From the IMG/VR virus record IMGVR_UViG_3300037189_024508, positions 1-33,636 of that record: a stretch of 33,636 nucleotides of DNA; one strand, 5' to 3'. The translations under genes and the position numbers were made by a program. The notes below the pieces were generated by a model. It had not been told where the DNA came from. It saw only the letters and a program-made list of their open reading frames with translations, and searched no databases. Source of the DNA: a virus. Positions 1-33,636 of this stretch are shown piece after piece; position 1 is the first letter of the stretch; every line of letters begins with the position of its first letter.

Positions 1-87
1 TATTCTGTATATTGCGACATGTCAACGAGTTCAGACGATGATGCTGTTACAGTCGACGCTGTTGTTGGAATGATTGCGTTGGTAAAA
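1..87. repeat. Direct terminal repeat, left copy (circular join)
   Basis: Bases 1-87 are identical to 33550-33636. The 5' part of one gene lies at 1-113 and its remainder at the right end in the same frame, so the repeat marks a circular or circularly permuted molecule rather than a biological duplication. An exact 87-base overlap is also what a de Bruijn assembler leaves when it closes a circle, so the length itself probably means nothing biologically. Confidence 0.93.
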
Positions 88-113
88 ATTACTTTTTCTG
101 GCAAGCGATTCAT
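1..113 (-). CDS. Small capsid-associated protein, N-terminal part (spans join)
   Basis: This is the 5' end of a 131-residue protein whose remainder lies at 33267-33549. The ATG at 113-111 follows a strong AAGGAGGAG ribosome binding site at about 120-130, and the frame is open through position 1 into the right end. The usable start is here; the internal ATG at 33569, after which the frame looks complete within the right end, would remove 31 residues. It directly follows the major capsid gene, the usual place of a decoration or head-stabilising protein. See the entry at 33267 for the body of the protein. Confidence 0.85.
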   Translation of the reverse strand, partial: MNRLPEKVIFTNAIIPTTASTVTASSSELVDMSQYTE

Positions 114-140
114 GTGTTGTTCTCCTCCTTTTCAATTATA

Positions 141-1370
141 CTACGTTCCAAAATTTCCTAACTGTACGAATGGTGAGATTGTCTGACCGCCTGCACGTGG
201 TGTGATAGGGGAGTCGATCCACGGTTGCCCGTCGACGCGCTGTACAAACCTCCAAGCCTTTTCATCAAACTTAAATTTCACATGCTCCGATTCCATAATC
301 GTTAAGCGTTGGCGATCGCCGATGAGGTAGTAACGCATGTCAGCAAGAGAAACGTCTCCAATCGAGCCACGTGCAGGAACTTTTTCAGTGACGAGTACAG
401 GAATGCCGTAGATTGTTCCAGGGAGGTCGCCTGTGATTCCGCCTGTAAAGCCAGGAGTCAAAATGTAGTTGCTGTTTTCGTCTTTCAGTCTGTAGATGTC
501 AGGCAAAACGGATTGGTTGATAATCCATACAGGCGTTCCGCCACGGCGATAGAAACGAGCTAACATGTTGACGAGGTCAGAAGTTTGAACCGAACCCGTG
601 CCTACACGTCCAACAGTTACCGTTGACGGCGCGTTAAGGATGCCGAGTGGCTTGTTTACGCCGTTACCTGTCAAAAACGCTGCGTCTTCCTCAAATGCGA
701 TGGACTGCGCAAACACGTCAGACAGCAATGAACCCATCGAAACAATTGCGTCGTCCACAAGCTCATCGGATGATTCGACGTATCCGATAAGTTTTTTAGC
801 CTCTAGAGTGATTTTCTTGAATTTAGGGTTGCTTTCGATTTTTTCAAGCCCTTCGCCGCCCCAATACGCCGTAACTCCGCCGAAAAGCGATCCGCTCGCA
901 TTTGATGACACGTTTAATGCAGGGATTTTGAGGATAGGAGATGTCATTGGCAACACACGAGCACCGCTACGGCGAACAACTGTTTCTTCGAGTTGCACAC
1001 GCAAAACTTCGTTGGAGAAAGTTTCGGGTACAAGATAGCCACCAAGATCGCCCGTGTTTTCGACAAGGTTTTTACGTGTGAACGCTTTTAGCTCTGGATC
1101 GTGTGCACGAGCTTTTACGAGGAATTCTCCAAATGTTTCTTTTTTAGCTGTTTCAGTGTGAACCGCTTTCGCTTGTGCGGACTGCACGGAAGACAATTTC
1201 GTCTCCATCTCTGTTTGAAACTTGGAGAACATAAATTCTACATCTTTTTGGTCATTGTTCCGCTTGTCCAACGCTTCCATAAACTTGACTTCAAGAGTTT
1301 TCAAGTCATCCTTGGAAACGCCATTTTGGATAGCATCGGTGATGCTTTTTTGAATTTCGTTGATGTTCAC
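141..1370 (-). CDS. Major capsid protein, HK97 fold
   Basis: This 409-residue protein is the main shell subunit. Residues 1 to about 75 are charged and helical, like the scaffolding delta domain that the prohead protease removes in HK97-type phages. The body from about residue 95 has the typical family pattern: a Gly-Gly-Tyr-Leu-Val-Pro stretch, then a Tyr-Trp-Gly-Gly-Glu-Gly segment, an alpha-helical Glu-Leu-Val-Asp-Asp-Ala region and a Thr-Gly-Asn-Gly-Val-Asn-Lys-Pro-Leu-Gly-Ile loop. It starts at a GTG (1370-1368) with GAGGGTG eight bases upstream. The prohead protease lies 6 bp upstream and the small capsid-associated gene follows. Function is assigned from sequence pattern and neighbourhood. 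Confidence 0.95.
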   Translation of the reverse strand: MNINEIQKSITDAIQNGVSKDDLKTLEVKFMEALDKRNNDQKDVEFMFSKFQTEMETKLSSVQSAQAKAVHTETAKKETFGEFLVKARAHDPELKAFTRKNLVENTGDLGGYLVPETFSNEVLRVQLEETVVRRSGARVLPMTSPILKIPALNVSSNASGSLFGGVTAYWGGEGLEKIESNPKFKKITLEAKKLIGYVESSDELVDDAIVSMGSLLSDVFAQSIAFEEDAAFLTGNGVNKPLGILNAPSTVTVGRVGTGSVQTSDLVNMLARFYRRGGTPVWIINQSVLPDIYRLKDENSNYILTPGFTGGITGDLPGTIYGIPVLVTEKVPARGSIGDVSLADMRYYLIGDRQRLTIMESEHVKFKFDEKAWRFVQRVDGQPWIDSPITPRAGGQTISPFVQLGNFGT

Positions 1371-1376
1371 TTTGTG

Positions 1377-1967
1377 TCACCCTCTCAATTTTTTTATCAT
1401 GTCTAGCACTATGCTCGGCTCGATGTCGTCAGTGTCTTGTGACGGCTGTGCACCAAGTGAACGGATTAGGCTTATTGCCGTGTCCATCTTATCAGCTTTC
1501 ACCGATTCTAGCAAGCCCCTCATTTTCATAATCTTGGCTTTTTCGTTTGCAGCGAAAGTAACGGGTGAAAACTCCCACAGCTTGACTTCTTTTAGCAGGC
1601 GCACGCGCTTGGTACCCAACATTTTATAATCATCTTTCACCACATCGTATCCGATGGACATCTCAGTGATAACACCGTCCTTAATCAGCGTCATCGCTTT
1701 TTTCCCTGTATCGGTCATGCTTATTTTAGCCTTAACATACAAACCGTTGTCGTCCTCTGTCATGTCAATTGGCAAACCAATGGGCTCGTTCGCATCATGC
1801 TGCCATAAAACTTTGATGCGTGAGCGATTCTCTGAAATAGTTTTGCGGAAAGCGCCTTTTTCGATGATATCATCGTAGGCGTCGACGTTATTAAAAAACG
1901 ATGCATAGCCCTCGAATATATCGTCACTTATTGCCTTTGTTTCAAACTTAACCGCTTTGAAATCCAT
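1377..1967 (-). CDS. Prohead maturation protease (HK97 gp4 / U35 family)
   Basis: This 196-residue serine protease should cleave the capsid delta domain during head maturation. The family's catalytic His is visible in Leu-Trp-Gln-His-Asp (His57) and the Ser in Thr-Glu-Met-Ser-Ile-Gly-Tyr (Ser104). The Leu-Trp-Glu-Phe-Ser-Pro-Val-Thr-Phe-Ala-Ala-Asn segment near residue 131 is also characteristic. The ATG at 1967 lies behind a GGAGG site that overlaps the stop of the preceding gene. The C-terminal 50 residues are an unconserved tail. Position between MuF and capsid genes is standard for HK97-like modules. Confidence 0.93.
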   Translation of the reverse strand: MDFKAVKFETKAISDDIFEGYASFFNNVDAYDDIIEKGAFRKTISENRSRIKVLWQHDANEPIGLPIDMTEDDNGLYVKAKISMTDTGKKAMTLIKDGVITEMSIGYDVVKDDYKMLGTKRVRLLKEVKLWEFSPVTFAANEKAKIMKMRGLLESVKADKMDTAISLIRSLGAQPSQDTDDIEPSIVLDMIKKLRG

Positions 1968-1970
1968 GTT

Positions 1971-2198
1971 TCATCCTCCTTTGTATCTTTCTAGAAACGC
2001 AACGAGCTTTTTCAGCGCATCTTCCTCGTCTTCCTCTGTATCCTCGTCTTCTGCGTCCTCCACTGCATCCCACTGTATCTTACACACAGCAAAACGCTGT
2101 TCTAACTTTGGGAATTCGTCAATCATCACTTTATCCCCCATGCACCGTGTCAAAAATAATTCTTCCTCTTCTGCTTGTATCGGTTTCGGCAACGGCAC
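1971..2198 (-). CDS. Small acidic protein between MuF and protease
   Basis: This 75-residue protein starts at a GTG that overlaps the MuF stop (TAGTG), with GGAGGTG seven bases upstream. It holds an Arg-Cys-Met-Gly-Asp...Glu-Phe-Pro...Gln-Arg-Phe-Ala-Val-Cys...Gln-Trp pattern at about residues 18-43. I recognise that pattern from small phage proteins found next to portal and protease genes, but no function is established. A run of Glu and Asp follows (about 48-60). The two Cys could bind metal, which is only a guess. Confidence 0.8.
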   Translation of the reverse strand: MPLPKPIQAEEEELFLTRCMGDKVMIDEFPKLEQRFAVCKIQWDAVEDAEDEDTEEDEEDALKKLVAFLERYKGG

Positions 2199-2984
2199 TA
2201 TGCTTCACCTCCTTGTGTCTCTTCTGCGTACTCGTATCCCACGGCACATCGACAGTTGATGCTTTCCTTTGCAGGCAAAGAGAAATCGGCTGGGTATTTG
2301 CCACGTGAACCATTGACATCGAATGATTCATTTAGCTTAATTGCAGGATGATTCGCCATGGCTCGATGTGAGTCACGTGTGCTGTCGTCGAATGTTGGGA
2401 TCCATACTTTCCGTAGCTTAGGTGTTGTCTGTTGCGCTCCTGCCAATGAGCCAAAGTTCGATGCGCTAACCACTTCTGTTCTTGCTATTGTGCGACTGCG
2501 ATTCGGGATGATTTTATCGAGATACAGTTTATCCAGTGATTCGGTCATCGTGAGGATACTCGCTCCCTCTGCCATGGAATCAATGATGATGTTTTTTATA
2601 TCAACCTTTGTAGTTTCAGTGATTAGCGCCACTTTCTCTGCAGACGTTTCGGTGATGTACTTTAAGATGTCATCGGTCGTAAAGTCGAACGCTTTTGTTT
2701 CGCTTGCTCCTGTGGATTTAACTCGTGACTGTATATCCTGATACGTTCTTGCTCCAAAGTGACGGATAACGTCTTTGTATATCTTTTGAAACAGCTTAAC
2801 AAACCGCTCTTTGTCATTTTCGATGATCTCCAAAACTTCATTGTTAAAATTATCTTTGTTGTACGTAGCGTTGATGATTTTTTTTCGCTGTTCATTGAAA
2901 GCGTCTGCAACGTCTTTCGTTACTCTATCATAAAATGGATTTCGCTGTCGCTCAAACTGTTTGAAAAGTTTTTTTTTGCGTCAA
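2198..2984 (-). CDS. MuF-like head morphogenesis protein (probably made only as portal fusion)
   Basis: The frame is open from about 2984 to the TAG at 2200-2198 and gives roughly 260 residues. The C-terminal half has the Mu gpF signature: Arg-Thr-Ile-Ala-Arg-Thr-Glu, then Asp-Asp-Ser-Thr-Arg-Asp-Ser-His-Arg, and Ile-Asn-Cys-Arg-Cys-Ala near the end. MuF proteins bind the portal inside the procapsid and support minor head assembly. No ATG, GTG or TTG occurs in this frame before the TTG at 2833, and that TTG has no ribosome binding site and falls inside protein-like sequence. The upstream portion (Arg-Asn-Pro-Phe-Tyr-Asp-Arg-Val and on) therefore looks translated by a -1 frameshift from the portal frame at 2968-2974. 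Confidence 0.85.
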
Positions 2985-4194
2985 GGCTCTTTTGCTCGCT
3001 TTCACTTGGTAACGGTTTTTCGATTGCGACGCCGATATCATTGACGAACACATCTCCGTCCTGCACCTCTTCATAGTCCAGTGCGTAACGTGCTTCGTTG
3101 CGCTTGATTAGTCCACTTTTCCATAGCTGAACAGTGCGTTTAGTGAGTGCGTCTTGAGATTCTTTGAGTGCCTGTATTCTTGATAGGTCATACACGAGTA
3201 CGAGGTTATCGGCGTATCTCGGGAGCAGGTCGCTTTGTAGCTTTTGCTTCATGTGCTCCAAGTATCGGGGGATAACCGTATTTTCCCAAAAGCTTTTCAC
3301 CGCTTCACTAAAGTTGCTGTACGTTTGCCCCTCTGGATCTCCTACAAGTTGTGATGGAACGCCGAAAGCAGAACATATCTCCGTGCGGTTTAATTTCCGC
3401 TGATTCAGAAAGTCCATGTCAACACTCGTTAACCCGATAGGTTGATACGTTGCACGGTCTGCATTGAGGACTAGTGGGATTCTTGCGTTGCTCCCTCCGC
3501 CGTATCGGCGCTTCCACTCATCACGAAGATTGTCGATTAGCTCTGGTGATGGATTCTGCACCGTGAACACGCCAGCTGGAACACCGCCGTTTTGTAGTGT
3601 TGATTTGTTCCAGTTCACCGCTTCGTTCTCCGTATCAATGGTACGGCTTAGCGCGCGAATCGGTGATAATCCTCCGTAAATGTCTAGTGGATCACTGAAT
3701 TTGCTCCACAACACCTCTTCTTTATCGTAGTATATTGTGCTATAATTATCGTATTTGTACCCCGATACAAACTCTTCTTTTGATGGGATGGGCTTCATGT
3801 AGTGCGGATACAACGGCACTATTTGTGTGGGCATCGATGGATTCACATATTCGGCGTAAAATTTCCCTTCCAGTGCTAGATACGTTGCCCATAAATCAAT
3901 AAAATCACGTGATGACATAAATGCATTTGCTTTGGTATTTAGCAAATCCAGTATTGGATGCTGCTCAATCTCAATGTTTCTACCGCCTCTGCCTTTACGG
4001 TATAGTAGCCACGGCACCGATGATGTTGCAGACGATATCTGCATAACGCACGAATACACCCAGACGACTTTGTTATATGCTTCGGTGATAAATTGCTTGT
4101 CTTTCTGCGTCGCCCAATACGCCTGCCCATAGCTACCATCTGAAACGTAGCGATATTTTTGCTTCTTTTTGAATTTGTCCCAAAACGCTGCCAC
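2920..4194 (-). CDS. Portal protein (0-frame product)
   Basis: The portal forms the dodecameric ring for DNA entry at one vertex. In the 0 frame it is 424 residues. I chose the GTG at 4194, because AGGAGGTG lies eight bases upstream; the ATG at 4242 lies inside the terminase gene without a good site. Portal-like segments include Lys-Val-Val-Trp-Val-Tyr-Ser-Cys near the N-terminus, Tyr-Leu-Ala-Leu-Glu-Gly-Lys-Phe-Tyr, a Gly-Gly-Leu-Ser-Pro-Ile region and Phe-Gly-Val-Pro-Ser-Gln-Leu-Val-Gly-Asp. The last 16 or so residues after the A9 run are low-complexity and look like out-of-frame read-through. Shifting -1 at 2968-2974 gives a 665-residue portal-MuF fusion. Confidence 0.92.
   Translation of the reverse strand: MAAFWDKFKKKQKYRYVSDGSYGQAYWATQKDKQFITEAYNKVVWVYSCVMQISSATSSVPWLLYRKGRGGRNIEIEQHPILDLLNTKANAFMSSRDFIDLWATYLALEGKFYAEYVNPSMPTQIVPLYPHYMKPIPSKEEFVSGYKYDNYSTIYYDKEEVLWSKFSDPLDIYGGLSPIRALSRTIDTENEAVNWNKSTLQNGGVPAGVFTVQNPSPELIDNLRDEWKRRYGGGSNARIPLVLNADRATYQPIGLTSVDMDFLNQRKLNRTEICSAFGVPSQLVGDPEGQTYSNFSEAVKSFWENTVIPRYLEHMKQKLQSDLLPRYADNLVLVYDLSRIQALKESQDALTKRTVQLWKSGLIKRNEARYALDYEEVQDGDVFVNDIGVAIEKPLPSESEQKSLDAKKNFSNSLSDSEIHFMIE
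2968..2974 (-). other. Putative -1 ribosomal frameshift site, portal to MuF
   Basis: A run of nine A followed by C on the minus strand (2977-2968) contains the heptamer A_AAA_AAC in the portal reading frame. A -1 slip enters the MuF frame at once, and the whole 2198-4194 interval then divides evenly into 666 codons. The same heptamer is used for the tail chaperones at 29100-29106. A one-base homopolymer error would produce the same picture. Confidence 0.6.
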
Positions 4195-4208
4195 TACTGC
4201 ATCACCTC

Positions 4209-5426
4209 CTAGAAATATATCGCTGTTTCGTCGGTAAAACATTCTTCTAGCGCATATCTCATAGCATCCAATAAGTGGTTATCCTTGTCAACGGGCTTAG
4301 CGATGTAGATGCCGTTTTTGTCTGTTGCATACTGATACAGCTGTATCTCCCTGATAAAGTTTACGCATGATGGGTGTATAATCACCTCGTGTCTTTTTAT
4401 CCATTGGATACCGAAGTTTATTGAGTCCTTGCCTTTTTTTGCAGGCTTAGCGCGGATGCCTAGCGTCTGCAACTCTCGTATGCTTTTCGGCTCTGCGCTG
4501 TCGCATGTGATGTACTCCGCACCAATGATAGAGTGAAGACGTGTAGCAATTGCGTCGTTCATCATCTCTAGCTCTATGAATTCGTCGAATACAAAAATTC
4601 TCTTGTTTTTCTTGTCGTAGTGTATCCGTATATATGCCGTTGGATCCGATGCAAAGCCAAAGTCTAGTCCGTTGTATATGTTATCGAATGTGCTAGTGTC
4701 GAAAGCGTCTACTTTATAACTCGTGTATATCGTTTTCCCCAAGACTCCCCAGTTTCCCAACGTGTATACGTTATAGAAATAGGTGTCCTTTTCATTCTCC
4801 ATTGTGTAGCGGTCTTGGTCAGTGAGAAAGTCGTTATCCTTATACGTTGTTTTAAGTATAAACAAATTATCGCTACGATACGGTGATTCCGTGTAGTGTG
4901 TGAAGTATTCCTTGTACAGCCAGTGGGTCTGATATATGGGATTGAATGATAGTATCAACCGTTTCGGCGATGCGCTTTCTCCACGTAGCCTTTTTCGCAA
5001 CTGCATCACATCGTTATAATCCGTTTCGGTAGCTTCCTCAATCCATATATCGGTGAGCACCCCTTGTGTTGGGGTGATGGACTTCACCTTTTCCGTATCG
5101 TCAAGCCCTGCGGATAGTATTTGTGCTCCATTGATACAGGTGAATGTGAGGTCTGTTTTGTTGATGGTAAAAAGGCGTTCCATTTTGAAAGCGACGATTG
5201 CTTTGCAAAGTTCGTTAAACAGCGACTTCTTTATCGTTCGTGCAGTTTTACGGCACACAAGATAGTTACGCCGAAAAGAGACAACGTCAATGATACACCT
5301 TTGCGCGAGAAAGAAACTTTTTCCACTAGATGAACCGCCGAAAAATATTTGCGTCTGCGTCGTGTCACCGAGATACGGGATATACGCACGGTTAAACCGC
5401 CGAGCCGTAATCTCATACTCAATCAT
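4209..5426 (-). CDS. terL: Terminase large subunit, PBSX-like
   Basis: This 405-residue ATPase-nuclease packages DNA into the prohead. Walker A is Gly-Gly-Ser-Ser-Ser-Gly-Lys-Ser at residues 30-37, and Walker B is Ile-Trp-Ile-Glu-Glu-Ala at 127-132. The C-terminal RNase H-like nuclease shows Asp in Gly-Leu-Asp-Phe-Gly-Phe (about 250), Asp in Ile-Thr-Cys-Asp-Ser-Ala (about 310) and Asp in His-Leu-Leu-Asp-Ala-Met-Arg-Tyr (about 390). The ATG overlaps the small-subunit gene by 8 bp. The TAG stop overlaps the portal ribosome binding site. The sequence is most like the phage terminase family typified by PBSX XtmB. Confidence 0.96.
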   Translation of the reverse strand: MIEYEITARRFNRAYIPYLGDTTQTQIFFGGSSSGKSFFLAQRCIIDVVSFRRNYLVCRKTARTIKKSLFNELCKAIVAFKMERLFTINKTDLTFTCINGAQILSAGLDDTEKVKSITPTQGVLTDIWIEEATETDYNDVMQLRKRLRGESASPKRLILSFNPIYQTHWLYKEYFTHYTESPYRSDNLFILKTTYKDNDFLTDQDRYTMENEKDTYFYNVYTLGNWGVLGKTIYTSYKVDAFDTSTFDNIYNGLDFGFASDPTAYIRIHYDKKNKRIFVFDEFIELEMMNDAIATRLHSIIGAEYITCDSAEPKSIRELQTLGIRAKPAKKGKDSINFGIQWIKRHEVIIHPSCVNFIREIQLYQYATDKNGIYIAKPVDKDNHLLDAMRYALEECFTDETAIYF

Positions 5427-5769
5427 CTGGCGTGTCCGTTATCTTCACCTTGACGACCGTGTCGTTGTGTTGCGTGATTTCCTGCTTGTCGAACTGCCCC
5501 AGCCAGTTCTTGCCGAGCCATATAAGCATAGTTGGATTACCGTCCATCGCCGTCTGAAACTGTCTACGACGTAACGCCGCTTTTCCCGAGCAACGGCTTT
5601 GTTCAAAGTACTCTGGGAAAGTTATCCCATACTCGTCTTTTACGATCCGATTTAACGTCTCTTCGTGAATACCAAAAAAACCGCATATCTCATGCGCGGT
5701 ACACTGCATTTCGCATAGCTTTTTTAGCTCCACCAAATCAATCGTTTTTTTGGGTCTCCCCATAACCAT
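5419..5769 (-). CDS. terS: Terminase small subunit
   Basis: This 116-residue DNA-recognition subunit of the packaging motor starts Met-Val-Met-Gly-Arg-Pro-Lys-Lys. A GGGAGGG site precedes the ATG at 5769. A longer frame to 5931 exists, but it runs through the promoter and terminator and is rejected. A helix-turn-helix is visible at about residues 18-45 (Leu-Cys-Glu-Met-Gln-Cys-Thr-Ala-His-Glu-Ile-Cys-Gly-Phe-Phe-Gly-Ile). The C-terminal half has Trp-Leu-Gly-Lys-Asn-Trp-Leu-Gly-Gln, a common small-terminase motif. It is the first gene of the late operon. Confidence 0.9.
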   Translation of the reverse strand: MVMGRPKKTIDLVELKKLCEMQCTAHEICGFFGIHEETLNRIVKDEYGITFPEYFEQSRCSGKAALRRRQFQTAMDGNPTMLIWLGKNWLGQFDKQEITQHNDTVVKVKITDTPDD

Positions 5770-5793
5770 AGTTTCCACCCTCCCTATGATACC

Positions 5794-5822
5794 ATTGTAA
5801 ACGCAAAATGCGATAATGTCAA
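5794..5822 (-). promoter_or_regulatory. Late promoter before terminase
   Basis: The minus strand reads TTGACA (5822-5817), 17 bp, then TACAAT (5799-5794). This is almost a perfect housekeeping sigma promoter. It sits just beyond the terminator of the preceding gene and 25 bp before the small terminase start. No other comparably strong promoter is visible until the lysis genes, so it may drive the whole late region. It lacks the ATCATATGAT palindrome found in several other promoters here. Confidence 0.85.
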
Positions 5823-5825
5823 AAC

Positions 5826-5846
5826 AAAAAAAGCCGCTTACGCGGC
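5826..5846 (-). terminator. Rho-independent terminator
   Basis: On the minus strand GCCGC, loop GTAA, GCGGC is followed by seven T. The hairpin overlaps the stop codon of the gene at 5838-6335 and separates the early and late units. Confidence 0.9.
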
Positions 5847-6335
5847 GCGGTATTGCAATGCTAACAGGAACAATTGATTCCATAGTGCCTTTTTCATTGC
5901 ATTTGTCAAGTCGCTTTCGTCTTTGCTCCATGTGCGATTTTTCCAGACTTCGATTGGCTTGCCGTTTTTGAAGTCGTATCGCAACTCAATGCTTTTGTTG
6001 ACTAGCTCGAAACCGCATTGCCCGTTTTTAACAATATCCTTTTTGTGCTCTACGGTGTAAATCCTAATCCCAAGCCTGTTTGATGTGGTGTATCCGTCGA
6101 AAGGGCAAGGATAAATTTCATAACTTTCCCAACGGTTGTCCTCATGCTCTTCCACGAGCTTTTGAAAGCTTTCCGCAACGGCTTCATTTGTCAAGCTTTC
6201 TACCTCTTGGTCTGCAACTTTTTTAGCGAAGTTACTCACGACATCTCGTAACTCCTCCTTTGTGTATCCGTCAGTAAGAACATTCATTTGCGCCCTTGTG
6301 GCTTGTTTCATTGTTTCTAAGAAATTGTATTTCAT
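5838..6335 (-). CDS. Unknown early protein
   Basis: This protein of 165 residues starts Met-Lys-Tyr-Asn-Phe. I chose the ATG at 6335, behind AAAGGTGG, because the same leader arrangement precedes the gene at 19201. The sequence is soluble and charged: a helical N-terminal half (about 1-80) is followed by a probable beta-rich part with Pro-Cys-Pro-Phe-Asp-Gly-Tyr and Trp-Glu-Ser-Tyr-Glu-Ile-Tyr. I recognise no family. It is alone in its transcript, with its own promoter (6390-6418) and terminator (5826-5846), which suggests an early host-takeover or regulatory role by position only. Confidence 0.8.
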   Translation of the reverse strand: MKYNFLETMKQATRAQMNVLTDGYTKEELRDVVSNFAKKVADQEVESLTNEAVAESFQKLVEEHEDNRWESYEIYPCPFDGYTTSNRLGIRIYTVEHKKDIVKNGQCGFELVNKSIELRYDFKNGKPIEVWKNRTWSKDESDLTNAMKKALWNQLFLLALQYRAA

Positions 6336-6389
6336 CTTAATCATCCACCTTTTTGTTTTAGTATGGTTGTCGCTCAACCACCTAAGAAC

Positions 6390-6418
6390 AGTATATCATA
6401 TGATGTCGTCGCCGTCAA
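6390..6418 (-). promoter_or_regulatory. Promoter with palindrome, class II leader
   Basis: The minus strand reads TTGACG (6418-6413), 17 bp, TATACT (6395-6390). The spacer contains the palindrome ATCATATGAT (6395-6404). An A/T tract upstream (about 6425-6452) looks like an UP element. The transcript begins with a TTCTTAGGTG sequence also found downstream of the promoter at 19533-19561. Confidence 0.85.
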
Positions 6419-6447
6419 CAGTGAAATCAACTTTTTTTGAATTTTTT

Positions 6448-7818
6448 TTATAGCAACAGTTTTTCAATGTTCATTTTGACGCTTTTCATAAGTGAATCCT
6501 GTGTTTCTCCCTTGCGTTGTAACGCCTCAATCACAATGCCATCGACGCTGTTTTCTGCGATTATGTGGTTTACGGTGACTGGCTTCGTCTGCCCTTGGCG
6601 GTGTAACCGTGCATTTGCCTGCTGATATAGCTCCAAGCTATACGTCAAGCCGAACCATATAATCGTGTGTCCTCCTTGTTGCAGGTTGAGTCCGTGTCCT
6701 GCCGATGCAGGATGCAACAAAAATATTTCTATTTTTCCAGCGTCCCAGTCGACGATGTCTTGCGTTGTTTTCAACTCTCTACACTTGTCACCGAAGCGCT
6801 TTTTAATGCGGTCTGCATCGTGCTTAAACGTGTAGAATGTAATGCATGGGCTTTTCGCCGATTCTACAAGCTCCTCCATCACGGATAGCTTTACATCGCT
6901 TAGGATGTGAACCTGTTTGTCTGCGTCGTAGATCGATCCATTTGCTACCTGCATCGCCTTGGTGAACATACTCAAGTCATCTTGCCCTGTTTCACGCATC
7001 TTGGAAAGATATTCTTTCAGTTTCTCCTTCATTGCCTTGGCTTCCGATGGTGTTGGCGATGCCGTGTGAAACAGGTCAATGCGTTTCGGAAGAGTGAGAT
7101 AATCCGACGCTTTGAGAGAAAATGCGTTTTTCTCAATGCGTTTCGGTATCTCCGTTTCTGCGACCTTCTTTTGCGTCACTATCGGGAACCCATTGTCACG
7201 GTTGACGATGAAAAACTGTTGCATAAAGCGATACTCGTTGCTATACAGCGTTTCGCCGCCATCAATGATATACATTTGCGACCATAGCTCTGCCAAGCCG
7301 TTCGGCGATGGCGTTCCAGTAAGTCCAACAATGCGTTTAAAGTTGTGTCGATACGCTTTCAACGGCTTAAAACGTGCCGTTGTGGTGGATGACTTGTAAC
7401 CACTCAACTCGTCAATCACCAGCATATCGAATTGCATACGTTTTTCACCGTTGTTTTGTATCTCGAAGGCATAATCCATCAACCATTTGGCGTTCTCCCG
7501 ATTTACAACGTAAATATCGGCGTCAGAGCGTAGAGCTTTTTCCCGCTCCACTTTGCGCCCCACGACGCATGCGACACGCAAGTGTGATGTGTGTTCCCAT
7601 TTTGCTGTTTCTGTTGCCCATGTGTGGCGTGCGACTTGGAGCGGGGCGATGATGAGTACGGGGTTGGTTATCGTGCCCCTGCGCCTCATTTCTGCGATAG
7701 CAGATAGGGTAATAACGGTCTTGCCTAATCCCATCTCTAAGAACAGCGCAAGGTTCGGCTTTCGTATAACGAGATTGATCGCTGCGGTTTGGTAGTCGTG
7801 TGGTATAAAGCGCTGCAT
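6448..7818 (-). CDS. SNF2/DEAD-type helicase
   Basis: This superfamily 2 ATPase has 456 residues and belongs to the SNF2-like helicases common in phage replication modules. Motif I is Glu-Met-Gly-Leu-Gly-Lys-Thr (about 28-34), motif II is Val-Ile-Asp-Glu-Leu (134-138), motif III is Gly-Leu-Thr-Gly-Thr-Pro (165-170), and motif VI is Gln-Ala-Asn-Ala-Arg-Leu-His-Arg-Gln-Gly-Gln near residue 405. The ATG at 7818 follows AGAGGTG; the GTG at 7827 lies inside that site. It has its own promoter at 7848-7876 next to the origin-like element. It probably remodels or unwinds DNA during replication or recombination. Confidence 0.93.
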   Translation of the reverse strand: MQRFIPHDYQTAAINLVIRKPNLALFLEMGLGKTVITLSAIAEMRRRGTITNPVLIIAPLQVARHTWATETAKWEHTSHLRVACVVGRKVEREKALRSDADIYVVNRENAKWLMDYAFEIQNNGEKRMQFDMLVIDELSGYKSSTTTARFKPLKAYRHNFKRIVGLTGTPSPNGLAELWSQMYIIDGGETLYSNEYRFMQQFFIVNRDNGFPIVTQKKVAETEIPKRIEKNAFSLKASDYLTLPKRIDLFHTASPTPSEAKAMKEKLKEYLSKMRETGQDDLSMFTKAMQVANGSIYDADKQVHILSDVKLSVMEELVESAKSPCITFYTFKHDADRIKKRFGDKCRELKTTQDIVDWDAGKIEIFLLHPASAGHGLNLQQGGHTIIWFGLTYSLELYQQANARLHRQGQTKPVTVNHIIAENSVDGIVIEALQRKGETQDSLMKSVKMNIEKLLL

Positions 7819-7847
7819 CTCGCGCACCTCTTTCTGCGTTTGATACT

Positions 7848-7876
7848 ATGATATCATATGTTTTTAACGGTTGCAA
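7848..7876 (-). promoter_or_regulatory. Promoter of helicase gene
   Basis: The minus strand reads TTGCAA (7876-7871), 17 bp, TATCAT (7853-7848). A near-palindrome ATCATATGTT (7853-7862) lies in the spacer. The downstream TAGTATCA resembles the TGGTATCA after the promoters at 5794 and 19092. The -35 box ends 20 bp from the first iteron of element A. Confidence 0.75.
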
Positions 7877-8185
<309 letters not shown>

Positions 8186-10483
8186 CTATTCAGGTCGTTT
8201 TAGCCCCGTTACAGGCTTATCCCCGTAGTTCCTCCCTAGGCGATGTGTAGCACGAGTCCACCCCCTCGCCCTAAGGAAACTCATCGCCGTGTTAATCTCC
8301 CTTCTCACATCGTAGCTTGGCGTTTCCCCTTCGCCCTCCAACGCCTCTTTCCATATCTCCCGCATGGAGATGAATTTTCGTACGTGTGTGCACATACCGC
8401 ACGGCTTCCCCATCTTCTCCTGTCGCTCAAACAATGATAATTTATACCAATTATCGGTGATGGGCTTATCCAGAAACGCCATCACCGTTTCCGTTATCAT
8501 CCCCACGTCCGTATGATGCTCTCGTATCCCCTCTGCTGCGTTCTCCATATCTTTCGATAAAACGCATCTCTCGCCCGATTTATACCACGATACGACTTCA
8601 CCCCATATCTGCTCCACGACTGCATCATCCATCGTGTGAACGTCGCCTGTGGCAGTCCCTTGGCACTCCACGGGAAGAAAGCGGCGCCCTCCCGTAGCGT
8701 CGTTCAACATATAAGCGTCGTTGGTCGTAGCAACAAAGATATTCCGCCGAGGAAAGCTCTTCACGATTCGCCCGTACTTCGGTCGATACCTGTCCACCTG
8801 CGACGTAATAAACTTTTTCACGGCTTCAGTCGTACTCTTTCTCTTTGCCGATAGCTCCGCCACCTCTGCTATCCACACACCACGCAACGCCTCGTACGCC
8901 TCTATCCCCTCCATGGTTCCGATGCTATCAGAGTAGTAGGCTCCTCCCAATTTGTTGAGCAGCGTGCTTTTCCCTGCCCCTTGCCGAGATAGCAGGCACA
9001 CGACGTAGTCAAACTTGCACCCTGGCTGATACGCCCTGTAAACAGCACCTAGCAACATGATGCGTGTACACGCCCTTGTGTAAGGCGTATCCTCTGCCCC
9101 TAGGTAGTGTACCAGTGTCTGCTCCGCACGCCTCACACCATCCCAAACAACGTTTGTTTTGTCAAGGTATTCAATAAGTGGATTGTAACGCTTTTCGCAA
9201 AAGAATTCCGCCAAGGAAACCTCCGTTTTTTCCTTCGCATAGATGCCGTATTTCCGTTCCAGCCATCCTATAAGCCGTAGCTGGTCTTCATCGCTCCACT
9301 CCTCAGACGACGCTTTCCACGGTAGTCGCCCCACGATGTCGACACGCTCGTGAAACTCATTATACTTAATACCGTTGCAAATATCTTCATCGTTAAGCAG
9401 TATTTTTGTAATGTTGTCAACACTTTTCACGAGGCGTCCATCTTCATCGCGCTTGAGCGTCTGCATCCACGCGTCGTCCCGCTCCACTTTTACAGCTTCA
9501 TACGTAAACGACTGCATCACTCTTTCGTTCGACTCGCACATCGCATGCATCTTCTGCTTGTCGCCGTTGAACGCATGCGTCAGCACCATGTCGTATGCAT
9601 TTACGCCTTTTCCACGTAGCGGATCAGAGTCGTGGTGACTGTACATGCCGAGGTCATCCTCGAAAATGTACACCCCTGCTGCTCCACTCGTTGAACCGCT
9701 GTACTCGTATCGCCGATCCCCTCTACGGATGTATACAGTAGGAATAAACCCTGCTACGGCTTCGCTTATGCTGTATGCCGTGCAAAACGCCCCAATGTAG
9801 CCCGTTTTGCGACGAGGGTCACCGTAACCCTTGCGCTCCACTTGAACGGCTACAATCGCCTCTCCGTCAACCTCTGCGCCGTCGTGCACCGCAAAGTAGT
9901 ACGATTGGTCACTTGATAAACTTGGAAAATACATGAAGCGCCCCGTATTGTGCGAACCTGCATCAACGCCCGTTACCCCTCCACTGCGAAGAAGCTGCTC
10001 CATGTATAATGATATCTCACTCCACTGTTTCGGCGGTATGCTGTGGAGCAGCGGTATCAGGACTCGATACCGTGGAGCATCCTCCGTGGAGCGTCTTGTA
10101 GAATGGATTAGGTACCGCATCCCTCGTAGCGTCTGCTCTACCCGCTCCACGGTATCCCTACTCGCCTCGTCAATGTCCAGCGCAACAAGCCATCGACTCT
10201 TCACATTTGAGTTGTTTCGTGAGCCGTCTACAACGCCTGCAATGTAACCGCCTACGTCTTTGAGTCGCCCCTGCTCATCTTGCCCCATGGAGGTGAATTC
10301 TGCTTGCGTTTCCGCCGATACAGACGGTGTTTTTAACCGTTCCACTAGCCCGTTCCAGTCGCATATGACGCGTTGCCCCACGTTATCCCTGCGACTGCGA
10401 TACACGTGCAAATATCGTTTTCCCCGCAGCGTCAGAGGAGCACTTGCAACGCTATCTTCATGCATCTCATATATCCTTGACAT
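8186..10483 (-). CDS. VapE-type primase-helicase
   Basis: The protein has 765 residues in two parts. The N-terminal part resembles an archaeo-eukaryotic primase-polymerase: Leu-Asp-Ile-Asp at 102-105 is a candidate metal site, followed by His-Ser-Thr-Arg-Arg-Ser at about 127-132. The C-terminal part is a virulence-associated protein E helicase: Walker A Gly-Ala-Gly-Lys-Ser-Thr at 502-507, Walker B Val-Trp-Ile-Ala-Glu-Val-Ala-Glu-Leu at 536-544, then Ala-Thr-Thr-Asn-Asp and Thr-Gly-Gly-Arg-Arg-Phe. Start chosen at the ATG 10483 behind GGGGTGAGG, because the upstream frame overlaps the promoter at 10512-10540. It likely primes and unwinds phage DNA, possibly at element A just downstream. Confidence 0.93.
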   Translation of the reverse strand: MSRIYEMHEDSVASAPLTLRGKRYLHVYRSRRDNVGQRVICDWNGLVERLKTPSVSAETQAEFTSMGQDEQGRLKDVGGYIAGVVDGSRNNSNVKSRWLVALDIDEASRDTVERVEQTLRGMRYLIHSTRRSTEDAPRYRVLIPLLHSIPPKQWSEISLYMEQLLRSGGVTGVDAGSHNTGRFMYFPSLSSDQSYYFAVHDGAEVDGEAIVAVQVERKGYGDPRRKTGYIGAFCTAYSISEAVAGFIPTVYIRRGDRRYEYSGSTSGAAGVYIFEDDLGMYSHHDSDPLRGKGVNAYDMVLTHAFNGDKQKMHAMCESNERVMQSFTYEAVKVERDDAWMQTLKRDEDGRLVKSVDNITKILLNDEDICNGIKYNEFHERVDIVGRLPWKASSEEWSDEDQLRLIGWLERKYGIYAKEKTEVSLAEFFCEKRYNPLIEYLDKTNVVWDGVRRAEQTLVHYLGAEDTPYTRACTRIMLLGAVYRAYQPGCKFDYVVCLLSRQGAGKSTLLNKLGGAYYSDSIGTMEGIEAYEALRGVWIAEVAELSAKRKSTTEAVKKFITSQVDRYRPKYGRIVKSFPRRNIFVATTNDAYMLNDATGGRRFLPVECQGTATGDVHTMDDAVVEQIWGEVVSWYKSGERCVLSKDMENAAEGIREHHTDVGMITETVMAFLDKPITDNWYKLSLFERQEKMGKPCGMCTHVRKFISMREIWKEALEGEGETPSYDVRREINTAMSFLRARGWTRATHRLGRNYGDKPVTGLKRPE

Positions 10484-10511
10484 ATCCTCACCCCTATAAG
10501 CCGAATACCTC

Positions 10512-10540
10512 ATACTAACATAAACAGCGATACTATGCAA
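10512..10540 (-). promoter_or_regulatory. Promoter of primase-helicase gene
   Basis: The minus strand reads TTGCAT (10540-10535), 17 bp, TAGTAT (10517-10512). The sequence around the -10 box, GTTAGTATGAGGTAT, is almost repeated at the promoter before the DUF2815 gene (GTTAGTATGAAGTAT), so the two may be co-regulated. It overlaps the 3' end of the methylase gene. Confidence 0.65.
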
Positions 10541-11228
10541 GTGTAAATAGGCGTTCTATGCGTTTTTTCGCCTTTATTCTTGAGTTAACATTGCAGGTTA
10601 ACTCAATCTCTTTTACGCACTTAAAGTCGTCTGGAGCATTATATTCGCTTACAAAAACGGTGTGACCCTCACTTTTTTTATCCCTGCACCACTGCCAAAA
10701 CTCGTTGTGATTAAATTTTTTATATGTTGAATACTTCGCCGTATTTTCATAAGGCGGGTCACAATAAATTAAACTTTTACTAGGGATATTTAAGTCTTTA
10801 TAATCTCCATAGTAAAATTGAACGCCCGTTATGCTTTCTTTCTGTTTCAAAATATTGTTTTTTGCGGAAGTACAATAATAATGTGTTTTTTTATTTCTAG
10901 CATATCCACTCATAAACTTACCGCCAAAAGAGCAACCAAATCCGATAAATCCCACCAAATATGGCGGATAATTATCCTTGTTTCTCTTTATATGATTATA
11001 CTCTTCTTCGCTGCATTCTTCTGGCGGTATCCATCCATTTTGAATAGCCTTAAACAATTCTATTAAATAAAAATTGTTGTCATTCCCTATCCGCCATCCA
11101 CCTACTTTATCAATTAAATTTGCCCCTCCTACAAACGGCTCTACCCAACACTGCCCTTTTAATCTTTTTTCTAACATTATCGGCAAAATATGTTTGGCAA
11201 TTCTACGTTTTGAACCCAAGTATCTCAT
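10533..11228 (-). CDS. DNA adenine methyltransferase, D12 class
   Basis: This 231-residue protein probably methylates adenine N6 in phage DNA. The AdoMet-binding motif is Phe-Val-Gly-Gly-Ala-Asn-Leu at about 32-38, preceded by Tyr-Leu-Gly-Ser-Lys-Arg near the start, and the catalytic motif is Cys-Asp-Pro-Pro-Tyr-Glu-Asn-Thr near residue 155. The length fits the small Dam-like D12 family (typical members are 230-290 residues). No endonuclease partner is adjacent, so protection against host restriction is the likely role. The gene is visibly more A/T-rich than its neighbours, which hints at later acquisition. The ATG overlaps the previous stop. Confidence 0.93.
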   Translation of the reverse strand: MRYLGSKRRIAKHILPIMLEKRLKGQCWVEPFVGGANLIDKVGGWRIGNDNNFYLIELFKAIQNGWIPPEECSEEEYNHIKRNKDNYPPYLVGFIGFGCSFGGKFMSGYARNKKTHYYCTSAKNNILKQKESITGVQFYYGDYKDLNIPSKSLIYCDPPYENTAKYSTYKKFNHNEFWQWCRDKKSEGHTVFVSEYNAPDDFKCVKEIELTCNVNSRIKAKKRIERLFTLA

Positions 11229-11635
11229 TCTTCACTTCCTTTCGCGTATATCACAAGCTCCACCAAACCTTTGCACGGCTTCAACGGAACGCAAAAGTCC
11301 TTTACCCACGGCAATGCCCACTTGTCGTTCACGTATACGCCTCCTTTTTCCAACACATCCAAGGTGACTTTCAATAAATTCGACGCATCACGCCTTTTCG
11401 CATCGGGGAAGTACACCTTCATCTCAACAACTGCTTTACAGTCCAACGCCTCCCACGACGCTGCTTCAACCTCTTTTTTCACCCGCCCCACTGCATCCTC
11501 AATCCACGATTTTGCTGTTTTAGTAAACGTTTTAGCCGTGTAGCGTTTTCCCGTTGGCGTGTAACGATATGCGTTTTGCCTCATGTGATTTTCTGTTGGA
11601 GGATACGGCAAAGAGATAATCAGCTTTTCTCCCAT
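11225..11635 (-). CDS. RusA-like Holliday junction resolvase
   Basis: This 136-residue protein opens with a typical RusA start (Leu-Pro-Tyr-Pro-Pro-Thr-Glu-Asn) and has the family core Phe-Pro-Asp-Ala-Lys-Arg-Arg-Asp-Ala-Ser-Asn-Leu-Leu-Lys at about 75-88, ending with Gly-Gly-Val-Tyr-Val-Asn-Asp. RusA enzymes resolve branched DNA before packaging. Compared with E. coli RusA, the second Asp of the Arg-Asp-x-Asp-Asn core is Ser here; the paired Asp-Asp further on is Asn-Asp. Variants of this kind occur in the family, but activity cannot be assumed. Confidence 0.88.
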   Translation of the reverse strand: MGEKLIISLPYPPTENHMRQNAYRYTPTGKRYTAKTFTKTAKSWIEDAVGRVKKEVEAASWEALDCKAVVEMKVYFPDAKRRDASNLLKVTLDVLEKGGVYVNDKWALPWVKDFCVPLKPCKGLVELVIYAKGSEE

Positions 11636-11844
11636 TTCTTTTTATCCTCCTTCGAACTCGTTACCACACGTTTATACATATACTGAAAAAATGTATCATC
11701 TTCGGGCAAATCCCACCACATTTTTCGTGTAACAGGAGAATTCACGCTTTTATACGTTCCTTTCAAATTATCGTTGGTTGACAAGTCTTTCACTAGCTTT
11801 TCCATATAGTTTGCTCCATACTCTGGAGGTTTACGCTTTTTCAA
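11620..11844 (-). CDS. Unknown small basic protein
   Basis: This 74-residue protein is rich in Lys, starts Met-Lys-Lys-Arg-Lys-Pro-Pro-Glu-Tyr, and contains Trp-Trp-Asp-Leu-Pro at about 48-52. I recognise no family. It overlaps both neighbours slightly (DUF3310 upstream, RusA-like downstream), so it is translated as part of that operon. Its position fits an accessory replication or recombination role, by context only. Confidence 0.7.
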   Translation of the reverse strand: MKKRKPPEYGANYMEKLVKDLSTNDNLKGTYKSVNSPVTRKMWWDLPEDDTFFQYMYKRVVTSSKEDKKKWEKS

Positions 11845-12074
11845 GTTACATCCTCTCCTAAACCCATTTTTCTTCGATATTCTTTTTCATATAAATCAAG
11901 GTATACAAATGCTTTTTGTATATCCTCTGCGCCGTTTTTATACTTATGCCGTGACAAATACTTGAACACATTTCCCAGTAGAAACCCCCGATACTCGTCT
12001 TCGCTTAATTTCGCTTGGAGGATGTCCAACGTGGACAATCCCCCGACATCGTAATACCCGTTTTTTTCGCTCAT
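11841..12074 (-). CDS. DUF3310 protein
   Basis: This 77-residue protein matches the DUF3310 pattern common in phages: Tyr-Tyr-Asp-Val-Gly-Gly-Leu near the N-terminus, Gly-Phe-Leu-Leu-Gly-Asn-Val-Phe-Lys-Tyr-Leu-Ser-Arg at about 30-42, and Glu-Asp-Ile-Gln-Lys-Ala-Phe-Val-Tyr-Leu-Asp-Leu. The family is often annotated as nucleotide kinase-like without biochemical proof. I prefer the ATG at 12074 with GGAG eight bases upstream, although a GTG lies directly before it. The start overlaps the stop of the gene upstream. Confidence 0.85.
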   Translation of the reverse strand: MSEKNGYYDVGGLSTLDILQAKLSEDEYRGFLLGNVFKYLSRHKYKNGAEDIQKAFVYLDLYEKEYRRKMGLGEDVT

Positions 12075-12440
12075 CACAGTATCTCCTTCGTCATTTTATA
12101 CGGCATCTTAAACACCCATTCTGTGTCAAACAAATACAGCTCTAAACTTAATTTTTCACTTGGTGTAACCGTGAATTCACCATGTTTTTTATCGATTCGT
12201 CGTTTTAATTCCTCCATCCATAGCAGGTTGAACCAGTCCCCGCGCTCGCTTGCCTCTAATATGCAATTTTCCACCTGCCATCGCTCTAGCTTTTTAATGT
12301 TGTTGGCTACGAGTTTTCCTGTGAACCACGGAACAGGCGTTGTGTGCCCGCCCGTGTTTGTGATGTAAATCGTGTTATCTGAATACATTTGGTCAGGCGA
12401 ACCTTGTATAATTCGAGGCTCTTTTTTTAGGCTTTTTCAT
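12074..12440 (-). CDS. Unknown protein, probable +1 frame disruption in A7
   Basis: The clear body is Met-Tyr-Ser-Asp-Asn-Thr-Ile-Tyr (ATG at 12388), 104 residues with no known family. That ATG has no good ribosome binding site. A better start lies at 12440: it overlaps the preceding stop (ATGA) and is preceded by AAGG. Its frame runs Met-Lys-Lys-Pro-Lys-Lys and then stops at once because of a seven-A run at 12422-12428. With six A the frame would join smoothly to Glu-Pro-Arg-Ile-Ile-Gln-Gly-Ser-Pro-Asp-Gln and the body, giving about 121 residues. This is either a sequence error, a real lesion or slippage. Confidence 0.65.
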
Positions 12441-12817
12441 TTTGTATTACCTTTTTTTTGCTTTACGGGAAGTACTGGACTGTAAAGATGTAGCCTTTCT
12501 TTTGTTTTGAGTCCGTTGTAGTAGCTAGCATCATCGCTAAACGCATCCAAGTGCTCCGCAAAAGTTTTAATAGTTGCCTTTCTATGGTATATCGCATGCT
12601 CTTTTAGCAGTATATGCGCTAAAATAAAATCATTCGCTGCGCCGATATAATCGTACTCATCGTACATATCCTCGTCATACAGCTTATAACTTTTTAAGTA
12701 GTTTTCTGCGTGCTCTATAAATTTTTGATAGTAGTCTTTATCGTAGCTTACCTCAATAGTTGCGGTAACTGTTGTTTTTTCTCCGCTTGACTTGACTTCA
12801 TATTTCTTCATCTTCAT
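12437..12817 (-). CDS. Unknown protein
   Basis: This 126-residue protein starts at the ATG 12817, which overlaps the NrdJ stop codon (ATGA). An in-frame ATG two codons later is also possible. The sequence begins with an alternating pattern suited to beta strands (residues 3-25), then is helical and rich in Asp, Tyr and Lys, with a Tyr-Asp-Glu-Asp-Met-Tyr-Asp-Glu-Tyr-Asp segment near 50. No family recognised. Translational coupling to the reductase is seen; a role with it is only inferred. Confidence 0.75.
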   Translation of the reverse strand: MKMKKYEVKSSGEKTTVTATIEVSYDKDYYQKFIEHAENYLKSYKLYDEDMYDEYDYIGAANDFILAHILLKEHAIYHRKATIKTFAEHLDAFSDDASYYNGLKTKERLHLYSPVLPVKQKKGNTK

Positions 12818-14973
12818 CGTATCGGGCACGCCCCTCCCTCGCATGATTCGCTGCCTACGTCTAAAATCTCTCCATTGTCGTATTTCCGTAGCATTTTCGC
12901 ATTAAAAGGCTTCATCATTGCACGTAGCTCTTCGTATTGCTCCCTCGTGCACGCCTCATACGGCGCAAGTTGATACGTTCCACCATCGTGAGCAAGAAAG
13001 GATATCCCGATGTAATCGTCCCATATCGCATGTATCTCCTGTGCCGCCGTAGACCATTCACTGTCTAACATGTGTATCGTGTTGCTCGAATTGTGATCCG
13101 TGTAGTGCTTTTGGAAGTCTAAATATACTTGTAGCTGTTGCTTAAAATTTACGCCGTTCTTGTGCTTTTTTGCAGGGGAGTGTACAGGAAAGTCGATAAC
13201 AAGAGTTGTAGCCGTGCCCCACTCCTGCCCCACCTCAGAACTCACTCTCCATCCTAAATCAATCGCAACTTTCGCCAACGGATCATGCGCATTGATACGG
13301 ATGCGACGGATAAAATATTCACTGTGAGAAAAATGTAAACCACTTGATACTCCTCCTGCTACCTGTGATAACGTTCCTTCAGGCTTAACTGTCGTCACTA
13401 GCAACGGGCGATTCACCCCTAGCTCCTCCGCATATGCGCTCGCCTCCTCGTTCGCTGTTTTACGCAATTTTGCTAACAGCTCCGCTGTTGCCCCCGCGTC
13501 CTGAACCCCTGTAAGACTCACGCCAAGCAAGCGATCACGTTTTTGCACAATATCCCAATTCTGCATTTCCATGTCAGCTAGTGTCATCCGTAGCCCTGCT
13601 CGTGTAGACAACGCTTGCGCTGCCAGTAAATCGTCTTCACTGTCCCACTGCGCCGCCAAGTTTAGCGTTGTCAGGTTGCATACACCGTAGCTGTCAAGGA
13701 TGATCTCAACGCAGGGATTGAGCCCTTTCGCATTTGGTCGCCGTTTTCCTGCGGACTCTAGATTAACAAACCCCGGCTCTCCTTCTAGCTTCATGATATC
13801 GAAAAGCACCTCCAGCATCTCCTGCGACGGCTTTTCACGGAATGCAATCGAATTGTTACTCATGCGCCGATGATGTAAATGCATTTTTGCTTGTGGATTC
13901 GCTACCAGTGCGTCGATTGTAGGCGGAACAAAAACGCCTAAGCTCTTCAGCTTTTCCCCGATTTCCACGACAAGGCGTTGACTCTCCTCTCCCCATATGC
14001 CGTTGATTCCGAATTTTGCCAAAATGCTCTCCCAATCGTCTGCATCACATAAAAAAATCTCCGCTGTGCGCCTAACCCCTCCACATACTACGTTGTTCCC
14101 TATCAAGTTGCCGATGTCAAGCACATGTACAGGTCTCACCTGCCCCTCTATCGGCGCCGCCGTAGTAGCGTCCAACTCCCCCGCGAGCATCTTTTCAATG
14201 CTTTGAAACATTGTTTTGAGTGGCTCGTGCCCACTAGCCGTTCCGCCGAAAACTTTCAACCGTTTACCTTTTGGTCTTACATTGTCGTAAATAAGTGTCA
14301 GTGTTCCGACGCTTTCCATTTTGGAAACACTTAGCACCCAAACAAAGTTTCTAAAAGCGTCGACCCATCCTTCTTTGCTGTCGCCGATAGTGATGGTAAC
14401 GTCTTTCCCGCTCCACTGGATATCCCCAGCTTTTCCGCTAACCCCCGCGAATTCATAGTCTTTATGCACAATGCGTCGAGGAAGATGTAGCTTCGGTAGC
14501 AGTGCAGCGTTCTCCTTGGAGCATGAAAATCCTACTCCCGTACCTATCAGTAACAAATAAAACAGGTCACACATGTCTTCCCAAGTTTTTATCTCAACAA
14601 ATGCGCAGTTAAAATTACTTAAAGGATACTTTTTTGACGCCTCTGTTCCGCCTACCCACAACGTGCGTCCTGATAAAAACTGTTTCAGGTTGAAAATGTT
14701 GTGAAAAAGCTCCTGCGCCTCCTTTTCCATGCGCCATAGTGCTGCATATGTCACGCCCCACTTGCTTATTGTGGACTGCGATCTCCTGTGCGCCCGCTCC
14801 AAGCTGATGTTGTACTCAACGGCTCGTATACATGTCTCCTTCCACGTTTCACGGCGACCCTTTTCAGGTAGCCACCGTGAATATGTGCGGTAATAGACAA
14901 AACTTGATAACTCATTCATATGCTCAGGCGCATCGGGATACTGCTGTAAAAACTCTTCACTTAGAAAACCCAT
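12814..14973 (-). CDS. nrdJ: Ribonucleotide reductase, class II (adenosylcobalamin)
   Basis: This 719-residue enzyme reduces ribonucleotides to deoxyribonucleotides. It resembles the monomeric triphosphate reductase of Lactobacillus leichmannii (about 740 residues). The radical-site motif Asn-Pro-Cys-Val-Glu lies at 419-423. The candidate dithiol pair is Cys123 (Asn-Phe-Asn-Cys-Ala-Phe) and Cys432 (Tyr-Gly-Val-Cys-Asn-Leu-Thr). The C-terminal redox shuttle is Cys-Glu-Gly-Gly-Ala-Cys at 711-716. Start chosen at the ATG 14973 behind AAGGAG. No intein or second subunit is seen. Being oxygen-independent but B12-dependent, it implies a host with cobalamin uptake or synthesis. Confidence 0.95.
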   Translation of the reverse strand: MGFLSEEFLQQYPDAPEHMNELSSFVYYRTYSRWLPEKGRRETWKETCIRAVEYNISLERAHRRSQSTISKWGVTYAALWRMEKEAQELFHNIFNLKQFLSGRTLWVGGTEASKKYPLSNFNCAFVEIKTWEDMCDLFYLLLIGTGVGFSCSKENAALLPKLHLPRRIVHKDYEFAGVSGKAGDIQWSGKDVTITIGDSKEGWVDAFRNFVWVLSVSKMESVGTLTLIYDNVRPKGKRLKVFGGTASGHEPLKTMFQSIEKMLAGELDATTAAPIEGQVRPVHVLDIGNLIGNNVVCGGVRRTAEIFLCDADDWESILAKFGINGIWGEESQRLVVEIGEKLKSLGVFVPPTIDALVANPQAKMHLHHRRMSNNSIAFREKPSQEMLEVLFDIMKLEGEPGFVNLESAGKRRPNAKGLNPCVEIILDSYGVCNLTTLNLAAQWDSEDDLLAAQALSTRAGLRMTLADMEMQNWDIVQKRDRLLGVSLTGVQDAGATAELLAKLRKTANEEASAYAEELGVNRPLLVTTVKPEGTLSQVAGGVSSGLHFSHSEYFIRRIRINAHDPLAKVAIDLGWRVSSEVGQEWGTATTLVIDFPVHSPAKKHKNGVNFKQQLQVYLDFQKHYTDHNSSNTIHMLDSEWSTAAQEIHAIWDDYIGISFLAHDGGTYQLAPYEACTREQYEELRAMMKPFNAKMLRKYDNGEILDVGSESCEGGACPIR

Positions 14974-15211
14974 TTTTGTGTTTCTCCTTTTCAAAATCGT
15001 TGCTCAATTCAATCGCATAATCCAAGTAATCTTTTCCTTGTATTCTATAAGTTTTCATAAAGCTGTAGTCTCTATTTTTAGACCACTCTAAGTAGTTTGT
15101 TTCCTCGCAAGTCATGATTGGATGTAGCTTTTCAGGGTGTTTTTTGAACTCCTTTAAAAACTTTTTCACATTAGGATATTTCTGTAAAAACTCTTCGCTT
15201 AGAGACAACAT
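14957..15211 (-). CDS. Small protein resembling the NrdJ N-terminus
   Basis: This 84-residue protein opens with Leu-Ser-Glu-Glu-Phe-Leu-Gln-Lys-Tyr-Pro, and NrdJ opens with Leu-Ser-Glu-Glu-Phe-Leu-Gln-Gln-Tyr-Pro. The DNA is also similar across that stretch (14935-14970 and 15175-15210), so a partial duplication of the nrdJ 5' end is likely. The rest differs: it has Trp-Ser-Lys-Asn-Arg-Asp-Tyr and an acidic-basic tail. The ATG at 15211 (or GTG at 15214) follows an AGGAGG site. It overlaps the nrdJ start by 17 bp. Function unknown. Confidence 0.75.
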   Translation of the reverse strand: MLSLSEEFLQKYPNVKKFLKEFKKHPEKLHPIMTCEETNYLEWSKNRDYSFMKTYRIQGKDYLDYAIELSNDFEKEKHKNGFSK

Positions 15212-15330
15212 CACCTTTTTCCTCCTCTGTTCAGTTTTTCAAACTGCTCTTGTGTCAGTCTTCGTCTTGCTATCCTGACCGCTAAAAAATTCAATGCTAC
15301 GGCGATATAATAGAAGAGTCGTTTCTTCAT
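15211..15330 (-). CDS. Small membrane-like protein, 39 residues
   Basis: The ATG at 15330 is preceded by GGGAG, which overlaps the stop of the ThyX-like gene. The TGA overlaps the start of the next gene. Residues 4-20 (Arg-Leu-Phe-Tyr-Tyr-Ile-Ala-Val-Ala-Leu-Asn-Phe-Leu-Ala-Val) could form a short membrane helix, followed by a strongly basic stretch (Arg-Arg-Arg) and a Gln-Glu-Gln-Phe-Glu tail. Tight packing between its neighbours supports it as a real gene. No function is known. Confidence 0.6.
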   Translation of the reverse strand: MKKRLFYYIAVALNFLAVRIARRRLTQEQFEKLNRGGKR

Positions 15331-15335
15331 CTTCT

Positions 15336-16031
15336 TCACTCCCACAGGTTTTTTGACTTCCCAAATTCACTTACAATCTCATCAATCAATAGTTGCCCTC
15401 TATCAGTCTTTTTTAGCTTCCGATACGCCTGCATCCATTCATTTGCTCCCTCACCAAAGCACTCACGTGCAACCTCCCACAACTCCGCATCTTCTTCCAA
15501 CAACAGTTCATACATCCGTTGCACAACGCTCCTCGTATTCCCCTGTGCTCCATGTGTCCATATGCGTTGCGGAAAAACAGCTTGCATCAACGTTGCAAAA
15601 TTAAACTGTATCACGAATTCATTCATCGTCGCTCCACAAGGCATTGCCGAACGTGCGACCTGCGGAGACTCTTTATGCGCCAATTCTCTATACCAATTGT
15701 ACGCCTCTTTTACAATGGTACCAACGAATGAAGGCTGTTTCATTTTATCCGCTGGCATCACCCAACCGCTACTTAGTTTTGCGCGATTCCCACACGTTAC
15801 ACGCATGTTCCGTGTCGTGTATGTGGTGAGGTGGTCATACACTTCTTTCGATACGCCTGTGAATGAAAACTCTACGGATTCGCCACGGAAAATCTCCAAC
15901 GTGTGACCCATCCGCAAAATGTTTAGAGGACGGCGAATGTTATCCCGATCATCTCTTCCGAGGTAAATCGCGGCATTCCTCGACAAGTTTACTCTTAGTG
16001 GATCACTGTATCGTACGATTCGTATATCCAT
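15336..16031 (-). CDS. ThyX-like protein with degenerate signature motif
   Basis: This 231-residue protein has the layout of flavin-dependent thymidylate synthase. A Phe-Ser-Phe-Thr-Gly-Val-Ser strand leads to the helix where ThyX carries Arg-His-Arg-x3-Ser...Ser-x-Arg. The C-terminal half has Ala-Arg-Ser-Ala-Met-Pro and Phe-Pro-Gln-Arg-Ile...Ala-Gln-Gly-Asn-Thr-Arg (about 127-170), matching the ThyX pattern Ala-Arg-x-x-Leu-Pro and Arg...Ala-Gln-x-x-x-Arg. At the signature position the sequence is Thr-Tyr-Thr-Thr-Arg-Asn-Met-Arg-Val-Thr-Cys, so the Arg-His-Arg triad is lost. It may have a changed substrate or be inactive. It lies two small genes upstream of nrdJ, which fits nucleotide metabolism. 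Confidence 0.6.
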   Translation of the reverse strand: MDIRIVRYSDPLRVNLSRNAAIYLGRDDRDNIRRPLNILRMGHTLEIFRGESVEFSFTGVSKEVYDHLTTYTTRNMRVTCGNRAKLSSGWVMPADKMKQPSFVGTIVKEAYNWYRELAHKESPQVARSAMPCGATMNEFVIQFNFATLMQAVFPQRIWTHGAQGNTRSVVQRMYELLLEEDAELWEVARECFGEGANEWMQAYRKLKKTDRGQLLIDEIVSEFGKSKNLWE

Positions 16032-16074
16032 TTTTTAACTCCTTTGCTGTGTGAAGAGGGGCGAACCCCTCTGT

Positions 16075-16269
16075 TTAGTCCGTTTCTTTTTCCAATCCGT
16101 CAATCTTCACGTACATTTTGTCAATCAATTTTTGTAACTCCTCTTCATGCTCCATTATAATCGTTTCTAATTCCGCCTCGTCTACACCGTAGTACTCTGC
16201 ATATTGTTGATAAAGCCGTCGTCTATACGCTTTATCGATGACTTCCGTAGCATTAATTTTGACTACCAT
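16075..16269 (-). CDS. Unknown small acidic helical protein
   Basis: This protein of 64 residues is almost entirely helical in character and rich in Glu, Lys and Tyr (Tyr-Gln-Gln-Tyr-Ala-Glu-Tyr-Tyr-Gly-Val-Asp-Glu). A heptad-like pattern at about 30-60 suggests a coiled coil. Its ATG lies 17 bp inside the preceding gene, so the pair is translated together. No family recognised. Confidence 0.7.
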   Translation of the reverse strand: MVVKINATEVIDKAYRRRLYQQYAEYYGVDEAELETIIMEHEEELQKLIDKMYVKIDGLEKETD

Positions 16270-16555
16270 CCAACCCCACGTCCTCTCTGAATTTTTTGTT
16301 TTTCAGTAACTCGTCGACGATATTTTTCAGGTCGTCCATGCTTACTTCGAACTCTTCGTCTTCGTCCTCGTCCCCGCCATCCTCTTGTAGCAGAATATCC
16401 TCGTATATCGTGCGGTTGACGAAGTCGTGTAGTTTGGGATTGCTTTCGCTTTTGGCGTGAGCGATTAGCTCCTCGAGGTCAACAATCTTTTCATACCCCT
16501 CAATCGTCCGAACCGCTCCAAGCCGTAACGCAGGATTCCATAAATAATTTTGCAT
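16253..16555 (-). CDS. Unknown acidic protein
   Basis: This 100-residue protein starts behind an AGGGAGG site, directly after the promoter at 16590-16618. It has a Glu/Asp run at about 58-68 (Glu-Asp-Gly-Gly-Asp-Glu-Asp-Glu-Asp-Glu-Glu) and helical flanks. Highly acidic early phage proteins can act as DNA mimics or bind host enzymes, but nothing here proves that. First gene of the nucleotide-metabolism operon. Confidence 0.75.
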   Translation of the reverse strand: MQNYLWNPALRLGAVRTIEGYEKIVDLEELIAHAKSESNPKLHDFVNRTIYEDILLQEDGGDEDEDEEFEVSMDDLKNIVDELLKNKKFREDVGLDGSQN

Positions 16556-16589
16556 CGGTACAACCTCCCTTGTTTTATCTTACAAGTTC

Positions 16590-16618
16590 ATTGTAACATA
16601 TGATGGCGACGATGTCAA
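16590..16618 (-). promoter_or_regulatory. Promoter of nucleotide-metabolism operon
   Basis: The minus strand reads TTGACA (16618-16613), 17 bp, TACAAT (16595-16590). The spacer includes AACATATGAT (16595-16604), one half-site different from the palindrome seen in other promoters. It should drive the genes from 16555 down to the methylase. Confidence 0.87.
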
Positions 16619-16630
16619 CCGCATTTTAAG

Positions 16631-16660
16631 AAAAAAGGGAAGGTTTTTTTCACTTTCCCA
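16631..16660 (-). terminator. Terminator after DUF2815 gene
   Basis: On the minus strand GGGAA (16659-16655), a 13-base loop, TTCCC (16641-16637) is followed by six T. The stem is short, so termination may be partial. It lies 12 bp after the DUF2815 stop. Confidence 0.65.
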
Positions 16661-16670
16661 TGTTGATTTT

Positions 16671-17213
16671 TTACAAAAAATCCAACGCCGTATCATTCGG
16701 CTTCACTGCGAATTTTGTTAGCTCCGACAAGTCGATCCCACCTGCTCCGAACGACTCGCCATCTTCCGTTTTCATCACCGCAAGCAACTGCGCATAAACG
16801 CCGTGTTTCATATTTTTGTGGCTGTGCGGGTAGAAGTCTACCACCGCTACGCCGTAGCATCCGCTATAAAACTCGTCTTGTGTCGCTGGCTTTGCGTATT
16901 GATTAAGTACCGTAGGCTGCTTGACGTTTGAGGCGTTGATGTAGTATTTCCCTGCGTAATTCGGATCTTCGGGTCGCTCCGTGTCTCCATCACGTAAGCA
17001 AATATCAAGTTTTGCAGGCTTCTTGCCTCCCCATTTTTTCGGGATACCCTCGTCAATCGCAACTTGTAACGCCTCTTTGATTCGCTTTACTAGTTCTTCA
17101 TCGCTTTTGTCAATTAGTAGCGATGCGCTGTACTTTGGAGTGTTGCCGTCAAACCCTCGTGGCTCAAATACGTGCGCATAACTGAAACGTACTGTTTTTA
17201 ATGTCGTCTTCAT
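16671..17213 (-). CDS. DUF2815 protein (single-strand DNA-binding-like)
   Basis: This 180-residue protein matches the DUF2815 family of phage replication modules, with an OB-fold-like pattern. Features are Val-Arg-Phe-Ser-Tyr-Ala-His-Val-Phe-Glu-Pro near residue 8, Lys-Tyr-Ser-Ala-Ser-Leu-Leu-Ile, Gly-Lys-Tyr-Tyr-Ile-Asn-Ala near 92, and Phe-Tyr-Ser-Gly-Cys-Tyr-Gly near 118. The family is thought to bind single-stranded DNA. A 14-codon open frame upstream ends in ATGA over the start codon, so translation may be coupled to a leader peptide. A strong promoter and tandem repeats lie upstream. Confidence 0.88.
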   Translation of the reverse strand: MKTTLKTVRFSYAHVFEPRGFDGNTPKYSASLLIDKSDEELVKRIKEALQVAIDEGIPKKWGGKKPAKLDICLRDGDTERPEDPNYAGKYYINASNVKQPTVLNQYAKPATQDEFYSGCYGVAVVDFYPHSHKNMKHGVYAQLLAVMKTEDGESFGAGGIDLSELTKFAVKPNDTALDFL

Positions 17214-17230
17214 GGTTTCATCTGCTCCCC

Positions 17231-17280
17231 TTGTTTGGTTTCATTCGGTTTCATTCGGTTTCGTTCAGTTTCATACGGTT
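17231..17280. repeat. Tandem 10-bp repeats in DUF2815 leader
   Basis: Five consecutive 10-bp units on the minus strand follow the pattern AACCGAATGA (two perfect, others AACCGTATGA, AACTGAACGA and AACCAAACAA). A weaker unit and a further AACCGTTGA lie just upstream. The period is about one helical turn, so a protein could bind all units on the same face. They lie between the promoter at 17344-17372 and the DUF2815 start, which suits an operator or RNA-level control by the gene's own product. Confidence 0.8.
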
Positions 17281-17343
17281 TCGTGTGTCGTCAACGGTTT
17301 CGCACAATCATACGCATCGCCCCCCTCAAAAGCGTTATACTTC

Positions 17344-17372
17344 ATACTAACACATCGGCGGATTTATTGCAA
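17344..17372 (-). promoter_or_regulatory. Promoter of DUF2815 gene
   Basis: The minus strand reads TTGCAA (17372-17367), 17 bp, TAGTAT (17349-17344). The -10 region GTTAGTATGAAGTAT resembles that of the primase-helicase promoter at 10512-10540. It gives a leader of about 125 bases. Confidence 0.65.
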
Positions 17373-17389
17373 TAGTAGAAACGGCTTTT

Positions 17390-17686
17390 TTATAAAATTT
17401 TTAGGAAGTCGTGGAACGCTGCCATCTTTGTTGTGTCATCTCTCAGCTCCTCCAAGCGATCCACTCCGCACAGTTTAACAAGTGTCTTCACCTGCACCAT
17501 CTTCCCAGTGCTCACCTTTTGTTTCGCCAAGGCAAGAACAGCTTCATAAGTCGTCGACTCGATCCATGCTCCTGTAAAGCTATCCATCACCTCCCTCACA
17601 GCGTCAAGTTTTTCTTGCGGTGAATGAACACCGCTCAACACGTCGTCTATGCTCGCTAAAATGTCATACACCTCTTTGCGATTCAT
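17390..17686 (-). CDS. Unknown replication-module protein
   Basis: This 98-residue helical protein has its ATG overlapping the DUF2800 stop (ATGA), behind a GAGGAGG site. Its start (Asn-Arg-Lys-Glu-Val-Tyr-Asp-Ile-Leu-Ala-Ser-Ile-Asp-Asp-Val-Leu) and the C-terminal Val-Lys-Leu-Cys-Gly-Val-Asp-Arg-Leu-Glu-Glu-Leu-Arg-Asp-Asp give no family I recognise. It sits between the DUF2800 and DUF2815 genes, a spot where related phages also place a small protein. Confidence 0.75.
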   Translation of the reverse strand: MNRKEVYDILASIDDVLSGVHSPQEKLDAVREVMDSFTGAWIESTTYEAVLALAKQKVSTGKMVQVKTLVKLCGVDRLEELRDDTTKMAAFHDFLKIL

Positions 17687-18711
17687 TTTATCCTCCTCTT
17701 CACCACAGGAGCACCTACACGCTCGCCAACGAAAAACTGTAGCACGTCCTTGCCGACGATTTTTTCAAGCGATGCAACACTTTTCATATCCTTGTAGTCT
17801 GTTTCGCTGTGACCGAGTTCTTTCAGCTTTTCAATTAATCCATCAACGTCTGTGATAAAACGAGTTTTGTTTCCGTCTACTAGCTTGACGCTTTCAAACT
17901 CGTGCCCCTGCGTCATCGCATAATGTGCATATTCTTTAATCTCTTTGAGGAATTTTGAAAACTCATCGTGTCTTTCCATAATCTTGTCAATCATTTGCAC
18001 TTTAGTATCTTCCGTAACTTTTTTGTACTGCCCACACGCTTCTACAACTCTTTCAAAAATTTCGCCGTTTCGTGCTACGCATGTGCTTTTGGCGGGGCAG
18101 TATCGGCAATGCGTCCCGAGCGCATACTCTCCGTAGCTACCAAGTGCAATTTGTGCAGAGGGCAGGAGCTTTGTTGTCTTCCAGTTTTCCAGTGATTTGC
18201 GTGACAACGTGAATTCGTCTATATTTTTCAAGCGCGGTTGATAAATTATCATGGTGACCGTTTCCACGCGCTCTAATCCTTCTAACGTATCCAAGGCAGC
18301 GCAAGCGTATATCATTAGCTGTGGATTCCACCACGCCGATACGGGATACATGCCATATTTCAAGTCGACGATGTAAAGCGTATCGCCTTTTACTCCTACA
18401 ATATCGGCAGTGCCCCAACAATCCTTTTGTTCCTTGATGTATAGAGCTTTTTCACTGTACACCGTGTCAAAGTCGAAACTTTTCACATATTCGACAAAGT
18501 CATCCGCTGCGCTTTCAATCACCTCAACATCTTCTGCGTTTTTCCCTGAAAACTTCTTTTCAACCGCTGCATGAACCTTGGAGCCTAACTCTGCTGCGCT
18601 AGTGTCACGCGGCATTTTATGTGGCACATCTTGACACTCTTTTATCGATGCAGGGCAAGCCATCCACCGATACGCCGCACTAGGCGACAACAAAGCGTGT
18701 TTCTGCGTCAT
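17683..18711 (-). CDS. DUF2800 protein, Cas4/RecB-like nuclease
   Basis: This 342-residue protein has a PD-(D/E)xK nuclease core: Gly-Ser-Lys-Val-His-Ala-Ala-Val-Glu near 43-51, Gly-Thr-Ala-Asp-Ile-Val near 119, and Tyr-Ile-Val-Asp-Leu-Lys-Tyr-Gly near 133-140. Cys at about 19 (Met-Ala-Cys-Pro-Ala) and the cluster Cys-Arg-Tyr-Cys-Pro-Ala-Lys-Ser-Thr-Cys near 203-212 form the four-Cys iron-sulfur pattern of Cas4-like enzymes. DUF2800 genes usually sit beside DUF2815 in phage replication modules, as here, and probably process DNA ends. The start overlaps the regulator stop. Confidence 0.9.
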   Translation of the reverse strand: MTQKHALLSPSAAYRWMACPASIKECQDVPHKMPRDTSAAELGSKVHAAVEKKFSGKNAEDVEVIESAADDFVEYVKSFDFDTVYSEKALYIKEQKDCWGTADIVGVKGDTLYIVDLKYGMYPVSAWWNPQLMIYACAALDTLEGLERVETVTMIIYQPRLKNIDEFTLSRKSLENWKTTKLLPSAQIALGSYGEYALGTHCRYCPAKSTCVARNGEIFERVVEACGQYKKVTEDTKVQMIDKIMERHDEFSKFLKEIKEYAHYAMTQGHEFESVKLVDGNKTRFITDVDGLIEKLKELGHSETDYKDMKSVASLEKIVGKDVLQFFVGERVGAPVVKRRIK

Positions 18712-19037
18712 CTCTTGTCACCTCCTCCAAAAATACTGCTTGTGTCAATCTCAACGCCCGAACCGCTTAGGAACGTCTTCACAGCGTCGATGTTGAAAAA
18801 ACGGAACGCTCGACTTTGATTTGCGTTGCGAAAAAAACGTTCATGGCTACCCTCGCTAGGCTCGAATGCTTTCGACTCTCCTAGTACCTCTGCAATGCTT
18901 TTGGCGACAACATAGCTTGGTACCTGCGCCCCTCGCTCGATGCGTGACATCGTCTCCTGCCTTACTCCGATGCGCTCCGCCAACTCCAACTGCGTCATCC
19001 CCATGTCACGACGCTTTTCTGCAATAAGAATACTCAT
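18708..19037 (-). CDS. XRE-family transcription regulator
   Basis: This protein has 109 residues. The helix-turn-helix is at about 13-36 (Met-Thr-Gln-Leu-Glu-Leu-Ala-Glu-Arg-Ile-Gly-Val-Arg-Gln-Glu-Thr-Met-Ser-Arg-Ile-Glu-Arg-Gly), a classic Cro/C1 pattern. The C-terminal 50 residues (Phe-Phe-Asn-Ile-Asp-Ala-Val-Lys) match no family I know. Its own promoter carries the perfect palindrome ATCATATGAT between -35 and -10, so autorepression is likely and the same sites elsewhere would form its regulon. No integrase is present, so an early-gene timer is more likely than a lysogeny repressor. Confidence 0.9.
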   Translation of the reverse strand: MSILIAEKRRDMGMTQLELAERIGVRQETMSRIERGAQVPSYVVAKSIAEVLGESKAFEPSEGSHERFFRNANQSRAFRFFNIDAVKTFLSGSGVEIDTSSIFGGGDKR

Positions 19038-19091
19038 AATGCGTTTGCCCCCTTTTTATTTTGTCGCCGTGTTCCCTTGCGACTTGATACC

Positions 19092-19120
19092 ATTGTATCA
19101 TATGATTGCGATAGCGTCAA
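19092..19120 (-). promoter_or_regulatory. Promoter of regulator operon with palindromic operator
   Basis: The minus strand reads TTGACG (19120-19115), 17 bp, TACAAT (19097-19092). The palindrome ATCATATGAT lies at 19097-19106. An A/T-rich block (19121-19158) upstream, with the same order of motifs as upstream of 19561, may be an UP element. Confidence 0.87.
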
Positions 19121-19176
19121 GCGCATATATAAACTTTTTTGAAAAATTTTTTCAATTTCTTGACGGTGCGGAATTG

Positions 19177-19200
19177 ATAAAAAACCGCCACACGGCGGTC
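19177..19200 (-). terminator. Rho-independent terminator
   Basis: On the minus strand ACCGCC, loop GTGT, GGCGGT is followed by a T run. It starts right at the stop codon of the gene at 19201-19479. Confidence 0.9.
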
Positions 19201-19479
19201 TTAAATGTCGAATCCAACAAATTTACATTTTTCATAGTCTCCGTCTTCGTCTGGCTCGCCGATGAATTCAAAAACGTAGCGTGAGCGCCTTTCAAAGGTC
19301 TCGCAACGCATTCTAGTTTTGTCCTTTCGATACTCTTTCCACAGTTCAAAATTTATGTCCTCAACGATATCAACTTCTCCATCGCCAACTTCGTGAACGA
19401 TGTGCCACAAAACACCGCTTTGTTCGAAAGGGTCGTACTCATACTCTTTGTCGACCGTTACCCATTTGAAGTTTTTCAT
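19201..19479 (-). CDS. Unknown acidic early protein
   Basis: This 92-residue protein is rich in Asp, Glu, Tyr and Phe (Val-Asp-Lys-Glu-Tyr-Glu-Tyr-Asp-Pro-Phe-Glu, and Gly-Glu-Pro-Asp-Glu-Asp-Gly-Asp). I chose the ATG at 19479 by analogy with the gene at 5838-6335, which has the same leader. It is alone between its own strong promoter and terminator. That, plus its acidity and first place in the early region, suggests an early effector against the host, which is inference. No family recognised. Confidence 0.78.
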   Translation of the reverse strand: MKNFKWVTVDKEYEYDPFEQSGVLWHIVHEVGDGEVDIVEDINFELWKEYRKDKTRMRCETFERRSRYVFEFIGEPDEDGDYEKCKFVGFDI

Positions 19480-19532
19480 CCTAATCATCCGCCTTTGAGT
19501 TTAGTGTGACCGTTGCCGTATCACCTAAGAAC

Positions 19533-19561
19533 AGTATACTGTATGATTGCAACGCCGTCAA
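19533..19561 (-). promoter_or_regulatory. Promoter, class II leader
   Basis: The minus strand reads TTGACG (19561-19556), 17 bp, TATACT (19538-19533). The palindrome ACAGTATACTGT (19531-19542) covers the -10 box. The first transcribed bases, TTCTTAGGTG, match those after the promoter at 6390-6418, and the spacing to the start codon is almost the same in both. Confidence 0.87.
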
Positions 19562-19599
19562 GCGCATACATAAACTTTTTTCAAAATTTTTTTTGACGC

Positions 19600-19626
19600 A
19601 AAAAAAGCCCCTCCTTTGGCGCGGGG
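19600..19626 (-). terminator. End-of-late-operon terminator
   Basis: On the minus strand CCCC-GCG-CC, loop AAA, GG-A-GGGG, C is followed by seven T (19606-19600). The stem has an internal bulge. It closes the late transcript 25 bp after the amidase stop. Confidence 0.82.
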
Positions 19627-19650
19627 AGAGGAAGAAGCGCAACAATCGTA

Positions 19651-20223
19651 TCATTTTTTGGCTAGCTTGTACACGTCCACGATTCCTTTCACGATGCAGT
19701 CCGCTACGAGTTTCCTATATGCGGGGCTTTTCAGTAGGTTGCACTCCGTGCGATTCGTCATAAAGCCCGCTTCTACGAGTATCGTGGGACAATGTGATGC
19801 GTTGAGAATGTGAAGGTCTTTGCGCTGCTTCACCTGCCTATCTCGTAGCTTCGTACCCTGCACGAGGCGACGCTGCACCGCCGTTGCAATCGTAAAGTCT
19901 TCACGGTACCGATCGTTTGTTGGATCGCCGTCACGGATAAGCGTTTCAATTCCTCCAGACGCTCCCCAATCGTTGCCCACAGCGTTGGCGTGTATACTAA
20001 TGAAAAGAGTCGCTTTTTTTGTATTCGCTTCGTTAGTACGTGCGGTAAGAAAAACGTCTGTATTTTTCTCATCAGTTCGAAAAAAGCTACACTTGTATGC
20101 GCTTAACAGTTTTTCCATTTCATCGGCCACTGCACTGTTAAACTGATACTCTCGTAGCGTGCCGTCTGGCGAACGTTTTCCTGCTGTTTCGGGACCGTGA
20201 CCTGCGTCAATCGCTATAATCAT
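19651..20223 (-). CDS. Endolysin: N-acetylmuramoyl-L-alanine amidase
   Basis: This 190-residue zinc enzyme cuts the bond between muramic acid and the stem peptide to release phage. It fits the Amidase_3 family: Ile-Asp-Ala-Gly-His-Gly at the N-terminus supplies the first zinc His, Arg-Glu-Tyr-Gln-Phe-Asn the Glu, Ser-Ile-His-Ala-Asn the second His and Val-Glu-Ala-Gly-Phe the catalytic Glu. There is no separate cell-wall-binding domain and no signal peptide, so export depends on the holin. Four ATG codons in a row follow AAAGGAG; the last (20223) has the best spacing. Confidence 0.93.
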   Translation of the reverse strand: MIIAIDAGHGPETAGKRSPDGTLREYQFNSAVADEMEKLLSAYKCSFFRTDEKNTDVFLTARTNEANTKKATLFISIHANAVGNDWGASGGIETLIRDGDPTNDRYREDFTIATAVQRRLVQGTKLRDRQVKQRKDLHILNASHCPTILVEAGFMTNRTECNLLKSPAYRKLVADCIVKGIVDVYKLAKK

Positions 20224-20455
20224 CATCATCATCTCCTTTACTATTTGGGTCGTACGTCCTAAGTATCTCACGAAACTCCTTAAACGTTATTTCGCGCGTT
20301 TCCATTAAGCCCGTTTGTCGTTCGATGCGATTTAAGGATTTTTTCATCCTGTGTATTGTAGCATCATTTTTTACGCAAACCGCTAAAACAAAAAAGCTGA
20401 TAGCACAGGTGAGAAATGCCAGCGCCTCGAATAAACCTCCAAAAGGACTATCCAT
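20207..20455 (-). CDS. Small membrane protein of lysis cassette
   Basis: This protein of 82 residues has one hydrophobic segment at about 9-29 (Ala-Leu-Ala-Phe-Leu-Thr-Cys-Ala-Ile-Ser-Phe-Phe-Val-Leu-Ala-Val-Cys-Val), followed by a charged helical tail ending in five Asp. The ATG at 20455 overlaps the holin stop. A single-span protein between holin and endolysin resembles the second small holin or BhlA/XhlA-like proteins of Firmicutes phages, but the family is not certain. Confidence 0.78.
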   Translation of the reverse strand: MDSPFGGLFEALAFLTCAISFFVLAVCVKNDATIHRMKKSLNRIERQTGLMETREITFKEFREILRTYDPNSKGDDDDDYSD

Positions 20456-20873
20456 TTTTATTTTCCGTTTTAGCGAATACATCCATCACTTTTGCGAGTT
20501 TATCAGGGATAGGCAAACCCATATTTCTGTAATTCTCCATAACGCTCATAAACTCGTTTGCTATGAAAAAAGCGATAACGCCCGTGCACACCACATTCGT
20601 TTCAAGGTATATGTCGACTTGATGGGAAAACGCTACTAGTGCGACAATGGAAACTTTTTTAATAACTCCAATATGAGCCTTTTTAGATGATACACTTTTA
20701 TTTACAATGGCTGCCGATACACCGCTAACATAATCCAGCAACATAACCGAAAAAAGTAGCTTATGGATTTGCGTTATATCCCCAAAAATCGCCGTCACAG
20801 TGGCGAAAAATCCAGCCATAGCGATACTCACCCCCACACGATTAGCGTTTACTCTTGTTAAAATTTGTTCCAC
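20448..20873 (-). CDS. Holin, TcdE / phi-LC3 type (phage holin 4 family)
   Basis: This 141-residue membrane protein starts at a GTG behind GAGGGG. Hydrophobic segments lie at about 14-32, 40-58, 74-84 and 94-108. Leu-Leu-Asp-Tyr-Val-Ser-Gly-Val (about 45-52) with Ser-Lys-Lys-Ala-His-Ile-Gly-Val-Ile-Lys-Lys, and Ile-Ala-Asn-Glu-Phe-Met-Ser-Val-Met-Glu-Asn near 103, are typical of this holin family. It should form membrane holes that release the amidase. Confidence 0.93.
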   Translation of the reverse strand: MEQILTRVNANRVGVSIAMAGFFATVTAIFGDITQIHKLLFSVMLLDYVSGVSAAIVNKSVSSKKAHIGVIKKVSIVALVAFSHQVDIYLETNVVCTGVIAFFIANEFMSVMENYRNMGLPIPDKLAKVMDVFAKTENKNG

Positions 20874-20908
20874 TTTTGCCCCTCCTTGACATGAAGATTT
20901 GACGACGT

Positions 20909-21757
20909 TTACGCAAATGGTGCAAGCAGTTTATACGGATGGTTGCTAGGTAAACTTGCTACTAGCCCCCATTTCCACGCGAGGTAACCTTCAAGACGTT
21001 GACGTTGCAATTCGGAGAGTGCTGCATTGACAACGATTATTTCCGCGATAAACCCCAGCATTGGATTTTGTAGTGTCGCTCCGTCATCAGTGGACGACCC
21101 TCCAATGACTAGTGTTGCGCTGTCGGTATCAGAACTATTTCCAGAAGATGGCAAGCTGACCACGCCGCCATAGTTACCGCTTACGTACTGCGTCAAAACT
21201 GCCGTCGTAAAATTCACTAGACCAATTTGTGTAACGGTATTGTTCATATACGTTGACGGACTAAAAATTGTTGTCTCTGTATCGGTGTCAAGCCTTGAAA
21301 TCGCTTGGTTAAGCCTTCCTGTAGTTTGTAGAATTGTAGAAAAACGAGCGCTTGAACCAGTTCCGTTCATCACTGATACAGGCGAGCGCATCGCTGTGGC
21401 GTTTGTGTAATTTACGACCGCCGCCACGGTGCCACCAGTCGCGTTTCTCATAAGACCTCCAGGGATGGCGTTGAAAAGCCAGTCCGCCCCGTCAAAAGTG
21501 AGGACGTTTTTTCCACCAAGTCCACTTATAGTTCTTGTTGGCTGGCTTCCTGCCGTCGCCTGTGCAACGTGTCTCGCGTTCCCCGATTTATCCCTCCACT
21601 GACTCACCGTTGACCCATTAAGCGTAATCGTTGAGGCATCATCTGCATCGAGCCAAACCGCCGTTGAAATCCTTGCAGGTGTCCACGGAATTAAAGGCAA
21701 TGATTTGTTACGTACTATGTTTTTCCCCAGCCCCAGCATCGGTGTCACTAACTTCAC
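20909..21757 (-). CDS. Lectin-like (LamG/concanavalin fold) tail protein
   Basis: This 282-residue protein contains the laminin-G-like pattern often seen in phage receptor proteins: Trp-Leu-Asp-Ala-Asp-Asp-Ala-Ser-Thr-Ile (about 34-43), Trp-Arg-Asp-Lys-Ser-Gly-Asn-Ala (54-61), Leu-Thr-Phe-Asp-Gly-Ala-Asp (87-93), and Arg-Leu-Glu-Gly-Tyr-Leu-Ala-Trp-Lys-Trp-Gly-Leu near the end. The jelly-roll probably binds surface sugar. It starts at a GTG within the preceding XkdX-like gene. Being the last structural gene before lysis, it is a good candidate for the host-range determinant. Confidence 0.85.
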   Translation of the reverse strand: MKLVTPMLGLGKNIVRNKSLPLIPWTPARISTAVWLDADDASTITLNGSTVSQWRDKSGNARHVAQATAGSQPTRTISGLGGKNVLTFDGADWLFNAIPGGLMRNATGGTVAAVVNYTNATAMRSPVSVMNGTGSSARFSTILQTTGRLNQAISRLDTDTETTIFSPSTYMNNTVTQIGLVNFTTAVLTQYVSGNYGGVVSLPSSGNSSDTDSATLVIGGSSTDDGATLQNPMLGFIAEIIVVNAALSELQRQRLEGYLAWKWGLVASLPSNHPYKLLAPFA

Positions 21758-21896
21758 CCGCTTCCTCGTAACTACCCGTTAAGATGTATTTTTTTTCTGC
21801 TGCTGTGATGTGACCTTCCTCGTAAAATTTTTCTAACTTTCCCAATGAAAACAAGTTTTTGATGTATAATTTTCTAAGAATATTTACAATCGGCAC
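21708..21896 (-). CDS. XkdX-like small protein 2
   Basis: The protein has 62 residues. Lys-Leu-Glu-Lys-Phe-Tyr-Glu-Glu-Gly-His-Ile-Thr-Ala-Ala-Glu-Lys-Lys-Tyr-Ile-Leu (about 20-39) follows the XkdX pattern of short phage proteins next to tail fibres. The GTG start overlaps the previous stop (TAGTG). The C-terminal tail is acidic. It overlaps the lectin-like gene by 50 bp. Function is unknown for the family. Confidence 0.75.
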   Translation of the reverse strand: MPIVNILRKLYIKNLFSLGKLEKFYEEGHITAAEKKYILTGSYEEAGEVSDTDAGAGEKHST

Positions 21897-22360
21897 TACA
21901 AAACACCCCTTTCGATTAATTCCAAAACTAGTGTTTCATGTGCAGACTCCTCTGCTTGTTGTCTAATTTTTGAGATGTGAGCAGTGTGATTCAGTTGAAC
22001 TTGTTGAATTAAAATAGATTTAATTTTCTCAATTGCATCGCTTTTAGCTAAATTTCCTGTAACATTTTGACTGTGTGGAGCGGGGGTGTCGTCTGTTACG
22101 ACGACACTGTGTATAACTTCGCTTTTGAGCACCGCATACAGTGATTGTCCATCATGCAGCTGATACGACTGAACAATGATATCAGGAGTTTGTGTGAGGA
22201 ACGGCTCTTCACGGTTAAAGAACACCACCGCATACGCCGATTCACATGCGTCGTATATCTCTTGTTGATTGATTGATTCATGTATAATTTTCAATGTCGA
22301 ATCAGACGCATACAAATGGCTCGTATCCGTTGTAAACTGCTCCAACGTGTACAGCATCAT
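21896..22360 (-). CDS. Unknown tail-region protein
   Basis: This 154-residue protein has a mixed alpha/beta N-terminal part (Ser-Thr-Leu-Lys-Ile-Ile-His-Glu, Tyr-Ala-Val-Val-Phe-Phe-Asn-Arg) and a helical C-terminal third (about 105-154) rich in Gln, Glu and Ile that could form a coiled coil. No family recognised. It sits between host-binding proteins, so it is likely a tail accessory component or fibre chaperone. Confidence 0.72.
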   Translation of the reverse strand: MMLYTLEQFTTDTSHLYASDSTLKIIHESINQQEIYDACESAYAVVFFNREEPFLTQTPDIIVQSYQLHDGQSLYAVLKSEVIHSVVVTDDTPAPHSQNVTGNLAKSDAIEKIKSILIQQVQLNHTAHISKIRQQAEESAHETLVLELIERGVL

Positions 22361-22710
22361 GGTAACACCGTAATCGTATTGTAGGTCACTTTCTGTGCAA
22401 CACAGCGCCCCGAGGTGAGTTGTACACTAGTAAAGCGGCCGTACAGTGTAAAGCCGGCAGGAAAAGCGGCGCCGCCGATGGTGTTTCCTGTGATGCCTGT
22501 TCCTGCCAAAGAGAGTACAACGGATGCGTCGATGAACTGTAAAGCAAAAAACACGTGTCCAGCAGGAGGGGTGTGCGCCACGGTATCGGTGATGTATTCG
22601 AACCCGTCGAAACCGTATGCGCCGTGTTCGGCATCGGCGTGATTATAAGACGTGCTGTTTTCACGCAAGTATCGCCCAGTTTTCTCTGCCAACCCAGAAA
22701 CTTGTACCAT
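22357..22710 (-). CDS. Small tail-tip protein, beta-rich
   Basis: This protein of 117 residues starts at the ATG 22710 behind GGAGGG. Its sequence is rich in Gly, Thr, Val and Phe (Phe-Phe-Ala-Leu-Gln-Phe-Ile-Asp-Ala-Ser-Val-Val-Leu-Ser-Leu, and Phe-Pro-Ala-Gly-Phe-Thr-Leu-Tyr-Gly-Arg), which suggests a compact beta structure. Similar short proteins with a Pro-Ala-Gly-Phe-Thr-Leu-Tyr-Gly-like stretch occur in tail modules, but I cannot name the family. Confidence 0.72.
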   Translation of the reverse strand: MVQVSGLAEKTGRYLRENSTSYNHADAEHGAYGFDGFEYITDTVAHTPPAGHVFFALQFIDASVVLSLAGTGITGNTIGGAAFPAGFTLYGRFTSVQLTSGRCVAQKVTYNTITVLP

Positions 22711-22713
22711 TGT

Positions 22714-22848
22714 TTATCCCTCCAATTTTTCATTTGTGATAAGTGTATACTCCGCTTCCGTGATGATTCCTTTTTTCACAGCGTTTCCAACCATTTTTTT
22801 ACTCCACATGCCAAGTGTGAAGTACTTTTTTATTGTTTCAAAGTTCAT
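22714..22848 (-). CDS. XkdX-like small protein 1
   Basis: This 44-residue protein starts Met-Asn-Phe-Glu-Thr-Ile-Lys-Lys-Tyr-Phe-Thr-Leu-Gly-Met-Trp and continues Val-Lys-Lys-Gly-Ile-Ile-Thr-Glu-Ala-Glu-Tyr, a good fit to the XkdX family in length and pattern. It fills the gap between two tail genes; its stop codon lies 3 bp before the next start. Function of the family is unknown. Confidence 0.82.
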   Translation of the reverse strand: MNFETIKKYFTLGMWSKKMVGNAVKKGIITEAEYTLITNEKLEG

Positions 22849-22849
22849 C

Positions 22850-23188
22850 TTATAGCCCCTCCTGCATCATAATCATATAATCCAACCTCGCCACAATTGC
22901 TTCACTTGCGTCAGGTTGCGGTGGAGCGGCGGGAGGTGGCGGGGCGTTGAGAAGCTCTTCAATCAGTGCAACGGCTTTTACAGGGTTGCTTTCGGCGATA
23001 CTGTAATTCTGTTTTAGGATTCCGAGATTATCAAAACTTTGCAGTACACCGTCTACCTCTGAAATGACAACGGTACAAGCAGGATTCTCTGCCCAGCCCC
23101 ACTTTTCAAACACTTTTTCGGGTGTAAGCTTTTCACCAACTGGCGGATACAATGTCCTCTTTTTATCCCATATCGTGTATTTAATCAT
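22850..23188 (-). CDS. Tail-region protein with proline hinge
   Basis: This protein of 112 residues opens Met-Ile-Lys-Tyr-Thr-Ile-Trp-Asp-Lys-Lys, a start shared by many small Firmicutes phage tail proteins. A Pro/Ala-rich linker (about 82-92) separates an alpha/beta N-terminal domain from a short helix ending Met-Ile-Met-Met-Gln-Glu-Gly-Leu. Its ATG overlaps the Kelch gene stop. It may be a chaperone or connector for the neighbouring fibre; not proven. Confidence 0.75.
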   Translation of the reverse strand: MIKYTIWDKKRTLYPPVGEKLTPEKVFEKWGWAENPACTVVISEVDGVLQSFDNLGILKQNYSIAESNPVKAVALIEELLNAPPPPAAPPQPDASEAIVARLDYMIMMQEGL

Positions 23189-24372
23189 ACTGCTGTCACC
23201 GTTCCTTTTTTGAATTTTATATAACCTACCAAGTTGCCAAAAACTGTAAGAGTCGTTTGTGTTCCAACGGTTGTTTCTGTTGTGGCAGGTGATATTTGAT
23301 GTTTGCTTCCAGACGGCATCGCAATAGAATGCTTCGCCGAGTAAGCGGTTGTGGTTTCTCCGATAAATTGCCCGTTGTCAAAATAAATTCCCCCGCAAAA
23401 AATTGCGTAGTTTCCTACGCTAGCGGCTCCACCTACTTGTATTTGCGTTTCCAGCGGTTGAACGACTGTTCTAGATAAATCAGAGTTATAGGCATCCACT
23501 ACTGAAGAATATCCCGCGTTCGTCGTACCACCTGCAAAAAAAACATAGTTACCAACACTCGCTGAGATTGCTCCTGAGCGGCTTTCGCTTAGGGTTGTTA
23601 GTGTGCTTCTGGTAAGTGACGTGTTATATGCGTCTACTGTATTACTATAAGATGAGCCGCCTAGACTTCCGCCAGCAAAAATTGCATAATCTCCAGTTTG
23701 CGCGCCGTAAAATCTCCTCCTTGCCTCGCTTAATGCCGTTGCTGTTGTACGGACAAGAGACGTGTCGTACGCGTCTACCGTGGAGCTTAACGCTGAGCCA
23801 GTCCATCCACCTGCAAAAAGCGCATAGTTTCCTACTGATGAAACAGCCAAGTCATACCTTAAAACGCTTAGTGCAGTTACACTAGTTTTTACAAGCGATG
23901 TATTGTATGCTTCAACCGTCGACACACCATTATATCCTCCAAAAAGCGCATAGCCACCTACACTAACTCCTCTGACAACATCCGAGCTACTAGCAAGTGA
24001 CGTGGCAGTTGTCCGCACAAGAGACCCATCATATGCATCTGCAGTAGAAACCGATCCACCACTTGATGCCCCTCCTGCAAAAAGTGCGTAACCGCCTACG
24101 GATGCTGCCGCCGTGCTAAATCTGGCTACCGATAAAGACGTAGCCGTGCTCCTAACAAGTGCACTTGTATATGCGTCAACCGTCGACAAAAATTGCCCCC
24201 AATTTGTAGAAGTTCCCCCTGCGAAAATGGCATAATTTTGATTTGATGTTGCTCCAATTAAATTTCTGCCTTGAGATAAAGAGGGGGCGTTTTCTTGGTT
24301 AACTGGAAGTTTTGTAACATTATAATTCACTTTTCCGTATCCCCCGCCTATATTCGTTCGTCCACTTCCCAT
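23185..24372 (-). CDS. Kelch-like beta-propeller tail protein
   Basis: The protein has 395 residues and about seven repeats of 45-50 residues. Each has Gly-x-Tyr-Ala-Leu-Phe-Ala-Gly-Gly, a short loop, Ser-Thr-Val-Asp-Ala-Tyr, then Ser-Leu-Val-Arg-Thr-Thr-Ala-Thr-Ala-Leu-Ser and Arg. The double Gly followed by Tyr matches Kelch blades, so a seven-bladed propeller is likely. The C-terminal 50 residues form a separate small domain. Such propellers on phage tails bind host surface molecules. Repeat-to-repeat differences lie in the loops between Gly-Gly and the Val-Asp-Ala-Tyr strand, the expected contact surface. Confidence 0.88.
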   Translation of the reverse strand: MGSGRTNIGGGYGKVNYNVTKLPVNQENAPSLSQGRNLIGATSNQNYAIFAGGTSTNWGQFLSTVDAYTSALVRSTATSLSVARFSTAAASVGGYALFAGGASSGGSVSTADAYDGSLVRTTATSLASSSDVVRGVSVGGYALFGGYNGVSTVEAYNTSLVKTSVTALSVLRYDLAVSSVGNYALFAGGWTGSALSSTVDAYDTSLVRTTATALSEARRRFYGAQTGDYAIFAGGSLGGSSYSNTVDAYNTSLTRSTLTTLSESRSGAISASVGNYVFFAGGTTNAGYSSVVDAYNSDLSRTVVQPLETQIQVGGAASVGNYAIFCGGIYFDNGQFIGETTTAYSAKHSIAMPSGSKHQISPATTETTVGTQTTLTVFGNLVGYIKFKKGTVTAV

Positions 24373-24378
24373 ATCGCC

Positions 24379-24738
24379 TCACCCTTTGGATATGACATAA
24401 TCAAATGTAACTGTTCCACTCGGCGCATTATCGGCATATAGCGTTATACCGCCGTTATATGTCACAGCGTAACCGATGTTTGCATCCTGTGCAACGGTGA
24501 AAGACGCTGTTGTGAAAAGGATATCCGCATACATCGTCGCTAGTACACCTGTTATCGCAACGTCTTTCTTCACTGCAAAACCTGCATCAGTCGTAGCCGT
24601 CCATCCAGTATTTGTGGTGGACGTTTGCCCCGTGATACTCGTTGCCGTTTCTATTCCTGTCTCAATCTTGTTTAGATTCGCTGCGCTAACAGCAGGAACG
24701 GAACCGTTCACCCATGTTGTTTTGGTATACGTTGGCAT
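24379..24738 (-). CDS. Short tail fibre/baseplate protein
   Basis: This 119-residue protein contains Thr-Thr-Trp-Val-Asn-Gly-Ser-Val-Pro-Ala-Val-Ser-Ala-Ala-Asn-Leu-Asn-Lys-Ile-Glu near the N-terminus, a segment shared by many phage fibre proteins where it joins the fibre to the tail. The remainder is beta-rich. It lies between the fibre-type protein at 24745 and the propeller, so it may link the propeller to the baseplate. Confidence 0.8.
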   Translation of the reverse strand: MPTYTKTTWVNGSVPAVSAANLNKIETGIETATSITGQTSTTNTGWTATTDAGFAVKKDVAITGVLATMYADILFTTASFTVAQDANIGYAVTYNGGITLYADNAPSGTVTFDYVISKG

Positions 24739-24744
24739 AGTACG

Positions 24745-25191
24745 TTACCCCCTTTGTATCGTATCCCTACGGACAATTTGGATCGACTCTAAATTCGTCT
24801 TGTTGCGTGAGTACAGCACCCTTGATACCATTATACCACTATTTGATGTCGTTGTCGCCGTCGTTCCTGCAAAAATTCCAATTTCACGGATATTCGCAAC
24901 CGCCTCTGTTTCAAGGATGACGGCTGTTTTTTCTAGTTGCCCCGTAGCGGGCTTGGTTGACGCTATGAACGGCGTTCTAAATATCTCTGCCCCTAACTGC
25001 GTCTGCGTTGTGCTTGGCGTTGTAGCGGACGTTCCTACCGCCAAATAGCGTATCTCTGTTGATGTCAATTCTCCGTTGAGTGCATTCCTCACCATGTCCA
25101 ACCCCGCATCGGTGATGAGGTTGTTGATGATAAATCGCTCGTCTCCTGCACTAATTTCGTATTGTCCAAGCCAACCTCTTTTGTCTTCCAT
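24745..25191 (-). CDS. Tail fibre-type protein
   Basis: This protein of 148 residues has Ile-Arg-Tyr-Leu-Ala-Val-Gly-Thr-Ser-Ala-Thr-Thr-Pro-Ser-Thr-Thr-Gln-Thr-Gln-Leu (about 47-66), followed by an Arg residue and a beta-rich end; this layout is common in fibre-associated proteins. The ATG follows GGAGGTG, which lies directly against the end of non-coding element B, so the element separates it from the hub gene. No enzymatic motif is seen. Confidence 0.8.
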   Translation of the reverse strand: MEDKRGWLGQYEISAGDERFIINNLITDAGLDMVRNALNGELTSTEIRYLAVGTSATTPSTTQTQLGAEIFRTPFIASTKPATGQLEKTAVILETEAVANIREIGIFAGTTATTTSNSGIMVSRVLYSRNKTNLESIQIVRRDTIQRG

Positions 25192-25433
25192 GCGTCACAC
25201 CTCCGTAGCTTTTGTAGTCTTGTAGCCGTGTAGTCTGAACTTTTCATACATTCTATATTGCCTTTGTGCTTGCGTGCTGTAACGCATTTTTTTGTATATA
25301 TTTATATATATATTTCAGACTACAAGACTACATTTTATATATATAGAGGTAAAAAAGCTATATATATACTAACTTTTCAACCTTAAAGCTATTGTAGCTT
25401 TTTTGTAGTCTGAGTGTAGCTTGTAGCCGGAAA
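25192..25433. other. Origin-like non-coding element B (inverted relative to A)
   Basis: A 242-bp gap interrupts an otherwise tightly packed tail operon. It contains TGTAGTC repeats at 25213 and 25229 (TGTAGCC at 25221), GACTACA at 25318 and 25326, then TGTAGC/TGTAGTC at 25393, 25404, 25415 and 25422. It also has AT-rich stretches and the core TGCTGTAACGC. Its reverse complement matches element A (7896-8142) in motif order, core and flanks. Between the left and middle clusters the AT tracts differ. A second origin, a transposed copy or a regulatory RNA region are all possible. Confidence 0.7.
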
Positions 25434-26873
25434 TCAGCATGGTATGAAAGAGGTAGAGGGGAAAAGTGTGTCCGACGGCACAACACAAGCAAAAACTGTC
25501 TGTGTTAGCGTCTCCGTCCAGCCATCCGTTTCCGAGGTAGCAGTGAGGATGACTAGTAATTCATTTTCCCTGATACTCGCTTTCAGGTCTTGTTTGAGTA
25601 AATCATTGTAGAACTTTTGCCATCCTCCAAGTGGATCGCCGTCGATGGCGTGCACCGTGTACACGAGCCGTCCCGCTCCGTCAAGCTCTGATATGGTGAC
25701 CTTGTCAATCAGAAAGTCCGTGGAGCTTATGTTGTATTCGGGTAGCGTGATGGTTTGCAGTTGCCCTGCCGCGAGTCCTGCTGTGTACGTATCATACGTG
25801 ATTTGCCGTGCCACTTTTGTGTATTTTTCAAGCTTCCCTGTCGCAATGGATATCGCCTCGCCACGGGATACAATGGACGTGTCAACGTCTATGCGTTCAT
25901 ATACGCCAGTGTTACCTTCTAGCGACGCACGGTTTGCAATGGCAACGACATCTTCCGATACAACAGCAAGAGAAATTAAGCCTTTATATGTTACCTGTAT
26001 CACGTCCGTTGTTGATAAAACGGTTTGTGTGCCGTCCTGAACAATCGTATTTTTCCCCACGTCGTAGTAATACTTTTTGTTTTTGTCTACACCGTTTACT
26101 CCTATATCTGTCGCCGTTATTTCAACACTGTTGATAAATATTCTAGGTTTATCCGATATCGGAAACCTTGTTATAAACACTCTTGATACACCATCAGGAT
26201 TCGGCGTTGGCTTCTCCAATGCGATCTCATCCGTCTGTATCTGCCCACCACGGATGTATTGTCGATTGCGATATTGTGATCTGTCTTGCCTAACTTGAAC
26301 GTTGTTGATGCTTGATGTACTGGTGATTCCAAAAGGAGCAATAAAAAAACTACGAGGGGTAAAATAGAATTTTTTATCATAATCAATGTACCAATTAAAA
26401 CCCGTTATATCGCATAGCTCGTTTAGCGCATCTGATACCGTGCCAACCCGTGGGAAAGACGCTTTATCCAGCGTTACAGCGGCATTAGTGATACTGCCTA
26501 ACGTTATACCATCGGGCGAAAGATACGTTGTATACAGGTCATTTACAATCGTGTGAACGGCGGTGTTGACATACGTCTTAGCTACAAGCCAACGATCTGC
26601 TATTTGATGATTATCGACGCATTCCACATCGTAATACCATGCATTTTTAGCTAGTGGAACATGTTTTTTTGGATACAGGAGAAACCCCGCAAATATAAGC
26701 GATGCAAAGTCATCGTATATCTGTATCTGTTGCCCATCCTGTAAATCCATCATCATGGACACGTCTACAAGTTGCAAACGTGCCATGGAACGCTCGTTGA
26801 TTGTATCTTCGATTTCCAGTGAACCCGAGCGAAAACAATTTGTTCTGTCAATCCCTGATATGATGATTTGCAT
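25434..26873 (-). CDS. Tail hub / tail-associated protein
   Basis: This 479-residue protein starts at the ATG that overlaps the tape-measure stop. The N-terminal 150 residues alternate strands and helices (Ile-Ile-Ile-Ser-Gly-Ile-Asp-Arg-Thr...; Tyr-Tyr-Asp-Val-Glu-Cys-Val-Asp-Asn), and the segment Asp-Ala-Leu-Asn-Glu-Leu-Cys-Asp-Ile-Thr-Gly-Phe-Asn-Trp-Tyr-Ile-Asp near 160 is typical of gp27-like tail hub proteins. No lysozyme or peptidase motif is present. It is the only gene between tape measure and fibres, so it may combine the distal-tail and hub roles. Confidence 0.82.
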   Translation of the reverse strand: MQIIISGIDRTNCFRSGSLEIEDTINERSMARLQLVDVSMMMDLQDGQQIQIYDDFASLIFAGFLLYPKKHVPLAKNAWYYDVECVDNHQIADRWLVAKTYVNTAVHTIVNDLYTTYLSPDGITLGSITNAAVTLDKASFPRVGTVSDALNELCDITGFNWYIDYDKKFYFTPRSFFIAPFGITSTSSINNVQVRQDRSQYRNRQYIRGGQIQTDEIALEKPTPNPDGVSRVFITRFPISDKPRIFINSVEITATDIGVNGVDKNKKYYYDVGKNTIVQDGTQTVLSTTDVIQVTYKGLISLAVVSEDVVAIANRASLEGNTGVYERIDVDTSIVSRGEAISIATGKLEKYTKVARQITYDTYTAGLAAGQLQTITLPEYNISSTDFLIDKVTISELDGAGRLVYTVHAIDGDPLGGWQKFYNDLLKQDLKASIRENELLVILTATSETDGWTETLTQTVFACVVPSDTLFPSTSFIPC

Positions 26874-28777
26874 CAGTATGCACTCCCAACCCTGCCACGT
26901 ATCATATCAACCATCGTTGGAGCGATCGTCTGTGTTATCCTGCGTCCGTCAAGATAAATGCTTGTTTCACGTGTTCCGCCAAAATCACCTAAACGACTGA
27001 GAGGTATAACTGCTTCACTGCCCGCTTCTCCAATCATAGCAAGTGTTGGCGACGTGATGATTCCGCCGTCTGCGAGAAATGGTATTTTATCAACGACATT
27101 TTTTATTGTATTTGTTACAACGGTTAAGCCTTCCGATGCCAAGGATTTTGCTTTTTCAAACAAACTAATAAACTCGCTTACTTTTTCCCTAACCGTGGCA
27201 ATCAATTTTGCAATGTTGTCAAATGGCGCTTTTGCTATTGCGTATAAACCACTGAAAACTCCTGAAAAAATTGCCTTTATTCCTTCCCATGCTTTTTTCC
27301 AGTCGCCTGTAAAAACTCCTGTAATAAACGTCATCAAACCAATATAAGCTGTTTTCATTCCTTCTAAAACTGTTTTAATAGTTTCGAATGCTGTTTTGAA
27401 ATTATCCGAAAATGTTCCAATTAAATACGCCGATATTGGCATAATAACTTTTGTATAAAATGCTTCCATCAATACGTATAAAGCTTTGAACTGTACAACA
27501 AAAATTGTCAATATAAATGTTCCTAATGGCAATAAAATTTGTTTCCACAAAAATGTCAGTACAGCGCTTAACGCCTCTATGGTTGGAGAAAAAGTTTCGG
27601 ACAAGGATTTTCCAAATGGAACAAAAATATTATTCCACAAAACTTTTAAATATTCTCCCAGTGGCACTAAAACATTGTTCCATAAACTTGTTGCAACAGT
27701 TGCTATTTGAGTCAGAACAGAATCGACTGTACCTCTGAAGTTTTCATTTGTGTTGTAAAAATACACGAATGCTGCGACAAGCCCTGCAACCGCCGCTAAA
27801 ATAAGCGAGATCGGATTTGTTGCTAAGAAACTCATCGCCGTACCAATCGCTTTTACACCGGAAACCATTGTCATGAATCCTGCTGATATTGATGGCAAAA
27901 CAGCTAAAACAGCTCCGAACGCCAAAATTACAGGGCCAAGAGCGAGTGCCAATCCTGCAAAAATGATTATTTTCTCTTTTGTTGATGCTGATAAATTTGC
28001 AAATGAAGTCAATAAGTCGTTGACGAATGTAACAACTTGAGTAAAAACTGGCAGTATAATCGTTCCTATTTGAACGCCAATTTCTTTCATTGTTTCGCCA
28101 AAAATTCTCATTTGGTTGGCGGCGCCATCCGATGTTCTTCCAAAGTCCCCTTGCGCATTTTTTGTTGCGTTCATAACGTAAGCGTATCTTAGGTTTATTT
28201 TTTCAGCTTCAGTCATATCTTGAACATTTTCATTTATACCCTGACTAAGCGCAAATGTTTCTAAATTTGTTTCAGTCATAACAACACCAAGCATTTTTAG
28301 TGATTCTGTTTCCCCCGTAAAAATTCCTGCTAGTGCTCCCATCGCTTGCTTTGCGTCGACATTCTTAAAACTCGCCAAATCGCCCCCGAGTTGTGTCAGT
28401 GCCATTGACATACCAGAGGCGTCTTTTTGAGCCAACCCCATCGAAGTCCCCATATCACCAAAAAGCGCCGCGGAATCAAGTGCTGATTGTTGTGCCAAGC
28501 CCATAGATTTCAATGAATTTTTTGACCAGTCTTTAACCTCTTGAGCCGAATCGCCAAAAGACACATTGATTTTATTTGTTGTTTCTTCCATGTCACTGGC
28601 CAGTTTTATTGATGCTCCACCGGCTGCCAACAAAGGAAGAGTTATAACTTTTGATAAAGTACCGCCTATTGTAGCCAACCCTGATCCTAAGGTGGTGAGC
28701 TTGCTCTGCGTTTCCTCGAACCCTTTGTTCAACTCTTTAAAGTCAGACGATATCTTCACAAATAACTCTTGTATCAT
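26873..28777 (-). CDS. Tape measure protein (TP901 type)
   Basis: This 634-residue protein sets tail length. Residues 1-200 match the TP901 core: Leu-Ala-Ser-Asp-Met-Glu-Glu-Thr-Thr-Asn-Lys-Ile near 60, Ala-Ala-Leu-Phe-Gly-Asp-Met near 100, and Ser-Asp-Gly-Ala-Ala-Asn-Gln-Met-Arg near 215. Two hydrophobic stretches lie at about 265-300 and 325-345. The C-terminus has Gly-Gly-Ile-Ile-Thr-Ser-Pro-Thr-Leu-Ala-Met-Ile-Gly-Glu-Ala-Gly-Ser-Glu-Ala, a common tape-measure end. At about 1.5 angstrom per residue the tail would be near 95 nm. The ATG overlaps the gpT-frame stop. Confidence 0.95.
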   Translation of the reverse strand: MIQELFVKISSDFKELNKGFEETQSKLTTLGSGLATIGGTLSKVITLPLLAAGGASIKLASDMEETTNKINVSFGDSAQEVKDWSKNSLKSMGLAQQSALDSAALFGDMGTSMGLAQKDASGMSMALTQLGGDLASFKNVDAKQAMGALAGIFTGETESLKMLGVVMTETNLETFALSQGINENVQDMTEAEKINLRYAYVMNATKNAQGDFGRTSDGAANQMRIFGETMKEIGVQIGTIILPVFTQVVTFVNDLLTSFANLSASTKEKIIIFAGLALALGPVILAFGAVLAVLPSISAGFMTMVSGVKAIGTAMSFLATNPISLILAAVAGLVAAFVYFYNTNENFRGTVDSVLTQIATVATSLWNNVLVPLGEYLKVLWNNIFVPFGKSLSETFSPTIEALSAVLTFLWKQILLPLGTFILTIFVVQFKALYVLMEAFYTKVIMPISAYLIGTFSDNFKTAFETIKTVLEGMKTAYIGLMTFITGVFTGDWKKAWEGIKAIFSGVFSGLYAIAKAPFDNIAKLIATVREKVSEFISLFEKAKSLASEGLTVVTNTIKNVVDKIPFLADGGIITSPTLAMIGEAGSEAVIPLSRLGDFGGTRETSIYLDGRRITQTIAPTMVDMIRGRVGSAY

Positions 28778-29405
28778 GTTTTGTCACCGCCTTTTTTCTC
28801 TTCGCCGTACGACGCTACGAACTGTTGCAAAACTTGCAACTGTTCTTGCCAAGTCTGCTTTTTTTTCTTTTCTTGCGGCATGAAGTCGCTTACCTTAAAT
28901 GGCGTCCCTTTCGAGCGATTCGCATTTGCTATCACGCTACACACAAGGGCAAAACGATAGTGTTCCCGTTTCGCCCCTGCTTCGTACGATTTATTTAAGT
29001 AATAATATTCTTTTAACGTAAGCCGCCACGCATCACGAGGGGTTAAGCCGAAGTTTGTAACGGCATGCGCCCATATCTCAATAACGCGTGGCGTTTTTAG
29101 TTTTTTGATGATGAATCCGATTTTTCGCCGTCAACGTGTGAAGAACTTGTTATAACATTGTTCAATTGTTTAGCTACGTCGTTCATATTTTCTGCGGTTA
29201 TAAGTTTCCCGACTTCTTTTAACGTTAGTGTTTCGTCATCGTGAAGAAAACAGGCCCACAGTAGCGCCCTTAACCCGATAGCTCCGGCGTTTTCCCCGAT
29301 CTGAGTTGCGCTTTTTCCAGTCGCTTCCTCATACGCCGCCATTGCATTTAAGTCAAATATTAGTTTTCTTGGTTTGTCTAAATTAATAATAATATCTCTT
29401 GTCAT
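28774..29405 (-). CDS. Tail assembly chaperones G and GT (frameshifted)
   Basis: The 0-frame product (29405 to 29097) has 102 residues and ends Ser-Ser-Ser-Lys-Asn-stop. At 29106-29100 the heptamer A_AAA_AAC sits just before that stop. A -1 slip continues into an open frame ending at 28774 and gives a 210-residue GT product. The added part contains Leu-Thr-Leu-Lys-Glu-Tyr-Tyr-Tyr-Leu and Val-Cys-Ser-Val-Ile-Ala-Asn-Ala-Asn-Arg. The T frame has no good start of its own, and its stop overlaps the tape-measure ATG. G and GT coat the tape measure while the tail tube polymerises, in the established arrangement of siphoviruses. Confidence 0.9.
29100..29106 (-). other. -1 frameshift site in tail chaperone gene
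   Basis: The heptamer A_AAA_AAC is in the G frame, followed directly by TAA. The position matches the conserved G/GT frameshift. The tight link between slip site and stop codon favours this reading over a sequencing error. Confidence 0.88.
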
Positions 29406-29435
29406 AATATAATGCTCCCCCTTGAAAGTGTTTTA

Positions 29436-29837
29436 CTAAATTTGTCCTAAAGTTGGTCGTCCCGTTACTTTGAACGTTGCGCTGAACGGGATTGTGCCGT
29501 CAACAGGGGCTTCCATTGTAAATCCAGTCGTGAGCACCGTTGCGGTGAAACGTGTAACGCTTGGCGATGTTGGATAATCGACTGTGACCGTTTGCGTCGT
29601 GTTTGTTTCTAACGCAACAATCGTAGCGGACGCAGAGGCTGTTGTATAATTGCCTTCGATGCTGATTTCTCCACCATCACGCAATCCTTTGATAAACTCT
29701 CTATAGCGGTCTGCGCTGGAATGTGTCGTGACATCAATTGTTTCTGCCGACAAGTTTGGAGCGGAAATGCTTGTTATTTCTGAAATAGTTGTTGCTCCAA
29801 TTTTTAATATCGCTCCAAATGCAAAAGTGCCTGCCAT
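29436..29837 (-). CDS. Major tail tube protein
   Basis: This 133-residue protein is beta-rich, with Phe-Gly-Ala-Ile-Leu-Lys-Ile-Gly near the start, a segment Ala-Glu-Thr-Ile-Asp-Val-Thr-Thr-His near 31-39 and Phe-Lys-Val-Thr-Gly-Arg-Pro-Thr at the end. This pattern fits the tail tube family of siphoviruses (Asp-Val-Thr-Thr motif plus the C-terminal Gly-x-Pro). It lies between the tail completion and chaperone genes, as expected. Confidence 0.92.
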   Translation of the reverse strand: MAGTFAFGAILKIGATTISEITSISAPNLSAETIDVTTHSSADRYREFIKGLRDGGEISIEGNYTTASASATIVALETNTTQTVTVDYPTSPSVTRFTATVLTTGFTMEAPVDGTIPFSATFKVTGRPTLGQI

Positions 29838-29858
29838 GATTCAATCACTCCTCAAATG

Positions 29859-30254
29859 TTAGTGACAAATGACATCATAGTTTGCATTGATGATGTTTTT
29901 GTCCTCGTCACGCTCCGTGGAACTGTAACGGTAAAAACACTGCACCATAGTATAAGTATCCATGGTGAATTTTTTTAGATTTATTGTTTGATTCACGAGT
30001 TCCATGATTTCCTTTGCTAGCTTGAAACCTCCACGCCCATTTTTAGTGAATATGCGCATTTCAAGCGTCACATAGAAACCGTCTTTGCCGAGTCGATTTG
30101 CATTCGTTTCTGTCATCGTGCCGATGGTAATGTATGGATACGCCGAATTTGTAGGAGGTTCATCGTATAGTGCGTTTCCTATCTTAGTCATCAATGTAGC
30201 GTTTGCACTCAAGGCGGTGAACAGTGATTTTTGTACACTCCACATAGCTGACAT
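29859..30254 (-). CDS. Tail completion/terminator protein (DUF3168)
   Basis: This protein of 131 residues shows the DUF3168 pattern: a helix with Leu-Phe-Thr-Ala-Leu-Ser-Ala-Asn-Ala-Thr-Leu, then Tyr-Pro-Tyr-Ile-Thr-Ile-Gly-Thr-Met-Thr-Glu near 39-49 and a strand Phe-Tyr-Val-Thr-Leu-Glu-Met-Arg-Ile-Phe-Thr. The family caps the tail tube and joins it to the head. Position before the tail tube gene agrees. Confidence 0.88.
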   Translation of the reverse strand: MSAMWSVQKSLFTALSANATLMTKIGNALYDEPPTNSAYPYITIGTMTETNANRLGKDGFYVTLEMRIFTKNGRGGFKLAKEIMELVNQTINLKKFTMDTYTMVQCFYRYSSTERDEDKNIINANYDVICH

Positions 30255-30255
30255 A

Positions 30256-30720
30256 TCACTGCACCCCCTTTATGCGCTTCACTGCTACAATGATTCGTGG
30301 AACGGCTCTGTCATACGCTTTTTTTAGAAAGTGCTTACCGTAACCCTTAGGCTTTTTCTGCCCTCCACTGCTACGCCCAGAATTTGGACCACCGCCACCA
30401 CGCTCGTGTATCTTCTCCGCATACTCCACATTGGTACCGACGATAACTTCGCCTTGTCTTGCTCGCACCGTTCGTAGCATTCCATCGTAGCTACCGCCTT
30501 CGCGGTCAGTGTAGTTAAATGTTGTTGTATTCCTCGTCACCGTGATGATACTTGCACGCAAACGCCCGCTATCCACGGGTACATTCCGTTTTGCTACTGT
30601 CTCAATCTCTACACGTGACATCGCCAAAATAGTTTCGTCAACCTCTTCTTGGATACGCTCGTTTAGCTTTTTCATTTCTTCACGCAACGCATTTATGTTG
30701 AGAATACTGAATTTTATCAT
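30256..30720 (-). CDS. HK97 gp10-like head-tail joining protein
   Basis: This 154-residue protein has a helical N-terminus, Val-Pro-Val-Asp-Ser-Gly-Arg-Leu-Arg-Ala-Ser-Ile near 47-58 and Tyr-Ala-Glu-Lys-Ile-His-Glu-Arg-Gly near 102-110, which are the usual gp10 family features. A Gly-rich basic loop (about 111-128) follows. Its ATG overlaps the stop of the preceding gene. The role is in the head-tail interface or tail completion. Confidence 0.9.
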   Translation of the reverse strand: MIKFSILNINALREEMKKLNERIQEEVDETILAMSRVEIETVAKRNVPVDSGRLRASIITVTRNTTTFNYTDREGGSYDGMLRTVRARQGEVIVGTNVEYAEKIHERGGGGPNSGRSSGGQKKPKGYGKHFLKKAYDRAVPRIIVAVKRIKGVQ

Positions 30721-31025
30721 ATCTCACACCTAGCTTTTACCGTCATCATCCTTGACAACTGCGTCTCATCCAGCACCGATTCAATGTCTAGCACTTTACC
30801 AAGGTATAAAATACGTTGCGTGTTGCTTAATGGCTGTTTTCGCATGCGGATGGTGTACTTCTCCACTTGCTGTATCTTGTCAAACCGTGTTTCCTCCGCC
30901 GCAACGCCTTCAACACGTGCCCACGCTGTCGACGTAGTAGTCCATGCTTCGGAAAACGTTCCTCCACCGCTAGGTGTAACGGTGAGAGACTGAATTGTGA
31001 TGGTGTTGCGTAAGCAAGTAAGCAT
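30717..31025 (-). CDS. Head-tail adaptor / head closure protein
   Basis: This protein of 102 residues contains Trp-Ala-Arg-Val-Glu-Gly near 35 and Tyr-Thr-Ile-Arg-Met-Arg-Lys near 57, followed by Ile-Leu-Tyr-Leu-Gly-Lys-Val-Leu-Asp-Ile-Glu-Ser-Val. This is the small SPP1 gp16-like head closure family. The ATG overlaps the stop of the connector gene (TAATG). Confidence 0.9.
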   Translation of the reverse strand: MLTCLRNTITIQSLTVTPSGGGTFSEAWTTTSTAWARVEGVAAEETRFDKIQQVEKYTIRMRKQPLSNTQRILYLGKVLDIESVLDETQLSRMMTVKARCEI

Positions 31026-31648
31026 TAAAACACCCCTCGTGCTGACGCTGAATGATTCACGATTCTGCCGATAACTCCTTTTAACACGTCGTAGCTTATG
31101 CTAAGTCCTTGTTCGCTCCAAGTTGTTGCATATTCTTGGCGATTTTCATAAAGAAACGCAGCGACTCGCAACACTGCTGTTTTTATGTCAGTTGATATTG
31201 TTGACGGCGATGCGTCTGCTACCATTCCAGCCGTGTATGTGATGACGTAGCCATCGGCTGGTCTGCCTGCGGTGAAGTAGCCGTCTTTGTGGTAGAAATC
31301 GTTGCCACCAACACGATACGAAGAGGTAGAAACGGTGACATATGAAGATTCAAAATTTTCCGCATATGTGATTGACGAAACGGTTGTAATAGGCGTGCGC
31401 ATAGCAGGGATGTACTCTACTCCGCCCGTTTGGCGTTGCACAAAAGTCCTGCGGTGGAACACGGTACCCATGTAAGATTCAACAATCTGTGTTGCTGCGT
31501 GAATTAATTGATTAAGCAAACTCGGATTTTCATCAACTGCATTATCGATTCTTGCGTAACGCTTAAATTCTACATCCGTAACAGGATGCCACACTGGCTC
31601 TGTTTCAGTTACTGTGATTAGCTGTGGTATCGGGGCGCTGTCTAGCAT
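31025..31648 (-). CDS. Head-tail connector (gp6/gp15-like DNA packaging protein)
   Basis: This 207-residue protein starts behind a GGGGGAG site. The N-terminal 70 residues form a helical pattern with Leu-Asn-Gln-Leu-Ile-His-Ala-Ala-Thr-Gln-Ile-Val-Glu-Ser-Tyr-Met-Gly, the usual signature of connector proteins that bind below the portal. The middle is beta-rich, and the C-terminus is again helical (Val-Leu-Arg-Val-Ala-Ala-Phe-Leu-Tyr-Glu-Asn-Arg). Family and gene order agree. Confidence 0.9.
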   Translation of the reverse strand: MLDSAPIPQLITVTETEPVWHPVTDVEFKRYARIDNAVDENPSLLNQLIHAATQIVESYMGTVFHRRTFVQRQTGGVEYIPAMRTPITTVSSITYAENFESSYVTVSTSSYRVGGNDFYHKDGYFTAGRPADGYVITYTAGMVADASPSTISTDIKTAVLRVAAFLYENRQEYATTWSEQGLSISYDVLKGVIGRIVNHSASARGVF

Positions 31649-31829
31649 GTGTTCTCCCCCTCGTCTTTATAACCTTTACCTCGTATGCATCGTGTTCACT
31701 ATACTCAATGAAACCAAGGTTATACAAGCGTTTTTCCTTTTCACGGTCGATTGTGATGTAGCCATCTCCGATGTCGTAATGTTGTTTCGACTCGTCACAG
31801 TAAAACTTATGTTTTGCGACGTAGCCCAT
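31605..31829 (-). CDS. Small protein before connector
   Basis: This protein of 74 residues (Met-Gly-Tyr-Val-Ala-Lys-His-Lys-Phe-Tyr-Cys-Asp) has a compact alpha/beta pattern with Leu-Tyr-Asn-Leu-Gly-Phe-Ile-Glu, known from short proteins ahead of the connector in Firmicutes phages. It begins 23 bp inside the glycosyltransferase gene and ends 44 bp inside the connector gene. Its last 20 residues, all in the overlap, are basic and poorly structured. Function unknown. Confidence 0.72.
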   Translation of the reverse strand: MGYVAKHKFYCDESKQHYDIGDGYITIDREKEKRLYNLGFIEYSEHDAYEVKVIKTRGRTHARQRPDTTANHSN

Positions 31830-32523
31830 AGTGTTTCACATCCTCTTCCCTGTACAAATGTGTAGCAGGATAGTGGGTATCCATGTGTATTTTGTATCCG
31901 TGCGCTGATGCTCTAATGCAAAATGCTCTGTCCTCCCAGTTGGAGAACGATACATTATACAAAGGTGAGTAGTTTACGCCCGATGCGATGACATCACGGT
32001 GTATCAAGATACATGCTCCACTGTAACCAACTTCGTACAAGCCTTTCTTTTTCCACTTGTTCCACACACCCATTTTAGTGTAACTGTAATAATCATGTTC
32101 CCATGCGTTGGGCATTTCCTCTTCACCGCTACGCCAACGAGTCCAAAACACCTCGCTACAAATATGTTTTTGTTGAGCGATGAGATGCGACAGTGTTTTC
32201 GGGTGTAACATGATATCAGAGTCAACAAGAAAAAAATAGTCGTATCCTTCTTCAAGCGTTTTTTTAAGTAAATAATTCTTCATATTCGCTACATCACGTA
32301 AATTGTTATTCTTCCATACATGTGTATCATCCTTTTGATACGTTGTATCGTTTGAATACTCCTCGTACTGATGCCGATGCAAATGCTGTTTCAGTTGCGG
32401 CGAATTATGCAGTATAAAAAAATAATCAACGCTGCACGTGTGCTGTTGATTGGCTAACGATTCGAGGTAATACTTGAAAACTGTTTCATCTTGTTTTACA
32501 GGAGCTCCAACAAGGATTTTCAT
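31807..32523 (-). CDS. Glycosyltransferase 2 (GT-A fold)
   Basis: This 238-residue protein opens Met-Lys-Ile-Leu-Val-Gly-Ala-Pro-Val-Lys and carries the metal-binding motif Leu-Val-Asp-Ser-Asp-Ile near 99-104, then Gly-Tyr-Ser-Gly-Ala-Cys-Ile-Leu-Ile and Asn-Trp-Glu-Asp-Arg-Ala-Phe-Cys-Ile-Arg. This order (DxD, acceptor Gly region, catalytic Glu-Asp) is typical of GT-A enzymes related to GT2 and Anp1-like families. The ATG overlaps the first glycosyltransferase stop (ATGA). It likely transfers a sugar to a phage structural protein. Confidence 0.85.
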   Translation of the reverse strand: MKILVGAPVKQDETVFKYYLESLANQQHTCSVDYFFILHNSPQLKQHLHRHQYEEYSNDTTYQKDDTHVWKNNNLRDVANMKNYLLKKTLEEGYDYFFLVDSDIMLHPKTLSHLIAQQKHICSEVFWTRWRSGEEEMPNAWEHDYYSYTKMGVWNKWKKKGLYEVGYSGACILIHRDVIASGVNYSPLYNVSFSNWEDRAFCIRASAHGYKIHMDTHYPATHLYREEDVKHYGLRRKT

Positions 32524-33161
32524 TGTGCCGTATCCTGCTGTTTATCCTGCTCCATCTTTGCAAATGCATCAACGAAATGTTTTTCAAATACTTCCTGCTG
32601 CGCAAGGTGTCCGAATTGCAGCGTCGTATCACAATACATTTTAACTCCCGCCTCTTTCAACTTGATGCAGAATGAAAGGTCTTCACCTACGTTGGGGAGC
32701 GGGAAAAAGTATGGCTTTTCTAACTTTTCAAAAGCGGATCGCTTAATCAGTGCACACGCTAGCCCTGCGCCTTCAATCGGCAGTAAACCTTCGCCGTATC
32801 CGGTGGGCACTTCCAAGCTAGGTAACCCATTTTCATACAGTACCTTTGTATAAAAACAAGGTTGATACGGATGTACACGCTTGAAAGCTTTTGCGGTGAC
32901 AAACTCCTTATCGTGCCGCAACAAAAACTGCAAGCTCTGCGGATGAAAAGTCATGTCACTGTCGATGAACATCAAATATTCATTGTCGCTTTTCATAAAC
33001 TGCTCCGCTACATACTCACGAGCATCGTATATCAAGCTATTTGATACCATGGAAAATTCTAGCTTGATATCGTTCCTCTGATTCGTCATGCGGATAAACG
33101 ACTCGAACACTTTGAATTCAATGGGCCGATGTATCGGAAGTCCCACCATAACTTTTGTCAT
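32520..33161 (-). CDS. Glycosyltransferase 1 (GT-A fold)
   Basis: This protein of 213 residues starts at the ATG 33161 with GGGGTG six bases upstream; a GTG three codons earlier is less likely. Leu-Met-Phe-Ile-Asp-Ser-Asp-Met is the DxD metal motif (about 63-70), Ile-Glu-Gly-Ala-Gly-Leu-Ala-Cys-Ala-Leu-Ile near 129-139 matches the acceptor region and Val-Gly-Glu-Asp-Leu-Ser-Phe-Cys near 158-165 the catalytic part. It and the next gene share this layout, so they may be old duplicates. Both sit between capsid and connector genes, which suggests capsid glycosylation. Confidence 0.85.
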   Translation of the reverse strand: MTKVMVGLPIHRPIEFKVFESFIRMTNQRNDIKLEFSMVSNSLIYDAREYVAEQFMKSDNEYLMFIDSDMTFHPQSLQFLLRHDKEFVTAKAFKRVHPYQPCFYTKVLYENGLPSLEVPTGYGEGLLPIEGAGLACALIKRSAFEKLEKPYFFPLPNVGEDLSFCIKLKEAGVKMYCDTTLQFGHLAQQEVFEKHFVDAFAKMEQDKQQDTAQ

Positions 33162-33196
33162 ACATAACACCCCTATTATGTTATTCCCTTATATAT

Positions 33197-33253
33197 ACGG
33201 CATGGAAACGTCAAGGGGGAACGCTTGTCGCCTGCGCAAGCTATCCATGCCGT
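33197..33253. other. Nested long-range hairpin between capsid and glycosyltransferase genes
   Basis: A perfect 10-bp stem ACGGCATGGA/TCCATGCCGT (33197-33206 and 33244-33253) encloses a second stem GCTTG/CAAGC (33223-33227 and 33237-33241). No T run follows on the minus strand, so it is not a simple terminator. It could reduce read-through, process the transcript or stabilise the capsid mRNA. A weak promoter (TTGACG at 33213-33208, TATAAG at 33192-33187, 15-bp gap) overlaps it. Confidence 0.6.
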
Positions 33254-33266
33254 AAAGCTGTAAAAA

Positions 33267-33636
33267 CTAGTCTAAATACCTGTCTCCGTCACGGGCAACC
33301 ATAGCGCAAACGCCAGAAGCACCGTCTGCTTTTTGCACGTACAGTCCAAGGTAACGGCGACCTTCTGTGATTTGTGAGTCACGTAGATTAATGTTGATGA
33401 AACGCGGGTTTGTTTGTGATACACCCACAAACTGCGATGCAGTAATGATTGTTGCAACGGCACCGGCCCACGTTGGAGAAGTGGATTCCCAAACACTAAC
33501 GGTGATGACTCCTGCTGTCGTTGCTGTCCCTTGTGCAACGATCGCAAGATATTCTGTATATTGCGACATGTCAACGAGTTCAGACGATGATGCTGTTACA
33601 GTCGACGCTGTTGTTGGAATGATTGCGTTGGTAAAA
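33267..33636 (-). CDS. Small capsid-associated (decoration-like) protein, body
   Basis: This is the C-terminal part of a 131-residue protein that starts at position 113 across the join. The full protein begins Met-Asn-Arg-Leu-Pro-Glu-Lys-Val-Ile-Phe-Thr-Asn and is rich in Thr, Ala, Val and Ser with Val-Trp-Glu-Ser-Thr, Phe-Val-Gly-Val-Ser-Gln and Arg-Tyr-Leu-Gly-Leu-Tyr-Val. This is the make-up of a beta-sandwich that could sit on the capsid surface. No named family is recognised. It directly follows the capsid gene and precedes two glycosyltransferases, so it is one plausible acceptor of the sugar. Confidence 0.8.
   Translation of the reverse strand, partial: FTNAIIPTTASTVTASSSELVDMSQYTEYLAIVAQGTATTAGVITVSVWESTSPTWAGAVATIITASQFVGVSQTNPRFININLRDSQITEGRRYLGLYVQKADGASGVCAMVARDGDRYLD
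33550..33636. repeat. Direct terminal repeat, right copy
   Basis: This is identical to bases 1-87. It should be counted once: the unit genome is 33,549 bp, and coordinates 33550 onward continue at 1. Confidence 0.93.

Follow-up and report, generated by a model that had tools for sequence, protein, structure and literature searches.

Portal and MuF genes at the junction

The window (the whole stretch of DNA that was analysed, 33,636 nt, virus record IMGVR_UViG_3300037189_024508) carries a portal gene and, directly downstream of it, a reading frame for a MuF protein, both on the minus strand (Table 1). The first and last 87 nucleotides of the window (1-87 and 33550-33636) form a direct repeat, as expected for a complete circular or circularly permuted genome. 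The portal protein matches the PF04860 profile (E 2e-69) over residues 46-373, and as the candidate slip site lies at residues 406-409, the portal domain is complete before it is reached.

Table 1. Features of the portal-MuF junction and of the tail-chaperone site in the window
Feature	Position	Strand	Remarks
Portal ORF, 0 frame	2920..4194	minus	GTG start with AGGAGG; stop TAA 2922-2920
A9 run, candidate slip site	2969..2977	minus	identical in 17/17 distinct window-clade relatives
MuF ORF, -1 frame, 258 aa	2198..2974	minus	no start codon in first 47 codons
Dual-frame overlap	2920..2967	minus	0-frame tail NFSNSLSDSEIHFMIE; -1 frame KLFKQFERQRNPFYDR
TTG, sole early MuF-frame start candidate	2831..2833	minus	judged not used
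Tail-chaperone A_AAA_AAC	29100..29106	minus	six A only; -1 frame open 108 aa

The original prediction described a portal frame that runs into nine consecutive A and a MuF frame that is open from there for about 45 codons with no start, and this is what the junction looks like, 47 such codons being counted. In the portal frame the run reads GAC GCA AAA AAA AAC TTT and contains two in-phase heptamers, A_AAA_AAA (2977-2971) and A_AAA_AAC (2974-2968). The portal frame ends at a TAA 16 codons past the run and the +1 frame stops after 5 codons, while the -1 frame from 2974 (AAA AAA CTT TTC AAA ...) stays open down to 2198. A -1 change in the run joins the two frames exactly, as had been proposed, into 666 codons including the stop, that is, a fusion of 665 amino acids. 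Early in the MuF frame the TTG at 2833 is the sole start candidate; it lies 47 codons in, is not conserved and shows no Shine-Dalgarno match, which bears out the claim that it has no ribosome binding site; a full AGGAGG is present for portal (4194) and for the gene after MuF (2198).

Two further observations were made elsewhere in the window, on the minus strand. A second A9 is found at 8053-8061 between listed genes. The small ORF 14957-15214 starts with LSEEFLQKYP and the large, ribonucleotide-reductase-like ORF 12814-14994 with LSEEFLQQYP, and to judge from this similarity the pair is possibly a partial N-terminal duplication of the large ORF.

The -1 product is a MuF protein

Residues 125-245 of the -1 product match PF04233 (Phage_Mu_F) with 45.1 bits (E 2e-11, curated cut-off 29.6). 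AlphaFold2 modelling of the product with ten relatives gave a mean pLDDT of 90.4, and the predicted structure is confident from its first helix onwards. This helix spans residues 2-35 and lies wholly upstream of TTG 2833, so that an internal start there would cut the fold. Among predicted viral structures the top hits are for the most part minor-capsid and head-morphogenesis proteins of phages; the comparison with solved structures returned neither a sequence match nor a fold match for the window's MuF.

In several relatives the MuF frame extends into a variable C-terminal domain. Two of these extensions contain PF15644, papain-fold toxin 1, a glutamine deamidase (L001:2356-3105; L017:5881-6615), and two have no identified domain (L010:4450-5478; L015:5887-6837). 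Toxin domains at the C-terminus are known from the MuF polymorphic toxins of temperate phages (PMC5576092); no toxin-like extra domain is present in the MuF of the window.

Conservation of the junction in the window's clade

The search of viral contigs yielded 35 loci at first and was extended afterwards; most of the relatives are metagenomic contigs. Every one of the 17 distinct window-clade junctions carries A9 with a C behind it and has MuF in -1, and in each the portal stop comes exactly 16 codons later; MuF identities in the clade are 55-97%. The stop is retained as three different codons (TAA in eight junctions, TAG in seven and TGA in two), and no relative within the clade closes the frame by A8 or A10. 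Conserved MuF sequence starts at the A9 run, before any start codon. No MuF start that is consistent across the clade and has a ribosome binding site was found: candidate starts vary among the relatives, and the only one with a ribosome binding site is an ATG preceded by AGGA in L010, 21 codons in. Within the clade the comparison of relatives supports the originally predicted joining of the two frames by a -1 change.

The 48-nt overlap of the two frames shows 2.6-fold fewer differences per site in the clade than the 60 nt upstream of it. Among the pair differences within the overlap, 543 hit the third codon position of the -1 frame (the second in the 0 frame), versus 312 and 285 for the other two. 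At the level of nucleotide comparison this demonstrates constraint on both frames, and it points to translation of the MuF frame from the run onwards, upstream of every potential start, with the 0-frame stop being kept.

Junction runs in the wider family

In more distant relatives, among them the cultured phages GBK2 and Silence, portal and MuF share one continuous frame, and 28 of these continuous-frame relatives keep an A9, A10, T9, T10 or T7 run at the portal-MuF junction. A10 is found in the L024 clade and in L237, A9 in L028-L030, L034, L142 and L164, and T9, T10 or T7 in the clade around Geobacillus phage GBK2 and Bacillus phage Silence. The T7 sites occur in three lineages (L144, L151 and the L185 group), each in T_TTT_TTT heptamer phase. 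In the fused run-bearing relatives, the shifted frames close at a median of 3 codons (-1) and 3 codons (+1), compared with medians of 7 (-1) and 10 (+1) at other codons of the same fused ORFs, a comparison whose p-values ignore relatedness. Three further lineages are arranged like the window, with the 0-frame stop 3 codons past the run and MuF in -1 (L144 with T7, L180 with T9 and L201 with A9).

On a portal tree of 94 rows, 62 of which are fused, a run is present throughout an A clade (32/32) and a T clade (12/12) and in single lineages besides. The run state changes five times on this tree, and the run-bearing rows switch between the fused and the separate state at least four times. No junction run is present in 34 of the 62 fused rows (e.g. 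JGon-2020a), which means that a plain fusion is viable too and that the family can do without two products. Similarly, when phrog_2662 was followed in the genomes of one bacterial order, all four scorable fused prophages lacked a junction run.

In the records of GBK2 and Silence the fusion is annotated simply as portal protein. Both phages carry T9; the fused frame of GBK2 reads SNFFLNVK there, and its -1 form would end in SNFFFKR. An AlphaFold model of the whole GBK2 fusion has a mean pLDDT of 70.8 with much of the portal domain poorly modelled and was used for the linker only; its low-confidence linker (residues 393-426) holds the slip site at residue ~421. About 115 extra residues separate portal and MuF in L024 (4250-4620) and at the equivalent positions in L025-L027 and L055-L068; this insert is conserved in that clade and has no Pfam match.

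Run frequency relative to chance

We counted runs in 106 non-redundant loci, in which the portal-MuF linkers amount to ~31 kb and all other sequence to ~740 kb. Runs of at least nine A or T numbered 47 in the linkers versus 9 elsewhere, and none lay inside a portal or MuF domain. The linkers are rich in Lys or Phe, and the probability of a run of at least nine in a linker with its own amino acids and codons ranges from 0.05 to 0.57 per locus (synonymous-codon shuffles). A run at any one locus is thus nothing unusual; what counts is the joint pattern. Where a run starts in a wobble position, the Ala, Gly, Val, Leu, Asn, Ser, Asp, Arg and His codons concerned all end in the run's base. Multiplied over 18 representatives, the own-codon frequencies come to ~10^-7.6, a value to be taken as a guide only, as the representatives were picked among run-bearing loci and their relatedness is ignored.

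Downstream RNA structure and the tail-chaperone site

A search for a downstream stem had been suggested with the original prediction; none was found behind the window's A9 when two stretches were folded without pseudoknots (z 0.1 and 0.4). By the same kind of folding, z ranges from about -1.4 to +1.8 across the window's clade; the relatives folded alongside the window gave z about 0, except for L010 (z 1.7), whose downstream RNA is less stable than its shuffles. In the wider survey nearly all A9, A10 and T9 junction sites were without downstream RNA structure; L201 and L180, with A9 and T9 and MuF in -1, have modest structure (z about -2.5). The T7 site of L151 lies in a continuous frame and is followed by very stable RNA (4946-5045, z -5.3) and an immediate UAA in -1.

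The same genome contains a tail-chaperone pair of the lambda G/GT type, with its -1 site noted at 28774-29106 (minus strand); the first ORF of the pair matches the tail protein phrog_2115. As the original prediction had stated, it uses the heptamer A_AAA_AAC that also occurs at the portal junction, in the same direction, and the shift adds an extension of 108 residues in -1. At the tail-chaperone site, which has six A, a strong stem follows directly downstream (-34.2 kcal/mol, z -4.0); the portal site, with nine A, lacks a stem. In two relatives whose tail-chaperone site was scanned, L262 has A_AAA_AAC and L263 has C_CCA_AAC in the same place.

Discussion

One gene, two predicted products

The anatomy of the junction, its conservation, the excess of runs in the linkers and the switches of arrangement together give good support to programmed slippage with two products. 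It is therefore very probable, as far as sequence comparison can tell, that A9 is a programmed slippage site through which one gene yields free portal as well as portal-MuF. Without a slip, the 0 frame would yield free portal that ends 16 codons past the run; the 665-residue fusion would come from the minority of events in which a slip occurs, so that mixed portal rings may carry a few covalently attached MuF domains. Slippage itself, its rate and the incorporation of the fusion into rings are steps that we infer. In relatives with a continuous frame the outcome would be reversed, slippage at the run producing the short form, a truncated portal, as in dnaX.

The MuF frame could also have lost its connection to portal by accident, through one A more or fewer in the assembly or through decay of MuF into a pseudogene. 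Homopolymers are indeed error-prone and the relatives are mostly metagenome contigs; however, the same A9 recurs at every one of the 17 distinct junctions, which come from many samples, with MuF sequences behind it that are conserved at 55-97% identity and with the 0-frame stop kept, and an overlap constrained in both frames speaks against a pseudogene. Error or decay is thus extremely improbable, and we reject an assembly error on the conservation of the A9 junction. A MuF protein translated separately, whether by re-initiation at the portal stop or from a start within its own frame, with the run being incidental, would correspond to the usual arrangement, and an ATG lies at the portal stop of L075, L078, L082 and L086, four distant relatives with separate genes. 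The window, in contrast, offers no ATG, GTG or TTG in the MuF frame near that stop, and the candidate starts of its relatives differ, almost none of them having a ribosome binding site. The start at TTG 2833 would drop the first predicted helix, and the conserved MuF sequence begins at the run; this start was rejected for its position after that helix, its lack of conservation and the missing Shine-Dalgarno match. Separate translation of MuF is accordingly very improbable.

Given slippage, it has to be decided which machine slips. The original prediction had the ribosome shift by -1 at A_AAA_AAC to make a small amount of fusion next to free portal; the -1 joining at the A run is supported, the ribosome at this heptamer is not established, since there is no stem and the runs have nine to ten residues. 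A classical programmed ribosomal frameshift, in which the ribosome would slip by -1 on A_AAA_AAA or A_AAA_AAC and the polymerase would take no part, is favoured by the two heptamers, both in phase and kept in 17/17 relatives, by a downstream frame that is conserved from the slip site on with the 0-frame stop retained, and by the use of A_AAA_AAC at the tail-chaperone site of the same genome. Moreover, the T7 sites fit the T_TTT_TTT phase, and an IS-element A_AAA_AAC has been proven to work without an established stimulator (PMC4066793). Against it stand the absence of downstream structure in the window and its clade (as folded without pseudoknots, and a stimulator being usual rather than universal), the length of the runs, which at mostly 9-10 residues exceed a heptamer and always include the preceding wobble base, and the early closure of the +1 frame in fused relatives, for which -1 ribosomal slippage has no need. 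On balance, frameshifting by the ribosome alone appears somewhat unlikely. The other machine is RNA polymerase, which would add one A on the A9 template and thereby join the MuF frame. Nine A or T are enough for highly efficient slippage by bacterial RNA polymerase, and in Thermus dnaX this slippage is combined with stops in both shifted frames (PMC5009743). The length of 9-10, the equal use of A and T, the stops in both frames of fused relatives and the lack of structure favour polymerase slippage, and the conserved unit is the 9-10 A/T run and not the bare heptamer, a pattern that suits the polymerase at least as well. The modest structure at the long-run sites of L201 and L180 counts against the polymerase, as do the T7 sites, which are short for it; the T_TTT_TTT phase of the T7 sites and the strong stem in L151 make the ribosome the likelier agent at least there. 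We give about an even chance to polymerase slippage as the sole or main mechanism, and regard slippage by both machines as distinctly unlikely.

Implications of the proposed slippage-made portal-MuF fusion

SPP1 gp7, a MuF protein, is bound to the portal at one to two copies per capsid (PMC5576092), and without it only about 25% of SPP1 virions are infectious (PMC6316719). How so few MuF copies get set at the portal is not obvious, and MuF can carry toxins. A fusion made by slippage, if true, would fix the MuF dose on a statistical basis and make the portal ring asymmetric; if ~1 portal in 10 bore MuF, a 12-mer would hold ~1 MuF. We tentatively propose, as a view that falls a little short of probable, a dosing device shared by several tailed-phage lineages: polymerase slippage on A9/A10 or T9/T10 would set the small number of MuF copies per mixed ring, in some relatives of a MuF with a toxin-like domain, and evolution would flip between slippage that makes the fusion and slippage that makes free portal. 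The model predicts two portal forms in the cultured phages GBK2 and Silence, where the records list one protein. The A9, A10, T9, T10 and T7 sites are a natural set for separating polymerase from ribosome slippage.

Comparison with known systems

Portal-MuF fusions do exist in some phages, as stated in the original prediction, and those described are unusual plain fusions (PMC7302621). The fusions of Microbacterium clusters EA and EB (PMC7302621) and the SPP1 proteins including gp7 have the same two domains in the same order as the window; EA and EB encode them in a single continuous gene and SPP1 in two genes, whereas here both forms would come from one gene. Searches of the open-access literature did not turn up a published portal-MuF slippage site; the main text of a survey of prokaryotic frame transitions (PMC3711429) makes no mention of portal, and neither do the available sections of the recoding review (PMC5009743).

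In the case of dnaX (PMC5009743), one gene gives a long and a short product at a homopolymeric or A-rich slip site, by a ribosomal -1 shift in E. coli and by transcriptional slippage on nine residues in Thermus thermophilus, and in this it resembles the run-bearing phages. The Thermus gene has nearby stops in both shifted frames, as have the fused relatives, and the reversed arrangement, in which slippage gives the long form, is described there for dnaX too. Here, by contrast, a virion protein is concerned, the A9/T9 run and both orientations occur inside one phage family, and the products are predicted.

Frameshift-made C-terminal extensions are also known from T7/T3 gene 10, Lactobacillus phage A2, Listeria phages and SPP1 gp17.1* (PMC5009743, PMC6316719). 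Extensions of the T7/T3 gene 10 type give a fraction of the subunits an extra C-terminal domain, as proposed here, and relatives may do without the frameshift. Unlike in these systems, the protein to be extended is the portal and the extension is MuF, which is normally a separate gene, and the site is a long homopolymer with no stimulator structure. The portal-MuF junction would thus belong to a known kind, the frameshift-made C-terminal extension of a virion protein, and what would be new is where it sits, that it is reversed within a single family and that it probably uses homopolymer slippage.
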